NCBI RefSeq assembly: GCF_025359345.1
Contig: NZ_JANYGQ010000033.1
Span: forward strand, 62,001-126,000
Reading direction: 5' to 3'
Source: Mucilaginibacter sp.
GTDB taxonomy: Bacteria; Bacteroidota; Bacteroidia; Sphingobacteriales; Sphingobacteriaceae
DNA length: 64,000 nucleotides
Each line of letters starts with the position of its first letter. Positions within the stretch are counted from its first letter, which is position 1. Positions 1-64,000 of this stretch are shown here, in pieces. Made by a program: the position numbers and the translations under genes. A model generated the notes under the pieces. It did not search any database. It had not been told where the DNA came from and was given only the letters and a program-made list of their open reading frames with translations.

Positions 1-2078
1 CTTGCATTAGCCTCCTCTCTAAAATCTACCTGGTTGATCCTTTCTAAAAAAACGTTTATGATAGCTTTCCAGTCCGCCAGATCTCCGTTTTTGGCCACTG
101 TAGCAAAGCCATTGAAAACCGATTTGATAAACATTAGGGGAAGGGTCATCAGCAAGGGCAATCCTTCAATGAATTTTGCCGGGTCGCCGATAATATAATT
201 GATAACCAGTAGACCTAAACCGTCAACGGAAAAATCAAACTTGTCTTTCTTTTTATGCGCAGCAAGCCTGTCTACCAATTCTTGAACGGTTAATTTTTCA
301 AGTTCACCGGCATCGTCTGGGACCTCGTAGCCATGCGAAAAAGTAGAATAGCTATCGTACTCCGGATGTGGGTTATTTTCAGGGGACAGTTCACCATATT
401 TTTCAAGAAAAACTTTGAGGATGCCTTGCTGTTCACCACCTTCAGGATGCAGGGCAAATAAATATCTCTGGATCCTGTAAATTCGGTAATCATTTCTTTC
501 CTGTTCACTGAGATGCTCACTTTCCACCTTAATCGTTTCCAACCAGGAAAGGATAAAATTCAGTTCCTCCACTGAAAGCTGCGATGAAATCTCCGTAAGC
601 AAAAGGTAAAGCTCGTGTAATGGTAAAAGTGGGCTTAATGGACTTTTTTGAATGTAATCCCAGAACAGCGAAATCAGTTCTGCACGATCACTCCTTATCA
701 AATGAAATGCAATCCGATGTAGAATGATCGAATCGGAACCCATCAAAAAGCTGACCAGTTCCTTTTTGTCACCTGGTTGAAGCAGTTCCCCGCTTAAACT
801 GACAATATCGATCAGCTGATAAGACCAATCGCCATAAATGCCCGTACGTTGCTCCGAATCTTCGATGGACGGAATATTCTGGACCTCATAAGAATAATCC
901 TGGCCCAATGACTTTAAAATGTCAGCCAGTTGTTTGACGAGATCCAAGCCCGTTAATGCAATAACTTCCTTTAAGTTTTGCTTTAAAAACCAATGATTGG
1001 CGTCGCGGGTGTTTGGGATTACCCTGTTATTACTAAACTTGGCAAACTTTCCCTTAAGCGGCATCTTAAGATCATGCTTCCGGTAGCCAAATGTAAAATT
1101 CAGAACGTTCTGCACGCCTTCCGCCGATCCCATTTTGACGTACTTTTCAATCAGGTCCTCTGTCAATACGTTTTCGAAAACCACATGATCAATCGGCCAG
1201 TAATTTCCAAACGCGATCAAAAACTCGGAGTCCTCCTTTTGAAATAGGTAATTCGGAAGGTCGTTAATGATTTTGGTTACCAGGTAAATGGAGTTCTCAT
1301 CCAATAATACATTCCCTTTAATGACCGCTGCCTGAAGTTCCCTGATTATTTTAATAATCAGCTCTTCCTGCTTTTCATCAGCTTTCCCGGCAATGTTGGC
1401 TAAATACCGTAATGGCATCCATTCCGGAAAACGCATTGTACCTGGCTCAGACGGAAGCTGCCCCATCGGCAAAACCTTAAAAAAGCCTTGTTCATACAAG
1501 GGTAAAAGCCAGCCCGTTTTGTCAAGCGACTTATAAAATTGAAACTGGTTATTGATATCTTTTAAGAAATAAGGAAGTGTACCCAGCATTTCTTTGGTAG
1601 GTTCCTCAAATCCTACAAGGTGCGCAATCCGGTCCAGAAAAGCATACTGAGATCCCAACAGGTAATTCAGAATTTTCTCATACCCAGTCCATAGTTTGTT
1701 AAACTCCTTTAGCGTCCTGGTCTTTAATCCATGCCGGTGTGCGAACGATGGGAACTGTTTGGCGATGCTAAACCATTCATCTGCGAGCTGCTTGTTCTCA
1801 ACACCCATCGCCACCAAAATTGAGGCATAGTTACCACGGCCCTCTTTTGCCTCGGGATGCTCATCCGAAATCTCTTTCGGCGCGAAAATCTTTCTGAATG
1901 TGGAATCGATCTCCCTCGTTAAATGGGCGACCAGGTTCACCTTGGAGGTTAGCAAACAATCTTCATCCATGATCAATAAGGCATCCTGGAAAAAACCGGC
2001 TGCTTCATCACTTAATTGTTTTAATCCGGACAGGATATTTTCCTGTTCTTTGGTCAGTTTTTTTAGTCCTTTTAACAT
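1..2078 (-). CDS. Large uncharacterised protein, C-terminus beyond the left edge
   Basis: The frame stays open on the minus strand from an ATG at 2078 to the first base of the window, giving at least 692 residues with no stop, so the gene is real and incomplete. The protein starts MLKGLKKLTKEQENILSGLK and has no signal peptide or membrane segment. It looks largely helical and rich in Leu/Ile/Glu, in the manner of HEAT-like or other alpha-solenoid proteins. Recognisable local patterns are WLLPLYEQGFF near residue 180 followed by FPEWMPLRYL near residue 205. I do not recognise the family and see no nucleotide-binding or nuclease motif in the part present. It is divergent from the chimeric ORF at 2216 across 137 bases, so the two may share a control region. 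Small plus-strand ORFs inside it are shadows. Confidence 0.8.
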   Translation of the reverse strand, partial: MLKGLKKLTKEQENILSGLKQLSDEAAGFFQDALLIMDEDCLLTSKVNLVAHLTREIDSTFRKIFAPKEISDEHPEAKEGRGNYASILVAMGVENKQLADEWFSIAKQFPSFAHRHGLKTRTLKEFNKLWTGYEKILNYLLGSQYAFLDRIAHLVGFEEPTKEMLGTLPYFLKDINNQFQFYKSLDKTGWLLPLYEQGFFKVLPMGQLPSEPGTMRFPEWMPLRYLANIAGKADEKQEELIIKIIRELQAAVIKGNVLLDENSIYLVTKIINDLPNYLFQKEDSEFLIAFGNYWPIDHVVFENVLTEDLIEKYVKMGSAEGVQNVLNFTFGYRKHDLKMPLKGKFAKFSNNRVIPNTRDANHWFLKQNLKEVIALTGLDLVKQLADILKSLGQDYSYEVQNIPSIEDSEQRTGIYGDWSYQLIDIVSLSGELLQPGDKKELVSFLMGSDSIILHRIAFHLIRSDRAELISLFWDYIQKSPLSPLLPLHELYLLLTEISSQLSVEELNFILSWLETIKVESEHLSEQERNDYRIYRIQRYLFALHPEGGEQQGILKVFLEKYGELSPENNPHPEYDSYSTFSHGYEVPDDAGELEKLTVQELVDRLAAHKKKDKFDFSVDGLGLLVINYIIGDPAKFIEGLPLLMTLPLMFIKSVFNGFATVAKNGDLADWKAIINVFLERINQVDFREEANA

Positions 2079-2215
2079 GAGCATATATAATCGTGATGTG
2101 GGAAAAGGTAACGGGCAATTAAACAAAGTTACTGTTAAAAAACGTTGTGTTCCTGAACCCAGAGATTTTCCGTAAGCCTTTTTGTACCTTGCTTTGAAAT
2201 CATTATCACAAACTT

Positions 2216-4168
2216 ATGAAGTGGCCAATATTCCAAACTGATTTAGCCCTTGCAGCGTCACAGGACCTTTTCAGATATGTAGCCTCAGAAAAGCTCATCA
2301 AGTTAATTGACAACCAGCTGCTCACTACGCAGGTACTGGAAATCGATCCTAAGGAACAATATCCAGACGGGGGATATATCTATAACGCATCCTGGTTCTC
2401 GTTTTTTATAGCCGAAAGTTTGCTGAAGATTACTCCCGAACACAAAGCAAAATTTTTTGCCTTGCTTGCCGATTTTTATAGTCCGTTCGCGCAAATATTT
2501 GATGGGAAGGAAACCTTTACGGCCAACGAATCCACCTTCAATTTCTTCTTCCGCCTGCCTGACGAGCATATTTTAATGTTCCCGCTCGCACTTCAATCAG
2601 TTCAAAATCTGGTTAACCGGACCGAAATGATCCTGGATATCATCACCGGTATTTTATCGGGAAAAGACGAGCACAGATTGAATGAGATCAAGCAGGTCTA
2701 TGTACAAGATAATAAAGTAATATATCTGGTTTTTAATGGCGAAACATTCACTATCAGGGATCCGCTACAGGAAGCAGCCGACCGCTTCAATAAGCGGTAC
2801 ATGGAAAACACCGACAAGCGTGTTGCAAAACCAGATATTATTCTCCATGAAAGCAACCTTAACAAACGGTTTACCTTCAGCGCCAATTGGGTGCTGCAAT
2901 TTGACGGCCTGCATACCATGATGGTCAGGCCAAATGGCCTCAGTTTCATCACCGCTATTATTACCGGCAGTTATCCGGCACTCTACTTGTCGTCATTTAA
3001 ACCTGTAAAGGTATTGAAAGGGGCGTTCCGGGTGGGGCGGCTAGCTTCGGCCCCGCGTAAAGTACTGGTGGTACTTCAGTTTACCGTTTCCATTGTGCTG
3101 ATCATCGGAACCATTGTAGTTATCCGGCAGATACTTTTTGCCAAAGACCGCCCTGTAGGCTACAGCCAGGACAGATTGGTTGCAATACCCGTCCGGACTA
3201 TTGAACTCCACCAACATTTTGAGGCGATAAAACAGGCCCTTGCAAGTAACGGCACGATAACGGAAATGGCCGAAGCAGATGCTCCACCTAACAAACGTGC
3301 TGGTACTACCGGCGGCGTGGGATGGCCTGGAGAAGACCCTAACCTGGATGGCAATTTCGGCCAGGAGGATATTTCATACGATTATGGCAAAACCATTGGT
3401 TGGGAATTTAGCGCAGGCCGCGATTTCTCACCGTCATTCCCTTCCGATTCATCAGCGGTGATCATCAACCAGGCGGCAGCTGATTTTATGACCATGAAAA
3501 AACCGACAGAAAACTACATAACCTTTTATGGCCAGAAGTTTAAGATCGTAGGCGTAGCTAACAACACCATTAACCGGTCGCCTTATGAACAGGTGCAACC
3601 AATGGTTTATTTTTTAGCGAAATGGGCCGGAGGTTGTTTACTGCTAAAGATAAGTCCGAAAATGAGCGCCGGTAAAGCTATTCACAACATCGCTGCTGTT
3701 TTAAAAACCGAAAACCCGGAACAGCCATTTGAATATCACTTCGTTGACCAGGAATATGCTAAAGAATTCGGTGATGAGGAACGCCTGGGTAAGCTGGCTA
3801 CTGTTTTCGCCGGGCTGGCAATATTTATCAGCTGTCTCGGTTTGTTTGGCATGGCATCGTTCATGGCCGAACAGCGCATTAAAGAAATAGGTGTACGCAA
3901 GGTGCTTGGCGCTTCAGTGTTCGCCCTGTGGCAATTGCTATCGAAAGACTTTGCCATACTGGTGTTTTTGTCAATAATCATAGCCTCGCCTGTGGCTTAT
4001 TATTTTATGCACAACTGGCTGCGTAACTATCAGTATCACACCGATGTCGCCTGGTGGATATTTATCGTTACAGCTATTGGCGCTATACTCATCACATTAA
4101 TAACGGTAAGCTTCCAGGCCATAAAAGCCGCAATGGCAAACCCGATAAAAAGTTTGAAGACAGAATAA
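2216..4168 (+). CDS. Chimeric ORF: unknown N-terminus joined to C-terminal half of a MacB/FtsX-type ABC permease
   Basis: Residues 1 to about 240 are soluble-looking and match no family I know. From about residue 245 the protein abruptly becomes the second half of a Bacteroidota ABC transporter permease: the GSYPALYLSSFKPVKVLKG segment, a membrane helix near 283-305, a MacB-like periplasmic core at about 305-500, and three helices near 527-547, 578-598 and 610-633, with the FtsX-typical EIGVRKVLGAS loop between the first two of these. Full members of this family have about 790 residues with an N-terminal helix and a first periplasmic domain, both absent here. The join is in frame near 2935-2960. 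The product is therefore probably not a working exporter subunit. The start is the ATG at 2216, preceded by a -7-like TACCTTGC. The gene is a remnant fused to foreign coding sequence, possibly still expressed. Confidence 0.75.
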   Translation: MKWPIFQTDLALAASQDLFRYVASEKLIKLIDNQLLTTQVLEIDPKEQYPDGGYIYNASWFSFFIAESLLKITPEHKAKFFALLADFYSPFAQIFDGKETFTANESTFNFFFRLPDEHILMFPLALQSVQNLVNRTEMILDIITGILSGKDEHRLNEIKQVYVQDNKVIYLVFNGETFTIRDPLQEAADRFNKRYMENTDKRVAKPDIILHESNLNKRFTFSANWVLQFDGLHTMMVRPNGLSFITAIITGSYPALYLSSFKPVKVLKGAFRVGRLASAPRKVLVVLQFTVSIVLIIGTIVVIRQILFAKDRPVGYSQDRLVAIPVRTIELHQHFEAIKQALASNGTITEMAEADAPPNKRAGTTGGVGWPGEDPNLDGNFGQEDISYDYGKTIGWEFSAGRDFSPSFPSDSSAVIINQAAADFMTMKKPTENYITFYGQKFKIVGVANNTINRSPYEQVQPMVYFLAKWAGGCLLLKISPKMSAGKAIHNIAAVLKTENPEQPFEYHFVDQEYAKEFGDEERLGKLATVFAGLAIFISCLGLFGMASFMAEQRIKEIGVRKVLGASVFALWQLLSKDFAILVFLSIIIASPVAYYFMHNWLRNYQYHTDVAWWIFIVTAIGAILITLITVSFQAIKAAMANPIKSLKTE

Positions 4169-4401
4169 CAAGCTATGTATGCCGGCTTTTTTATTGTCCC
4201 TTAAAGGAAGCCTTTTATTAAAATCATGACTAATTGTGATAGATGACCTTTCCAACGGCCCCGTCGGCCTTATCCCCTTATCCCCTGGCCAATCCGAATT
4301 ATTAGGATTATGCTTGCTTATTTTTTCATAAAAAATCATCTTCATTTAATATCAATTCTAAAATTTTTAATAGTTTCTGGATGTTAAAATAATTTAATTA
4401 T

Positions 4402-4440
4402 TAGTTTTGGTTAAAGTGATGTTAAAAACAGCGCTGTTTT
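4402..4440 (+). promoter_or_regulatory. Candidate promoter and palindrome ahead of the hybrid regulator gene
   Basis: TAGTTTTG at 4402-4409 matches the Bacteroidota -7 consensus TAnnTTTG exactly. It is followed at 4425-4440 by a perfect 16-base palindrome AAAACAGCGCTGTTTT that ends 16 bases before the ATG at 4457. The palindrome could be an operator or a hairpin in the leader. No clear -33 TTTG was seen, so the promoter call is tentative. Confidence 0.4.
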
Positions 4441-4456
4441 ACCAATTAACTAATTT

Positions 4457-7400
4457 ATGAGAAAGGCCTGCTTAATTATACTTTGTATAATTTGTGAGAC
4501 AATTGCATATGCCCAGCAATCATATAACAGGAAGATTTTAAAATACTCCTCCAAAGATGGCCTTTCTTACGGTTTCGTAACAGGTATCGTACAGGATGAC
4601 AACGGTTTCATCTGGTTTGCTACCGAGGATGGGCTGAACAGGTTTGATGGTATAAATTTCAAAGTTTTTAAGCATAATGCGTCTAACCCGAATAGTTTAC
4701 CCAGTAATTATTTAGATTTCCTTTATAAGGATGCAGAGGGTGATATATGGCTGTCTACGCGGCAGGGTATTTACCAGTTTGACACCAATACCGAAAAGTA
4801 TGTAAAGTTTAAACAGGCGGCAAACATACTGGTAAACGATTTGACCAGTATTACTGCCGTAAAAAATACGGTATGGTTTTCTACTTACACCAGGGGTGTC
4901 TTTTCGTACAATAAAACCACCGGCATTTTTAAAAATTTTAACCTCAAAAATATTGAGCCGGCAATTTCTAACTCATCTACCTACGTCTACCAGGATTCGA
5001 AGGGATTATTGTGGGTTGGGGCCGAGACAACCACATCTGTTTTTAATACGAAAGGTGGACAGGTTAAAAAAAGTCTGAACAACCAAATGCCATTAAACCA
5101 GGTTCCGGCAGGGCGGGTGAATGCAATTACTGAAGATGAATTTTCGAACATTTGGATAGCAACAAATAAGGGCCTTGCAGTTTATAAAAGGGCTCAAAAC
5201 AAAATATTGGTATTTGAAGGCCCACGTTACCAAATGCGCAGTAACAATTTTTCATCGCTGCTCCAGGATAATGACCATAATTTGCTTATCGGCCTGCAGG
5301 ATGGAGGCCTTTACCGGCTCGACCTGCAAAAAGCAAACCAGACGGATTTTGAAAACGTATCCATCCAGCCGGTAAAAACCGACGACAATTTTACCGTAAC
5401 TGAACGTACCGTATTCAGGCTTTACATGGATAAGGATAAAAACGTATGGGCCGGTACCTATGGCGACGGTGTATATTTATTAGGTAATGTGCCGGGTATA
5501 TTCAAGAAGTTTCAGAATAAATTGCGGGACGCCAATAGCACGGGCTATTTACGGTACTATGGCATGTGTATGGACGATGAAGGGTATTTGTGGCTTGGCA
5601 CCGATGGAGACGGGATATACAAAAAGAAACTTAATGGCGAGGTTATTCAGCATTATTTTGCCGATGTTCCGGGTGCACCACTAAAGAACGTTGCTATTTT
5701 AGCCGCATACAAGTCGCGCAGCAATGATCTATGGTTCGGTTCGTACGCACACGGCTTATTTAAGTACGATAAAAAGACCGGTAATTTTACCAATTGGACG
5801 CATAACGCCAGCGACCCATCGAGCTTGTGCAGGAATGATGTACGAACTATTTTTGAAGATTTGGACGACAACATCTGGCTGGGTACAAATAATGGCGGCA
5901 TAAGTGTTCTGCCAAAAAACGGCACAAAATTTATTAACTATTCTACTGCCAACAACGCTTTACCCGGCAACAATATCAGGGCCATATGCGAGGACAATAC
6001 CGGAAAAATATACGTAGGCACTTATGGTAATGGCTTGCTTTGTTTTGATAAACAGCAACATAAATTTTCCGCTTGCTTCAGTAGTAGCCAGTTAGCAGCA
6101 TTTTTGCCAAGCAAGGTTATTTATTCACTTAAATGCTTCGGCAGTAAATTGATGATTGGAACGGAAAGCAACGGCCTTATTATTTATGATTTAGAAAGCA
6201 AAGGCATAAAACGGTTTATGGAAAGTGATGGGCTGGCAAATAATACCATAAACGCAATACAGCGCGACAGCAAGGGCAATATATGGGTAAGCACTAATAA
6301 GGGGCTGTCGAAAATTGAAAATAAAACGGGCAGCATTTTAAATTATGATGTTTCCAACGGTTTGCAGGCAGGGCATTTTAGCCCAAGTTCGTCTATGTAT
6401 AGCGCCCGGGATAACTTTATTTGCTTTGGTGGTACCGAGGGCTACAATATTTTTTTTCCGGATGATGTAAAAAGAAGCAATTTTAAGCCAAAGGTGCTGA
6501 TAACCGGCCTGCAATTATTTAACAAAGACGTAGAGGTCGGCGAAAAAGACCACATTTTAAGCAAGACGATTAACAAGGCAGATGAAATTGTTTTAAAACC
6601 CGACCAGTCAGTATTCTCTGTTCAATATGTAGCTTTAAACTACCCCTATTCAGACAAAAGCGAATTTGCATACCGTTTGGTAGGGTTAGATAAGAATTGG
6701 AATTACGTGAAAACGCAAAAGTCGGCCACCTATCGATACCTGGAACCCGGCACATATGTGTTTAAGGTTAAAGCATCCAACCAGGACGGTGTTTGGTTTG
6801 ATGATTATGCTGCAATAAACATTCGCATTTTACCGCCATGGTACAAAACATGGTATGCATGGTTATTTTATGTTTTATTTGCCATAGCGATGGTTTATTA
6901 CTACTTGCGCTATAAAAATAACCAGTCGAAGCTAAAGTACGACATCAGGCTGGCACATATAACAGCCGAACAGGAAAAAGAACTAAATGAGAAAAAGCTT
7001 TCATTTTTCACAAACATCTCGCACGAATACCGCACGCCGCTTACTTTAATTATAAATCCGCTAAAGCAATTGCTTGCAGATAAGGAAAATAGTCCCGGCG
7101 ATACAAACGCATTGAAAGTAGTTTACCGTAATGCAAAACGTTTGTTAAGCCTTACCGACCAATTGCTGCTTTTTAGGAAAGCAGACAGCGGCGGAGATAA
7201 GCTGACCATAGTAAAGCTTAATATTGTTGAGTTATGTAAAGAAGTAATCTTATACTTTGATTTCCAGGTAAAAACAAAGAATCTGCAAATCGAGTTTAAT
7301 AGCGACAATGCAGTAATTGAAGTTTATGCGGATCGGGGGAAAATTGAAATCGTGGTTTTTAATCTAATCTCGAATGCCATAAAATTCACCCCGGATAACG

Positions 7401-8611
7401 GTAAAATAAGCTGTGGGATTATTGAGGATAGAGACAGTGTAACTATCCGGATAAAAGATTCAGGATATGGCATAAGTAAGGAAATAGGCGAAAAGCTTTT
7501 TGACAGGTTCTTCCAGATCCAAAACATCAGCCAGTCGCACGGCGGCGGGTTTGGAATTGGCCTTTATCTCGTGAAAACATTTATCGACAATCACCAGGGC
7601 CGCATAGGTTATGAAAGCGAGGAAGCTAACGGCAGCACCTTCAGCGTTACCCTTTTAAAAGGCAAGAAACATTTTGGAGACAATTTGATCTTTGAAGATA
7701 CGACTGAACCTTCTATCTTCCTCGACGAGCTGATGGATGAAGAGGGGTTGATAACAGAAAGCGAGTACCTAAACCAGGTGCCGGCAGATGCTTATAATGC
7801 ATTGGTAAGTTCGAAAAAGGTATTGCTTATAATTGAAGATAACCCCGAGGTTAGGCAATACATTGTACAGATATTCAGCTACGAATACCACGTTTTTGAG
7901 GCAGATAATGCAAGCGACGGCTATAGTATGATTTGTGAGCTTATGCCAAGTTTAGTAATAAGCGATGTAATGATGAATGGCTTTAGCGGAATTGAACTTT
8001 GCAGCCGTGTAAAAGAAGATTCGGCTTTAAGCCACATTCCCTTTATTTTATTAACTGCAAATGCACTACCCGAAATAAAACTAAAGGGGATAGAATGCGG
8101 CGCTGACGACTATATAACAAAGCCATTTGAAAAAGAGGTGCTGGTTGCGAGGGTTAACGGACTGATAAAAAGCCATGAAAACCTGCATAAATATTTTTAT
8201 AATGCTATTACGCTAAAATCCAATGGTCACAAGATACCCGCTGAATACAAGGAGTTTCTGGAAAAATGTATAGCTATTGTTGAAAACCACCTGGAAGACG
8301 AGCAATTCAGTATTAAAAATCTGTCTGATGAAATAGGGATGAGCCATTCTAATCTTTACAAAAAAATTAAGGCCATATCGGGTAGGTCGGCAAATGAGTT
8401 TATCAGGTATATCAGGTTGCGCAAGGCTGCCGAACTGATGTTAAATTCTGACGTTACCGTGGCTGAAGCTGCTTATAAAGTTGGTATCAATAATGCCAAG
8501 TATTTCAGGGAGCAATTCAGCAAGCTGTTTGGCATGAATCCTTCAGAATATATAAAGAAACACCGGGGGCAATTCAGCCCGGCAGGTAAACGGTTTGTTA
8601 CAAAACTTTAG
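4457..8611 (+). CDS. Hybrid two-component system sensor kinase/response regulator (HTCS)
   Basis: A single-polypeptide glycan sensor and transcription factor that normally activates the neighbouring susCD locus when an oligosaccharide binds its periplasmic sensor. Seen in order: signal peptide (1-19), two-component regulator propeller repeats (about 30-690, with repeated IWFAT/LWLGT-type strands), a Y_Y_Y domain (about 700-790), a membrane helix (about 798-820), a HisKA box with His856 in FFTNISHEYRTPL, HATPase with N box near 965 and the GGGFGIGLYLV G box near 1035, a receiver domain (about 1120-1238) with Asp1170 in SDVMM and KPF near 1218, and an AraC-type HTH (about 1271-1371). The length of 1384 residues is normal for the family. 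It lies 421 bases upstream of the susC at 9033 in the same direction, which points to that operon as its target. Confidence 0.97.
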   Translation: MRKACLIILCIICETIAYAQQSYNRKILKYSSKDGLSYGFVTGIVQDDNGFIWFATEDGLNRFDGINFKVFKHNASNPNSLPSNYLDFLYKDAEGDIWLSTRQGIYQFDTNTEKYVKFKQAANILVNDLTSITAVKNTVWFSTYTRGVFSYNKTTGIFKNFNLKNIEPAISNSSTYVYQDSKGLLWVGAETTTSVFNTKGGQVKKSLNNQMPLNQVPAGRVNAITEDEFSNIWIATNKGLAVYKRAQNKILVFEGPRYQMRSNNFSSLLQDNDHNLLIGLQDGGLYRLDLQKANQTDFENVSIQPVKTDDNFTVTERTVFRLYMDKDKNVWAGTYGDGVYLLGNVPGIFKKFQNKLRDANSTGYLRYYGMCMDDEGYLWLGTDGDGIYKKKLNGEVIQHYFADVPGAPLKNVAILAAYKSRSNDLWFGSYAHGLFKYDKKTGNFTNWTHNASDPSSLCRNDVRTIFEDLDDNIWLGTNNGGISVLPKNGTKFINYSTANNALPGNNIRAICEDNTGKIYVGTYGNGLLCFDKQQHKFSACFSSSQLAAFLPSKVIYSLKCFGSKLMIGTESNGLIIYDLESKGIKRFMESDGLANNTINAIQRDSKGNIWVSTNKGLSKIENKTGSILNYDVSNGLQAGHFSPSSSMYSARDNFICFGGTEGYNIFFPDDVKRSNFKPKVLITGLQLFNKDVEVGEKDHILSKTINKADEIVLKPDQSVFSVQYVALNYPYSDKSEFAYRLVGLDKNWNYVKTQKSATYRYLEPGTYVFKVKASNQDGVWFDDYAAINIRILPPWYKTWYAWLFYVLFAIAMVYYYLRYKNNQSKLKYDIRLAHITAEQEKELNEKKLSFFTNISHEYRTPLTLIINPLKQLLADKENSPGDTNALKVVYRNAKRLLSLTDQLLLFRKADSGGDKLTIVKLNIVELCKEVILYFDFQVKTKNLQIEFNSDNAVIEVYADRGKIEIVVFNLISNAIKFTPDNGKISCGIIEDRDSVTIRIKDSGYGISKEIGEKLFDRFFQIQNISQSHGGGFGIGLYLVKTFIDNHQGRIGYESEEANGSTFSVTLLKGKKHFGDNLIFEDTTEPSIFLDELMDEEGLITESEYLNQVPADAYNALVSSKKVLLIIEDNPEVRQYIVQIFSYEYHVFEADNASDGYSMICELMPSLVISDVMMNGFSGIELCSRVKEDSALSHIPFILLTANALPEIKLKGIECGADDYITKPFEKEVLVARVNGLIKSHENLHKYFYNAITLKSNGHKIPAEYKEFLEKCIAIVENHLEDEQFSIKNLSDEIGMSHSNLYKKIKAISGRSANEFIRYIRLRKAAELMLNSDVTVAEAAYKVGINNAKYFREQFSKLFGMNPSEYIKKHRGQFSPAGKRFVTKL

Positions 8612-9032
8612 AATTAAAATCAGCTTTTCCGGATTATTTTATTCAAAAAGTAGTTTATCCGGCGCATTTTATTAAATAGCCCCCCTATAATTACGATTTA
8701 CCCCCCCTTTTTAGTTCGCTATTATCACCAGATTAGCGTTGCCAATAATACCTGTATCTTTTACATTAATTAATTTAATAAGCATTTGTACCACCCGGAG
8801 GAATAAACCAGGCTGGTAAAATAGGCGGTTTAACTATAAATGTATTTTATACGGTTATAGGCCCAAAGAAAAGCAAATACCAATATGCGATTCATAAACC
8901 CAATTATTATTAACCTAAAAAAAACAACAAAATGGAAGAAAAAAAATGCCCTTAACCCTAAAAGTGATTGTATGGCGATTATTCAATTGCCGCTAATTAG
9001 AACCTATCAATTTCTCATCTTAAAAATCAACT
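8612..9032. other. Intergenic leader between HTCS and susC
   Basis: This 421-base AT-rich stretch has no supported gene. It holds runs of six C (8680-8685) and seven C (8701-8707), a weak -7-like TATCTTTT at 8755, and short ATG-led frames of only a few codons. It most likely carries the promoter and long leader of the susC operon and the binding site of the HTCS regulator, but I could not identify a convincing direct repeat. Confidence 0.4.
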
Positions 9033-12000
9033 ATGCAACATTTTTTATCTAAACAAGCACGCATTTTATCGAAGCGCTCAAAGGTAATATCAGGCTTCCT
9101 GCTGGTATTTCTGCTGCTTACCGATATTGCGAATGCAGCTGTGAGCAGTAAAACTAAATTATTGATGCCCGCAAAAAGGGCTTCCGGTTATAATAACACC
9201 ATTGCCGCTCCAATAAACATTAAAGGAAAAGTAACCGACCAGGCCACTGGCGAAACCCTCATCGGTGTTTCGGTGAAAATCAAGAACACCAATACCGGGA
9301 CGCTTACCGACGTAAACGGTAATTTCGCACTTACTGCACCTGATAATGCAACTTTAGTGGTATCTTACATCGGTTATAGTACATTGGAGGTACCTGTGAA
9401 TGGTCAAACAACGCTCGATATTAAATTACAGGCCTCGGCAAAAGGCCTTAATGAGGTTGTGGTTGTAGGCTACGGTGTACAAAAGAAAGCCACTCTTACC
9501 GGCGCAGTAGTAGCGGTTAAGGGCGATGAACTGATAAAGTCACCCGCAACCAACCTTTCCAACTCAATTGCCGGGCGTATGGCCGGCGTTACTGCCACCA
9601 ATTCAAGCGGCGAACCCGGTTATGATGGTTCAAATATTCGTATCCGCGGTACTAATACGCTGGGAAATAGCGACCCACTGGTGGTAATTGACGGGGTTCC
9701 GTCGCCTGCCGGCCAAAACACAATTGACCGTATAAACCCGGCGGATGTTGAAAGTATCTCGGTTTTGAAGGATGCATCAGCAGCCATTTATGGTTCCAGG
9801 GCGGCTAACGGCGTTATCCTGGTTACCACAAAGCGGGGTAAAACTGGCAAGCCCGAAATCTCTTATACTTATAACCATGGCTGGTCGCAGCCAACTGTTA
9901 TTCCTAAAATGGCTACTGCAACTGAGTATGCTACTTTGGCGAACGAAATTGACTTATACAACCTGCCATCGCAATACTGGAGTGCTGCATCTGCCGCATT
10001 TAAATCAACAGGAAGCTTTACCAGGCCAGACAACGGTGCTACTTCTTCAGCTTCATTTCAGCCGTCCGACTTTAAAAAATTTGCCGACGGATCTGACCCA
10101 TGGGGGCACCCTAACACTGATTGGTTTAAGGCCACTTTAAAAACCTGGTCGCCGCAATCCCGTCAAAACATACAGCTATCGGGCGGTACAGAAAACGTAA
10201 AGTATTTAACTTCGATAGGATACGAAAGCCAGGACGGTTATTACAAAAATTCAGCAACCGGCTACAAGCAGTATGATTTTCGTATGAACCTTGATGCCAA
10301 AGTAAATAAATACGTAAGCACTTCGTTCGGCGTATCAGGCCGCCAGGAAAATCGTTTCTTCCCTAACGGTGGTGGTGCGAGCGATATATTCAGGATGCTG
10401 ACGCGTGGTTACCCTAATAAGCCGGCGTACTGGCCAAATGGGTTACCGGGGCCAGATATTGAAAACGGGCAGCAACCCGTATTGATTACCACTAATAAGA
10501 CAGGCTATAATAAGGATACACGTTACTATGTTCAGACCAACGGAAAAATCGAGATCACCGTACCGGGCATAGCTGGATTGAAATTTACCGGCAACGTAGC
10601 ACTGGATAAATACTTGCAACAAACAAAAGCCTGGCAAACCCCCTGGTTTGTATACAGCTGGGATAATGTACATTATGAGGCCGATGGCAAAACTCCTGTG
10701 CTAACCAAGGTAGCCCGCGGTCCGGCCCAGGCAAATCTTAGCCAGGGGTCTGATGACCAGTTTAGCAGCATGCTGGAAGGCATAGCAAGCTACACCCACA
10801 GTTTTGGCAGCCATAACATTGTAGTACTTGCAGGTGTAACCAAGGAAAAATCAAATGATAGTTACTTTGGCGCCAACCGTAAATATTATAGCTCAACGGC
10901 TATCGATCAATTATCTGCAGGTGGTAACGCTGAGATAGGCAACTACGGCGGAGCTTGGGAAAGGGCTCGTTTAAGTTACTTCGGTAGGGTAGGATATAAC
11001 TATAAAGAGAAGTACCTGGCCGAGTTTTTATGGAGGGTGGATGGATCGTATATTTTCCCCGAAAATCATCGCTTTGGCTTCTTCCCCGGCATCTCCGCCG
11101 GATGGAGAATTTCGGAGGAGAATTTCTTTAAAAACAATGTGAAGTTTATTCAAAATTTAAAACTTCGCGGGTCATGGGGCCAATTGGGGAACGACAACGT
11201 AATTAACCCCGCCACCGGACAGTTGGATGAATACGCATTCCTTTCCCTATATAACATTGGTTCGTACATAATTGGCGGCGTGCCTGTACAAACGTTGTCT
11301 GAAGGCATAGCACCGAACCCGAACTTTACATGGGAAGTTGCCAATAACAGCGATGTCGCATTAGAAGGTACCACGTTGAACGGAAAACTGGATTTTGTGC
11401 TGGAGGCTTTTTTAAATAAGCGTACCAGTATATTATGGCCTAAGTCAGGAACCATTCCTGCCACCGGCATACCCGGTAACTTGCTGCCCCCTGTAAATTA
11501 TGCAAAACTGAGCAACAAAGGATGGGAATTTCAATTGACGTACCATGATAATATTGGTAGCCAGTTCAGATATAATGTAGGCGTTACCGGCAGCTATGCA
11601 AAAAACAGGATCGATTTGTGGAATGAAGCTCCTGGAGCACCTGCATGGCAAAAATCTACCGGACATCCTATTGGAAGCAGCCTGTATTATGTGTACAAAG
11701 GTATATTTGCTACCCAGGCTCAAATTGACGCCAATAAAATTGATTACAGCGGCGTTGGTGCCAGCACCCTGCGCCCCGGCGACATGATTTACGAAGACGT
11801 AAACGGTGATGGTAAAATTACAGGCGATGACCAGGTAAGGAACGATAAAAATAACACCCCTACTTTCCAGGGAGGTTTAAGTTTTGGAGCACAATATAAA
11901 AACTTCGATTTAACAGTTTTATTCCAGGGCGCAACAGGCGCACAGCTTTTCTTTCAAACAGAGTCGGGAACTATTGGTAACTACACGCAGTACAGTTATG

Positions 12001-12320
12001 ACCATCGTTGGACTGTTGATAACCCAAGCACAGTTTACCCGCGCACCGTCGACCGTAATAACCAATATTTCTCAAATGGAAATACCTACTGGCTGTTGAA
12101 TATGAATTATATCAGGCTTAAAAACGTTGAACTTGGCTACACCATTCCATCTACTATCAATAGAAAGATAGGCTTGAGTAATTTACGCTTCTATGCAAAC
12201 GGGCTTAACCTGGCAACGTTAGCAAAGCAGCATATATATGATCCGGAATCAACCAGTTCAGACGGGCACTATTACCCACAGTCAAGGGTTATCAATTTGG
12301 GAGCAAGTGTAAAATTTTAA
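9033..12320 (+). CDS. SusC/RagA-family TonB-dependent outer membrane transporter
   Basis: Outer-membrane channel that takes up oligosaccharides captured by its SusD partner, driven by TonB. The sequence shows a signal peptide (about 1-36), a carboxypeptidase-regulatory-like beta-sandwich (about 64-150, VTDQATGETLIGVSVKIK), the TonB-box-like segment NEVVVVGYGVQKK, a plug with the SusC-typical DPLVVIDGVP and VLKDASAAIYGSRAANGVI motifs, and a long beta-barrel ending in an aromatic-rich strand. The 1095 residues fit the family. The following susD starts about 10 bases downstream and a GH2 beta-galactosidase lies in the same run, so the cargo is probably a galactose-containing oligosaccharide. The HTCS at 4457 is the likely activator. 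Confidence 0.97.
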   Translation: MQHFLSKQARILSKRSKVISGFLLVFLLLTDIANAAVSSKTKLLMPAKRASGYNNTIAAPINIKGKVTDQATGETLIGVSVKIKNTNTGTLTDVNGNFALTAPDNATLVVSYIGYSTLEVPVNGQTTLDIKLQASAKGLNEVVVVGYGVQKKATLTGAVVAVKGDELIKSPATNLSNSIAGRMAGVTATNSSGEPGYDGSNIRIRGTNTLGNSDPLVVIDGVPSPAGQNTIDRINPADVESISVLKDASAAIYGSRAANGVILVTTKRGKTGKPEISYTYNHGWSQPTVIPKMATATEYATLANEIDLYNLPSQYWSAASAAFKSTGSFTRPDNGATSSASFQPSDFKKFADGSDPWGHPNTDWFKATLKTWSPQSRQNIQLSGGTENVKYLTSIGYESQDGYYKNSATGYKQYDFRMNLDAKVNKYVSTSFGVSGRQENRFFPNGGGASDIFRMLTRGYPNKPAYWPNGLPGPDIENGQQPVLITTNKTGYNKDTRYYVQTNGKIEITVPGIAGLKFTGNVALDKYLQQTKAWQTPWFVYSWDNVHYEADGKTPVLTKVARGPAQANLSQGSDDQFSSMLEGIASYTHSFGSHNIVVLAGVTKEKSNDSYFGANRKYYSSTAIDQLSAGGNAEIGNYGGAWERARLSYFGRVGYNYKEKYLAEFLWRVDGSYIFPENHRFGFFPGISAGWRISEENFFKNNVKFIQNLKLRGSWGQLGNDNVINPATGQLDEYAFLSLYNIGSYIIGGVPVQTLSEGIAPNPNFTWEVANNSDVALEGTTLNGKLDFVLEAFLNKRTSILWPKSGTIPATGIPGNLLPPVNYAKLSNKGWEFQLTYHDNIGSQFRYNVGVTGSYAKNRIDLWNEAPGAPAWQKSTGHPIGSSLYYVYKGIFATQAQIDANKIDYSGVGASTLRPGDMIYEDVNGDGKITGDDQVRNDKNNTPTFQGGLSFGAQYKNFDLTVLFQGATGAQLFFQTESGTIGNYTQYSYDHRWTVDNPSTVYPRTVDRNNQYFSNGNTYWLLNMNYIRLKNVELGYTIPSTINRKIGLSNLRFYANGLNLATLAKQHIYDPESTSSDGHYYPQSRVINLGASVKF

Positions 12321-12330
12321 TTTGAACGAT

Positions 12331-14175
12331 ATGAAAACATTTTTAAGAAAGATCTCAATGCTAACAGTTGTGTTGGGAGCGCTGCTTACGTCGTGTAAGA
12401 AGGAGTTTCTGAATACAACGCCATTAAACCAGGCATCGTCGGCAACCACCTGGGCAGATCCCAACCTCTCGCAGGCTTTTGTAACGGAGTTGTACAACGG
12501 TCTGTATGAAGGTGAACTTAACCAGGAAAACCTCGATTGCCAGACAGATAATGCACTCTATAATTTTGGAAAAGAGAACATAAACGAAGGGAATATAAGC
12601 CCGGCCAACACGGGTAACGTACCCCATACATACGAATGGGGGAACATGTACGCCCGGATAAGGTCGGCAAACATTGCTTTAGAACAATTAGCCAAGTCGC
12701 CAATTGATAAATCACTTGCCGACCAGCTAACTGGCGAAACTTTATTTATGCGTGCTTATTATTACAATCAACTGCTGCGTTATTACGGTGGTATTCCACT
12801 GGTGAAATCGTCTTATTCGGCCAGCGCGACTGACTTTACTATTGCCAGGAGCAGCTATTCGGATTGTGTTGATTTTATAGTAGGTGACCTGGACAAGGCC
12901 AACACCCTGCTGCAAGGTAAGTCCCTTGACAAAGGGCGCGCCACAAGTGATGCAGCACTGGCTTTAAAGGCCAGGGTGTTATTATATGCCGCCAGCGATT
13001 TGCACGACATGCCAACCGCAAAGGCAAAATCGACCCTTATTTCTCAATTTGCGCACCCTGAATTGTTAGGCTACGTAGACGGTGACCGTGCCGCCCGCTG
13101 GCAAAAAGCACAGGACGCTGCAAAAGCGGTTATGGCTTTAGGTAAATACGGTTTTAAACTTGATTTAAGTGCTCCTGACGCTAATGGTTTTACAAATTAT
13201 CAAAACTCCTATTTATCGAGAAATGGCGGCGAGGCTGAGCTTTTGTTCGCCCGTTATTTTGCTAACGCCAAAGACGAGTGGGGTGCATGGTATGCCCGCA
13301 ACAACTGTACTAACGGTTACCACGGCTGGACATCGAGCGAACCGACGCAAAACATGGTTGATGATTATGAGATGATGGACGGTACCAAGTTTGACTGGAC
13401 TAAACCAGAACAAGCTGCAGCTCCTTATCAAAATAGGGATCCCCGCTTTTATGCTTCTGTATTGTATGACGGTGCCCCATGGAAACCTCGTACACCAGAC
13501 GGCGCTGGTATTGACCCTTACAATGAGATACAGATGGGCACTTATCAAACAGGCAGCGCAGGCAGCGCAGTAACTTACTTTGGTTTGGACACAAGAAACG
13601 GGCCTATCGAAAACTGGAACGGCACTCGTACCGGTTATGCCATCAGGAAGTTTATGGACCCTAATCCGGCGATTGTTGATAATAACACACGCCAGGAAGT
13701 GCCATCGCCTATGATAAGATACACCGAGGTTGTGTTTAATTACATAGAAACATGCCTGGCCTTAGGCCAGGAAGGAGAGGCGAAGACCTGGCTCAACAGG
13801 ATCCGCTTCCGCTCGGGAATGCCCGCTATTACCGATGCAGGGGATGCCCTGGTGCAGCGCTACCGGAACGAACGCAACGTGGAAATGATGTTTGAAGAGC
13901 AACGGTTTTACGACGCCCGCCGCTGGATGATAGCGCCGCAAACGCTTGGAAATAAAGCAAAAATAATGAAGATTACAGGTACATTAAAGGCTGGCAAAAC
14001 GGTTAGTGTTTACAGGTACAACACCGATAACTACAATTATACTTATACGGTGCAGGAACTTGACCCGGGAGTGGAAAACCGCAGCTGGAATGACAAAGTT
14101 TATTTCCCGCCTATTTACAGGGATGAGATGAATAAAAACAATAAGTTAATTCAGAACCCTGGTTATACTAATTAA
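12331..14175 (+). CDS. SusD/RagB-family nutrient-binding outer membrane lipoprotein
   Basis: Surface lipoprotein forming the lid of the SusC transporter and binding the glycan. The frame opens at a TTG at 12322, but ATG 12331 gives a clean lipoprotein signal (MKTFLRKISM..LLTSCKK) with the acylated Cys near residue 22, so I choose it. Family features are the helical TPR-like N-terminal half with LFMRAYYYNQLLRYYGGIPL, the NRDPRFYASVLYDG segment in the middle, and the C-terminal RNERNVEMMFEEQRFYDARRW motif and final NPGY. It has 614 residues from this start, and is co-transcribed with the SusC gene just upstream. A strong terminator follows at 14204. Confidence 0.96.
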   Translation: MKTFLRKISMLTVVLGALLTSCKKEFLNTTPLNQASSATTWADPNLSQAFVTELYNGLYEGELNQENLDCQTDNALYNFGKENINEGNISPANTGNVPHTYEWGNMYARIRSANIALEQLAKSPIDKSLADQLTGETLFMRAYYYNQLLRYYGGIPLVKSSYSASATDFTIARSSYSDCVDFIVGDLDKANTLLQGKSLDKGRATSDAALALKARVLLYAASDLHDMPTAKAKSTLISQFAHPELLGYVDGDRAARWQKAQDAAKAVMALGKYGFKLDLSAPDANGFTNYQNSYLSRNGGEAELLFARYFANAKDEWGAWYARNNCTNGYHGWTSSEPTQNMVDDYEMMDGTKFDWTKPEQAAAPYQNRDPRFYASVLYDGAPWKPRTPDGAGIDPYNEIQMGTYQTGSAGSAVTYFGLDTRNGPIENWNGTRTGYAIRKFMDPNPAIVDNNTRQEVPSPMIRYTEVVFNYIETCLALGQEGEAKTWLNRIRFRSGMPAITDAGDALVQRYRNERNVEMMFEEQRFYDARRWMIAPQTLGNKAKIMKITGTLKAGKTVSVYRYNTDNYNYTYTVQELDPGVENRSWNDKVYFPPIYRDEMNKNNKLIQNPGYTN

Positions 14176-14203
14176 AAAGAAACAAATTCTGTATATTTAA
14201 TCT

Positions 14204-14238
14204 AAAGAATGCCGGGAGCAAAATACCGGCATTCTTTT
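14204..14238 (+). terminator. Hairpin terminator after susD
   Basis: A perfect 12-base stem, AAAGAATGCCGG at 14204-14215 and its complement at 14226-14237, closes a 10-base loop and ends in a short T run. It probably ends or attenuates the susCD transcript before the next gene at 14268. Confidence 0.75.
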
Positions 14239-14267
14239 ACTTTTAGCCCCTTACTTAAACGAAAAAT

Positions 14268-17200
14268 TTGGTGAATATTTACAGAAATACATTTTTTCAA
14301 TTGCTTTTTAGCGGAATTGTGATAGTAACCGGTTGTACCCATAAAACTGCCGATAATGATGCTGCCGCCGAAAACGGCAAACCCCTTTTCACCCTGCTGT
14401 CGCCCGAACAAACCCACGTGGATTTTAGCAATACATTAACTGAAGGACTAAACACTAACGTGTTGATGTACGAATATTTTTATAATGGCGGCGGCGTAGC
14501 CGTTGGCGACCTTAACGGCGACGGCCTGCAGGATTTATATTTTACCGGTAATATGACTGATAATAAACTTTATATCAATAAAGGGCATATGCAGTTTAGC
14601 GATGTTACCGCCTCCGCCGGCGTAGCAGGCAGGCCCGGGCCATGGAAGACAGGTGTAACAATGGCTGATGTAAATGGCGACGGTAAATTGGATATTTATG
14701 TTTGTTACTCGGGAAATGTGCGGGAAGAACATCGCGAAAACCAGCTGTTTATTAACCAGGGCAATGACAAGGACGGCAATCCACAATTTACCGAAGAAGC
14801 CCGCCAATATGGGCTGGCAGATGCGGGGTACAGCACCCAGGCTGTGTTTTTTGATTATGACCTTGACGGCGATCTCGATATGTTTTTGCTGAATCATAGC
14901 CCCACCCAGTTACCTGTATTGGATGAGGTTAATACCGTGGCAGCTTTAAAAAAATCAAACTCGTTTAATGGAGTAAGGCTATACAGGAATGACAATGGTG
15001 TTTTTAAAAATGTAACCGAACAGGCAGGGATAAGCAGCTCTGACCTTACTTATGGGCTGGGCGCCGCCATAGACGATATTAATGGCGATGGCCTGCCTGA
15101 TATTTATATATCAAATGATTATACCATTCCCGACTTTATGTACATCAACAACGGGGACGGCACTTTCACCAATAAGCTGCAATCGTCGTTGGGCCATACT
15201 TCCCAGTTCTCAATGGGGAATAATATTTCGGATATAAACAACGATGGCTTGCCCGATATTTTTACGCTCGACATGCTTCCCGAGGGGAACCACCGGCAAA
15301 AGTTATTATTCGCGCCGGATAATTATGAAAAGTTCGACTTGACGCTTCGTACCGGCTTTTATTACCAGTATATGCGCAATATGCTGCAAATTAATAATGG
15401 AAACGGCACTTTTAGCGAGGTGGGCCAGTTGTCGGGTATCTCAAATACCGATTGGAGCTGGGCACCGTTGTTCGCTGATTATGACAACGATGGCTGGAAA
15501 GACCTTTTTGTAACAAACGGATATACCCGCGATTTTACAAATATGGACTTTATGAAATATATGGGCGATTATTTGAAGGACAGGCGATTAATGCGCAAGG
15601 ATATTTACAACCTGGTGCAGCAAATGCCGTCGTCGCAGGTAAGCAGCTATTTTTTTAAGAATAACGGGAACCTGCAGTTCACCAATACCAGCACGGCGTG
15701 GGGTATTACCCAATCATCAAACAGTAACGGAGCTGCGTATGCCGACCTGGATAACGACGGCGACCTTGACCTTGTGGTTAACAATATTAACCAGCCTGCT
15801 TTTATCTATCAAAACGAATCCGACAAGCAATCCGGTAACCATTACCTGCAGCTAAAACTGGAAGGTGCCGGTAAAAACACCCAGGGAATAGGGGCCAGGG
15901 TCACTATTTATATAAAAAACAAGTTGCAGTACCTTGAGCAAATGCCGAGCCGCGGATTTCAGTCCAGCGTGTCGCCGGTACTGCATTTTGGCTTGGGCAA
16001 GGATAAACAAGTGGATTCGTTACGTATAATATGGCAAACCGGAGATACGCAGCTTATACAGCACATTAATGCTGACCAGCAATTGGTACTGAATGAAAAA
16101 AATGCCGCAGGCAAATATCAGAAACCCCTGGCTGACAAGTCCATTTTTACCGAGATTCCATCGCCTGTAAATAACAAACAGAAAAAAAACGATATTAACG
16201 ACTTTAAAAGGCAACCGTTGATGATAAACCCGATGTCATTTTCCGGTCCGTGCGTTGTTAAGGGCGATGTAAACGGCGATGGTTTGGAGGATGTTTACGT
16301 TGGTGGAGAAGATGGCAAATCAGGGGCCTTATACTTGCAGCAGGCAAATCAAACATTCGTTTTAAAACCAGTATCAGCATTTGAAGAGGATAAAAAAAGC
16401 AACGATGCAGCAGCGCTGTTTTTTGATGCCAATGGCGATGGTAAACCAGATTTGTATGTAGCTTCAGGCGGCTATGGCGACATTGTGCCCGGAGACCCGG
16501 CATTGCAGGACAGGCTTTATATTAATGACGGGAAAGGTAATTTCACCAAAGCAAAAAATAGTCTGCCTAAAATATCAGGCAGCAAAAGCTGTGTTGTAGC
16601 TGCCGATATCAACGGCGACGGATATCCCGACTTGTTTGTGGGAGGAAGAGTAGTACCGGGAAGGTATCCTGAAGCACCGCAAAGCTATATCCTGGTAAAT
16701 GATGGCAAAGGGCATTTCAGCGACGAAACAAACAAATACAACCCGCAATTACAGCACATAGGCATGGTAACTGATGCTGTATGGGTAGATATAAACGGTG
16801 ATAAAAAGCCCGACCTTGTTTTAGTTGGCGAATGGATGCCCATTACTGTATTAACTAATACCGGTAACCAGTTGGTAAATAGCACCAGCACTTATTTCGA
16901 TAAGCCGCAAAGCGGATTCTGGAACAAGATACTCGTTGACGATTTTAACCACGACGGGCACCCGGACTTTATTGCCGGCAACCTTGGGCTTAACACACAA
17001 TTTAAAGTTTCGGATGCGGAACCTGCAGAGATGTATTATAAGGACTTTGACGACAATGGCGCGGTCGATCCGATTTTTTGCTTTTATATTCAGGGTAAAA
17101 GTTACCCTTATGTAACCCGCGATGAATTATTTGACCAGATGAGCATTATGCGTAATCGTTTCCCGGATTATAAGAGTTACGCAGATGCGTCACTTACAGA

Positions 17201-17606
17201 CATATTCACCCCTGTGGAATTAAAGGGCGCGAACCATTTATACGCAAATAATCTTTCCACTACTTGTTTTTTGAGCGATTCAAAAGGTAAGCTGCATACT
17301 GCTGCATTGCCCCTGGAGGTACAGTCGTCGCCAGTTTATACCATAACAACTTTAGATTACGACCACGACGGTAATGATGACCTGCTTTTGTGCGGCAATA
17401 TTAACCGGGCAAGGCTCCGGATCGGAAAATACGATGCCAACTACGGTCTGCTGCTAAAAGGCGATGGGAAAGGGCATTTTAAATATATTCCGCAGTTAAA
17501 GTCGGGATTTAAGCTATGGGGCGATGTGAGGAGCGTGACCAAGGTAAATAATACCCTGTTGTTCGGGATTAACCAGGTTGGAGTAAAAGCCTACAAAGAA
17601 AACTAA
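14268..17606 (+). CDS. VCBS/FG-GAP repeat lipoprotein with ASPIC/UnbV domain
   Basis: Secreted, probably surface-anchored, calcium-binding propeller protein. The frame opens with TTG 14268 directly followed by GTG 14271, and either may be the start; no ATG lies near. A lipoprotein signal ends at VTGC near residue 24. Calcium-loop repeats of the DxDxDGxxD type recur throughout (DLNGDGLQD, DVNGDGKLD, DYDLDGDLD, DINGDGLPD, DYDNDGWKD, then DVNGDGLED, DANGDGKPD, DINGDGYPD, DFNHDGHPD). An ASPIC/UnbV domain sits near 535-605 (GARVTIYI, RGFQSSVSPVLHFGLG). Such 1100-residue proteins often follow susCD genes; their exact role is unknown, with glycan binding the usual guess. It is four bases from the haloperoxidase-like gene, so the two form an operon. 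Confidence 0.92.
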   Translation: MVNIYRNTFFQLLFSGIVIVTGCTHKTADNDAAAENGKPLFTLLSPEQTHVDFSNTLTEGLNTNVLMYEYFYNGGGVAVGDLNGDGLQDLYFTGNMTDNKLYINKGHMQFSDVTASAGVAGRPGPWKTGVTMADVNGDGKLDIYVCYSGNVREEHRENQLFINQGNDKDGNPQFTEEARQYGLADAGYSTQAVFFDYDLDGDLDMFLLNHSPTQLPVLDEVNTVAALKKSNSFNGVRLYRNDNGVFKNVTEQAGISSSDLTYGLGAAIDDINGDGLPDIYISNDYTIPDFMYINNGDGTFTNKLQSSLGHTSQFSMGNNISDINNDGLPDIFTLDMLPEGNHRQKLLFAPDNYEKFDLTLRTGFYYQYMRNMLQINNGNGTFSEVGQLSGISNTDWSWAPLFADYDNDGWKDLFVTNGYTRDFTNMDFMKYMGDYLKDRRLMRKDIYNLVQQMPSSQVSSYFFKNNGNLQFTNTSTAWGITQSSNSNGAAYADLDNDGDLDLVVNNINQPAFIYQNESDKQSGNHYLQLKLEGAGKNTQGIGARVTIYIKNKLQYLEQMPSRGFQSSVSPVLHFGLGKDKQVDSLRIIWQTGDTQLIQHINADQQLVLNEKNAAGKYQKPLADKSIFTEIPSPVNNKQKKNDINDFKRQPLMINPMSFSGPCVVKGDVNGDGLEDVYVGGEDGKSGALYLQQANQTFVLKPVSAFEEDKKSNDAAALFFDANGDGKPDLYVASGGYGDIVPGDPALQDRLYINDGKGNFTKAKNSLPKISGSKSCVVAADINGDGYPDLFVGGRVVPGRYPEAPQSYILVNDGKGHFSDETNKYNPQLQHIGMVTDAVWVDINGDKKPDLVLVGEWMPITVLTNTGNQLVNSTSTYFDKPQSGFWNKILVDDFNHDGHPDFIAGNLGLNTQFKVSDAEPAEMYYKDFDDNGAVDPIFCFYIQGKSYPYVTRDELFDQMSIMRNRFPDYKSYADASLTDIFTPVELKGANHLYANNLSTTCFLSDSKGKLHTAALPLEVQSSPVYTITTLDYDHDGNDDLLLCGNINRARLRIGKYDANYGLLLKGDGKGHFKYIPQLKSGFKLWGDVRSVTKVNNTLLFGINQVGVKAYKEN

Positions 17607-17610
17607 GCAA

Positions 17611-18945
17611 ATGAGATTTAAAGCATTTTTAATAATAATCCTGCTTACAGTTGGCGGATTGTTTAATAGTTGCAATAATAAAAAACAACCTGTATTAACC
17701 AGTGCTGATATCACCAAAGTAATAAACAGGGTAACACTCGGAATGGTACATGACGTTACCAATCCGCCATTGGCTGCGCGTTTTTTTGCATACACTTGTC
17801 TTGCCGGTTACGAGGTAGTGGCAGAGAATGACAAAAGCATAAGAAGCATGCAGGGCGTTTTAAATGAATATCCTGATATCAAAAAACCTGCTTTTGCAAA
17901 AGGCTACAATTACCAGCTTAGTGCGTTGATAGCCATGATGGAAACCGCAGGTAAGATGCAGCCTACAGGTAGCTTAATGATAAAATATGAGGAGCACCTG
18001 TTAGACTCATGCAGGAAAATTGGTTTTACCGACGAGGTTATTGATAGTTCAAGACATTATGCTGCTGCTGTAAGCAAGCAAATACTGGCCTACGCAAAAA
18101 AGGATAAATATAACCGCATTAGTAACTACAAACGATTTTCACCTGCCCGTGCAGACAGTACCTGGGACCCAACTCCGCCGGCCTATATGGCTGCGGTTGA
18201 GCCGTATTTTAATACAGTAAGGCCAATGTTTATCAATTCATCCACCCAGTTTTTACCCGGGCCGCCTATTTCTTTTTCTACTGATAAAAACTCCGCTTTT
18301 TATAAATTTTTGCTGATGAATTATAAGGCAGGTGCAAACGATTTAACCCCGGAACAGAAGAATATTGCCAATTTTTGGGATTGCAACCCCTTCGCTTTAC
18401 AGGATAACGGGCACATGCTGATCGGGTTAAAAAAGATCTCACCCGGGGCGCACTGGCTGGGCATTACCGGCATAGCATGCACCCAGGCTAAAACAAGTTT
18501 CTCAAAAGCAATGGAAATCCACACCGTAGTGGCGGCCGGCCTGCTTGATGCTTTTATATCCTGCTGGGAAGATAAATACCGCACTAACCGGATCCGGCCT
18601 GAAACTGCCATCCGCAGATATATCGACATAAACTGGAAACCATTACTGCAAACTCCGCCATTCCCCGAATACATCAGCGGCCATTCAATTGTTTCTGCTA
18701 CATCGGCTGTTATCCTGACGCATTATTTGGGTGATAATTTTCAATATTCGGATAATATAGAAGTAAGCTACGGTGTTCCGCCCAGGCATTTCAGCTCCTT
18801 TATGCAAGCTGCAAAAGAGGCGGCCATCTCTAGGTTTTGGGGCGGCATCCACTTTATGGATGCTATCGATAATGGCGTTGCCCAGGGCGTGAAAATTGGC
18901 AACTGGATAGTAGATAAAACAGGCGCACCCAAAAAAACATCATAA
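17611..18945 (+). CDS. Vanadium-dependent haloperoxidase / PAP2-like lipoprotein
   Basis: A PAP2-superfamily protein of 444 residues with a lipoprotein signal (LFNSC, Cys near 21). The vanadate/phosphate pocket residues are visible in order: Lys and Arg in KYRTNRIRPETA (about 321-332), the SGHS motif near 355, and RFWGGIHF near 407 with the closing Arg and His. Known family members oxidise halides with peroxide or hydrolyse phosphate esters, and sequence alone does not separate these. Bacteroidota carry many such proteins immediately downstream of VCBS/ASPIC genes, as here with a four-base gap, so the pair probably works together, but the substrate is unknown. I would not assert halogenation. 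Confidence 0.88.
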   Translation: MRFKAFLIIILLTVGGLFNSCNNKKQPVLTSADITKVINRVTLGMVHDVTNPPLAARFFAYTCLAGYEVVAENDKSIRSMQGVLNEYPDIKKPAFAKGYNYQLSALIAMMETAGKMQPTGSLMIKYEEHLLDSCRKIGFTDEVIDSSRHYAAAVSKQILAYAKKDKYNRISNYKRFSPARADSTWDPTPPAYMAAVEPYFNTVRPMFINSSTQFLPGPPISFSTDKNSAFYKFLLMNYKAGANDLTPEQKNIANFWDCNPFALQDNGHMLIGLKKISPGAHWLGITGIACTQAKTSFSKAMEIHTVVAAGLLDAFISCWEDKYRTNRIRPETAIRRYIDINWKPLLQTPPFPEYISGHSIVSATSAVILTHYLGDNFQYSDNIEVSYGVPPRHFSSFMQAAKEAAISRFWGGIHFMDAIDNGVAQGVKIGNWIVDKTGAPKKTS

Positions 18946-19011
18946 CGCCGGGGCTCTGGCGGCACACCCATGCATCATATTGCACACCATCAATGAAAAC
19001 AAAATAAAGTC

Positions 19012-22000
19012 ATGTTTAAAAAACAAATTACAAAGCATGCGCTGATCTTATTTTTTGCACTTTGCTATAAAATAAGCCCGGCCCAAATGAAATCGGCTAG
19101 CTGGTTGTCAAAAAACGACACCGCATTTATCCCTAAGGAAATAGAAGACCCTGAATGCATCGGCATAAATAAACAGCCGGCCCATGCTACTTTAATGCCT
19201 TATGCCAATTTAGCCGAAGCCTTAAAGGCAAACCGCCATGCATCAACGTATGCCAAGACGCTTAATGGCCAATGGAAGTTTAATTGGGTTGGCTGGCCGC
19301 AACAGCGCCCGGTTAATTTTTACAAAACAAACTACAAGGTTGATAAATGGGCCGAAATAAAAGTGCCCTCGAACTGGCAGATTGAAGGCTACGGTACGCC
19401 ATACTACAGTAATTACAACTACATTTTCCAAAAGGATTTCCCGCATGTAATGACTACGCCGCCGGTTAGCTTTACTGCTTACAAAGAAAGAAATCCGGTA
19501 GGTAGCTACAGGCGTAATTTTGTGGTGCCTGCCAACTGGCATGGGCGCCGCATTTTTGTAACCTTTGATGGCGTTGACGCCGGTTTTTTTGTTTGGGTTA
19601 ACGGTAAAAAAGTGGGCTACAGCGTAAATAGCCGCAATGCCGCCGATTTTGATATTACCAATTTTGTGAAGCCCGGCAACAACATGATTGCTGTTGAAGT
19701 GTACCGTTTTACCACCGGCACCTACCTTGAAGACCAGGACATGTGGCGATTAAGCGGAATATTCAGAAACGTAACACTATGGAGCTCGCCACAGCAGCAT
19801 ATTCGCGATTTTTTTGTTAAGACAGATTTTGACGCCGGCTATGATAATGCAACGGTTGAAGTTACGGGTAAAGTAAAAAATTTCGGCACTACATCTACAA
19901 AACCACGCAACCTGGTTGTGGATTTGTATGATGGCGCTAAGCTGGTGGATAACGCCAAAGCGATGGCAAAAATTCCCGCTTTGAAGCCGGGAGAGGAAAT
20001 TGCCTTAACGGTGCGCATTCCGGTGGCGCATCCGCGTAAATGGACCGCTGAAACCCCTGCACTTTATACCACCGTTATTTCCATAAAAGACAAAGATCAA
20101 ACGCTGGAGACCTTATCGACCCGTACCGGTTTTCGTAAAATAGAAATAAAGGGGAGGTTGTTCCTGGTAAACGGTGTGCCGGTGAAACTGAAAGGCGTTA
20201 ACAGGCATGAAAACTGGCCTGATGTGGGGCATGCCATTACAGAAGACCAGATGATGAAGGACATTGTGCTTATAAAGCAGGCAAATTGCAACCATGTACG
20301 AACCTGCCATTACTCTGATGACCCGAGATGGTACGAGCTGTGCGACGAATATGGCATTTACCTGGTTGCAGAGGCAAACTTGGAGTGCCACGGCGCCTGG
20401 GACGAATTTAACGAAGACCCAAGGATAAAAGCCGCAATAATAGACCGGAATGTGGCCAACGTGGAGAATTTTAAGAACCACAGCTCAGTAATTATATGGT
20501 CGCTTGGAAATGAATGCGGCAGCGGCGGCTCGAATTTCAGGGCAGCATTAAATATTATTAAAAACATTGACCCGGGACGGCCAACTCACTACCAGGGATT
20601 CGGCATCGGCGATGAAAACCCCGCCGACATGGACAGCGAAATGTATACAGGCCTTGGAAACGTTGAAAAATACGCCACCGATCCTAAACTGACTAAACCA
20701 TTTTACCTGTGCGAGTATGCACATGCCATGTTTAATTCGATGGGCAGCGTGGCCGACTATAACGACCTGTTTGATAAATATCCCAATTTATTGGGTGGCT
20801 GTATATGGGAGTGGCAGGACCAGGGCATCTACAATAAGTTTGACCCTAAGCACCCGATCATTGCATTTGGCGGCGGTTTTGGCGAAACGCCCAACGATCA
20901 TTATTTTATCCATAAGGGCGTGGTGTTTTCCGACCGTACCCCAAAGCCGCATTTCCCGGAATTAAAGCACGCTTATCAATGGATCAGCGTTGTCCCGGTC
21001 GACCTGGCAAAAGGAGTTATAAATATCCATAACCGCTACCAGTTTATCAGCCTCGACGATTTCGCCGCCAACTGGAGCCTTACCGAAAACGGCGTGGAAA
21101 TAAGCAATGGAGTTTTACCGCTGGGGCATATTGCACCGGGCAAATCGGAAGATGTTAAAATTCCAAACCAGTTTACACCGAAACCCGGTGCAGAATACTT
21201 TTTAAGGGTTGCATTCACCACAACTAAGGATGAGCTTTGGGCAAAAAAAGGATACGAAATAGCATCGCAGCAACTTGCCTTGCCTGCTGCCAACGCAGTT
21301 GCGGTCGAAAGCTCGGGCAATAGAAAAGAGCCGGTTAATGCATCGGATGATGACAAAAACATTTTTATAGCTGCAAAGGATTACAGCCTGGTTTTCAGCA
21401 AGACCAAAGGCACTTTTACCGAAATTAAAAGCCATGGCAATAATATGCTCACAAACCAGGGCGGGCCGATGCTGCATTTGTGGCGCGCGCCGCACCGTAA
21501 CGATGATATGTGGGCTGATGACTTATGGAATAAATACGGCCTTAAGAAATTAACATGGACGGTAGCAAAGGTATCATACAAACAAAAAGGTGATGATAAT
21601 GTAGAAATCAGCGCCGAACTGGAAGGCAAGGGGAGGAGTGGCTTTTCTATAAAACATAAAGTTAATTACCAAATAAACGGAGATGGAACCATAAAGGCAA
21701 GCAACGACCTGTCGTTCAGTGACGAAGCCGTTCCACTGGCAAGGGTTGGCGTAAGATTTATGTTGAACAAAGGCTATGACCAGTTTGATTATTTCGGCAG
21801 AGGACCGATGGAAAATTACATCGATCGTAAACAAGGTTTTGATGTGGGCCTGTATAAAAGTACAGTTAAGCAACAATTAACACCATATGAAAAGCCGATG
21901 GAGGCCGGTAACCACGAAGATATACGCTGGGCGCGGGTAAGCACCACAACAGGTTCATCATTGACAATTAAAAAGGACACAGCCCTTCTGCAGGTTTCAG

Positions 22001-22194
22001 CGTTGCCTTATAGTGATGAAGAGATGGAGAAAGTGGAGTACCGTATTGACCTGCCGCAAAGCCAGGCAACAGTTTTATGTGTGGATGCCCGCACGCTGGG
22101 TGTCGGCTCCAATTCGTGTGGACCGAGGCCGCTTGCAACATGCACGCCGATGTCCTCATCGCAGAAGTTTAGTTATGTTATAAGTATTAAATAG
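19012..22194 (+). CDS. Glycoside hydrolase family 2 beta-galactosidase
   Basis: Large secreted beta-galactosidase (1060 residues, LacZ-like full length) with a signal peptide of about 24 residues. Visible in order are the N-terminal jelly-roll domain (GTPYYSNYNYIF, VGSYRRNF, FDGVDAGFFVWVNGKKVGYS), two Ig-like domains, the TIM barrel with acid/base Glu501 in SLGNECGSGG and nucleophile Glu568 in YLCEYAHAM, and the C-terminal beta-galactosidase small-chain domain (DYFGRGPMENYIDRKQG, ARTLGVGSNSCGP). It would release terminal beta-galactose in the periplasm from imported oligosaccharides. It lies 66 bases after the haloperoxidase gene and closes the susCD transcription unit. A strong hairpin follows at 22229. 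Confidence 0.96.
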   Translation: MFKKQITKHALILFFALCYKISPAQMKSASWLSKNDTAFIPKEIEDPECIGINKQPAHATLMPYANLAEALKANRHASTYAKTLNGQWKFNWVGWPQQRPVNFYKTNYKVDKWAEIKVPSNWQIEGYGTPYYSNYNYIFQKDFPHVMTTPPVSFTAYKERNPVGSYRRNFVVPANWHGRRIFVTFDGVDAGFFVWVNGKKVGYSVNSRNAADFDITNFVKPGNNMIAVEVYRFTTGTYLEDQDMWRLSGIFRNVTLWSSPQQHIRDFFVKTDFDAGYDNATVEVTGKVKNFGTTSTKPRNLVVDLYDGAKLVDNAKAMAKIPALKPGEEIALTVRIPVAHPRKWTAETPALYTTVISIKDKDQTLETLSTRTGFRKIEIKGRLFLVNGVPVKLKGVNRHENWPDVGHAITEDQMMKDIVLIKQANCNHVRTCHYSDDPRWYELCDEYGIYLVAEANLECHGAWDEFNEDPRIKAAIIDRNVANVENFKNHSSVIIWSLGNECGSGGSNFRAALNIIKNIDPGRPTHYQGFGIGDENPADMDSEMYTGLGNVEKYATDPKLTKPFYLCEYAHAMFNSMGSVADYNDLFDKYPNLLGGCIWEWQDQGIYNKFDPKHPIIAFGGGFGETPNDHYFIHKGVVFSDRTPKPHFPELKHAYQWISVVPVDLAKGVINIHNRYQFISLDDFAANWSLTENGVEISNGVLPLGHIAPGKSEDVKIPNQFTPKPGAEYFLRVAFTTTKDELWAKKGYEIASQQLALPAANAVAVESSGNRKEPVNASDDDKNIFIAAKDYSLVFSKTKGTFTEIKSHGNNMLTNQGGPMLHLWRAPHRNDDMWADDLWNKYGLKKLTWTVAKVSYKQKGDDNVEISAELEGKGRSGFSIKHKVNYQINGDGTIKASNDLSFSDEAVPLARVGVRFMLNKGYDQFDYFGRGPMENYIDRKQGFDVGLYKSTVKQQLTPYEKPMEAGNHEDIRWARVSTTTGSSLTIKKDTALLQVSALPYSDEEMEKVEYRIDLPQSQATVLCVDARTLGVGSNSCGPRPLATCTPMSSSQKFSYVISIK

Positions 22195-22228
22195 GAGAAA
22201 AACGGCTGGAACATATTCCTTCACAGGC

Positions 22229-22264
22229 TAAGAAGCCGCTTTGCGAAAGCAGAGCGGCTTCTTA
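22229..22264. terminator. Bidirectional hairpin between convergent operons
   Basis: TAAGAAGCCGCT at 22229-22240 pairs perfectly with 22253-22264. Inside, TTGC-GAAA-GCAG extends the stem around a GAAA tetraloop. It lies between the GH2 gene and the convergent MFS gene, so it can serve both directions. There is no clear T tract. Confidence 0.65.
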
Positions 22265-22459
22265 GATAAGGATCGATGCGAAAGCCATGATAGCACCGTG
22301 ATTTTCCTAAGCAGTAAAAAAACGTTTCGATATTCTCTCAAATAGCCATGATTTCTGAAAAACTGAGCCAACATCAAATAAAGGGGGATTCATGAGTTCG
22401 GCACCTCTACTGGACGCTCTGCTCATTTTTACTTTAGTGACTGATGTGTATTTTAGCAA

Positions 22460-23791
22460 TTAATGCATTGAGACTGCTTGCTCCACCTCCTCCAGGTTTT
22501 TCCCCTTCGTTTCTTTTATCCGCAATAAAGTAAATAAAAACCCGGCTGCGCATATTCCCGCGTAGATGTAAAAGGTGTACTCCTTCAAATGTTCAAACAA
22601 AACAGGGAAAGTGAACACCAATATGAAATATGCAAGCCAAAGACTTACTACCGCTACAGTAATAGCGGCAGCACGCACGCCTACCGGAAAAATTTCTGAG
22701 ATAAGCACCCATATCACCGGTGCTAAAGTCATGGCGTATGTTCCGATCGCCGCTAAAAGCAATCCCGACAACATGCCTGATCCCGACTGCAATGCATGAA
22801 CAATAAGTACATATAACAGGCATAGGCCACCGGCCCCTATCAGCATCAGCGGCTTCCGGCCCAGTTTATCAACCAGGGCCATAGCCAGAATTGTAAATAC
22901 CAGGTTTACAGCGCCAATGAAAACGGTTTGCAGAAGCTGATCGTCTTTTGACGCACCGATGCTTTCAAATATTTTCGGCGCATAGTTAAATACGGTATTT
23001 ATACCGCAAAATTGCTGAAATACTGCGAGGCCGATCCCGGTTAACAGCGCGGGTAAAACTGCACGCTTAAATACTGCAGTATAATTAATCCTGGCAGTGC
23101 CGTTCATTGATTTTTTGATCATCGAGAAGGATTCAGCGACGTATGTGCTATCTCCCATTTTACGCAGGATTATTTCAGCGGCCTGCTCTTTGTTATTACG
23201 AATAAGCCACCGCGGGCTCTCCGGTAAAAAGTATGCCCCTATTAAAAACAATCCCGATGGTATCACACCAAGGCCAAACATAAGGCGCCACGCATCGGCC
23301 CCATTGTTCCGCAATGCATAATTGACCAGGTTGGTAATGAGGATACCCAAAACAATGGTAAGTTGGTTCATCGCCACCAGCCGTCCCCTTATAGCTGCGG
23401 GAGCTATTTCGGAAATATACATGGGCGATAACATAGACGCCATGCCAACGCCGGCGCCTGCAGCAAACCTTGCTACCAGGAAAAGGTCGCGGTTTGGCGC
23501 AATTGCCATAGCAAGCGACGAAACAGCAAATAACGCTGCCGCGAGCATGAGGCCCGGCCGCCGACCATATTTATCTGCTACCTGTCCGGCGAGTATACAA
23601 CCTGCTATTGCCCCGATGGCTAAGATGCCGGTGGCGAATCCTTCCCAGTAGGCATCGAAAATAAATTGCTTTTGCAAAAACGGTAAAGCGCCTGATATCA
23701 CGGCAAAATCAAATCCGAATAAATAGCCGCCCAATGCCGAGATAAAGGAGATGCCTAAAATGTACCGGTTCTTAGTATTTGATTGCTGCAT
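22460..23791 (-). CDS. Sugar-porter family MFS transporter
   Basis: Inner-membrane monosaccharide:proton symporter of the XylE/GLUT type, 443 residues with about 12 hydrophobic segments. Family motifs are GQVADKYGRRPGLM after helix 2, the PESPRWLIRNNKEQA loop at the centre, VDKLGRKPLMLIGAG between helices 8 and 9, and the modified sugar-porter tail KETKGKNLEEVE (usually PETKG). It is the last gene of a minus-strand operon with aldose 1-epimerase (27 bases upstream) and a DUF5107 protein. That setting and the nearby beta-galactosidases suggest galactose or a similar hexose as substrate, which is inference. Confidence 0.94.
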   Translation of the reverse strand: MQQSNTKNRYILGISFISALGGYLFGFDFAVISGALPFLQKQFIFDAYWEGFATGILAIGAIAGCILAGQVADKYGRRPGLMLAAALFAVSSLAMAIAPNRDLFLVARFAAGAGVGMASMLSPMYISEIAPAAIRGRLVAMNQLTIVLGILITNLVNYALRNNGADAWRLMFGLGVIPSGLFLIGAYFLPESPRWLIRNNKEQAAEIILRKMGDSTYVAESFSMIKKSMNGTARINYTAVFKRAVLPALLTGIGLAVFQQFCGINTVFNYAPKIFESIGASKDDQLLQTVFIGAVNLVFTILAMALVDKLGRKPLMLIGAGGLCLLYVLIVHALQSGSGMLSGLLLAAIGTYAMTLAPVIWVLISEIFPVGVRAAAITVAVVSLWLAYFILVFTFPVLFEHLKEYTFYIYAGICAAGFLFTLLRIKETKGKNLEEVEQAVSMH

Positions 23792-23818
23792 TTTTTAAAC
23801 TTAAATTGTTGGTAATTG

Positions 23819-24892
23819 TTATTTGCAAACAGAGAATTCATAAATAGTTTCACTGATTAAACGTTGGCCGGGCCTCAAAATAGTGTCAGGAAATCCGGGA
23901 TGGTTTGGCGAATCGGGAAAAAACTGTGTTTCCAAAGCTACGGCGGCGTGTTTGTGATAAGCCAAGCCCTGCGGCCCTATAATATCGCCAGTCCAATCGT
24001 TGGCGGTATACACCTGTAACCCCGGCCGGTCGGTATAAACGTTTAATACCCTTCCCGAGGCCGCATCTGAAAGCGTGGCCGCCAGTTTCACTTTGCCCGG
24101 AGAGTAATCGTTTAAAACAAAGTTGTGGTTATAGCCGTCCGATGCCGTTATGCCCATAATGTCAGTTCCGATCTCTTTAGGGCTTAAAAAATTGACCGGG
24201 GTTCCATCAACTGGTATAATTCTGCCCGTCGGTAAACTATGTTCATCATTTTCTGTATAGGCACTGGCATTTATCTGCAATGTATGTTTCAACACATCGC
24301 CCGACACAAATCCGCTAAGATTAAAATAGGAATGGTTAGACAGATTTACCGGGGTACTTTTGTCTGTCACAGCATCATAAATAATCTTTAATTTATTATC
24401 CTTGTCCAAAATATACTTGACAGTCACCCATAAATTTCCGGGGTATCCTTCATCTCCGTCCGGACTCAAATATTCCATAAGGACCCCTGCTTCATTATCT
24501 TCCCTGATGAACGATTTGATCTTCCACACTTTTTTATTGAGTCCATCAATACCACCGTGCAGGTGATTTACCCCGTCGTTTCCTGAAAGGGAAATGACCT
24601 CGCCATCCAATTCAAATTTTGCCCCTGCTATACGGCCGGCATACCGCCCCAAAATGCAGCCGAAGTAATGCGGATTATCCCGGTACCGGCTGATATCCTC
24701 ATATCCGGCTACGATGTTGCGGTGGACACCGTTGCGGTCGGCTGTAAATATTGCGGTTATAGAGGCCCCCAGGTTCGTTAGTTCTACAATAGTATCGTCA
24801 TTCCTTATCGTAACCAGGTACAGCGGTTCGCCATCGCTAAACCCGCAAGGCTCACTCAACACCTGCAGCTGTGCTTTATTGCTATCTAACAT
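23819..24892 (-). CDS. galM: Aldose 1-epimerase (galactose mutarotase)
   Basis: Interconverts alpha and beta anomers of galactose and other aldoses so that galactokinase can act on them. The 357-residue protein has the family's active-site signatures: NIVAGYEDISRYRDNPHYFG with LGRYAGRIAGA, the first His in NHLHGG, the second in NHSYFNLSG, and the catalytic Glu in ALETQFFPDSPNHP. No signal peptide is seen, so it is likely cytoplasmic. The ATG at 24892 overlaps the end of the DUF5107 gene by 11 bases, which indicates translational coupling, and the transporter follows. The three genes form one sugar-use operon. Confidence 0.95.
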   Translation of the reverse strand: MLDSNKAQLQVLSEPCGFSDGEPLYLVTIRNDDTIVELTNLGASITAIFTADRNGVHRNIVAGYEDISRYRDNPHYFGCILGRYAGRIAGAKFELDGEVISLSGNDGVNHLHGGIDGLNKKVWKIKSFIREDNEAGVLMEYLSPDGDEGYPGNLWVTVKYILDKDNKLKIIYDAVTDKSTPVNLSNHSYFNLSGFVSGDVLKHTLQINASAYTENDEHSLPTGRIIPVDGTPVNFLSPKEIGTDIMGITASDGYNHNFVLNDYSPGKVKLAATLSDAASGRVLNVYTDRPGLQVYTANDWTGDIIGPQGLAYHKHAAVALETQFFPDSPNHPGFPDTILRPGQRLISETIYEFSVCK

Positions 24893-27800
24893 CAGCCTTG
24901 TTTATTTGATGAAAAAAATCTGTCATTCTCAAATGGACCGCAGCCCCCTGGTGGTTAATGTCCATATTTAAAACCTCTTCAAGGCATGCCCTGCCCTCTT
25001 CAATTTCGCCAATCCCCATTTTACCCAAGCCTACCAGGTAGTGGCAAAAGATATAGTTCCTGCGGTTGATATCAATATCAAATACCAGCATATCCGGCAA
25101 CGAAACAGCAAAATAATCAATACGTATCTCATCGTTCATGTGCTGTATCCCGAAGTTGATAAAGCGCTGAAATATGTCCATGGCTTTTTGATGGTCACCC
25201 AATTTTTGCCAGGTAAGTGCCTGGTACAATATCTTATCCGGCTGAGGGTCGTTATAATATATTGCCTGTACCGGTTCGCTATTGCCGGTCGTTGCGGCTT
25301 TAAACCGGGCTGCAGCTACAACCTCAAGCCGGAGGCCCTCATAGGCTAGCCCCAACAGGTAATTAATATCATTTTCCGGCGTATTGTAAAGCTTGCCTTC
25401 GCCCAGGTTTTCCGGGTATTTTTCCAGGGCCGTTAAAAGTGTTATCGCCTGTTCATAGTGGCCGTTATTGATAGCTTCCTTAGCCAGTTCTATATAACAA
25501 AGTATAAATTGCCCAACAACCTTGCCTTCGCCGCCTTCCCAGGGATGGAATTTGCGCTCGGCCAGTAGTTCCCGGGCGGAGTTATATTGGCGTAGGTTGT
25601 TTAACAACACAATCCGCTCAAGGTAAAGATCATCACGTTCGTTTACAAGTTCCGGGTATTTGTCAAGTAGTTCAAGCCGTTCTTCAAAAGTCCTGCCGCT
25701 GATTTTGTACAATTGATCAAGCTCCATCAGTACGCGTGCATCGGTAGTATCCAGCTCAAATGCCTGTTCCATTTCGGCAAGCGACCTTTCTTTTTGGTTT
25801 AACTTATTGTAGTAAGCCAGGGAGAGGTTGCGGTGCGCCGTTGGGAACGACTTATCTAAAGCTACCGATTTTTCCCAGCAATGAATTGCTTCGCAGTACT
25901 GGCGTTTATCATACCAAAGATTCCCAAGGTAATAGTACGCCCTTGCGTCAGCAGGATTGATGGTAGCCACATTTTGCAGGATCAATATTTCTTCTACTTT
26001 ATTCGGGAAACAAATACCATCGATTTTTGCCGCAGCCTGTGCCGCATACCGCTTTGCTGATTCTACATCGCCAGTTTTTGCAGCGAACCAGCATTTATAA
26101 TAAAACACCATCGGGCTTGTTACCGGGTAATTTTGCTCGTACCCCTCCAAAACCTGCAGCGCCTCGCTAAACAAACCTGCCTGGGCGTAGCCCAATGAAA
26201 GTTCCAGGTAATTGTTAGGCTCGCCGCGCATCAGGCCTGCTGTGTTCTTCAATTTTGTGGCGCTGTCTTCCTGTTCACCTGCAAGCAAATATTCTTCAAA
26301 CAAGCAACCATAGTTGAACGGGTCTATAATTAATGATTCATTGATAAAAATCAATGCTTCGCTGAACCTACCATTCAAACGCAATAACGACGCTTTTAAA
26401 CAACGTGCAGGCGAACTGTGATAATTGCGTATCAATGATTTTTGAACCAGGGAAAGGGCATAGTCAAATTTTCCTTGTGCAGTTGCTATCCGCGCCAGCT
26501 CCAGGTAGGCGCTGTGTTGCATGGCATCGTTCCACGCCGCTTTATAAAATGCATCAAAAGCCGCATCGGGTTTTCCTTGTAGCTTGAGGCTCAATCCCAG
26601 GTTAAAGTAAGGTTCACCATCATAAGGATTGGGGTTTCTTTTGATGATGGTTCTGATGGCTGTTCTGAAATAAGGTTCAGCCTTTGCAAACTGGCCCCGT
26701 TTTAGTAATAATAAACCTACGGCATTGTTACAACGGATGTCTCCGGGGCTTCTCCGCAATGCTTCCTCATAATAATCCAGCGGGTTATAGGTGGCATGCC
26801 TGTATTGCTCCAGGTGCAATCCATTTAAAAACAGGTCTTCAACTTGTTCAATTTCCGCCGGTTGTTTTGCGGCTACTGCGGCCTCCGGGATATCCTGGTC
26901 TGTATTTTTTTCGGGTTGATAGCTTACCAGTGTAAGGCCTTTATTATCTGTAACCGCGATTTGTAGTTCGGTTTCGTCAAGGTCAGGCTGGATATCAAAA
27001 ACTGTCTCAAATACCGACTCGGGGGATATGGTTGCCGTAAAGCCCTTTAGCTCCTCTCCGTTGTGTAATACCTTAATTAGTGCATGCTCATATACGGCCG
27101 TGGCATAAACTTTTACGAAATAACTACTGCCAACCTTTTCCGCACTGATCATGGCCTCTTTTGTAGCGTTTTTTACAAGGCCTATCTGCGAGTAAGGCAT
27201 AAAGTATTGTTCGAATGTTTTCCCCTCGTTAGGCTGCAGCAAGGAAAAATCGGGCTGATTATCGGTGAATACGCCGGTCATCAGTTCAATATAGGGTCCG
27301 TCCTCATCGGTAAGGTTACGATCCCATGCGAAACCGAAATCGCCATTCCCCCAGGTCCATTGCTTTTTCCCGGGCGATACATGATGATCGGCCACGTGCA
27401 ACATGCCTCCCTGCGTATCATGCTCATAACATCCTATGAAATCGTATTTAGATTGTATGGCCATGTATGAAGTTGGCACGGGGATGTTCTTATACCGGGA
27501 AATATCGGTACCCGGTGCATAATCAACTTTATAATAAGTACCGGTTGCTATAGGGAAGTCGGAGACATCGCGTTTACCATGATCAAAAACCGCGTAAACA
27601 TCGGGCGGGAATACCGATTGATAATCATCGTTCACCTTCACAGCCGGGTTTGCCCACCACAAAAAAGTTTGCGGGAAAGGGGTAGGGTTAAAAAGTTTGC
27701 CGCTAATTTCAAGGTAAGCTTTGCCCGGATATAACGTAAAACCTGCCATCCCTTTTGTGCGAAACATTACTTCCAGTTCGTTAACCCAGACTGTTTTACT

Positions 27801-28220
27801 GCCATCAGCGTTTTCCTGAATTTTAAAGTCAACCGGCGAAAAGGTGCTGGGGCGGTGGTGCTGCGGCCAGTTAAATTCAATACCGCCGGATATCCAGGGA
27901 CCGGCGAGGCCCACCAACGCAGGCTTTATCACCTGGTTATAATACACAAAGTCGCGGTTTTTTACTTTGTCATAAGCCCGCTGTATCCTGCCGCCAAGTT
28001 CGGGCAGTATCATTATTTTCAGGTATTCATTTTCTAAAAACACAGCGGTATATGCCCGGTCATGCTTTTCATCTTCTATCTTTTCAATTACAGGGTGAGG
28101 ATAAACTACACCGCTGCTGCCCTGATACACTCTTTTCTCGAGGAACATCGGATTCTTTTCAGGTTTTCCGGTTCCGTAAGTAGGAATACTGACTTGTTCT
28201 ATCCAGGCTTTTACGTCCAT
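24882..28220 (-). CDS. DUF5107 and TPR-repeat protein
   Basis: A 1112-residue protein with an N-terminal DUF5107 domain (about 40-340, with LGGRIQRAYDKVKNRDFVYY, GGIEFNWPQHH and the FLWWANPAV segment) followed by a long array of TPR helices (about 480-1020). DUF5107 has a beta-sandwich resembling galactose-mutarotase/glycosidase folds and is found with sugar-use genes in Bacteroidota and Actinobacteria; its activity is not known to me. No signal peptide is visible. It is the first gene of the operon with galM and the MFS transporter, and is divergent from the AraC-type gene, which is its likely regulator. A -7-like TAGGTTTG lies upstream on the minus strand at 28400-28393. Confidence 0.88.
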   Translation of the reverse strand: MDVKAWIEQVSIPTYGTGKPEKNPMFLEKRVYQGSSGVVYPHPVIEKIEDEKHDRAYTAVFLENEYLKIMILPELGGRIQRAYDKVKNRDFVYYNQVIKPALVGLAGPWISGGIEFNWPQHHRPSTFSPVDFKIQENADGSKTVWVNELEVMFRTKGMAGFTLYPGKAYLEISGKLFNPTPFPQTFLWWANPAVKVNDDYQSVFPPDVYAVFDHGKRDVSDFPIATGTYYKVDYAPGTDISRYKNIPVPTSYMAIQSKYDFIGCYEHDTQGGMLHVADHHVSPGKKQWTWGNGDFGFAWDRNLTDEDGPYIELMTGVFTDNQPDFSLLQPNEGKTFEQYFMPYSQIGLVKNATKEAMISAEKVGSSYFVKVYATAVYEHALIKVLHNGEELKGFTATISPESVFETVFDIQPDLDETELQIAVTDNKGLTLVSYQPEKNTDQDIPEAAVAAKQPAEIEQVEDLFLNGLHLEQYRHATYNPLDYYEEALRRSPGDIRCNNAVGLLLLKRGQFAKAEPYFRTAIRTIIKRNPNPYDGEPYFNLGLSLKLQGKPDAAFDAFYKAAWNDAMQHSAYLELARIATAQGKFDYALSLVQKSLIRNYHSSPARCLKASLLRLNGRFSEALIFINESLIIDPFNYGCLFEEYLLAGEQEDSATKLKNTAGLMRGEPNNYLELSLGYAQAGLFSEALQVLEGYEQNYPVTSPMVFYYKCWFAAKTGDVESAKRYAAQAAAKIDGICFPNKVEEILILQNVATINPADARAYYYLGNLWYDKRQYCEAIHCWEKSVALDKSFPTAHRNLSLAYYNKLNQKERSLAEMEQAFELDTTDARVLMELDQLYKISGRTFEERLELLDKYPELVNERDDLYLERIVLLNNLRQYNSARELLAERKFHPWEGGEGKVVGQFILCYIELAKEAINNGHYEQAITLLTALEKYPENLGEGKLYNTPENDINYLLGLAYEGLRLEVVAAARFKAATTGNSEPVQAIYYNDPQPDKILYQALTWQKLGDHQKAMDIFQRFINFGIQHMNDEIRIDYFAVSLPDMLVFDIDINRRNYIFCHYLVGLGKMGIGEIEEGRACLEEVLNMDINHQGAAVHLRMTDFFHQINKADVR

Positions 28221-28486
28221 ATATTATACTAATTTATGCTATTTTTATTTTAGTGGCAGGATGGACAATAAAACTCCTGTTAAGATTTAATGGCTATTTT
28301 TCAGGAACTACACAATATTTGTTTTTCGAAAAAAAATATTGTTAATTAAATCATTTCCCGGCTAAATAAATACTATAATTGGTTTATGATAACAAACCTA
28401 ATATGATTATCAGCGAGTTGGAATGACTAATATTGTGAAAATGATGGATTTTTATACACTTCTACAAATGAATTCAGGGTAAATTA
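28221..28486. promoter_or_regulatory. Divergent control region of DUF5107 operon and AraC-type gene
   Basis: A 266-base AT-rich region separates two divergent genes. On the minus strand TAGGTTTG (28400-28393) fits the -7 consensus exactly. An A-rich stretch with AATATT inverted repeats (28309-28338) lies near the middle. It is the probable binding region of the AraC-type regulator, but no operator can be proved from one locus. Confidence 0.4.
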
Positions 28487-29406
28487 ATGTCAAAGGAAAA
28501 ATCACCGAGAAAAAGAGAGGGATTTGACGGGCAGCGCCTGATCGTCATCCCCAAAAAAATTGTGTCCGAGTTTCTCGTCAAGGATCCGGTAACGAGACAG
28601 ATATACATTACCGATATTGGTTTTTATCCGAAAGCCATGTTTCATTATGCGGAAAGGGCACACGGAATAAGCCAGCACATTATTATTTATTGCATCGAAG
28701 GCTATGGATGGATCGAGATCAACAAGAAACGCATCCGCATTTCGCCCTCGCAGTTTATCGCTATTCCCGCCCATACGCCTCATCGATATGGGGCTGACGA
28801 ACAAAATCCCTGGTCGATTTACTGGGCACATTTTAAGGGAGAAAGCTCGGCATTTATTGCCAACCTGATCGTCAAAAACTCAGACAATTACAGGCCACAG
28901 TTAACTTTCAACGAAGACCGCATCGGGCTTTTTGACGACATCTATTATAACCTGGAGAACGGTTACGGCGATGATACGCTGCGTTATGTAAATATGATAT
29001 TTTATCATTTTCTGTCTTCCGTGATCTATGAGGACAAATTCAACCGCATTAAAAAAACGGTCAAAACCGACATGGTTGATACCGCGATCAAACTGATGCA
29101 GGATAAAATCCAACAAACCATCTCGCTCAAGCAAATGGCAGATTTTTCCAGTCTTTCGGTTACACATTTTTCATCGCTGTTCAAAAAAAAACGGGGCATT
29201 CCCCAATTGAATATTTCAATCACCTTAAAATACAAAAAGCTTGTCAGTACCTTGTATTTACCACTATGGCCATCAAAGAACTCGCGTGTTGCGTGGGCAT
29301 TGATGATCAGTATTATTTCTCACGCATGTTTACCCGCCTGATGGGCATTTCGCCATCAGCCTATCGCAAACGCAATGCTGAAACTAAATCAGTCATAATA
29401 ACCTAA
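28487..29406 (+). CDS. AraC-family regulator with a -1 frameshift at a poly-A run
   Basis: One-component sugar regulator with an AraC-type cupin sensor domain (about 50-160; HYAERAHGISQHIIIY, IPAHTPHRYG) and a two-helix-turn-helix domain starting near 200. As sequenced, the frame turns wrong after FKKK at a run of nine A (29183-29191) and stops at 29341 with 284 residues. One more A would continue as TGHSPIEYFNHLKIQKACQ and end with the normal second helix-turn-helix and GISPSAYRKRN at the stop 29404-29406, giving 306 residues. The first product lacks the second DNA-binding helix. Causes could be a sequencing error, a recent mutation, or slippage at the A run. It is divergent from the DUF5107-galM-transporter operon, its likely target. 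Confidence 0.85.
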
Positions 29407-29527
29407 ACCAACCGCGAAATTTATTTTGGTTATACTGAAAAGCTTATTGGTGACGGAAAGCGGAACATCGACTTAATATAATGTTGTTAACAATCACAAC
29501 CCGCTATTTAATAATACGTTATCCTCT

Positions 29528-31351
29528 TTATTGTAGCTTGTTTAATATTGGTGTTTTACTACCGTTTAGGCGGTTTACTTCACTGCTTAACATTTCAAAT
29601 ACAACAATGTCATTCTTTCCTTTTTTTAGCCATTCGGCCGGCAAATAAAGCGTATGTTGTGGTCCTACCGACCAGTATCTACCCAAATTGTGGCCATTTA
29701 CCCAAACTACTCCTTTGCCCCACGATTCCATATTTAAATAGCTGTCAGCTACTTTTGAAAGATTAAATTCGCCTTTGCGTACTATCGGTGTATGTATTGC
29801 TTTTTTATTACTGTAAACAATATTGCCGACACGGTTAAACGGTAAACTATACATTGCCCAGTTATAAACTTCAACCCCATTAAACTTCACGCTTTCTGTT
29901 ATGCCTTTTTTATTCTTTAGCAGATATGGACCAAAATTTACCCTGCCTAAATTTTCAACCAGGATATCTAACTTAACCCTGCCCGCCGGTAAAGTAAGTT
30001 TAATGCTGTCCTGTTTATGCCTGCGGTCAAGCACCCCAACATTTTTGCCGTTTATCATTATCACTGCATAGTCGCGTAATTCATTGAGTTTAAGCACGCC
30101 TGTTTTGCCGCCAGTTATGGTAGTGTGGTATAGTACAAAACCATAGTCCTGCTTCAAGTCCTCAAAAGTTAAAGGGGTTTTGTTAAGAACAGGTTTTGGC
30201 AAAATATCCAGGATTCCGGCCGATTCTTTTAACTGAATATTATCAATAGGTATGGTTGGCTTCGCTGCAGGCACGGGCGGCAGGATTTGCCCCGCTGGTA
30301 AATGTTTGGCGATAACCTGCCTGAACAACATGAACTTTTTTGTGGCATTTCCCGCTTCGTCCAACGGTGCGTCATAATCGTAACTGCTTATCTGTGGCTC
30401 GTAAGGGTGCTTGTCATCGTAATTAGCGCCGTTCATGAAGCCCCGGGTGGTGCCGCCGTGAAACATATACATGTTAATAGAAATCCCTGCTGATAAAGCG
30501 CCCTCTAACCTGGCGGTATAATTTTCAGCAGGTACAGTATGATGCACAGTACCCCACCAGTCAAACCAGGCAGGATACCATTCAGCAATATAAAAAGGGC
30601 CTTTGCCGCTATGATTTTCGCTGATCAACTTTTTTACTTTCACGGGGTTATCAATACCGTTAATCGCCGGAAGCAAGCCCGGTAAATGTCCATCTGCTAT
30701 TGCGTCCGTTGGGTCGCAAGTATAAAGCAGTCCATCAAAGCCGGCTTCTTTAAATAGCCGCTGGTTAATGGCCAGGTATTCTTTATCGTTACCGTACGAG
30801 CCATATTCGTTCTCAATTTGCACCATTAATATATTCCCTCCGTGGTTGACTTGTAACGGCGCCAGTTGCTTGCCTATCTGTTTAATATAGGTTTCATATT
30901 CTTTAAGGTATTTTTCCTCCTTGCTTCGCACTATCAATCCTTTTTCATTTTGCAGCCAATACGGATACCCTCCAAACTCCCATTCGGCGCACACATATGG
31001 GCTGGGTCGTAGTATCACCCACAATCCTTCTTCCTTTGCTATTTTAACAAACTCAGCTACGTTATTATTCCCGCTAAAATCAAATTTACCCTTTTGCGGT
31101 TCGTGCAGGTTCCAAAAAACGTATGTACCTATGGTGTTAAGCCCCATCGCCTTTGCCATCTTCATACGTGCACGCCAGGCCTCGCGGGGTACGCGGGGAT
31201 AGTGTATTTCGCCCGAAATCATCTGGAAAGGTTTACCATCAAGCATAAAAGACGAATCGCTCAAAGCAAAGGAATGAGTTATTTTTTGAGCATTGAGGCT
31301 AATATGCCAGAGCAGGATAAACGATAGCATTAGTGCTTTTTTAATGGTCAT
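29528..31351 (-). CDS. Glycoside hydrolase family 35 beta-galactosidase
   Basis: Secreted exo-beta-galactosidase of 607 residues with a signal peptide (1-21). The TIM barrel carries the GH35 hallmarks: GEIHYPRVPREAWRARM (47-63), ENEYG at 180-184 with the acid/base Glu, and the nucleophile Glu257 in FYIAEWYP. C-terminal jelly-roll domains follow, with GVVWVNGHNLGRYWSVGPQ near 550. It would remove terminal beta-linked galactose from galactans or glycoconjugates. It sits 79 bases after the GH30 gene on the same strand, so the two enzymes are probably co-transcribed and act on the same backbone and side chains. It is convergent with the AraC-type gene. Confidence 0.95.
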   Translation of the reverse strand: MTIKKALMLSFILLWHISLNAQKITHSFALSDSSFMLDGKPFQMISGEIHYPRVPREAWRARMKMAKAMGLNTIGTYVFWNLHEPQKGKFDFSGNNNVAEFVKIAKEEGLWVILRPSPYVCAEWEFGGYPYWLQNEKGLIVRSKEEKYLKEYETYIKQIGKQLAPLQVNHGGNILMVQIENEYGSYGNDKEYLAINQRLFKEAGFDGLLYTCDPTDAIADGHLPGLLPAINGIDNPVKVKKLISENHSGKGPFYIAEWYPAWFDWWGTVHHTVPAENYTARLEGALSAGISINMYMFHGGTTRGFMNGANYDDKHPYEPQISSYDYDAPLDEAGNATKKFMLFRQVIAKHLPAGQILPPVPAAKPTIPIDNIQLKESAGILDILPKPVLNKTPLTFEDLKQDYGFVLYHTTITGGKTGVLKLNELRDYAVIMINGKNVGVLDRRHKQDSIKLTLPAGRVKLDILVENLGRVNFGPYLLKNKKGITESVKFNGVEVYNWAMYSLPFNRVGNIVYSNKKAIHTPIVRKGEFNLSKVADSYLNMESWGKGVVWVNGHNLGRYWSVGPQHTLYLPAEWLKKGKNDIVVFEMLSSEVNRLNGSKTPILNKLQ

Positions 31352-31430
31352 CGGTGGTATATTTAAAGGGTTTTGAAATGGTTAGCTGTAAAATTGAGGG
31401 TTTACTATATTTATTGGTTAATTGCATAGC

Positions 31431-32987
31431 TTAATTAATAGTGGCCGTTATAGTGGTTACCGACCGGGGTTGGATCGCTACTGTTGTGTTATCAGCAGTA
31501 CCCGCCTGGAGATTTGCTGCTGACGACGTTGTAAACACCTTGACTTTAGAAATTTTAGCATTGCCTGCAATTATATTGAGCGGTACATTTTCTGTGCTGT
31601 TATTGATAACGACAACCGCCAGTTGATTCCCCTTTTTAAAGGCGGAAATTAATAACGGGCTTTGTAAACGCTGATCGCCGCTTACCTGTGTATCAACTCT
31701 TACAGCACCCGGCCTGATGAACCTGCTGTAGTTGCCCATAGCCCAAAGCATTTTACTGTCATAATAATTACCATCGGTTTTATTGTTATCCACGTAAATA
31801 AGCCCGTCTTTATAATCGTATCGCGAAACGGCTGTCCACCATTGCCATGCCGAAGCGTTGGCTACACATAGGTCAGTGTGAATTACCCTGGCGAGGTATA
31901 AGGCTGCATCGATACCCAGGGAACGTTTGCTGCCGTTAATTTCACCTCCATTATCACCAAGTATGCAATATTCCGATTGCCAAAACGATAATCCTTGGTA
32001 TTTAGTCAATTGATCACCAAGCGACCGGCGCAATTTCCTTGCCGTTGAGTCGGGCGATGTAGTAAAATAACTGTGCGCTGCAATGACTCTTTTCAGATGT
32101 TTTAAATCTCCGATATAATTAACAGAACCCTGCTTAAAAAAGTCATCAATCTGGTTGCCCTTGCTTGGTTTATCGCTCGCGGGTAAGAGGTAAGCCAGGC
32201 TGCCGGCTTCGGCCATTATAATTTTTGATGGTACATGGTTTTTATAAAAACTTGTATCAATTGCCCTCAAAAGGCCGCCAATTTCGCTGTTGGAATAGGG
32301 ACATCCCTCCTGGCCGCCATCGCTCCAGTCCCATTGTGGTTCATTCACAGGGCTTATATAATCCAGGTTGATACCCGTTTGTTTTTTAATGCCTATTTCG
32401 ACAGCGGAAAGATAATCAGCAAAAGCACCGTACTTTTCAGCGGCAATGTTTGATTTACCGGCGGTTGCAAAGGCCTTACTATTAACAGTGAAGTTTACCG
32501 GTGGACTATTTACAAAGCCAAGGAACTGATTGACGCCGCGCTTTTTTGCTGCCGACAAGAACCACATTTGCCCGGCCTGGCTTTGCCAGTTATATGTACC
32601 GTCGGCATTTAAAAATGATTCAGCCCGCCGCCATTCGTCTTTGATGCCGCTTTTTTCGGCCTGAGCTGTACTGCCCGCACCAATATTGAATCGCCACAAC
32701 GATAACGCAATCCCCCGGGGCGAGCCATCTGCAAGTGTGTCACTACTAAACAAAAGGTCGGCGATCTTTTCTTTTTTTTCATCGGGCCATTTGCCAATGA
32801 ATTGACATGACCAGGCATCCGATGCGCCAAAATTGTCAATCCGCTGGTAAGTTTTTGACAGATCGATATTTACCGAAATAGCGCTTTGCTGGCCTTTTAC
32901 TAAAATGCTGCAGAACATTAGCAGTGCTAATGCAGGACTGATTTTTTTAAGGGTAGTAGTTGCTATCATCAGTGAATATAAATGCAT
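31431..32987 (-). CDS. Glycoside hydrolase family 30 enzyme, possibly endo-beta-1,6-galactanase
   Basis: Secreted clan-A hydrolase of 518 residues with a signal peptide ending near residue 32. The ATG at residue 7 (MIATTTLKK) is an equally good start. GH30 features are the opening strand YQRIDNFGASDAWSCQFIG, LSLWRFNIGAGS, catalytic acid/base Glu216 in SPVNEPQWDWS, and nucleophile Glu339 in WQSEYCIL, followed by a beta-sandwich. The sequence resembles the GH30 branch that includes endo-beta-1,6-galactanases more than glucosylceramidases. This subfamily call is from memory and the GH35 neighbour, not an alignment. It is first of a two-gene operon with GH35. Confidence 0.88.
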   Translation of the reverse strand: MHLYSLMIATTTLKKISPALALLMFCSILVKGQQSAISVNIDLSKTYQRIDNFGASDAWSCQFIGKWPDEKKEKIADLLFSSDTLADGSPRGIALSLWRFNIGAGSTAQAEKSGIKDEWRRAESFLNADGTYNWQSQAGQMWFLSAAKKRGVNQFLGFVNSPPVNFTVNSKAFATAGKSNIAAEKYGAFADYLSAVEIGIKKQTGINLDYISPVNEPQWDWSDGGQEGCPYSNSEIGGLLRAIDTSFYKNHVPSKIIMAEAGSLAYLLPASDKPSKGNQIDDFFKQGSVNYIGDLKHLKRVIAAHSYFTTSPDSTARKLRRSLGDQLTKYQGLSFWQSEYCILGDNGGEINGSKRSLGIDAALYLARVIHTDLCVANASAWQWWTAVSRYDYKDGLIYVDNNKTDGNYYDSKMLWAMGNYSRFIRPGAVRVDTQVSGDQRLQSPLLISAFKKGNQLAVVVINNSTENVPLNIIAGNAKISKVKVFTTSSAANLQAGTADNTTVAIQPRSVTTITATIN

Positions 32988-33301
32988 TTACCACAACAAA
33001 ACGCCGGGGTAACTGAACTGTAACTTATTTTATTGTTGTACAATTTGCTACTGCGATTGACATTTAGCGAATGTAATTGGTTATATATGTCAAATTAACA
33101 TTAATTATTTGCCATTTGAAAGTATTTGCTTTTTTTATTTGTAATAAATATTCATTAAACGTTTGGTTTTTTACCCCGACTGGTAGTTCGCAATAATCCG
33201 CTTGATTTTTGTGGGTTAATAATTTATTTGGACATCAACCTGTGGATTGTTGAAAATTACAGTTTGGTCAGGTCAGTCCAAATTAGCTACTTTCGGCAGG
33301 T
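32988..33301. promoter_or_regulatory. Divergent region between GH30 and topoisomerase genes; candidate topB promoter
   Basis: No gene is seen in these 314 AT-rich bases. On the plus strand TTTG at 33263 and TACTTTCG at 33288-33295 have roughly the spacing of Bacteroidota -33/-7 elements. The -7 box ends six bases before the ATG at 33302, so the topoisomerase transcript would be leaderless or nearly so. Confidence 0.4.
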
Positions 33302-35107
33302 ATGAAAGTGATCATTGCTGAAAAGCCATCTGTGGGGCGCGAGATTGCCAAAGTGTTCGGGGCAACGACGAAGAAAGATGGCTATATTGAAGGCAAGGGC
33401 TATACCTTTACCTGGGCGTTCGGTCACCTGCTTCAATTGGCAGCGCCACAGGAGTATGGTTTTTATGGCTGGAATGTACAGAACCTGCCTATGCTCCCGC
33501 AAAAATTTAAACTGGCGATTCGCAAAGTAAAATCCAAGGACGGCATGATCGAAGATCCCGGCGTCAGGAAACAGCTCGATATCATCAAATCTTTGTTTGA
33601 CGAGGCAACTGAAATCATCGTGGCGACGGATGCCGGGAGGGAGGGAGAATTGATATTTCGTTATATTTATTATTACCTGAAGTGCAAGAAGCCTTTCAAG
33701 CGGCTGTGGATTTCTTCCCAAACTGATGAGGCTATCAAAGAAGGCTTCCGCAACCTAAAACCCGGTTCCGACTACGATACGCTTTTTAATTCTGCGCATT
33801 GCCGTTCGCAATCGGATTGGCTGGTTGGGATGAACGCCACACAGGCGCTTAGTTTATCCGCTGGCTCGCGATCTGTTCTGTCATTAGGCAGGGTCCAAAC
33901 GCCTACGCTGGCCATGATCTGCTCCCGCTATAACGAAAACAAAAACTTTGTCCCCGAGCCGTTTTACCAGGTCAGTATCATGCTGGATAAAGATGGGCAG
34001 GTTTTCCGTGCAATAACCGAAGAGAAATATAAAACGAAGGACGCCGCACAACTGATTGTTGACCAGGTAAAAGAAACCGGCAATATTTTAAATGTAGAGG
34101 CCAAACCGCGAAAAGAACCGCCACCATTACTGCACGACCTGAGCAGCCTGCAGCAGGAAGCTAACAAAAAGAAAGGTTTCACAGCCGACCAGACGCTGAC
34201 ACTTTTACAGAACCTGTATGAGAGCAAGCTGGTTACTTACCCAAGAACGGGCAGCCGCTACATTGGCGATGATGTATTTGCAACTGTACCCCAACTGATA
34301 GAAAAACTAAGCGGGCACCCGGAGCTGGGTAAACAAGCAGCTGTACTTACGGGCGCCAAACTTAGTAAACGTAGTGTAAATGCCAAAAAAGTAACTGACC
34401 ACCACGCCATCCTGACCACAGGTGAGGAGCCCCGTCAACTTTCAAATGATCAACAAGCGATCTATGACCTGGTAGCCGGTCGCATGCTCGAAGCCTTTCA
34501 CCAGGATTGCATCAAAGAAATCACCAAAATTGTGGTAGAGTCCGGTCATAAATTTATTGCCAGCGGCACGGTAATTAGTACGGCCGGCTGGCGCGCTGTG
34601 TTTAACGAACCGGATGACGAAAAAAAGGATGAGGAAAACGCCTCCCTGCCAAAAGTAAAACAAGGCGAAGACTTACCCATTGTGGAAAAAACCCTGTTGG
34701 AAAAACAAACCAAACCCCGTCCTTTGTATAATGAGGCCAGCCTGTTAAAGGCGCTTGAAACAGCCGGCAAGGAAATTGATGACGAGGAATTGCGCTATGC
34801 TATGAAAGATAGCGGTTTGGGCACTCCAGCGACCCGGGCCGCCATCATTGAAACACTGATTAAACGCGACTACATCGTGCGCGAAAAAAAGAACCTGGTA
34901 CCTACCCCAACCGGCCTTGCCGTTTACAACGTTGTGAAGGACTACCGCATCGCACAGGCGGAACTGACCGGTAACTGGGAAAAGAGGCTGGAGGAGATCC
35001 GCTCCGGCGCCTCTGTAACCGGCTTCCAGGAGGAGATCAAAGCTTATACCTGCACAATTACGCAGGAACTGCTGGTTGCAGGTAAAGGGATGCAACTTGT
35101 AAAATAA
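33302..35107 (+). CDS. topB: DNA topoisomerase III (type IA)
   Basis: ATP-independent type IA topoisomerase that cuts one DNA strand and passes another, acting in decatenation and recombination. The Toprim domain begins MKVIIAEKPSVGREIAKVFG and has the metal-binding TDAGREGE at 109-116. The catalytic Tyr313 lies in VTYPRTGSRYI, and GSRSVLSLGRVQTPTLAMI and GLGTPATRAAIIETL are family-typical. At 601 residues it ends soon after the core and has no C-terminal zinc-ribbon cysteines. TopB-like proteins of this size occur both on chromosomes and on conjugative elements of Bacteroidota, and no transfer genes are visible here. It stands alone between sugar-use clusters. Confidence 0.95.
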   Translation: MKVIIAEKPSVGREIAKVFGATTKKDGYIEGKGYTFTWAFGHLLQLAAPQEYGFYGWNVQNLPMLPQKFKLAIRKVKSKDGMIEDPGVRKQLDIIKSLFDEATEIIVATDAGREGELIFRYIYYYLKCKKPFKRLWISSQTDEAIKEGFRNLKPGSDYDTLFNSAHCRSQSDWLVGMNATQALSLSAGSRSVLSLGRVQTPTLAMICSRYNENKNFVPEPFYQVSIMLDKDGQVFRAITEEKYKTKDAAQLIVDQVKETGNILNVEAKPRKEPPPLLHDLSSLQQEANKKKGFTADQTLTLLQNLYESKLVTYPRTGSRYIGDDVFATVPQLIEKLSGHPELGKQAAVLTGAKLSKRSVNAKKVTDHHAILTTGEEPRQLSNDQQAIYDLVAGRMLEAFHQDCIKEITKIVVESGHKFIASGTVISTAGWRAVFNEPDDEKKDEENASLPKVKQGEDLPIVEKTLLEKQTKPRPLYNEASLLKALETAGKEIDDEELRYAMKDSGLGTPATRAAIIETLIKRDYIVREKKNLVPTPTGLAVYNVVKDYRIAQAELTGNWEKRLEEIRSGASVTGFQEEIKAYTCTITQELLVAGKGMQLVK

Positions 35108-35230
35108 CCCGCTTTAGACCGCATCTTACAGGTTGCAGCCCTTCACCTCACAACCCGCATGCCATCAATGCTAAGGATAATGCAGCTATATTCTTTATAT
35201 GTAAAATATATATAGCATCAGCATAATTTT

Positions 35231-35332
35231 ATTTACTAAATCGATTTTTTTGATTTTATTGGCTAAATCAATTTAGCCAATTATGATTAGAATTATTTCA
35301 AATAAGTTTACTAAAATTTGCTAAATCGTTTT
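35231..35332 (+). promoter_or_regulatory. Cluster of LacI-type operator motifs upstream of the GH92 remnant operon
   Basis: Three copies of one motif lie here: TTTACTAAATCGATTTT at about 35232; a perfect 24-base palindrome at 35258-35281 with 11-base arms of the form ATTGGCTAAAT around CA; and TTTGCTAAATCGTTTT at 35317-35332. The same pattern recurs before susD (38.5-38.7 kb), the SGNH gene (52.7 kb), lacI (55.77 kb) and the rhamnosidase (59.4 kb). Binding by the LacI-family protein at 55872 is inferred. Confidence 0.7.
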
Positions 35333-35406
35333 TTTTATATAATTTGGACGATAATTATAACCGATAAACCAATTGGCCTTTACAATTTCTAACTATTAAA
35401 CCTGTT

Positions 35407-36114
35407 ATGCGCTATAAAAGCATCGCCTTTATTTTGGCATTTACCTGCTGCTGTGCCGCAACATTTGCACAGCGTAATTCGCACGCCGCTAATTACAAAG
35501 TTTCTGGCCCCGCAACCTATGTAAACCCATTTATCGGTGCCAGCACAAGCGCCGCCGATGCCGGCGTCTATCATGGTTTGGGCAAAACTTTTCCTGGCGC
35601 TACTACACCTTATGGTATGGTGCAGTTAAGCCCAAATACCATTACCGGTGGCGACTACAACCACGCCAATGAGCCGGTGCACCATATCCCATTTTTATAC
35701 AACCGCTTAGGCGCCCCATGGTTAACCCAAAAATGGAGCCGCGAGATCTGCAGGCGGGCTTATAAGAATTCGGTTGAAGGGTTGGTTGGTAACGAGGACG
35801 TTGGCCAGATGTCGGCCTGGTATGTTTTGGCAGCATCGGGCATACACCCGGTTTGCCCCGGCGATACCCGGCAGGAAATAACCAGCCCTGTATTTGATAA
35901 AATCACCTTTAGGCTTGACCCTAAATACGATAAGGGCAAAACCTTTACCATCATCGCCAAAAACAATTCAGCTAAAAATATTTACATCCAGAGCGCAAAG
36001 CTAAACGGGCAGCCTTACAGTAAATGTCACCTCGATTATAAAAATATAGCCTCCGGTGGCGTGCTCGAGCTTACCATGGGCAATGAGCCTAACAAATCCT
36101 GGGGAATTAATTAA
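35407..36114 (+). CDS. Internally deleted GH92 alpha-mannosidase-like protein
   Basis: A 235-residue ORF with a signal peptide (1-22). It joins the extreme N-terminus of a GH92 enzyme (VNPFIGASTSAADAGVYHGL..TTPYGMVQLSPNT, about 38-80) directly and in frame to the extreme C-terminus (NEPVHHIPFLYNRLG, then GNEDVGQMSAWYVLAASGIH, to the end). Family members have about 750 residues, so about 500 are missing, including the domain with the catalytic acid. The C-terminal acidic motif that holds the base, NEDVGQMS, remains. The join is near 35650-35663. The product cannot be a normal mannosidase and is probably a deletion remnant whose frame has survived. It is followed after 15 bases by an SGNH hydrolase gene and preceded by LacI-type operators. 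Confidence 0.85.
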   Translation: MRYKSIAFILAFTCCCAATFAQRNSHAANYKVSGPATYVNPFIGASTSAADAGVYHGLGKTFPGATTPYGMVQLSPNTITGGDYNHANEPVHHIPFLYNRLGAPWLTQKWSREICRRAYKNSVEGLVGNEDVGQMSAWYVLAASGIHPVCPGDTRQEITSPVFDKITFRLDPKYDKGKTFTIIAKNNSAKNIYIQSAKLNGQPYSKCHLDYKNIASGGVLELTMGNEPNKSWGIN

Positions 36115-36129
36115 GAATCAACATTAAAA

Positions 36130-37518
36130 ATGAAAAGAATATCAACCCTGTTATTGATCAGTTTAAGCTTTTATTTGCGAATTTATGCTCAGTCCGTGGC
36201 CCCTTTTAAAGCCGGCGACCGCGTGGCATTTGTGGGCAACAGCATAACCGACGGCGGCCATTACCATTCGAACATCTGGCTGTATTACATGACCCATTTT
36301 CCTAACATGCGCATAACCTGCTACAATGTTGGGATAGGAGGAGATGCCATCGGTCAGATAGCTGCCCGGTTTGATGACGATGTATTTTCAAGAAATCCAA
36401 CTGTTTTAACATTAACCTGGGGCATGAACGATACCGGCTATTTTGAATGGTACCGCCCGGATGCACAGGATTTTATGGATAAACGCATTGCAGACAGCTA
36501 TAAAACTTATGGATTGCTTGAAGATAAACTGAAACAACGCCCTGAAATAAAGAAAGTGTTTATTCTTGGCTCGCCTTACGACGAAACAACCAAATTCACC
36601 ACCAAAAATATCTATCCTAAAAAAACAGCGCTGTTTAACAAAGTAATTGATTTTCAGCAGGCTGCCGCCAAAAAAAATAACTGGGGTATTGTTGATTACT
36701 ATCACCCGATGACAGATATCAACCTGCGCGAACAAGCAAAAGATACTACCTTTAGTCTTACCCCAAACGACCGTGTTCACCCTGATAACGACGGGCACCT
36801 GGTAATGGCTTACCTGTTTTTAAAAGCGCAGGGCCTCGACAATAAAGTTGTAGCCGATGTTGCTATAAATGCAAATACAAAAAAGATAAACAAGGCCATT
36901 AACTGCAAAATTTCGAACGTTGTTGCAACCGGCGATTCAATCTCGTTCAGCTACCTGGCTAATTCTTTACCCTACCCGGTTGATACCGTTTCGCGTGGCT
37001 GGGGCAATCACAAAAAACAATCGGATGCGCTGAAATTGGTCCCGTTTACAAAAGAATTTAACCAGGAGCTATTGACTGTTAAAGGATTGAAAGCCGGCAA
37101 TTATGATTTGCTGATTGACGGTGAGCAAATGGGCACTTTTGGCGCCGATAAGTTTGACGCCGGCATAAATATGGCCGAAATTACCAAAACACCCCAATAC
37201 CAGCAAGCCACACAAATAAGGGAGTTGAATGAGGAGCGCTGGGAAATTGAAAGGCGGTTACGGATGTACATCTGGATGGAGTATGATTTTCTGAAAGGGA
37301 AAAACATGCTTTATAAAGATAACAACGCAGCGATGGATACCATAAGCAAATATGCTGTTAAAGACATTTTCGTAAATGGCAATAAAGACAATTATACCCG
37401 TGCCCGTTACAAAAGCGTGAGAGACACCTGGCAAAAGGAGATGAATTTAATTATTGATGAAATGTACACCATCAATAAGCCCCAGGTGCACCGGATAACA
37501 ATAGCAGCGACTAAATAA
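36130..37518 (+). CDS. Secreted SGNH/GDSL hydrolase
   Basis: Serine esterase of 462 residues with a signal peptide (1-21). The block I nucleophile is Ser38 in FVGNSITDGG, the block III Asn lies in WGMNDTGYFEW, and the Asp-His pair is Asp214 and His217 in NDRVHPDNDGH. A C-terminal extension of about 220 residues beyond the hydrolase domain is typical of Bacteroidota members found in polysaccharide loci. The likely role is removal of acetyl or other ester groups from plant glycans, which is family knowledge and not shown by the sequence. It lies between the GH92 remnant and a CE1-like esterase with gaps of 15 and 20 bases, so the three form an operon. Confidence 0.9.
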   Translation: MKRISTLLLISLSFYLRIYAQSVAPFKAGDRVAFVGNSITDGGHYHSNIWLYYMTHFPNMRITCYNVGIGGDAIGQIAARFDDDVFSRNPTVLTLTWGMNDTGYFEWYRPDAQDFMDKRIADSYKTYGLLEDKLKQRPEIKKVFILGSPYDETTKFTTKNIYPKKTALFNKVIDFQQAAAKKNNWGIVDYYHPMTDINLREQAKDTTFSLTPNDRVHPDNDGHLVMAYLFLKAQGLDNKVVADVAINANTKKINKAINCKISNVVATGDSISFSYLANSLPYPVDTVSRGWGNHKKQSDALKLVPFTKEFNQELLTVKGLKAGNYDLLIDGEQMGTFGADKFDAGINMAEITKTPQYQQATQIRELNEERWEIERRLRMYIWMEYDFLKGKNMLYKDNNAAMDTISKYAVKDIFVNGNKDNYTRARYKSVRDTWQKEMNLIIDEMYTINKPQVHRITIAATK

Positions 37519-37538
37519 GAACAGCATTTTTTGAGACT

Positions 37539-38372
37539 ATGAACATCAGGAAGAAATTTTTATTAATCCCCTTAATTTTTATCGCCATTGCCTGCGCTAA
37601 CGTTAGTGCTGCAACTGTCGATACGGTTTTAACCCATAGCGCTGCAATGAATAAGGATATCAAAGCCGTAGTTATAAAACCGGACCATTATTCGGCTGGC
37701 AAAAAGTTGCCGGTATTATACCTGCTGCATGGTTTCAGTGGTGCGTATTCAGACTGGATTTTGAAGGTGCCCGCTATAAAAGGGTTATCCGATCAATATA
37801 ACATGCTGATTGTATGCCCTGATGGCGCTTTTGCCGGCTGGTATTTCGACAGCCCGATGAGCAAGGAATGGCAATTTGAAACTTATGTAGGCGTTGAACT
37901 GGTAAATTGGGTTGATAAACATTACGCTACTATCCAAAACAGGGCCGGTAGGGCTATAACCGGCCTGAGCATGGGCGGCCATGGCGCTTTTTACCTGGCA
38001 TTTAAACACTTGGATACTTTCGGCGCGGTAGGTAGCATGAGCGGGGCGGTGGATATCAGACCATTGTCGGATGCCTTTGGTATTGAGCAGGTACTAGGAA
38101 AATACAGCGAACACCCCGACAGGTGGGAGAAAAACACGGTGATTAACATGGTATATTTAATAAAACCGAATTCGCTGGACATAACTTTTGACTGCGGCTA
38201 CGACGATTTTTTATACCCTGTTAACCAGGCCCTGCACCAGGAATTACTGTTACGAAAAATTCCGCATGATTATACGGTAAGGCCAGGCGGGCATTCCTGG
38301 GAGTACTGGGCAAATTCCATCAATTACCAGGTGCTTTTTTTTAGTGATTTCTTTAACAAGAAAGGCAAATAA
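37539..38372 (+). CDS. Secreted esterase of the CE1 / esterase D-like alpha/beta hydrolase family
   Basis: A 277-residue alpha/beta hydrolase with a signal peptide (about 1-24). Features are the oxyanion strand LPVLYLLHGFSGAYSDW, the nucleophile elbow GLSMGG with Ser144, and the catalytic His252 in RPGGHSWEYW. An Asp in DCGYDDFLYP completes the triad. Relatives include feruloyl and acetyl esterases and tributyrin esterase. It is the last gene of the operon starting at 35407, next to an SGNH hydrolase, which fits joint de-esterification of a decorated polysaccharide. The exact ester is unknown. Confidence 0.88.
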   Translation: MNIRKKFLLIPLIFIAIACANVSAATVDTVLTHSAAMNKDIKAVVIKPDHYSAGKKLPVLYLLHGFSGAYSDWILKVPAIKGLSDQYNMLIVCPDGAFAGWYFDSPMSKEWQFETYVGVELVNWVDKHYATIQNRAGRAITGLSMGGHGAFYLAFKHLDTFGAVGSMSGAVDIRPLSDAFGIEQVLGKYSEHPDRWEKNTVINMVYLIKPNSLDITFDCGYDDFLYPVNQALHQELLLRKIPHDYTVRPGGHSWEYWANSINYQVLFFSDFFNKKGK

Positions 38373-38745
38373 CCAGGGAGTTAACAGTCGAATTTTTTGA
38401 CATAATGATAGCGGAATTTGCGATGGTTGGCCGGAACAACTAACGCTGCGTAAAGAGCCTGGTTATCAGCAAATAATAACCATAAAAAAAGTAATATTTA
38501 TTTCAAAAAAAATTTGCTAAATCGTTTTTATATGTTAATTTAGTACCAGATTCTACATCTGACAAAATAAACCAGTTATAATTTTTAATAAAAAGGAATC
38601 TTGACAATAAGAAAATATTAAGATTATTTGAGTTTGCTAAAACGATTTGTAATTTTTTGCTAAAACGATTTTGTAAATTTCAAAAAATACGATGTTTTCT
38701 TATCAAAAGAGGATTTTAAAATTTATCATATACAAACCAATTAGT
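38373..38745 (+). promoter_or_regulatory. LacI-type operators and promoter upstream of the susD-first operon
   Basis: This intergenic region holds one operator-like copy TTTGCTAAATCGTTTTTA at 38514 and two near-identical direct copies, TTTGCTAAAACGATTTGTAA at 38633-38652 and the same motif at 38655-38676. A -7-like TAAATTTC at 38674-38681 overlaps the last copy, so a bound repressor would block the promoter. The rest is AT-rich with no gene. Confidence 0.65.
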
Positions 38746-40470
38746 ATGCGGAAAATTTACTTTCAGGTCATTGCTTTAATTCTCCCCGTTGCTGTGCTGT
38801 TAAGCGCGGAGTCGTGCAAAAAGGGAGGGTTCCTGGCTCCAACCACAACTTCGAACCTAACGGAGGGAACTGTTTTTAAAGACAGTGCCAATACGGAATA
38901 CTTCCTGGCAAATATTTATAGCCAGATAGGGTTTAGTGTAAATGTTATGCGTTTCGGAAACGGTGGCCTCGACGCGGCATCTGACGAATCGGAAATAGGT
39001 AATACCAATATCTCTATAGCAACAGATTGGGCAACGGGAACCATTAACGCAGGTATTGTAAGCGACGATGCTTTCAGTACATGCTACAGTAATATCAGGG
39101 CCGTTAATCAGCTGCTGAAAAATATTAAGACAGTGCCGGTAACTGCATTCAGGAAATCGCAAATGATATCTGAAGCGCGTTTTTTAAGGGCCTGGTACTA
39201 TTTTATTTTATTGGAGCATTACGGCGGTGTGCCACTAGTTGGCGACACGCTTTACACTTACACCGATCATATCCCGGTAAAACGCGCGAATTTTTCTGAT
39301 TGTGTAGACTATATCGTTTCGGAATGTAATGCTGCTGAACAAGCGTTACCTTCTGCGCAAACAGGACTAAATTATGGGCGTGCATCGAGAGGCAGCTGCC
39401 TGGCTTTAATTTCGAGGGTTTTACTATACGCCGCAAGCCCCTTGTTTAATGGTACTACATTGACAACAGGATCGCTGGCATCGGTAGTCGGCTATCCATC
39501 TGCCGACCCTTCCCGATGGCAGAAAGCAGCCGATGCAGCCGCTGCACTGATAGGAGCAAATTCCTACAGTCTTTATACGCAGGACGGCAAACCTGGCAAG
39601 GGTTTTCAAACGCTGTTCGCCCAGCGGTATAACTCAGAATATATTTTTCAATTAATGCGTCCAACGGGCAACGATGACCTTGAGCAGGTTTGGGATCCGC
39701 CTTCACGGTCGGGTGGCGGTGGTGCATTTCCTTACCAGGAAATTGTGGACGCATTCCCGATGGCTAACGGCAAATCGATTACCGATCCAACATCGGGCTA
39801 CGATCCGAATAATCCTTATGCTAATCGTGATCCGCGATTGGACTACTCCATCATTCATGACCAAACAAAACTGGCTATCAGGCTGGGTACAGGCTATGGG
39901 CCGGTAAATATTTACCTGGGCACTTATAATGGCGTGCCTGCCGGCAGCGATGCGGTATACGCTGGTACACCAACTGGGTACTATACTAACAAAATGCTGG
40001 ATACCAATGCCGTATCAACAGATTTAACGCATAACACCAGCAGGTGTTTGCCATTGATCCGTTATGCCGAGATTTTGTTAAACTATGCCGAAGCGCAAAA
40101 CGAAGCAACCGGGCCTACGCCAAATGTTTATTCAGCTGTCGAAAAAATAAGGGAACGCGCCGGGCTTAATCCGTACCAATTGCCCACTGGTTTGAGCAAA
40201 GATGAAATGCGCAAAGTGATCCAGAATGAGCGGCAGATAGAGCTTGCTTTTGAGGGGCACCGCTTTTGGGATGTACGCCGCTGGATGATTGCCGACCAGG
40301 CCGAGAACCAGGAGATGACAGGGATGGAAATTACCCGGACAAATACAACCGTAGCCTACAAACGGTTTAATGTACGCAAGCACAATTTCAGAAAGGCAAT
40401 GTACATGTGGCCTATACCACAAAGCGAATTGGCAAAATCAACCGAACTGGTACAAAACCCGGGCTATTAA
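38746..40470 (+). CDS. SusD/RagB-family outer membrane lipoprotein
   Basis: Glycan-binding partner of a SusC transporter. An in-frame ATG exists at 38692, but ATG 38746 gives a proper lipoprotein signal (MRKIYFQVIALILPVAVLL, Cys near 24), so I use it; the upstream codons overlap the promoter. Family features are the EARFLRAWYYFILLEHYGGVPL segment, YANRDPRLDYSIIHD, RCLPLIRYAEILLNYAEAQNEA and the C-terminal QNERQIELAFEGHRFWDVRRW with final NPGY. Length is 574 residues. Unusually, this SusD gene comes first and is followed by two small lipoproteins and only then by a SusC gene. It heads the operon behind three LacI-type operator copies. Confidence 0.95.
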   Translation: MRKIYFQVIALILPVAVLLSAESCKKGGFLAPTTTSNLTEGTVFKDSANTEYFLANIYSQIGFSVNVMRFGNGGLDAASDESEIGNTNISIATDWATGTINAGIVSDDAFSTCYSNIRAVNQLLKNIKTVPVTAFRKSQMISEARFLRAWYYFILLEHYGGVPLVGDTLYTYTDHIPVKRANFSDCVDYIVSECNAAEQALPSAQTGLNYGRASRGSCLALISRVLLYAASPLFNGTTLTTGSLASVVGYPSADPSRWQKAADAAAALIGANSYSLYTQDGKPGKGFQTLFAQRYNSEYIFQLMRPTGNDDLEQVWDPPSRSGGGGAFPYQEIVDAFPMANGKSITDPTSGYDPNNPYANRDPRLDYSIIHDQTKLAIRLGTGYGPVNIYLGTYNGVPAGSDAVYAGTPTGYYTNKMLDTNAVSTDLTHNTSRCLPLIRYAEILLNYAEAQNEATGPTPNVYSAVEKIRERAGLNPYQLPTGLSKDEMRKVIQNERQIELAFEGHRFWDVRRWMIADQAENQEMTGMEITRTNTTVAYKRFNVRKHNFRKAMYMWPIPQSELAKSTELVQNPGY

Positions 40471-40501
40471 CAATTGACAACAGGATTTAATTCTTTTATA
40501 G

Positions 40502-40945
40502 ATGAAACAGCTTTATAAGCAAACAAAAACTAAGTGGCTGCTGCTATTTTTTGCAGCCATGGCTTTTGCCTCGTGCAAAGTTGAACACCTTACGCCGGCA
40601 AAGGAGTCGGTAAAAGATATCTCGGGCGATTGGGTAGTGATCTCGGCAACACGTAACGGTACAGACCTAATGAGCCTGATAGATTTTTCACAATTCAAGC
40701 TGAGCTTTAAGGATGGCAAGTATACATTGGTCAATAGGTTGCCCTTTCTGGTTAGCAAGGATGGCGCCTACTCTCTTGACGACCCGCAATACCCGTTCAA
40801 AATTAGTTTTACTGCTACGGGCAGCCCGGCAGTTGCCACTGCATTTACCTATCCTATAGTAAATGGCGTAAGGCAGCTAACCTTAACCTTTAGCCCCGGA
40901 TGCCCTAACAATACTTATGTGTACACTTTTAAAAAAGCCAATTAA
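40502..40945 (+). CDS. Small DUF5004-like lipoprotein
   Basis: A 147-residue secreted lipoprotein (signal with FASC, Cys near 25) with a lipocalin-like beta-rich body: GDWVVISATRNG, FKLSFKDGKYTLVNR and LTLTFSPGCPNNTYVYTF. This matches what I know as DUF5004, found in Bacteroidota Sus-type loci beside DUF4961 proteins. It is probably exposed on the cell surface and may bind glycan, but its function is not established. It lies 31 bases after susD and three bases before the DUF4961 gene. Confidence 0.7.
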   Translation: MKQLYKQTKTKWLLLFFAAMAFASCKVEHLTPAKESVKDISGDWVVISATRNGTDLMSLIDFSQFKLSFKDGKYTLVNRLPFLVSKDGAYSLDDPQYPFKISFTATGSPAVATAFTYPIVNGVRQLTLTFSPGCPNNTYVYTFKKAN

Positions 40946-40948
40946 ACG

Positions 40949-41977
40949 ATGAGATCATTTTTACAAATAAAGATAAAAGGCCGCGGTTTTTGGTATGTGT
41001 GCGCTATGTTCGTAATGGGCATTGTGATTACTTGCTGTAGTATCCAGAATTTTTCTGTGGTGCAGCCCGACACGGCAGTGGTAGGTTCAAATGTTGACTT
41101 TAAGGTTCATTTCAAGTTTTCGAACATTTTTGCCAGCCGTACAGAGAATTTTGTTTTTGGCTTTTTGGTGCCAAAAGGCTGGGACGCAGCCCACAATACT
41201 AAAATTAGTTACACCAGTTCGGCAGGTAACGGAAACCTGGTATTGATGCCAGGTACCACGCTTGAACCGCAGGGTAATGGCCTTAACTGGCCTGCCGCGA
41301 TGAAAAAGAAATTTGGGATTGGCGGTAATCTCATCGACGATATGGAATGGGTTGTTTACCAGTCGGACGTTGGTTTTCCGTTGAGCAACGGGGAAGCCAT
41401 TACGGCCGATCTAACAATCAGCGTGAAAGTGGGTGCCGACGGGAATAACACACTTTGTAAACTCGGTTATGTGATTGCCGAATCGTATGATGGCTTGCAC
41501 GATCCGGACGGATTTTTGGATGGTGGTGAAAAATATGAGTATTACGCAGAAACGGTTACCAGCTGTTTTCAGCTTACCGGAGGCCCCGGCGATGTTGTGG
41601 ATTTCTGTAATCCGCAGCTTTCAAGTTACGACCCGCCAAAAACACTGGATAACGACTTTTTTACCATTACCTACGACGGCAACGTGGCAACTACACCGCT
41701 AAATAATGCTGCCGCAGTGTACCTGTGCGCTACCGGCAATACATCCGACGGGAAATCTATAACGGTTTGCGAACAAACTGCCAAAACCAAACTGACACAA
41801 ACGGCGGCAGGCAGTAACCGGTACAAAATAACGTTGTGGCCCCATCAATTTTTTGGATTGTCGGACGCCCAAACGCTTACAAATATGACCTATTACATAA
41901 CGGACGCATCGGGGAGTACCAAGGTAGGTTACGGAAACACAACGGCGCCGTTCGTATATACATTTAAGTGCAAATAA
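40949..41977 (+). CDS. DUF4961-like surface lipoprotein
   Basis: A 342-residue protein with an N-terminal hydrophobic stretch ending in a lipobox-like VITCC (Cys near 32). The body has an Ig/cohesin-like beta region (VVQPDTAVVGSNVDFKVHFK, FGFLVPKGWD) and a second beta domain after a linker near 205-215. I recognise the pattern as DUF4961, which accompanies DUF5004 and SusCD proteins. By position it is a candidate surface glycan-binding protein, like SusE/SusF in other loci, but no binding residues can be named. It is encoded three bases after the DUF5004 gene. Confidence 0.7.
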   Translation: MRSFLQIKIKGRGFWYVCAMFVMGIVITCCSIQNFSVVQPDTAVVGSNVDFKVHFKFSNIFASRTENFVFGFLVPKGWDAAHNTKISYTSSAGNGNLVLMPGTTLEPQGNGLNWPAAMKKKFGIGGNLIDDMEWVVYQSDVGFPLSNGEAITADLTISVKVGADGNNTLCKLGYVIAESYDGLHDPDGFLDGGEKYEYYAETVTSCFQLTGGPGDVVDFCNPQLSSYDPPKTLDNDFFTITYDGNVATTPLNNAAAVYLCATGNTSDGKSITVCEQTAKTKLTQTAAGSNRYKITLWPHQFFGLSDAQTLTNMTYYITDASGSTKVGYGNTTAPFVYTFKCK

Positions 41978-42128
41978 TATAAACCATGAAGAGGTAAACT
42001 ATTGCATTGCAGGCATTGCACACGTCCTTTAATTATAAAATTCAACCCTTTTTAATGTAAGGACAGGGGTGTTATGCAGGTACTAAAATATGTTTTCAAT
42101 TTTTCGCCAACCATTTAAAACTGAAACT

Positions 42129-45100
42129 ATGGCTTATTGCTACTCAAAAAAATGCTTTACAGGATTCATCATACTGATGCTCTTTCTGGTGCAAACCAGC
42201 GCTGCCCTTGCGCAGGATACTACCGCACATGCGGTGGTAAAAACTCCTGGTATGGTAACCGGTAAAGTTATAGACCAGGATGCCCGCCCGCTGAGTGGAG
42301 CAAAGGTTAGTGTAAAACATGGCACCTTAACAGTAATTACAGATGCTAAGGGATACTTTGAAATAAAAGCGGCAACAGGCAGCACACTTGTTTTTACTTA
42401 CCCTTATCACAATGTTGGCGAAGTGAAGGTAAAAGACGACGGCGAGCTAACTGTTCGTTTGCTTGATACCTACCTGCAATCGCCCCAAACAACAGATATC
42501 TTATACGTAACCGTTAAACAGGCGAATTCGCTTGGCGCTGTGTCAACAATTTATACAAACCAGCTTACTACAACGCCTGCATCGTTATATGTATATGCAT
42601 TGCCTGGGCAATTGCCGGGCTTATACACGCAACAGACAAGTGGCTTTACATCGGCACAAACAAGTAACCAAACTGTAAGTGGCCTCTTCACTAACGTCGT
42701 TAATTCGCACAACATTCAGCCGAATGATAACAACGAAATAACGCTTAAAAGCAGGGGACAGAACGTAATAACAGTTATAGACGGCGTTCAGCGCGAGATC
42801 TCTTCTATCGATCCAGAAAGTATCGAGTCGGTTTCGGTATTGAAAGATGCATTGTCAAATATTTTGCTCGGTATCAACAGTTCGAACGGTATTTTGCTGG
42901 TAACTACAAAAAAGGGCAAAGTGGGGGCACCGCGTATTTCGTTTACCGCCCAAACAGGTGTTCAGCAGTCCCTGGGTTTACCAACCCCGCTACCGGCTTA
43001 CCAATACGCTTATTTGTATAACGAGGCTTTACAGAATGACGGTAAGCCGACTATTTATTCGCCTGCTGATTTTGCTGCTTATCGTGACCACTCCGACCCT
43101 TTTGGCCACCCGGATGTTAACTGGTCTAAGACCTTGCTGAAGGAATATTCGCCAATGACAAGCTATCGCCTTAACATAAACGGCGGTACCGAAACTGCAC
43201 GCTACACGGTATCGTTAAACTCGTTCGACCAGGGCGGTATTTTTCAAACAGCAAACTCAATACCCTACAATACCAATAATGATTTGAGCCGCTATATCAT
43301 CAACTCAAACCTGAGTGTTGATGTGACCAAAAAGTTTAAAGTTGATTTGCAATTGTTTGGCCGTATTCAAAATGGAACGGAGCCAGGCGGCGGATATGCC
43401 AATATTTTAAACAGCATTTACAGTACGCCTAATAATGCCTACCCCGTTTATAACCCGAACGGCACATTTGGCGGAACCGCATTTTACACCAACAACCTGC
43501 TTTCGCAAACCGAATATTCGGGATACATTCAAACCAATAGTCATGATGTACTGGCCAATCTTGATTTAAATTACGACCTGGGCAGCTTTGTGAAAGGTCT
43601 CGCATTTAAAGCAAAAGGTAACTTATCCATCGAATCGCAAACGGCTGTAACCCGTAACCTGGAAAACCAGGCATACATATACACGCCGAAAGACAGCAGT
43701 TATGCTGCAGTTGGTACCACAATACCCGAAAGTAATGAGTTTCACACGGTTACCAGTACCCGGTATTCATACGGGCAGGGTGCACTTAGTTACGAACGCA
43801 GTTTCGGTAAAAATAATGTGACCGCTTTATTAATGGCCGATATAAGGCAGGCATCATTAACCTACGACCTTGGTACATCACTTACCAACCGCGCATTTAA
43901 AGCCGGGTATAATTATGATGAAAAATACTTTATAGAAGGTGCGGTTAACAACAGCGGGTACAACCGTTACCCGCCCGGCCACCAGTACGGCTGGTTTTAT
44001 GCTGGCGGAATAGGCTGGCAAATGGGCAAGGAAGATTTTATAAGAAACAATTTCAGCTGGATAGATTCATGGAAATGGCGCGCTACTTATGGTAAAACGG
44101 GCAACGGCAACATTGATAACTACGGTTATTTCGGCTATACACAAACCTATAGTGGAACTTACGGCCAATACCCCCAGGGTACCGACCGCAGCATAGGGAT
44201 GGGCTACCAGGCCGACCCTTTGGCTAATCCTAACATCAGCTGGGAAAACGCACGCAAATTCAACATAGGCGCGGATATCTCGATGTTTAAAGACCGACTC
44301 AAAGTAACTGCTGACTATTATCATGATAAATACTATGATTTGCTGCAGTCCCGCGGAAACAGCATTGCGTTACTTGGCACAAACTATCCGGCTGAAAACC
44401 TGGGGATCAACCTGTACAAAGGTTTTGAACTGTCGGTAACCTATTCAAACCACGTTAATAACTTCAATTACTTTATTTCCGGCAACATGTCCATCCAATC
44501 GTCGAAAGTGTTATTTGCCGACGAGGAGTCATTGCCTTATCCCTGGGTTAAACGAACAGGCCAGCCGGTTGGTACCCTGTTCGGGTACACAGCACTTGGG
44601 TTTTTCCAGACACAACAGGAAGCAAACGCAGGCCCAACAACTGTTGCCTATACCGCAAAACCGGGTGATATTAAATATAAAGACCTTAATAGCGATGGTG
44701 TGATTGACCAGTTTGATATGTCGCCTATTGCAGGTACCAAACCGCTTATATTTTTTGGAACCACTGTAGGGTTTAATTACAAAGGCTTTAGCTTAACCGC
44801 AATAATACAAGGGGTAACCAACCGCCAGATCAGCATCAATGATAACGAATACAACGGGTTTGCGGGATTAGGGCTATTTGGAGCGCCATTTACAGGCCAG
44901 GGCTACGAGGGGTTAAACTCGAGGTGGACACCGGAAACAGCCAATACCGCATTACTGCCAAGGCTGTCATTAGGTAACTCCAATAACACGGCCCCTTCAT
45001 CATTCTATATCCACTCGGGAAATTACCTGAGGTTAAAGAACGCCGAGCTGGGTTATACACTGCCATACCTGGTTAGCAAAAAATTAAGACTATCGAGCAT

Positions 45101-45245
45101 AAGAGTGTTTGTGAACGGCGAGAACCTGGCAACGCTATCGGGCTTTAAAGGCCTCGATCCGGAAGTTTATTTCGGCAACCCGTTAAACTATAATCCATAT
45201 CCAATTCAGCGCGTGGTAAACGCCGGTGTAAGTGTTAAGCTTTAA
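42129..45245 (+). CDS. SusC/RagA-family TonB-dependent transporter (divergent plug)
   Basis: Outer-membrane oligosaccharide transporter. An upstream in-frame ATG lies at 42090, but ATG 42129 (MAYCYSKKCFTGFIILMLFL..AALAQ) gives the better signal peptide. A carboxypeptidase-regulatory-like domain follows (GKVIDQDARPLSGAKVSV). The plug is less standard than in the other two SusC proteins: the usual NEVVVVGYG segment is replaced by DILYVTVKQANSLG and the GxxPG region is YALPGQLPGLYTQQ. VTVIDGVQREISSIDPES and SVLKDALSNILLG are still clear. The barrel ends in VSVKL. The length is 1038 residues from this start. It is followed 26 bases later by a SusD gene. Confidence 0.94.
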   Translation: MAYCYSKKCFTGFIILMLFLVQTSAALAQDTTAHAVVKTPGMVTGKVIDQDARPLSGAKVSVKHGTLTVITDAKGYFEIKAATGSTLVFTYPYHNVGEVKVKDDGELTVRLLDTYLQSPQTTDILYVTVKQANSLGAVSTIYTNQLTTTPASLYVYALPGQLPGLYTQQTSGFTSAQTSNQTVSGLFTNVVNSHNIQPNDNNEITLKSRGQNVITVIDGVQREISSIDPESIESVSVLKDALSNILLGINSSNGILLVTTKKGKVGAPRISFTAQTGVQQSLGLPTPLPAYQYAYLYNEALQNDGKPTIYSPADFAAYRDHSDPFGHPDVNWSKTLLKEYSPMTSYRLNINGGTETARYTVSLNSFDQGGIFQTANSIPYNTNNDLSRYIINSNLSVDVTKKFKVDLQLFGRIQNGTEPGGGYANILNSIYSTPNNAYPVYNPNGTFGGTAFYTNNLLSQTEYSGYIQTNSHDVLANLDLNYDLGSFVKGLAFKAKGNLSIESQTAVTRNLENQAYIYTPKDSSYAAVGTTIPESNEFHTVTSTRYSYGQGALSYERSFGKNNVTALLMADIRQASLTYDLGTSLTNRAFKAGYNYDEKYFIEGAVNNSGYNRYPPGHQYGWFYAGGIGWQMGKEDFIRNNFSWIDSWKWRATYGKTGNGNIDNYGYFGYTQTYSGTYGQYPQGTDRSIGMGYQADPLANPNISWENARKFNIGADISMFKDRLKVTADYYHDKYYDLLQSRGNSIALLGTNYPAENLGINLYKGFELSVTYSNHVNNFNYFISGNMSIQSSKVLFADEESLPYPWVKRTGQPVGTLFGYTALGFFQTQQEANAGPTTVAYTAKPGDIKYKDLNSDGVIDQFDMSPIAGTKPLIFFGTTVGFNYKGFSLTAIIQGVTNRQISINDNEYNGFAGLGLFGAPFTGQGYEGLNSRWTPETANTALLPRLSLGNSNNTAPSSFYIHSGNYLRLKNAELGYTLPYLVSKKLRLSSIRVFVNGENLATLSGFKGLDPEVYFGNPLNYNPYPIQRVVNAGVSVKL

Positions 45246-45271
45246 TTTTTGATTGGTTAAAATTTGAAATT

Positions 45272-46990
45272 ATGAAGAATTACAAAAATATAATAGGCCT
45301 TATTTTACTGGTGCTGGCTTTTAATGCATGTAAAAAGTACGAACAATTCCCGGTGGATAAAGTGCCCATTAACATCGTATTTGATAAATACGATTCGCTG
45401 GGTACCAACGCACACTCGTATTTGAATACCATTTACTCGATGGTTAGAAACGGACGGAACGCAGTAGGCGGCGACTATCTTGACGCGGCAAGCGACGACG
45501 CAGTTTCATCGGCAGCAGGAAGTTCAAACCCGGTTACCATAATTTCAACCGGCTCATATAACTCATTAAACCTTCCGGGTGATGAAAACGTATGGTCGGG
45601 TACTAAGAGCTACTGGGCGGGCATCAGGATGTGTAACGAGTTTGTAAGCAATATTGATATCGTACCTGTTCAGCAAACATACAATGGTGTTTCCATGAAA
45701 TTTGCATGGAAGGCTGAAGCCAGGTTTTTACGCGCTATGTTTTATTTTGAGCTTGTAAAACGTTATGGCGGCGTGCCTTTGTTGGGCGATAAGGTTTACA
45801 CGCTTTCTGATAACATTGCATTACCACGCAATACATTTGAAGATTGCATTAAATATATTGTTAGCGAATGCGATGCCATAAAGGGCTCTATGCTAACCTC
45901 GCCGATTATTTCGCCAAATGCTTATTATGGCAGGGCTGCCCAGGGCGCAGCTATGGCATTAAAATCGCGTGCTTTGTTATATGCGGCCAGCCCGCTTTTT
46001 AACGGCGGCAATATTGATGGATCGAACTCGCTGACAGGTTATACCAACAATAGCGTTGACCGGTGGAAACAGGCAGCAACAGCCGCAAAGGACGTAATGA
46101 GCCTGGGTTCGTACCAACTCGATAATAGCTATACTGATGTGTTTCTGACACAGAATAACGCAGAGGTAATATTCATCAGGCAAGGCGATAACGGTACATC
46201 GGTTGATGGTGCGAATGGCCCTGTAGGTTTCCCCGGCGCAAACGCTGCGGGAAGGACGAGCCCAACACAGGAGTTGGCCGAAGCCTACCCGATGAACAAC
46301 GGTTTGCCGATCACCGACCCGGCTTCGGGTTATAACCCTGATCAACCTTATCTGAATCGTGACCCGCGCTTGTCTTACAACCTGCTATACAACGGGGCAC
46401 CATGGTTAAATACAACCCTGGCCACTTACGAGGGCGGCCAAAGCAAACCCAATAATAACCAACAGCAAACGCTTACCAGCTACTATGCGCGCAAGTTTAT
46501 GGGGAATTTTCAATTTACCAGTGCCTATAGCGCGCACAGTGAAGATTGGGTGGTATTCCGTTATGCTGAAATATTGCTCAATTACGCCGAAGCTGAAAAC
46601 GAAACCACCACTACTGCCCAGGCCGATGTTTATGATGCCTTATTTAAACTGAGATCGCGCGCCGGGATTGCACAGGGAAGCGATGGTATGTATGGCCTGA
46701 AGCCTGGATTGACGCAGGCGGAAATGCGTGCGGTAATTCAAAACGAGCGGCGCGTTGAGCTTGCATTTGAAGAGAGCCGCTACTTTGATATTCGCAGATG
46801 GAAGATAGCTGAAACGATAATGAACCAGCCGCGAAAAGGCGAAACCATATTTCAGTCGGGCCCGGTGTTTACTTATAATGCCATAAATGTGCTCACAACA
46901 AAATTTGTAGCGCCCAAAATGTACCTGTACCCTATACCGTACGACGAGGTGCTAAAGAACCCGAATATGAAACAAAACCCTGGATGGTAG
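45272..46990 (+). CDS. SusD/RagB-family outer membrane lipoprotein
   Basis: Glycan-binding lipoprotein of 572 residues with a clear lipobox (LAFNAC, Cys near 20). Family hallmarks are EARFLRAMFYFELVKRYGGVPL, LNRDPRLSYNLLYNGAPW, WVVFRYAEILLNYAEAENE and QNERRVELAFEESRYFDIRRW, ending QNPGW. It lies 26 bases after the divergent SusC gene and 34 bases before the next SusC gene, so it could pair with either. It shares the general layout of the SusD at 38746 but only moderate similarity. Confidence 0.95.
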   Translation: MKNYKNIIGLILLVLAFNACKKYEQFPVDKVPINIVFDKYDSLGTNAHSYLNTIYSMVRNGRNAVGGDYLDAASDDAVSSAAGSSNPVTIISTGSYNSLNLPGDENVWSGTKSYWAGIRMCNEFVSNIDIVPVQQTYNGVSMKFAWKAEARFLRAMFYFELVKRYGGVPLLGDKVYTLSDNIALPRNTFEDCIKYIVSECDAIKGSMLTSPIISPNAYYGRAAQGAAMALKSRALLYAASPLFNGGNIDGSNSLTGYTNNSVDRWKQAATAAKDVMSLGSYQLDNSYTDVFLTQNNAEVIFIRQGDNGTSVDGANGPVGFPGANAAGRTSPTQELAEAYPMNNGLPITDPASGYNPDQPYLNRDPRLSYNLLYNGAPWLNTTLATYEGGQSKPNNNQQQTLTSYYARKFMGNFQFTSAYSAHSEDWVVFRYAEILLNYAEAENETTTTAQADVYDALFKLRSRAGIAQGSDGMYGLKPGLTQAEMRAVIQNERRVELAFEESRYFDIRRWKIAETIMNQPRKGETIFQSGPVFTYNAINVLTTKFVAPKMYLYPIPYDEVLKNPNMKQNPGW

Positions 46991-47024
46991 TTAAAACTCA
47001 CATTAACCAATTAATCACGACATT

Positions 47025-50000
47025 ATGAGAAGAATAATACTTTTCTTTCAAATTATAATCATGCTGCCTTTTGCATTACATGCGCAGACCAGGCAGATAA
47101 CGGGTACCGTGCGGGATTTGGGCGGATCGTTACCGGGGGCTGCTGTTACAGAAAAAGGTGTGGCAAATAATGGAACCATTACGGACAACAACGGGCATTT
47201 TGCACTGACGTTGAGAGGCACCTCGGAGGTGATCGTTGTGCGTTTTTTGGGATACGTTGCGCAGGAGATCAATGTAACTAACAAAACATCGGTTGATGTA
47301 ACCATGCAATCAAATAATAATGGTCTCGATGAAGTAACCATTATAGGTTTTACGCCCCAAAAGCGTATTACGAGCACCGGTGCGTCGAGTACCATTTCGG
47401 CGGCTGATATACGTACTGTTCCAACTGCCAATGTTCAGAATGCGCTGATGGGTAAACTACCGGGCTTTTTCTCTCAGCAGTCGTCAGGTCAGCCGGGTAA
47501 GGATGCTTCTGATTTTTTTATCAGGGGTGTAAGCTCGCTTAACGCCAATGGTAACCAGCCGCTGATATTGGTTGATGACATCGAATACAGCTACGACCAG
47601 TTGCAGCAAATAAATGTGAACGAGATTGAGAACATCACGATATTAAAAGATGCGTCGACAACTGCCATATACGGTATTAAGGGCGCAAATGGCGTATTGG
47701 TTGTAACCACCCGCCGCGGCAGGGCTGGCAGACCTAAGATTAATTTAAGAACGGAAGGCGGTCTGCAGAACCCAACGATCACCCCTAAATTCCTCGATTC
47801 ATACAATACAGCGCTGTTAATAAACGAGGCTTTTGCTAACGACGGGCTGACACCTGCATTTACCCAGCAAGACCTTAACTTATTTAAAGATGGCAGCGAT
47901 CCCTATGGCCACCCGAATGTTGACTGGTATAACAAAATCTTTAAAAAATACTCTTACCAGGCCGACGCCAACCTCGATATATCAGGCGGCAACCAGGCCG
48001 TAAAATATTTTATTTCGGGCGGTGCGCTGTCGCAAAATGGCCTTAACCGCGATTTTGAAGACCCCACCGACCAGGTTAACACCAACTATTATTTTAAACG
48101 CTACAACTTCCGCTCGAACATTGACTTGAAAGCCAATAAAACCCTTGATCTGCGTTTGGATATTACCACCCGCTTCTCAGACATCAACCAACCAGGGTCG
48201 GAAAATGCGGTTAATGGAATCTATAACTTTACACAGGAAACACCATTTTCGGCCCCATTTCTAAATCCGAATGGAAGCTTTGCCTATAACTATTCCAGGT
48301 TTACGCCAAGCGCCCTGCCGACGCTAAATGCTCGCCTTGCAGGCGATGGTTACCAACATTTCAGGAGGACAGATTTTAACACGCTATTTGGAGCAGTGCA
48401 AAAGCTGGATAACATTACACAGGGCCTTTCTGCAACTGCCCGTATCGCCTATGCAAGCACTGATCAATTTTCCCGTGGCGTAAGTAACTTTGGTAACTTT
48501 CCGTCATACCATTACGATCCTGTACATAATAGCTATTCATTAAAACCCAATGCACCTTACGTATTCGGTACTTATTTATACTTTGGCAACACCAATATCT
48601 ATAATACCAATTTAAACATTCAGCTGTTTTCGAACTATGACCGCTCTTTTGGTAAGAACCATTATACAGGCCTGCTTTTACTCAACCAGCAATCATATAC
48701 GCAATATGCCAACGCCGATGGTAACGGCAACCCAAATCTTGCGTCTTCAGACGTCGGTGTTCCGCAGAAGTTTCGCGGTATATCGGGTAAAGCCGGCTAC
48801 GATTACGACGGGAAGTTCCTGATAGACTTAAACGTTGCCTATAACGGTACCGACCGTTTTTCGGCAGCGCACCGCTACGGGTTTTTCCCGGCACTTGGTG
48901 TGGGTTATAACATAGCCAGGGAAAAATTCTTTAAGGATGCGTTCCCGACATTCAGCCTGTTTAAAATCAGGGGTTCGTTCGGTTTGCTTGGGTCAGACGC
49001 TGCTCCAGGTAACCGCTATGTTTACACACAAACGTATAATAAAGGAGGTGGCTACAACTTTGGCGAAAGCCAGACGCCTTACACTACAATATCAGAAGGC
49101 GCCCTGGGCAATAGCAATGTGGTGTGGGAAAAGAACAGGAAAGCAGATATTGGTTTAGATATGAACCTGCTGAATGATAAGCTGTCGGCAACTATCGATG
49201 TGTTCCATGATGTACGTTATGATCAGTTGATTACACCTGGTGGCATAACCGAAGTTTTGGGTGTAGGTTTACCGGCAATTAACATAGGCCGCGTACAAAA
49301 TCAAGGTTTCGACGGCCAGATTAGCTATCACAATACCATCGGCGCTGTTCAATATAACACAGCGCTCGTTTTCTCGTACGCAAAAAACAAAATATTGTAT
49401 GAAAGTGAAGCATCACCGGCCTACCCATGGCTGCTGCGTACAGGGCATTCAATAGGCCAGCCATTTGGTTACCATTCCTTAGGTTATTATACCGAGGCCG
49501 ATGTTACTGAAATTGCTAACTACAAAGCATCGCACGCCGGTTTAAATACCGGTAATGCCATTGCCATACCTGATAACGGCCTGCCGGTACAAGCCGGTGA
49601 CTTAAGGTACCAGGATTTAAATGGTGACGGTGTAATAAATGTTTATGACCAACGCGCAATTGGTAACCCTAACCTGCCAAATACTACGCTTGGCTTATCG
49701 TTGGGAGTTGCGTACAAAGGTTTTAGTATCAATGTGCTGTTCCAGGGGTCGTTTAACTACAGCTTTATATTGTCAGGAACAGCTATTGAGCCTTTCCAAA
49801 GTCAATTCCAGCCAATCGACCTGCAGAGGTGGACGCCTGCAACCGCGGCCAGTGCCGAATTCCCAAGGCTAACCTCGGTACCAGGAACGGTTAACAGCCC
49901 ATCAGCTTACCCCTCGGATTACTGGCTGATAAACGCCTACTACGTGCGGTTAAAAACAGTCGACATTGGTTACCAGCTGCCAAGCAAATTACTGCCATTT

Positions 50001-50159
50001 CACATTAATAACGCCCGCTTATACATGAGCGCATATAACCTGGTAACGTGGGATAATTACAGCAAATACCAGCAAGATCCCGAAATTGCCACCAACACCG
50101 TTGGCGACGCATACATAAACCAGCGAGTGGTGAATTTTGGTTTGCAGGTAGGGTTTTAA
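47025..50159 (+). CDS. SusC/RagA-family TonB-dependent transporter
   Basis: A 1044-residue outer-membrane transporter with a signal peptide (1-20), a carboxypeptidase-regulatory-like domain (RQITGTVRDLGGSLPGAAVT), a NEVTIIGF-like segment (DEVTIIGFTPQKRITSTGA), and a plug with QPLILVDDIEYSYDQL and ILKDASTTAIYGIKGANGVL, then the barrel to VNFGLQVGF. It is the last Sus gene of the run and lies 34 bases after a SusD gene. A repeat-like hairpin follows at 50190. Together with the SusC at 42129 it gives two transporters and two SusD proteins in one operon. Confidence 0.95.
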   Translation: MRRIILFFQIIIMLPFALHAQTRQITGTVRDLGGSLPGAAVTEKGVANNGTITDNNGHFALTLRGTSEVIVVRFLGYVAQEINVTNKTSVDVTMQSNNNGLDEVTIIGFTPQKRITSTGASSTISAADIRTVPTANVQNALMGKLPGFFSQQSSGQPGKDASDFFIRGVSSLNANGNQPLILVDDIEYSYDQLQQINVNEIENITILKDASTTAIYGIKGANGVLVVTTRRGRAGRPKINLRTEGGLQNPTITPKFLDSYNTALLINEAFANDGLTPAFTQQDLNLFKDGSDPYGHPNVDWYNKIFKKYSYQADANLDISGGNQAVKYFISGGALSQNGLNRDFEDPTDQVNTNYYFKRYNFRSNIDLKANKTLDLRLDITTRFSDINQPGSENAVNGIYNFTQETPFSAPFLNPNGSFAYNYSRFTPSALPTLNARLAGDGYQHFRRTDFNTLFGAVQKLDNITQGLSATARIAYASTDQFSRGVSNFGNFPSYHYDPVHNSYSLKPNAPYVFGTYLYFGNTNIYNTNLNIQLFSNYDRSFGKNHYTGLLLLNQQSYTQYANADGNGNPNLASSDVGVPQKFRGISGKAGYDYDGKFLIDLNVAYNGTDRFSAAHRYGFFPALGVGYNIAREKFFKDAFPTFSLFKIRGSFGLLGSDAAPGNRYVYTQTYNKGGGYNFGESQTPYTTISEGALGNSNVVWEKNRKADIGLDMNLLNDKLSATIDVFHDVRYDQLITPGGITEVLGVGLPAINIGRVQNQGFDGQISYHNTIGAVQYNTALVFSYAKNKILYESEASPAYPWLLRTGHSIGQPFGYHSLGYYTEADVTEIANYKASHAGLNTGNAIAIPDNGLPVQAGDLRYQDLNGDGVINVYDQRAIGNPNLPNTTLGLSLGVAYKGFSINVLFQGSFNYSFILSGTAIEPFQSQFQPIDLQRWTPATAASAEFPRLTSVPGTVNSPSAYPSDYWLINAYYVRLKTVDIGYQLPSKLLPFHINNARLYMSAYNLVTWDNYSKYQQDPEIATNTVGDAYINQRVVNFGLQVGF

Positions 50160-50189
50160 AAGACATTCTATTCGAAAGCGAAACTTAAG

Positions 50190-50208
50190 TCCTCTCCTTT
50201 GGAGAGGA
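50190..50208. repeat. Small palindromic intergenic repeat or terminator
   Basis: TCCTCTCC-TTT-GGAGAGGA forms a perfect 8-base stem, followed by TTTAGGTGAGG. Elements of this CCTCTCC/GGAGAGG type are scattered between genes in many Bacteroidota genomes. Here it also could end the susC transcript. Copy number cannot be judged from this window. Confidence 0.5.
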
Positions 50209-50275
50209 TTTAGGTGAGGCGAAGTAGGAAATTATGAGGGATGTTTTTTTATATTTATGCCCGTAGGTTCTTAAC

Positions 50276-51454
50276 ATGTTCCCAACCATTGCCGACCTCA
50301 TAAATTATTTGTTACACACGCATTTGGTAATACCTATTCAAACGCTGGGGTTGTTTATGGCCCTTTCTTTTATTTTTACCTACCAGGTTTTTGTATCGGA
50401 ATTTAAACGGAAAGAGGCACTCGGCATAATTCATGCTTTTAAGAAAACGATAATAGTCGGGGCTCCCGCGTCATTGCCGGAATTGGCGGTTAACGGCCTG
50501 CTTGGGTTTTTATTCGGCTTTAAAATAATCGGGGCCGCGCTGGCTTATAAACAGTTTTTATATGACCCTAAAACATTTATTGTATCGACCCAGGGTAGTA
50601 TTGGTGCTGCGCTCATCTTCGGCTGCGTTTTTGCCGGTTGGGCCTGGTATGGCCGGCAAAAGGAGCGATTACCGCAACCGAAAATGGTTGAGCAAACTAT
50701 GCATCCATACCAGCTACTGCCCTATATGGTTTTTTTTATGGGCTTTTGGGGTTTCATCGGCGCCAAGTTATTTGATACTATCGAACACCTGGATGATCTG
50801 AAGTACAATCCCCTGGGTACCCTCTTTTCGGCAGATGGCTTTTCCTATTATGGCGGGTTGGTTTTCGGCGCATTGGCATACCTGTATATCGGCTACCGCA
50901 AGGGAATGAAGCTGGTAAGCCTGGCCGATATTGGCTCGCCGGGGATGATGCTGGCCTATGCGATCGGCAGGATTGGCTGCCAGCTATCGGGCGATGGCGA
51001 TTGGGGCATAGTGAATATAAAGCCAAAACCACATGTATTGCAATGGTTGCCCGACTGGATGTGGAGTTTCAAATTTCCGCACAACGAAATTAATGCCGGT
51101 GTAATGATGAAAAACTGCTCAGGTAGTTTTTGCCATGAACTGCTTTACGGTGTTTACCCAACCTCGTTTTATGAAGTGGTAGTTTGCATGCTTTTGTTTA
51201 TTTTTATGTGGGTTATCCGGAAGCAGATTTATGCAGCGGGCCTGATGTTTTATATTTATTTAACAGCGAGCGGGTTGGAGCGAATTGCGATAGAATCTAT
51301 CCGTGTTAATGATAGATATAGATTTTCAGGTATTAACTTTAGCCAGGCAGAGTGGATAAGTTTATTTATGCTGATAGGAGGACTAACGGGTTTGATTTAC
51401 CTCGGCTACAAAAAATTCAGGACCAATAATAACACGTTAACAAAAACGATATAA
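50276..51454 (+). CDS. Divergent prolipoprotein diacylglyceryl transferase (Lgt)-like membrane protein
   Basis: A 392-residue multi-pass inner-membrane protein with Lgt-family layout. Lgt attaches diacylglyceryl to the cysteine of prolipoproteins such as SusD. The signature region reads GRIGCQLSGDGDWG with Arg232. The position of the E. coli Asn146 in GRIGN holds Cys235, and the His of the HGG motif is replaced by Tyr in SYYGGL. The RxxxE pair is kept in LERIAIESIR. It may be a divergent Lgt or a paralogue with another acyl acceptor. Its last base overlaps the start of the next gene (ATGA), tying it to a secreted protein in a polysaccharide locus. Confidence 0.8.
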   Translation: MFPTIADLINYLLHTHLVIPIQTLGLFMALSFIFTYQVFVSEFKRKEALGIIHAFKKTIIVGAPASLPELAVNGLLGFLFGFKIIGAALAYKQFLYDPKTFIVSTQGSIGAALIFGCVFAGWAWYGRQKERLPQPKMVEQTMHPYQLLPYMVFFMGFWGFIGAKLFDTIEHLDDLKYNPLGTLFSADGFSYYGGLVFGALAYLYIGYRKGMKLVSLADIGSPGMMLAYAIGRIGCQLSGDGDWGIVNIKPKPHVLQWLPDWMWSFKFPHNEINAGVMMKNCSGSFCHELLYGVYPTSFYEVVVCMLLFIFMWVIRKQIYAAGLMFYIYLTASGLERIAIESIRVNDRYRFSGINFSQAEWISLFMLIGGLTGLIYLGYKKFRTNNNTLTKTI

Positions 51455-52653
51455 TGACGAGGCTATCTTTAGTAATTGCGACAATTTTATTGACGAGTGT
51501 TTGTAGCGCTTACAGCCAGCCAACCGCTAAAACGGCAGATACCACCGGCTTGGGGCACATAAATTTCACCGTTAGCGCGGCGCCTGAATGGTCGGATTTA
51601 TTAAAAAGACAAAACGGCTGGTTTGGTGGCGACGGCATTTATACCATTCCGCTGAATGGTGTTGAGGGTAAAGCAGCTAGAGCAAACGACAAGGTGCTTA
51701 TTATTTTTAGCGATAGCATGATAGGTACCATCACCAATAATACTATGCAGCCGGGCTATAAAATGATCCATAATTCGGTAGCAATTTTAGACGGCGGTAA
51801 ACCTGTTGAAAAGAATATTAACTTTTATTGGGATAAGGATAAAACCGGGGCTGCGGAATCTATTTTTTGGCCTAAAACACCAAAAACTGAAAAGAATGAT
51901 TATTACTGGCTTGGCGATGGCTTTGTAAACCAGGCGTTGAATAACAGCGTTTACATTTTCGGGTACCGCGTGCGTAACGTTAGCGACGGCGCCTTTGGGT
52001 TTAAGGAAGTCGGCAACACGCTGATTAAAATCCCGAACTGGAGTAAACCACCTTATGCAGGCCAATCGCAAATGGATACGCCGTTTTACCTTACAGATGA
52101 AGCTGGAGAAAGCGGCTCGTTTGGCGCAGGCGTTTTTGTAAATACCAAGGCTGCTGGCGAAAAAAACGCGGATGGCTATATTTACGTGTACGGCGTGCGG
52201 GGAATGGCTAAAAAACTAATGGTAGCACGGGTATTGCCAAAAGATTTCGAGTATTTTGAAAAATGGAGTTACTACGATGGTGCAAACTGGAGTAGTAATA
52301 TAAATAAAGCTGCCGATGTTACCGATCACCTATCGAACGAGCTAAGCCTGACTACCTTGCCCGATGGCCGCTATGCCCTCGTTTTCCAGGTGGATGGCAT
52401 GAGCCCCACTGTGGGAATGCGGATAGGGAAGACGCCTTATGGCCCTTTTGGGCCCATTATTAAGTTATGGGATTGCAAGCCCGACCTGGAAGAAAAAACA
52501 TACCTGGTATACAATGCCAAAGCTCATCCAAGCCTTTCACAACCTGGCGAACTGTTGATCAGCTATAATATTAACTCGCTTGAATTTATAAAGGACCTGG
52601 GCAAAAACCCCAATCTGTACAGACCGCGTTTTATTAGGGTGAAATTTCAGTAA
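51454..52653 (+). CDS. Secreted beta-propeller-like protein (DUF5005/DUF4185-like)
   Basis: A 399-residue exported protein with a signal peptide (about 1-21). Motifs are RQNGWFGGDGIYTIPLNG, VLIIFSDSMIGTI, NDYYWLGDGFV, YIYVYGVRG, and a C-terminal LLISYNINSLEF followed by YRPRFIRVKF. These resemble the DUF4185/DUF5005 group of five-bladed propeller proteins related in fold to GH43-type enzymes. I cannot name catalytic residues with certainty. The start codon overlaps the Lgt-like gene by ATGA, and the next gene has its own operator, so this ends the transcription unit. Confidence 0.7.
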   Translation: MTRLSLVIATILLTSVCSAYSQPTAKTADTTGLGHINFTVSAAPEWSDLLKRQNGWFGGDGIYTIPLNGVEGKAARANDKVLIIFSDSMIGTITNNTMQPGYKMIHNSVAILDGGKPVEKNINFYWDKDKTGAAESIFWPKTPKTEKNDYYWLGDGFVNQALNNSVYIFGYRVRNVSDGAFGFKEVGNTLIKIPNWSKPPYAGQSQMDTPFYLTDEAGESGSFGAGVFVNTKAAGEKNADGYIYVYGVRGMAKKLMVARVLPKDFEYFEKWSYYDGANWSSNINKAADVTDHLSNELSLTTLPDGRYALVFQVDGMSPTVGMRIGKTPYGPFGPIIKLWDCKPDLEEKTYLVYNAKAHPSLSQPGELLISYNINSLEFIKDLGKNPNLYRPRFIRVKFQ

Positions 52654-52689
52654 ATTTCAGAAAAACTTGCTAATGGCAAATTAAAAATA

Positions 52690-52715
52690 TAAGTTTGCTA
52701 AAACGATTTATTAAA
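52690..52715 (+). promoter_or_regulatory. Promoter -7 box overlapping a LacI-type operator
   Basis: TAAGTTTG at 52690-52697 fits the -7 consensus exactly and runs into TTTGCTAAAACGATTTATTA (52694-52713), the same motif found twice before susD at 38.63-38.68 kb. A repressor bound here would cover the promoter of the SGNH gene at 52726. Confidence 0.65.
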
Positions 52716-52725
52716 CCTTGTTATT

Positions 52726-53377
52726 ATGATAAGAAAAAAGTTACTTGTTCTTTTTGGGGTTATAGCGCTTTGTGCTTTCCAGGCAAAAAAGCCCGTAAAA
52801 ATAGTGTTCTTTGGCGACTCGATAACCGAGTACGCCGTGCAGCCGGCCGGCTTTATCACCCTGATGCAGCAAAGGTTGAAGGCAGAAAACAAAGAAAGCC
52901 GGTTTGAGCTTGCCGGCGCAGGCATAGGTGGCAATAAAATATACGATCTGTACCTGCGCTATGAAGACGATGTGCTAACCAAAAATCCTGATGTAGTTGT
53001 GATATGGGTAGGCGTCAATGATGTTTGGCACTGGTACGGACTGGGATAAATTTGGTAAGTTTTATGGTGCGTTGATAAAAAAGCTACAAGCTAAAAATAT
53101 TAAGGTGCTGGTTTGTACACCCGCAAGTGTTGGCGAAAAAACTGATTACAGCAATGAACTGGACGGTGACCTGAACAAGTACTCGAACATTATACGCGAT
53201 ATCGCTAAGCAATACAATTGCGAATTGGTAGACTTCAGGGCGATATTTCACGAATATAATCTGAAAAATAATCCGCAGAATAAGGACAGCGGGATATTGA
53301 CAAAGGACGGCGTGCACCTTAACGACGAAGGCAATAGGCAGGTTGCCGACCTGCTTTATAAAACACTAATTAAATAA
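52726..53377 (+). pseudogene. Frameshifted SGNH/GDSL hydrolase
   Basis: The first frame (52726-53049) carries the N-terminus: a hydrophobic leader, then Ser in FFGDSITEY, the block II Gly in AGIGGNK and GVND. It then stops at TAA 53047-53049. The rest of the same protein continues one base over from about 53018 (GTDWDKFGKFYGALIKKL) and ends at 53377 with the Asp-His block DGVHLNDEGN. The two frames together give a normal 215-residue enzyme, so a net frame change of +1 has occurred near 53028-53040, just after NDVWH. Nucleophile and Asp-His are split, so neither product would be active. A sequencing error cannot be excluded. A LacI-type operator precedes it. Confidence 0.85.
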
Positions 53378-53398
53378 CCGGGGCTTTAGTTGATTGGG

Positions 53399-53427
53399 AA
53401 GGGGGCGGGAGCGCCTCCTTTTCTCTT
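53399..53427 (+). terminator. Hairpin terminator after the SGNH gene
   Basis: AAGGGGGCG at 53399-53407 pairs with CGCCTCCTT at 53412-53420 (one G-T pair) around a GGAG loop and is followed by TTCTCTT, fitting an intrinsic terminator between the SGNH and GH92 genes. Confidence 0.6.
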
Positions 53428-53457
53428 AATTAACTAGCTGCACTAATTTTAAATACG

Positions 53458-55731
53458 TTGAAGAAAAAGCTATTTGCCTGCGCCGCCGCTCTATTACTGT
53501 CTGCTGCTTTGTTTGCGCAGGAGACTAATTTGGTTGAGTATGTAAATACCCGGCAGGGCACCAATTCAAAATACGAATTTTCGTACGGTAATACTTACCC
53601 GGCAACGGCGCTTCCTTTCGGCATGAATACCTGGACCGCACAAACCGGTAAAAACGGCGAAGGGTGGAAGTATCAATATTTTGAGCATACCATCCGTGGC
53701 TTTCAGCAATCGCACCAATGCAGCTCCTGGGTAAATGATTATGCGGTGTTTTCGCTGATGCCGGTTACCGGTAAGCTTGCTGTTAGCGAGGATGAAAGGG
53801 CCGCATCGTTTAAACACGAAAATGAAATTGCCCAGCCAAGCTATTACAAAGTAAAGCTGGATAACAATATCACTACCGAAATTAGCCCCACCGAATGGGG
53901 TGCACATTTACGCTTTACGTTCCCCAAAGGACTGAATTCATATCTCGTACTGGATGGCTATACCAAGATGAGCGGGATAACGATAATGCCGGGGGAACGA
54001 AAGATAACCGGCTGGGTAAATAACTGCCGCTGGGCGCCGCAGGGATTTAAAAACTATTTTGTAATTGTTTTTGATAAGCCATTTACCATGTTTGGTACCT
54101 GGGAGAATAAGAAAAATCAAGTCTCTGAAAGGAATTTATCTGCCGAAGGCGATGGGGTTGGCGCTTACCTGCAATTTAAAAACGGCGAAACAGTATCAGC
54201 TAAAGTTGCGTCATCCTACATCAGCCCCGAACAGGCTGAACTGACTTTGCAAACAGAATTAGGTAGCTACAAGACTTTTGATGATACCCATAAAGCGGCC
54301 GATAGAGTTTGGAATACCTTGCTGGGTCGCATGCAGGTTGAAGGTGGAACGGAAGACCAAAAGGCAACTTTTTACTCCTGCCTTTACCACGCAAATTTGT
54401 TTTCGCACCAGTTTTTTGAGTATAATAAGGAGGGTAAGCCGTGTTATTATAGCCCGTATGACGGTAAGATCCACGACGGCTATATGTACACCGACAATGG
54501 TTTTTGGGATACCTTCAGGGCGCAATTTCCATTAAATACTATTATGCATCCAAAGATGGAAGGACAATATTGCCAGGCATTGCTGGATGCGCAACAGCAA
54601 TGCGGCTGGTTGCCGGCCTGGTCGTTCCCTGGTGAAACGGGCGGAATGCTGGGTAACCATTCCATATCATTATTGGCCGATGCATGGGCAAAGGGCATTC
54701 ACACCTTCGACCCTAAAAAAGCATTGGAAGCTTATTATCATGAAGCCACTAATAAAGGTCCGTGGGGTAGTGCCAACGGCCGGCCGGGATGGAAGGAATA
54801 TTTTGCAAACGGATATGTTCCTTATAGCCAAAAAACGCAGGGAGCAACTGCCTGGACCCTTGAGTTTGCCTATGATGATTTCTGTGGGTATGCACTCGCA
54901 AAATCAACCGGGAATAAATTCTATGAAAATGTATTCGGCAGGCAGATGTACAATTACAAAAACCTGCTCGACCCAAAAACACGCTTTATGCGGGCGAAGG
55001 ACGAGCAGGGTAACTGGATTGAGCCGTTCGATCCGATGGATTGGGGCGGCCCGTATACCGAGGGTAATGCCTGGCACTGGACCTGGTCTGTTTTCCAGGA
55101 CGTACAAGGTCTGATAAACCTGATGGGGGGCGATAAAAACTTTACTGCAAAAATTGATTCGGTTTTCAGCGAACCTGGCACCATAAAGGTTGGCGGCTAC
55201 GGCCAGGTGATTCATGAGATGACGGAAATGGCCGAATTTAAAATGGGCCAGTATGCCCAGGGCAACGAGCCTATTCACCATTTGTTGTATTTGTACAACT
55301 ATGCCGGTCAGCCATGGAAAGCGCAGCAGCATTTACGCGAGGTAATGGACAAAATGTATAACGCATCTGAAAACGGTTATCCCGGCGACGAAGACGAAGG
55401 GCAAATGTCGTCGTGGTTTGTGTTGAGCGCAGCAGGATTCTACAGTGTGTGCCCAGGCACCGACCAATATGTTATAGGTAGCCCGCTGTTTAAAAAGATG
55501 ACCATCACCCTGGAGAATGGCAATAAACTGATAATTGAAGCCAATAATAACAGTAAGCAGAATGTGTACATCCAATCGGCAACGCTTAATGGCAAACCGT
55601 ACATGCACAATTGGATAAGCCACCAGGATATTATGAACGGTGGTGTACTTCATTTTGAAATGGGCGATAAACCAGCGCTTAACCGCGGCCTTGCAGAAGA
55701 AGATAAACCATTCTCGTTATCGGCAAAATAA
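53458..55731 (+). CDS. Glycoside hydrolase family 92 alpha-mannosidase
   Basis: Calcium-dependent, probably exo-acting alpha-mannosidase of 757 residues with a signal peptide (about 1-20). The frame begins at TTG 53458, the only start that includes the signal peptide. Features are the N-terminal beta domain (YVNTRQGTNSKYEFSYGNTYPATALPFGMN is its conserved opening, only partly matching common GH92 openings), the helical barrel with TDNGFWDTFRAQFPLN and LPAWSFPGETGGMLGNHS, and the catalytic-base motif GDEDEGQMSSWFVLSAAGF near 640. It is complete, unlike the GH92 remnant at 35407. Its mannosidase activity is family knowledge. It lies between the broken SGNH gene and lacI. Confidence 0.93.
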   Translation: MKKKLFACAAALLLSAALFAQETNLVEYVNTRQGTNSKYEFSYGNTYPATALPFGMNTWTAQTGKNGEGWKYQYFEHTIRGFQQSHQCSSWVNDYAVFSLMPVTGKLAVSEDERAASFKHENEIAQPSYYKVKLDNNITTEISPTEWGAHLRFTFPKGLNSYLVLDGYTKMSGITIMPGERKITGWVNNCRWAPQGFKNYFVIVFDKPFTMFGTWENKKNQVSERNLSAEGDGVGAYLQFKNGETVSAKVASSYISPEQAELTLQTELGSYKTFDDTHKAADRVWNTLLGRMQVEGGTEDQKATFYSCLYHANLFSHQFFEYNKEGKPCYYSPYDGKIHDGYMYTDNGFWDTFRAQFPLNTIMHPKMEGQYCQALLDAQQQCGWLPAWSFPGETGGMLGNHSISLLADAWAKGIHTFDPKKALEAYYHEATNKGPWGSANGRPGWKEYFANGYVPYSQKTQGATAWTLEFAYDDFCGYALAKSTGNKFYENVFGRQMYNYKNLLDPKTRFMRAKDEQGNWIEPFDPMDWGGPYTEGNAWHWTWSVFQDVQGLINLMGGDKNFTAKIDSVFSEPGTIKVGGYGQVIHEMTEMAEFKMGQYAQGNEPIHHLLYLYNYAGQPWKAQQHLREVMDKMYNASENGYPGDEDEGQMSSWFVLSAAGFYSVCPGTDQYVIGSPLFKKMTITLENGNKLIIEANNNSKQNVYIQSATLNGKPYMHNWISHQDIMNGGVLHFEMGDKPALNRGLAEEDKPFSLSAK

Positions 55732-55769
55732 TTAGTCGGGAAGCATTATCGTTCGTGTATTCCAAAGAT

Positions 55770-55787
55770 TAATAAATCGATTTATTA
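55770..55787 (+). promoter_or_regulatory. Palindromic operator upstream of lacI
   Basis: TAATAAATCGATTTATTA is a perfect 18-base palindrome with the AAATCGATTT core shared by the other operator copies and a central CG typical of LacI-family sites. It lies 84 bases before the regulator's GTG start and suggests autoregulation. Confidence 0.6.
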
Positions 55788-55845
55788 TGGAAATAAAACG
55801 TTAAAATGCTATTGTGGTGAAACGGTATTAATTGGTATATTACCT

Positions 55846-55853
55846 TATATTTG
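55846..55853 (+). promoter_or_regulatory. Candidate -7 promoter box of lacI
   Basis: TATATTTG matches TAnnTTTG exactly and lies 18 bases before the GTG start at 55872, implying a short leader. No good -33 element was found. Confidence 0.4.
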
Positions 55854-55871
55854 ATGAGTAAGTATTAGCCA

Positions 55872-56885
55872 GTGAAAAAGAAATTATCCATAGTCGATAT
55901 TGCCCAAAGCCTGAACGTGTCAAAAACCACGGTTTCATTTATTTTGAACGGGCGTGCACAGGAAAAACGCATCAGTCCAGAACTTGTTGAACGGGTTTTG
56001 AAATATGTAGAGGAGGTAGGATACAAGCCAAATTCGCTGGCAAAAAGCTTGCGTACAGGTAAATCAAATATTATTGGTTTAATGGTTGAGGATATTTCGA
56101 ATCCGTTTTTTGCGAGCATTGCGAGGTTGATAGAAGATCGTGCCTATAAAAACGGTTATAAGATAATTTATTGTAGTACCGATAATGATACCGGCAAAAC
56201 TAAGGATTTAATAAACATGTTCCGCGACAGGCACGTTGACGGATACATCATCGCGCCGCCTGAAGGTATTGAGGACGATTTAAATTCGTTAATAAAAGAT
56301 GGCATGCCGGTAGTAATGTTCGACAGGCACCTGCCACAAGTTAACGCGGACTATGTGGAAATTGACAACCTGTTCAGCACCTATAATGCAACACTGCATC
56401 TTATTGACAAAGGGTATAAAAATATTGCCTTTATCACTTTCGCGTCCAGGCAAACGCAGATGGTAGCCCGTGTCCAGGGATACAAAGATGCCCTGGCCTC
56501 AAAAGGGCTGACCCCGGTAATTAAGGAAATTGTATTTAACCAGGACGAAGACCTGATAATTGGTCCGATTGAGTCGTTTTTGAAAGAACATACCGGCCTT
56601 GATGCTGTTTTTTTTGGAACCAACCATGTAGGTGCGTGCGGATTGAAGGTGATCAGCAGCCTGGGTATAAAAGTGCCGGAAGACTTAGCTGTAATATCAT
56701 TTGATGATTACGATGTGTTTAAACTATACAAAACACCTGTTACGGCTATTGCACAGCCGATTATAGATATCGCGGACAATGTAATTACCGTTTTATTAAA
56801 CAAACTTAATAATCCGTTATCAGCTAATAAACCTCAGGGGGTTATATTGAAAACGGAGCTCAGGATCAGGGATTCGTCGAAATAG
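55872..56885 (+). CDS. LacI/GalR-family transcriptional regulator
   Basis: A 337-residue repressor with the N-terminal helix-turn-helix (KLSIVDIAQSLNVSKTTVSF, about 4-24), the hinge helix (PNSLAKSLRTGKS) and a periplasmic-binding-protein-like sugar sensor (IIGLMVEDISNPFFASI, VVMFDRHLP, LAVISFDDYDVFKLY). It starts with GTG at 55872, since no ATG precedes the HTH. The palindromic sites with a central CG around this locus suit a LacI-family dimer, so I infer that it controls the GH92-remnant operon, the susD-first operon, the SGNH gene, itself and the convergent rhamnosidase. The effector is unknown, perhaps a sugar released from the target glycan. Confidence 0.95.
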   Translation: MKKKLSIVDIAQSLNVSKTTVSFILNGRAQEKRISPELVERVLKYVEEVGYKPNSLAKSLRTGKSNIIGLMVEDISNPFFASIARLIEDRAYKNGYKIIYCSTDNDTGKTKDLINMFRDRHVDGYIIAPPEGIEDDLNSLIKDGMPVVMFDRHLPQVNADYVEIDNLFSTYNATLHLIDKGYKNIAFITFASRQTQMVARVQGYKDALASKGLTPVIKEIVFNQDEDLIIGPIESFLKEHTGLDAVFFGTNHVGACGLKVISSLGIKVPEDLAVISFDDYDVFKLYKTPVTAIAQPIIDIADNVITVLLNKLNNPLSANKPQGVILKTELRIRDSSK

Positions 56886-56899
56886 TACTGTATATTGGA

Positions 56900-56989
56900 T
56901 GTAGAGACGCAATATTTTGCGTCTCCTGCTGACAAGTAACCAACAATTCTCGCCCGATATGGTTCGAGACGCAAAATATTGCGTCTACA
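56900..56989. repeat. Paired inverted hairpin element between convergent lacI and GH78
   Basis: Two 24-26 base units face each other at 56900-56925 and 56966-56989. Each is itself a hairpin with the arms GAGACGCAA and TTGCGTCTC (in the second, the outer bases run into TGTAGACGC). The units are reverse complements of each other except for a GA insertion, with a 40-base spacer. The layout is like REP/BIME or MITE-type elements and it sits where a two-way terminator is needed. The second unit ends two bases from the GH78 stop codon. Confidence 0.7.
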
Positions 56990-56991
56990 CT

Positions 56992-59346
56992 TTATATTAC
57001 AAACGAATTAGCACCCGCTTTAATAGGATAGGTTTTCGCTTTCCAAACAAGTATACCCGTTGTGTTTTTAGGCAGGCCAATCGTTATTTTCCATTTATTC
57101 CCATCCAAAACGTAGCTTGCGCTAACCTTGCCCTGCGGATGCGGGATTTCGCCGCTAACCTTCTTTAATGTTCCCAAATGTGGTTCCACCTTTACCTTTT
57201 TAAACCCGGGCGCATAGCTATCTATCCCTAACACAGTTCTAAAAAATTCGATGTTTGGGCTGGCGGCCCACGCATGGCAATCAGAACGCGTGGTTTCCAC
57301 GTCTGAGTATTCTGCCCAGGTGGTTAGTCCCATTTTTATATTTTCGCGATAGATATCGAGCCATTTTGTATAGTTATTGCCTAACCCTGCTTTTACCAAT
57401 GCCTGGTGCAGGTAGTACTTAAAATAGATGGTGCATTGTGTTAACGAGGTGTCAGTTAAAAGCCTTTTACTAAGCGCGGGCATATCCGCGTCTTTAACCA
57501 GTCCTGTAAGTATAGCCAGTGAATTAGCATGTTGCGAATACCCCTTTTTTTCTTTGGTATCAGTATATAATTTTTTAACCGGATCCCAATATTTGCGCTG
57601 TATCGTTGCCTTCAACTGTTCCGCTTTTTGATGGTAGATGACGGCATAATCATGCAGGCCAATTTTGCCTTCCATTTCGGCGGCCCATTGATAAGCCCAT
57701 AATAATTGCAAGTCATAAATAGCGGCGCAGCCGTCTGATCCCTTAAGTCCGCCGCTCATCTTTCCCGACCAGTCGACAAAGTCCCAGTAGGGAGTATCTT
57801 TTACTGAGCCATCGGGCAATTGGTACTTGCTGAAAAAATCCAGCACCGCCCTTTCACCGACTAATTTGTCTTTGATGAAATTATCGTCGCCACGGTACAT
57901 CCAGTAATCATGCAACATACCGATATACCACAACGAAAACGGCGATATGATTTGTGAGCCGTAGGTCGGGTAACAACTTTTGGTTATGCCTTCCGCCAAA
58001 CGCGAATGGTCTATCAGGATGATGGCGTTGCGGGCCAGGCGGTCGTCATTGGTGTTATAGTAAGAAACCATTGCTTGTATGCGGGTATCACCAATGTATT
58101 GTAACTGCTCGTAGTACGGGCAGTCGGTGTATGTTTCCCAGGCATTAAGCCGGGCCGTGCGCCAGCCGATATCCAGCATTTGCTGTGTTTCGCCATCACT
58201 GCTGTTAAATATTGCAGTCCGTTTGAAGGGATATCCGGTGAAAGTTCCATAAATGTCGTCGATAACCAGCGGCTCATTTTTAGTTTTTATGAACAGTTTG
58301 ATATATCGAAAAGTGCGGAAATTTAGCGTTGTAAACGACTGGCTTTTACTCCCGTCAGCAATGAGGCTGTCTATCCGCCCTATAAATTCTTTGCCGTCTA
58401 CCTCGTTCCGGTTCCCTTTTCGCACGCCGCGGCTGCCTTTTTCGAATAGCGATTCGGCATAGCCTAATGAGATCCCGGCACCCTTGCCGTCGCTAAAATT
58501 CATGGTTATGTAGGCGTTGGTTTCAAAAGTTTGATCCAGTAGCAAACTAACAGTGCTATTGGCAGGAATTGTTAGCTGTGTTTTTGTTGCCGGGAATCCC
58601 TGTGGAGCACTCATGCCAACCGCGTTCCGCAACAGAGGGATACGTTGATAAGTCATTTCTGTTGGTGGCAAGGAGGAAGGGACTAAAGCCCAGTCGATAC
58701 CCCATGACATACCTTTGAGCGTGCCATCCATTATTTTGTTTGCCCCTGGCCAGGCGCTATCGTCATAGTTTACCGCGGTCCAGTCGCCTTTAACAGCCTG
58801 TGCCATGTCAACCATTTCGCCCTTGCTGGCGGCAAAAAAATATCCCGGCACCGGCTGACGCCCTGCGTCGCGGATGCATTTCCAGGTGGCATTTGTATTT
58901 AGTATTTCTTCTGCCGGCAAACTTCCCTGCATAATAAAACCAGTACGTACGGTTATCTGTGCCGCCGGGCGGAATTGTGCTTCGTTCCAAACCAGGGCAG
59001 CAATACTGTTTTTGCCGGCGGTTAAGTAAGGTGCAAGATCCACGGTTTCATAATTCCAGTAATAAGTGTCGCAACGGGCCGGGCCAAGTGATATAAGTGC
59101 GCCGTTCACATACAATTTATAGCGATTGTCGGCCGAAACATGAATTTTAAACGTGGATGGCTTCGTAACCAGTTCGATGGTTTTGCGGAAATAATAGACA
59201 CCGTATTCAGTGCCGGTTATATTAGGGGAACTAATCCATTGGGCATTCCATGGTTTATTTCCGGCTGCGTTTGCTACCTGGCTATAGGTTGGTTTTGTCA
59301 AGCAGGCGCTAAAAGTAAATAGCGCTAAAACGAAAATGTGTTTCAT
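56992..59346 (-). CDS. Glycoside hydrolase family 78 alpha-L-rhamnosidase
   Basis: Exported inverting alpha-L-rhamnosidase of 784 residues with a signal peptide (about 1-22). In order: N-terminal beta domain (WNAQWISSPNITGTEYGVYYFRK is its opening, with YKLYVNGALISLGPAR), concanavalin-like domains, then an (alpha/alpha)6 barrel with WETYTDCPYYEQLQYIGDTR (about 402-421). The Glu and Asp of that motif correspond to the catalytic acid region of the family. CHAWAASPNIEFFRTVLGI near 690 and a C-terminal beta domain follow. It removes terminal rhamnose from pectin side chains or similar glycans. A 30-base palindromic LacI-type operator and an exact -7 box lie upstream, so it is probably repressed by the neighbouring LacI protein. 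Confidence 0.93.
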   Translation of the reverse strand: MKHIFVLALFTFSACLTKPTYSQVANAAGNKPWNAQWISSPNITGTEYGVYYFRKTIELVTKPSTFKIHVSADNRYKLYVNGALISLGPARCDTYYWNYETVDLAPYLTAGKNSIAALVWNEAQFRPAAQITVRTGFIMQGSLPAEEILNTNATWKCIRDAGRQPVPGYFFAASKGEMVDMAQAVKGDWTAVNYDDSAWPGANKIMDGTLKGMSWGIDWALVPSSLPPTEMTYQRIPLLRNAVGMSAPQGFPATKTQLTIPANSTVSLLLDQTFETNAYITMNFSDGKGAGISLGYAESLFEKGSRGVRKGNRNEVDGKEFIGRIDSLIADGSKSQSFTTLNFRTFRYIKLFIKTKNEPLVIDDIYGTFTGYPFKRTAIFNSSDGETQQMLDIGWRTARLNAWETYTDCPYYEQLQYIGDTRIQAMVSYYNTNDDRLARNAIILIDHSRLAEGITKSCYPTYGSQIISPFSLWYIGMLHDYWMYRGDDNFIKDKLVGERAVLDFFSKYQLPDGSVKDTPYWDFVDWSGKMSGGLKGSDGCAAIYDLQLLWAYQWAAEMEGKIGLHDYAVIYHQKAEQLKATIQRKYWDPVKKLYTDTKEKKGYSQHANSLAILTGLVKDADMPALSKRLLTDTSLTQCTIYFKYYLHQALVKAGLGNNYTKWLDIYRENIKMGLTTWAEYSDVETTRSDCHAWAASPNIEFFRTVLGIDSYAPGFKKVKVEPHLGTLKKVSGEIPHPQGKVSASYVLDGNKWKITIGLPKNTTGILVWKAKTYPIKAGANSFVI

Positions 59347-59380
59347 CAGAAATTACAGGTTAACAGGGATGGTTTTTACT

Positions 59381-59438
59381 CAAACTTAGCTTCGGTATTA
59401 AGTGGAGCTAAAATAGCTAAATTGATTTAGCTATTTTA
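59381..59438 (-). promoter_or_regulatory. Promoter and 30-base palindromic operator of the rhamnosidase gene
   Basis: On the minus strand TAAGTTTG (59388-59381) fits the -7 consensus exactly. Twenty bases upstream lies a perfect palindrome at 59409-59438 with 14-base arms TAAAATAGCTAAAT around a two-base centre. Its core GCTAAATTGATTTAGC matches the operators at 35.26, 38.5-38.7, 52.7 and 55.77 kb. It covers the expected -33 position, which suits repression. Confidence 0.75.
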
Positions 59439-59503
59439 TATTTCCATGAAATAAAAATTTCTTTATACGTTAAAAACGGTTCTAACATATTTCCCTGGCG
59501 TCT

Positions 59504-60094
59504 TCACTCAGCGTTCATTGCCTGTTTAATTAAGTCGAGGCCCTGCGGCGTAAAATTTAAACCTAAGGCAAAACTATGCCCGTGGCTATCCATTTTTAAT
59601 AGCGATTTACGAAGTATGTTGATCATTTTATCCGGTTCATTCCCGTACTTCTTCCTAAAATCCTCGTACTGGTATTGCAAAAACACCAGGCAAAGCGCGT
59701 TTTCCATGGTCTGCACATCAGCATCAACCTTAATGCGTTTTTTCAGGATGATCTGGCTCACACGTTCTATCGAATCGGTGTCATAACCAGCCTGTTTCAT
59801 TAAATTGCCCGTTATGGTTGCATGGTGTTGTGCCAGGTCTTTTCGCCATTTCAGGTAAGGTTCCCGTCCTTCGGGGTAGCTTTCACGTGGTATTTCCCAA
59901 CGGCCAATATGCTGACTGCGTGATGCCAGTAGCAGTTCTTCGCTGGCTGCAGGATCCAGTTTTAATATCCAATCATGCAATTTAATAGCGAAGAAATATT
60001 CCTGCGGGTAGTTGGTCCCATCCCACTCAAAATTGCGCGGATCTTGCATATTATAAGCATCAAAAAGCTGGAACGCGACGTCTAATTTATTCAT
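59504..60094 (-). CDS. DUF4202 protein of the nitrate assimilation operon
   Basis: A soluble 196-residue protein that fits DUF4202: opening KLDVAFQLFDAYNMQDPR, then ASRSQHIGRWEIPRESYPEGREPYLKWR with a following HHA, whose conserved His and Arg residues suggest an active or metal site. Its biochemical role is not known to me. It is the last gene of the minus-strand operon, 12 bases after the rubredoxin-domain protein, and similar genes occur next to nitrate/nitrite reductase genes, so a role in that pathway is inferred from position only. Confidence 0.8.
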   Translation of the reverse strand: MNKLDVAFQLFDAYNMQDPRNFEWDGTNYPQEYFFAIKLHDWILKLDPAASEELLLASRSQHIGRWEIPRESYPEGREPYLKWRKDLAQHHATITGNLMKQAGYDTDSIERVSQIILKKRIKVDADVQTMENALCLVFLQYQYEDFRKKYGNEPDKMINILRKSLLKMDSHGHSFALGLNFTPQGLDLIKQAMNAE

Positions 60095-60106
60095 CGCCTT
60101 AAATTA

Positions 60107-61537
60107 CTATCTTTTCTCCATCAACTCAAAACTATCTTTATCGGCATCGCAAACCGGGCATGTATAAGTGTCAATATCTGCAAAAGCAGTGCCGGCTGGT
60201 ATGGTGTTTAGTTCATCGCCGTAAGCTTTATCATAAACGGTTAAACAGTGCCTGCATTGGTAAAGCACGTCTACGTTTGCAGGCAAGTCTTCAGCCTCTT
60301 TAACCAAAGGGGCTACAATTTTTGTTTTGCTTTGCGACAATTGATAATAGCTGTTGCATAAATCAATTAACTGCTCCACCAGGTTTTGCGCTTTAACCCT
60401 CTTTTTATAGGAAATGTAATTTTTTGAGTTCGGGTTAAAATCTGCCGTATGTAACACCTCGAAATTACCCGATGGTTGTGTTTTTATAATTATCGACCCC
60501 AGCAAACCGGTTTTGGATTGCGTTTTAATAGCAAAGCTTAAACGGTAGGTTCGCAAATCGGCCTTTTCAAATTCGCGTACCAGGTGCTGCTTCAACGTAA
60601 GCCCTTCTTCGCACATATCTTCTATTTGCCAGTTTAACTCGTTCGAGGCATGCCTTACGTTTAGACGGTATCTATCCAGGATAAAACCCCAGTCGTTGCG
60701 GTCGCCGGGATTTATGCCTTTTATCAAAATTGATTTCCAGGGCGTGGTATATAGTTGCCCTATCCTTGTTTCAAGACAAAGGCTGCATACTTCTTTTAAA
60801 AACGAAATTTCGAAAAGTTCATTGCGGCGATAAACACCCAGCCAGTATTTGTTATCGTATTTATTAAAACCTTCGTAATAAGGCAAGTAAAAATCGGGCA
60901 ATTGTAATGGTACAGTCATCGGCTGCATATGTGTAGCTGTCCCTTTGGTCACCATATCAAAAAAAAGCTGCTCATCGATATCCGGCATGTCGTAAAACAG
61001 GGCCCTGTTTTTCAGGATAACTTCTTCGGCCTTTTTACTGATAACAGGTATATCATTTGAATAAATAAGCGAAGGCCAGCAGTAAAACTGGCTAGTCTTA
61101 GGGAACCGGACATGCAAATACCAGTAGTTGCTTACATCTGAGCTGATAAAATTAAAGTTGCCGCCAAAAAACGGTACAAAAGTTTGATGCCGGTCTACCA
61201 GGTTTATTTTTAGCCGGGGTTGATAACTAAAGAGGTCGAAAATATCTTTGTATACACCTTCTCTCAACCAACTTTCCTGGCTAAAAATAGTATCGCAAAC
61301 ATAAGAACTGATGACGTTGGGATACTTATCTGCATTAATCTCATAAACAATGCCGGCCTGCAACATTTCCATCTCCATGTCTTCCAGTTCACTACCCGAA
61401 ATGGAAAAAAATAGTTGTTGCCGGTTGCCGAAGCGGATGTGTTGTGCGCCAGCGTTTTCGGCAATTACTAATATCTCGTAAAGGTCACCGGCCGATACAA
61501 CGCCCCCAGGCAAGTTTATTTTAATTAAGTACTCCAT
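60107..61537 (-). CDS. Nitrite/sulfite reductase-like protein without siroheme cysteines, with C-terminal rubredoxin domain
   Basis: The open frame extends to 61642, but the ATG at 61537 overlaps the upstream stop as TGATG and begins the recognisable domain, so I choose it (476 residues). The N-terminal region (LPGGVVSAGDLYEILVIAE, HIRFGNRQQLFFSI) resembles the ferredoxin-like half domain of nitrite/sulfite reductases. The usual C-x5-C and C-x3-C ligands of the iron-sulfur/siroheme centre are absent; the only pair before the C-terminus is in EVCSLCLE. The last 50 residues are a rubredoxin with Cys428, Cys431, Cys460 and Cys463. It is probably an electron-transfer or assembly partner of the nitrate reductase. 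Catalysis of nitrite reduction is unlikely without siroheme ligands. Confidence 0.8.
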   Translation of the reverse strand: MEYLIKINLPGGVVSAGDLYEILVIAENAGAQHIRFGNRQQLFFSISGSELEDMEMEMLQAGIVYEINADKYPNVISSYVCDTIFSQESWLREGVYKDIFDLFSYQPRLKINLVDRHQTFVPFFGGNFNFISSDVSNYWYLHVRFPKTSQFYCWPSLIYSNDIPVISKKAEEVILKNRALFYDMPDIDEQLFFDMVTKGTATHMQPMTVPLQLPDFYLPYYEGFNKYDNKYWLGVYRRNELFEISFLKEVCSLCLETRIGQLYTTPWKSILIKGINPGDRNDWGFILDRYRLNVRHASNELNWQIEDMCEEGLTLKQHLVREFEKADLRTYRLSFAIKTQSKTGLLGSIIIKTQPSGNFEVLHTADFNPNSKNYISYKKRVKAQNLVEQLIDLCNSYYQLSQSKTKIVAPLVKEAEDLPANVDVLYQCRHCLTVYDKAYGDELNTIPAGTAFADIDTYTCPVCDADKDSFELMEKR

Positions 61538-64000
61538 CAGGCTACATTTTGAGAAACCAGGTTTTTCAATCCTTCTGCCAGCAGGCGCTTCACCTCGGGC
61601 CGGCATGAACCGCACCCGGTACCGGCACCGGTGGCCGAACACAGGTCTTTCATATTATCGCAGCCACCAGCAATTTTTTTGTTGATATTTTCGCTGCCTA
61701 CATTATTGCAACTGCATACCAGTTTGCCCAATACCGGGTCTGCTTTGCTGCCGTTGCGTAATAGTTGCAGGCGCTTTTCACTCAGTTCGGTTTTGTTGGC
61801 AATTAATTCCTTAAACTCCAGGAACTCACTTTTATCCCCAATTAATATAGTGCCCACCAGTTTGTCCTGGTGAATGATGCATTTTTTATAATAGCGCTTG
61901 GCCTTATCAATAAAAACAACTTCTTCATAGCCCGGTTCATCGGGGCATTCTGGCAAGCCTATGCTGCAAAGGTCGAAACCGTGTATTTTTATAATATTCA
62001 TGAACAGGCTGCCTTTATAATAACTGGCAATGTCGCCGTTCATGTAACCGGCAACAACAGCTGCCTGCTGTTCGGCGGCAGCGGTAATGCCATATAAGGT
62101 GCCTTCAAATTCGGCAATCTCGCCTATCGCGTAAATATCCGGGTCACTGGTTTGCAGGCGCTCGTTTACAACCACACCACGTTTGCATTCCAAACCACAG
62201 TCGCGGGCAAGCTCAAGGTTGGGCGTGGTTCCTATGGCAAGAATCATCGCATCGCAGTCGATCTTACGTCCGCTGCGCAAGGCAATACCGGTTAGTTTTG
62301 ATCGCCCATAATACAATTGCACCTCGTCATCGTAGTAAATATCGCATTCCTGGTCAACCATTTCTTCGTGCAGCAATTTACTCCCCAGGGCATCTAACTG
62401 CCGGTTTAAAAAACTGGAAGTCCGTTGAATAATAGTTATCCTGATTCCCATTTCGCGCAATGATGCCGCCATTTCAAGCCCGAGTAAGCCACCACCAACA
62501 ATTACTACATGCCCGTTTTTTTTGATATGTTTTTTAAAATTATCAGCATCGGTACGGCTACGCATCGTGAATATACCGGGCAGTGAGGGCACATTTTTAG
62601 GGATGGCTGCCCGGCTGCCGGTGGCCATAATCAGCACGTCATATGGTGTTTTAATACCCCTCGAATCGGTAACATATTTTGTTTCACGGTCTATCTTTAC
62701 TACACTTACGCCCCGCAGTAAATTAATGCGATACGCAGGTTCTTCGGAGTCCTTCATCTTCACCAATTGCTCCCATTGCTGTTCGCCGCTGATATAATCA
62801 GGCAGCATCACCCGGTTATAAAACGGAAAATTTTCCTTGCTGAAAATGGTAATACGGTCGGCAGAATTCAGTTCCCGGTACGATTTTACAAAACCATAAG
62901 CACCTGCCCCCGCACCAATAATTACAACACGCTGAAAGGGCTTTTTATACTTGGCAATATTAACTGCGCAGTATTTAAAGTCGGGTTCTTTCGATATGGG
63001 GTCGACCGCATCATTGGTGATATTATTCACCCGGTGCAGGTCGTTACCCAGTATTTTCCCCCAGTGCATCGGTAAGAACACGACGCCCGGCTTAATTTGA
63101 GTTGTTACTTTTGCTTTCACCCGCACCTCGCCACGTCGCGAAGTTATTACCGTAACGTCACCCTCTTTTATTTGCAGGCCGGCAGCATCATAGGGGTTTA
63201 TTTCAATAAACGATTCCTTTAGGTGCTGGGTTAGCTTATTTACCTTGCCCGTTTTGCTCATGGTATGCCACTGGTCGCGGATGCGGCCGGTGGTTAATAT
63301 GAATGGATAGTCATCGTCGGGCAACTCGCTGGTAAACGCATCAGGCACGGCATGTATTATGGCATTTTGCGATGGGGTGAAGAATTTTTTATCGGCAAAA
63401 AGGCGTTCAGTGCCGCCGGGTTTGCTTTTCTTTTTATAAGGCCATTGTACCGAAGATTGCTCTTTCAGTACCTCATAACTTAATCCGCTGATATCAATAT
63501 TTGTTTTTGCCGTTAGCTTAACATGCTCAGCATAAATTTCGGAACTGTTTTTAAAGTCAAACCCATGGTAGCCCATCTTGCGGGCAAAACGGCAAATAAT
63601 TTCAGCATCGGGCAGGGCCTCGCCGGGCGGCTCAATAATTTTATTCAGGTAACTGATGCGCCTTTCAGAATTGGTCATGGTGCCCTCTTTTTCAGCCCAG
63701 GCAGCGGCGGGCAGTATCACATCGGCATAAGCCAAAGTTTCGGGTTTACTGCTCACTTCCTGCACCACTACAAATTTGGCTTTCTTTAATGCCTGCTCAG
63801 CCAAACGTACATTAGGTAAACTGGTGAGCGGGTTGGTGCACATTATCCAGATGGCTTTTAACCTGCCATCATTCAAAGCCTCAAACATTTCAGTGGCCGT
63901 TAAACCTGGTTCGGGGTTAATGCTCGTGCCCTTCCAAAACTTCTGTACCTCTTCCCGGTGCAGCGGGTTTTTTAGGTCGCGATGTGCGGGCAGCAGGTTT
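61537..64000 (-). CDS. Nitrate reductase catalytic subunit fused to NirB-like FAD reductase and BFD-like [2Fe-2S] domain; N-terminus beyond right edge
   Basis: The frame is open to the window end, so only the last 820 residues are present. The first part is the molybdopterin oxidoreductase of assimilatory nitrate reductases (AHRDLKNPLHREEVQKFW, IMCTNPLTSLPNVR, VILPAAAWAEKEGTMTNSER), then the dinucleotide-binding domain (ILTTGRIRDQWHTMSKTGK, VFLPMHWG). From RVVIIGAGAGAYGF, near residue 355, it is a NirB-type FAD/NAD(P)H reductase with a second GxGxxG (VIVGGGLLGLEMA) and an FAD-binding DIYAIGEIAEFEG. It ends with a BFD-like cluster domain (LVCSCNNVG..CGSC). NAD(P)H could thus feed the Mo centre within one chain. 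The gene is translationally coupled to the next by TGATG. Confidence 0.93.
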   Translation of the reverse strand, partial: NLLPAHRDLKNPLHREEVQKFWKGTSINPEPGLTATEMFEALNDGRLKAIWIMCTNPLTSLPNVRLAEQALKKAKFVVVQEVSSKPETLAYADVILPAAAWAEKEGTMTNSERRISYLNKIIEPPGEALPDAEIICRFARKMGYHGFDFKNSSEIYAEHVKLTAKTNIDISGLSYEVLKEQSSVQWPYKKKSKPGGTERLFADKKFFTPSQNAIIHAVPDAFTSELPDDDYPFILTTGRIRDQWHTMSKTGKVNKLTQHLKESFIEINPYDAAGLQIKEGDVTVITSRRGEVRVKAKVTTQIKPGVVFLPMHWGKILGNDLHRVNNITNDAVDPISKEPDFKYCAVNIAKYKKPFQRVVIIGAGAGAYGFVKSYRELNSADRITIFSKENFPFYNRVMLPDYISGEQQWEQLVKMKDSEEPAYRINLLRGVSVVKIDRETKYVTDSRGIKTPYDVLIMATGSRAAIPKNVPSLPGIFTMRSRTDADNFKKHIKKNGHVVIVGGGLLGLEMAASLREMGIRITIIQRTSSFLNRQLDALGSKLLHEEMVDQECDIYYDDEVQLYYGRSKLTGIALRSGRKIDCDAMILAIGTTPNLELARDCGLECKRGVVVNERLQTSDPDIYAIGEIAEFEGTLYGITAAAEQQAAVVAGYMNGDIASYYKGSLFMNIIKIHGFDLCSIGLPECPDEPGYEEVVFIDKAKRYYKKCIIHQDKLVGTILIGDKSEFLEFKELIANKTELSEKRLQLLRNGSKADPVLGKLVCSCNNVGSENINKKIAGGCDNMKDLCSATGAGTGCGSCRPEVKRLLAEGLKNLVSQNVA

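Follow-up and report, generated by a model that had tools for sequence, protein, structure and literature searches.

An open frame of 650 codons in a Mucilaginibacter sp. genome raises the question of whether two unrelated genes have been joined into one reading frame, and by what event. The frame lies in the stretch of DNA analysed here, which we call the window (64,000 nucleotides, contig C22:62001-126000), and the genome (G000) is a draft of 6.9 Mb in 38 contigs that is 99.38% complete. A preliminary description had proposed an in-frame chimera with its join somewhere between positions 2935 and 2960, and had taken this join for a recombination or island boundary. We found that the frame is open throughout and that two unrelated proteins meet at codons 240/241, which places the join at the low edge of the proposed range (Table 1). 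When the two parts were aligned separately, residues 1–240 were assigned to one protein family and residues 241–650 to an unrelated permease, and the hybrid architecture was present in none of the other genomes searched. As judged from these alignments, the frame is a genuine chimera of two unrelated genes; it was seen in this genome alone among those searched and adjoins an integrase island, in agreement with the boundary originally proposed.

Table 1 Features at and around the join (window positions).
Feature	Position	Strand	Basis
Start-proximal part of DSR1-like gene, island cargo	1..2078	-	PADLOC Dsr1 model
Hybrid ORF, 650 aa	2216..4168	+	Open reading frame
N-terminal 240 aa (front half) of a rare family of Bacteroidota proteins, ~448-466 aa (lost back half HEPN-like)	2216..2935	+	Homology ends at R-P-N
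Inverted repeat AGGCC-AAAT-GGCCT	2927..2940		Created by join
Join; TG (about 2 bp) derivable from either parent	2935..2936	+	Parent comparison
Back half (about residues 385-793 of 793) of FtsX/MacB-type two-unit permease	2936..4168	+	Domain and ortholog alignment
Hybrid two-component sensor gene	4457..8611	+	Intact permease in sister G073 precedes same gene

The front half belongs to a family that a search with a single sequence can miss. Residues 1–241 matched no Pfam model above cut-off (best E 0.26) and no NCBIfam model; a PADLOC REase_II match (E 0.017) was dropped as marginal and absent from the five relatives scanned. Among 60 relatives searched with the front half only the source genome itself matched, and a scan of named genomes with the single 241-aa sequence returned no match, although such misses are weak evidence because an alignment of three members later found 12 loci that had been missed before. 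Across 400 genomes of the order, six matched the front half: the source genome, four strong matches (E below 1e-31 over residues 1–240, in four of the 399 other genomes), and one weak partial match. The latter (G294; E 3.6e-4, residues 109–212, two stops) was taken for chance, and the three frames inspected there by eye lack the family. Intact proteins of 450–464 aa are encoded in G370, G261, and G365; the copy in G155, a member of the same genus, is broken by an internal stop into two frame pieces (220 and 229 residues), the same as in Mucilaginibacter sp. OK268. The 12 named loci recovered with the three intact members include Pedobacter soli, Pedobacter sp. KBW06, Lacinutrix (Lacinutrix neustonica), and Flavobacterium (Flavobacterium flevense), with Tamlana, Dokdonia, and Aquimarina as further genera, and three of these 12 loci look broken. 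Nine loci (L092–L099 and L101) were taken into the family alignment and fold; three were left out, namely L091 for an in-frame stop, L100 because its frame is split, and L102 because the place has no listed open frame of 110 aa, and L081 was included in the 10-member alignment only.

Residues 1–240 of the hybrid align end to end with the N-terminal domain of this family at about 30% identity, in an alignment with 10 full-length members, and the start of the hybrid aligns with the starts of its relatives. Homology stops at R-P-N (N240), after which the next residue is D in 10/10 full-length rows and G in the hybrid. The family profile, which includes the window row, matched the window protein at E 6.3e-83; against the whole of G000 it found only profile positions 1–252, and hence no HEPN half. 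No front half was found in plasmids, no full-length member (searched as L092) in phages, no exact join in viral contigs, and no solved structure when the family was searched by sequence. Compared with the ~448–466 aa family, then, the hybrid has the N-terminal domain and lacks the HEPN-like half.

This lost half carries R-x4-H, in the form R(N/D)xxIH, in 10/10 full-length members (R370 and H375 in L092); after N240 the hybrid has neither the C-terminal domain nor the motif. In the passages that define the HEPN superfamily motif, it is given as Rx4-6H with a polar residue after the arginine (PMC3710099), and this is the pattern seen in all 10 full-length members. A predicted structure of L092 (from 10 rows; mean pLDDT 68.8, pTM 0.51) places the motif at the end of helix 360–374. 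Re-alignment of PDB chains to this model with VIA-align gave 19 rows with Z 8.0–10.5 over residues 240–422, of which 11 are titled HEPN, and we take most of the remainder to be HEPN proteins as well. The next rows (Csm6, Dfer_2879, and a designed binder, the last at 7.7) stand at Z 7.7–7.8; because unrelated helical bundles can reach Z values of this size, a HEPN fold for the back half of the family is likely on the predicted model but not proven. Foldseek searches with the same model were not significant (best E 0.27, with a HEPN toxin in fifth place), PADLOC CARF-HEPN matches over the motif were marginal (E 0.0028–0.028, in three of five members), HEPN models in Pfam matched none of the five members scanned, and NCBIfam matched none of six. 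The lost half thus shares R(N/D)xxIH with HEPN RNases such as the MNT-HEPN toxins and Csm6/Csx1, and HEPN chains are its best VIA-align rows, but the sequence matches of the family are marginal and its N-domain fits no library model convincingly. The HEPN-like domain may be an RNase.

Behind the join, the hybrid is the back half of a permease. Residues 530–643 matched Pfam FtsX (PF02687; E 1.5e-12), MacB_PCD (PF12704) at residues 379–454 was sub-threshold (22.1 bits vs a cut-off of 27), and the best NCBIfam model for this half, TIGR03434 ADOP, scored 159.5 bits, far under its cut-off of 622.3. The source genome matches the hybrid ORF in 75 places, and the long matches mostly start at query residue 227–248, usually within frames of 720–1242 aa. 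Close orthologs in the genus share 96% DNA identity in the sister genome G073 and 87–92% in 17 others (one partial), and residues 242–650 share 86–98% identity with the back halves of 17 orthologs from the genus. In 8/8 relatives compared, DNA homology begins sharply at window 2932–2935; to the left of this point, the only one of their permease loci to match is L040, through 0.45 kb of integrase DNA that stands there to the right of the permease. The permease of G073 is 793 aa long, and its front half is present in 19/19 of the closest loci (L020–L038, of which L020 is the query's own source and L038 only 73% alike): 18 match over residues 1–793, and L037 matches over 1–614, where its stretch ends. 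The loss of some 390 N-terminal residues noted in the preliminary description is borne out, about 385 being absent, and these make up the first of two FtsX units. In a simple hydropathy scan the hybrid has four hydrophobic segments vs eight in the G073 ortholog, a count that takes two overlapping windows as one, and a segment straddling the join drops below threshold in the hybrid. Measured against two-unit FtsX/MacB-type permeases, the hybrid retains the common back half with its C-terminal FtsX domain, but it does not have two units with eight transmembrane segments, and an alien soluble domain stands in place of the first unit.

The preliminary description had suggested looking for the missing permease front at the far end of an island; it was not found in the genome, and no reciprocal island end was recovered. 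The matches in G000 are limited to paralog stretches (67–77% identity, up to 692 bases) and two short matches (36 bases at 92% and 48 bases at 81%).

At the join position the sequence is ...GGAATTGGCCTCAG... or a variant of it in the orthologous permeases, AATGA or AACGA (at the N-D codons) in seven relatives of the front-half gene, and CCAAATGGCCTCAG in the window. The two parents have at most about two bases (TG) in common at this point, which therefore suggests illegitimate rather than homologous recombination. The inverted repeat AGGCC-AAAT-GGCCT that had been noted beside the join is present at the position reported for it, but a role in the recombination does not follow from it. Its left arm comes from the front-half gene and its right arm from the permease, and the join therefore made the repeat. 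The right arm GGCCT occurs without the left arm in 14/18 orthologous permease loci and is missing from G073 (GGTCT there), G155, G116, and G077. Although the expected count of this exact form in the window is 0.03, the form was picked out afterwards, and perfect hairpins with 5-bp arms and loops of 3–8 are common (466 in the window, covering 8.7% of it).

To the left of the join lies DNA with the marks of an integrated island. A tRNA-Glu (L011:13621-13693) and a tyrosine integrase (L011:13943-15157) are located left of the window, 6–7 kb from the join, together with an ORF6N gene. A 113-codon fragment (L011:15956-16297; C22:59956-60297) matches the start of the LmuA and ThsA PADLOC models (E 1e-7 to 5e-7) and no Pfam SIR2 model, and this SIR2-like fragment is apparently a broken gene. 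The minus-strand gene next to the hybrid encodes a DSR1-like protein of 1078 aa overall, starting at window 2078 and running left to C22:60842, which matches PADLOC Dsr1 over profile positions 319–1225 of 1227 in two overlapping pieces; unlike DSR1 it has no SIR2 NADase domain, neither part matching a Pfam SIR2 model. Among its relatives, the G147 copy follows an integrase-like ORF (by eye) and the G005 copy follows a separate SIR2_2 gene, an arrangement of sequences that suggests a split two-gene form.

From the join rightwards, the sister genome G073 stays colinear with G000 at 94% over at least 22 kb, the limit of the stretch retrieved. To the left, the tRNA-Glu flank and integrase match G073 at 93% on another contig, after which the DNA differs, and the 5 kb from C22:59858 to 64932 are matched by none of the G073 stretches compared. 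The tRNA-Glu flank is carried by 8/8 chosen genomes, and it is linked to the permease in only two of them: G131 and G155 have both features, equally oriented, on a single contig with about 31 and 58 kb between them. Megabases separate flank and permease in G156 and G077, each a one-contig genome; G073, G128, and G107 have them on separate contigs; and G147 has no close permease ortholog among the matches listed. The right end of the island was not found. A search of G000 for the sister DNA that lies right of the integrase and left of the permease recovered nothing beyond an edge of 109 bases, stretches of paralogs, and dispersed repeats. One dispersed repeat, at L039:6868-7105, accounts for 40/45 matches listed in G000, at least six of which are 209–238 bases long at 75–82% (40 of 134 candidates scored).

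In G073, 27 ORFs were picked from the integrase to the contig end and from the start of the other contig to the permease, and 25 were scanned, the two largest being left out; they match PADLOC families such as PtuA, PDC-M01, PDC-M62, and Avs3b, where many models overlap and the matches are given for the set of ORFs as a whole. ORFs with PADLOC defence matches abound in both G073 intervals, the one to the left of the intact permease (L104, L039) and the one to the right of the integrase (L068, L103). The corresponding intervals in G155 and G131 (37 and 16 ORFs, Pfam only) hold mixed metabolic, mobile, and some defence-type genes. A nitrate-reductase-type cluster (molybdopterin oxidoreductase, rubredoxin reductase) occupies window 60404-63993, ~57 kb right of the join, and has a 72% match in G131 ~5 kb right of the tRNA-Glu flank.

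With good confidence, we regard the hybrid as the probable scar of an illegitimate deletion that ran from island cargo into the permease. An island at the tRNA-Glu, with its integrase, would have carried a defence-type gene composed of the N-terminal domain and the HEPN-like domain, oriented the same way as an FtsX/MacB-type permease of the chromosome, which lay to its right. Deletion between sites that share about 2 bp would then have taken the HEPN half, the intervening DNA, and the first ~385 permease codons, and the remaining parts would have been fused in frame by chance. Sequence comparison identifies both parents and a sharp join, recovers neither missing half in the genome, and finds the join in none of the other genomes searched. 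Because neither missing half was recovered elsewhere in G000, the material was probably lost and not exchanged, with the caveat that gaps between the 38 draft contigs could hide such a half. We infer that the loss happened as one single deletion. The 5 kb without a G073 counterpart mean that the pre-deletion state is not seen, and the event may instead have been a translocation with loss, given that the flank and permease are linked in just 2/8 genomes and megabases apart in G156 and G077. A deletion is nonetheless the simplest reading of the join.

One may postulate that the join created a working protein, in which a defence-type N-domain sits at the cytoplasmic face of a one-unit MacB-like module and is useful in, for example, membrane sensing. 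The frame is kept, the kept half forms one unit with four hydrophobic segments, the hybrid start matches the starts of relatives in the alignment, and in the L092 model the join falls after the final strand of the N-domain, which extends to 239, and before the first helix of the following domain, which begins at 245, in a low-confidence region with pLDDT under 50 (225–243). We nevertheless consider a working chimera improbable: the hybrid occurs in one genome only, the R-x4-H site is lost, the hydrophobic segment across the join is below threshold, and the hybrid has no measurable constraint of its own. Base changes in the permease half, polarised against 16 orthologs, numbered 14 synonymous and 5 nonsynonymous on the G000 branch, against 22 synonymous and 4 nonsynonymous on that of G073, with one more unassigned (Fisher p 0.46); the count is rough, L037 and L038 being left out and codons 308 and 368 counted twice. 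These counts show neither relaxation nor continued constraint, and the fusion may be too young for a substitution signal; there is no sign of conservation or selection of the hybrid, since its counts do not differ from those of its sister. Having lost the R-x4-H site of one parent and half of the other, the hybrid would retain the activity of neither and be a by-product at most. The more specific scenario, in which the hybrid is expressed and used such that a half-size MacB-like module now directs the sensing domain of an antiphage HEPN protein to the membrane, appears very doubtful, although if true it would mean that a defence protein was rebuilt through a single deletion. Most likely the hybrid is a scar private to this genome rather than a new functional protein, and this scar may still be transcribed.

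It is also quite unlikely that the assembler misjoined two unlinked pieces of the genome. The draft state of the assembly and the distance between the two sides of the join in G156 and G077 would be compatible with such an artefact, but there is no N in the window or in L011, neither side is a repeat (there is a single genomic match for the front half), and the next listed match of the permease half to DNA of its own genome reaches just 73%. The join is moreover in frame and shares about 2 bp, which is too short for an assembler overlap. Misassembly is therefore unlikely, because the join is without repeats and without N. Least likely of all is a site-specific recombination event that inserted a mobile element in the permease, the join being the attachment site of that element: a tyrosine integrase and tRNA-Glu do lie nearby to the left, but the 3′ end of the tRNA-Glu, searched as a 20-base piece, has a single occurrence in the genome (up to one mismatch), a 23-base piece of it is absent from the window (up to three mismatches; a shorter core would escape), no att repeat of these two lengths stands at the join, the permease front was found neither on the other side of the island nor elsewhere, and the join cuts a coding gene on both sides.

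The deletion scar is a clean case of gene fusion through DNA loss at an island edge, with both parents identified. The family from which the front half was derived has no model above cut-off in Pfam or NCBIfam, and its PADLOC matches are marginal only. Among the single loci scanned, L091 has a tyrosine integrase nearby; L097 has HipA, a DUF5712 protein, and a coupling protein of the TrwB/TraG type; and L081 has a SMODS-associated 4TM effector. Several others of L094–L100 and L102 have similar neighbours (by eye). Because its members lie near an integrase, mobilisation genes, HipA, and a SMODS-associated effector and are often broken, the ~448–466 aa family is a candidate defence or toxin family. 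In evolutionary terms the fusion itself is ordinary, and it is the HEPN-like family that deserves a second look.
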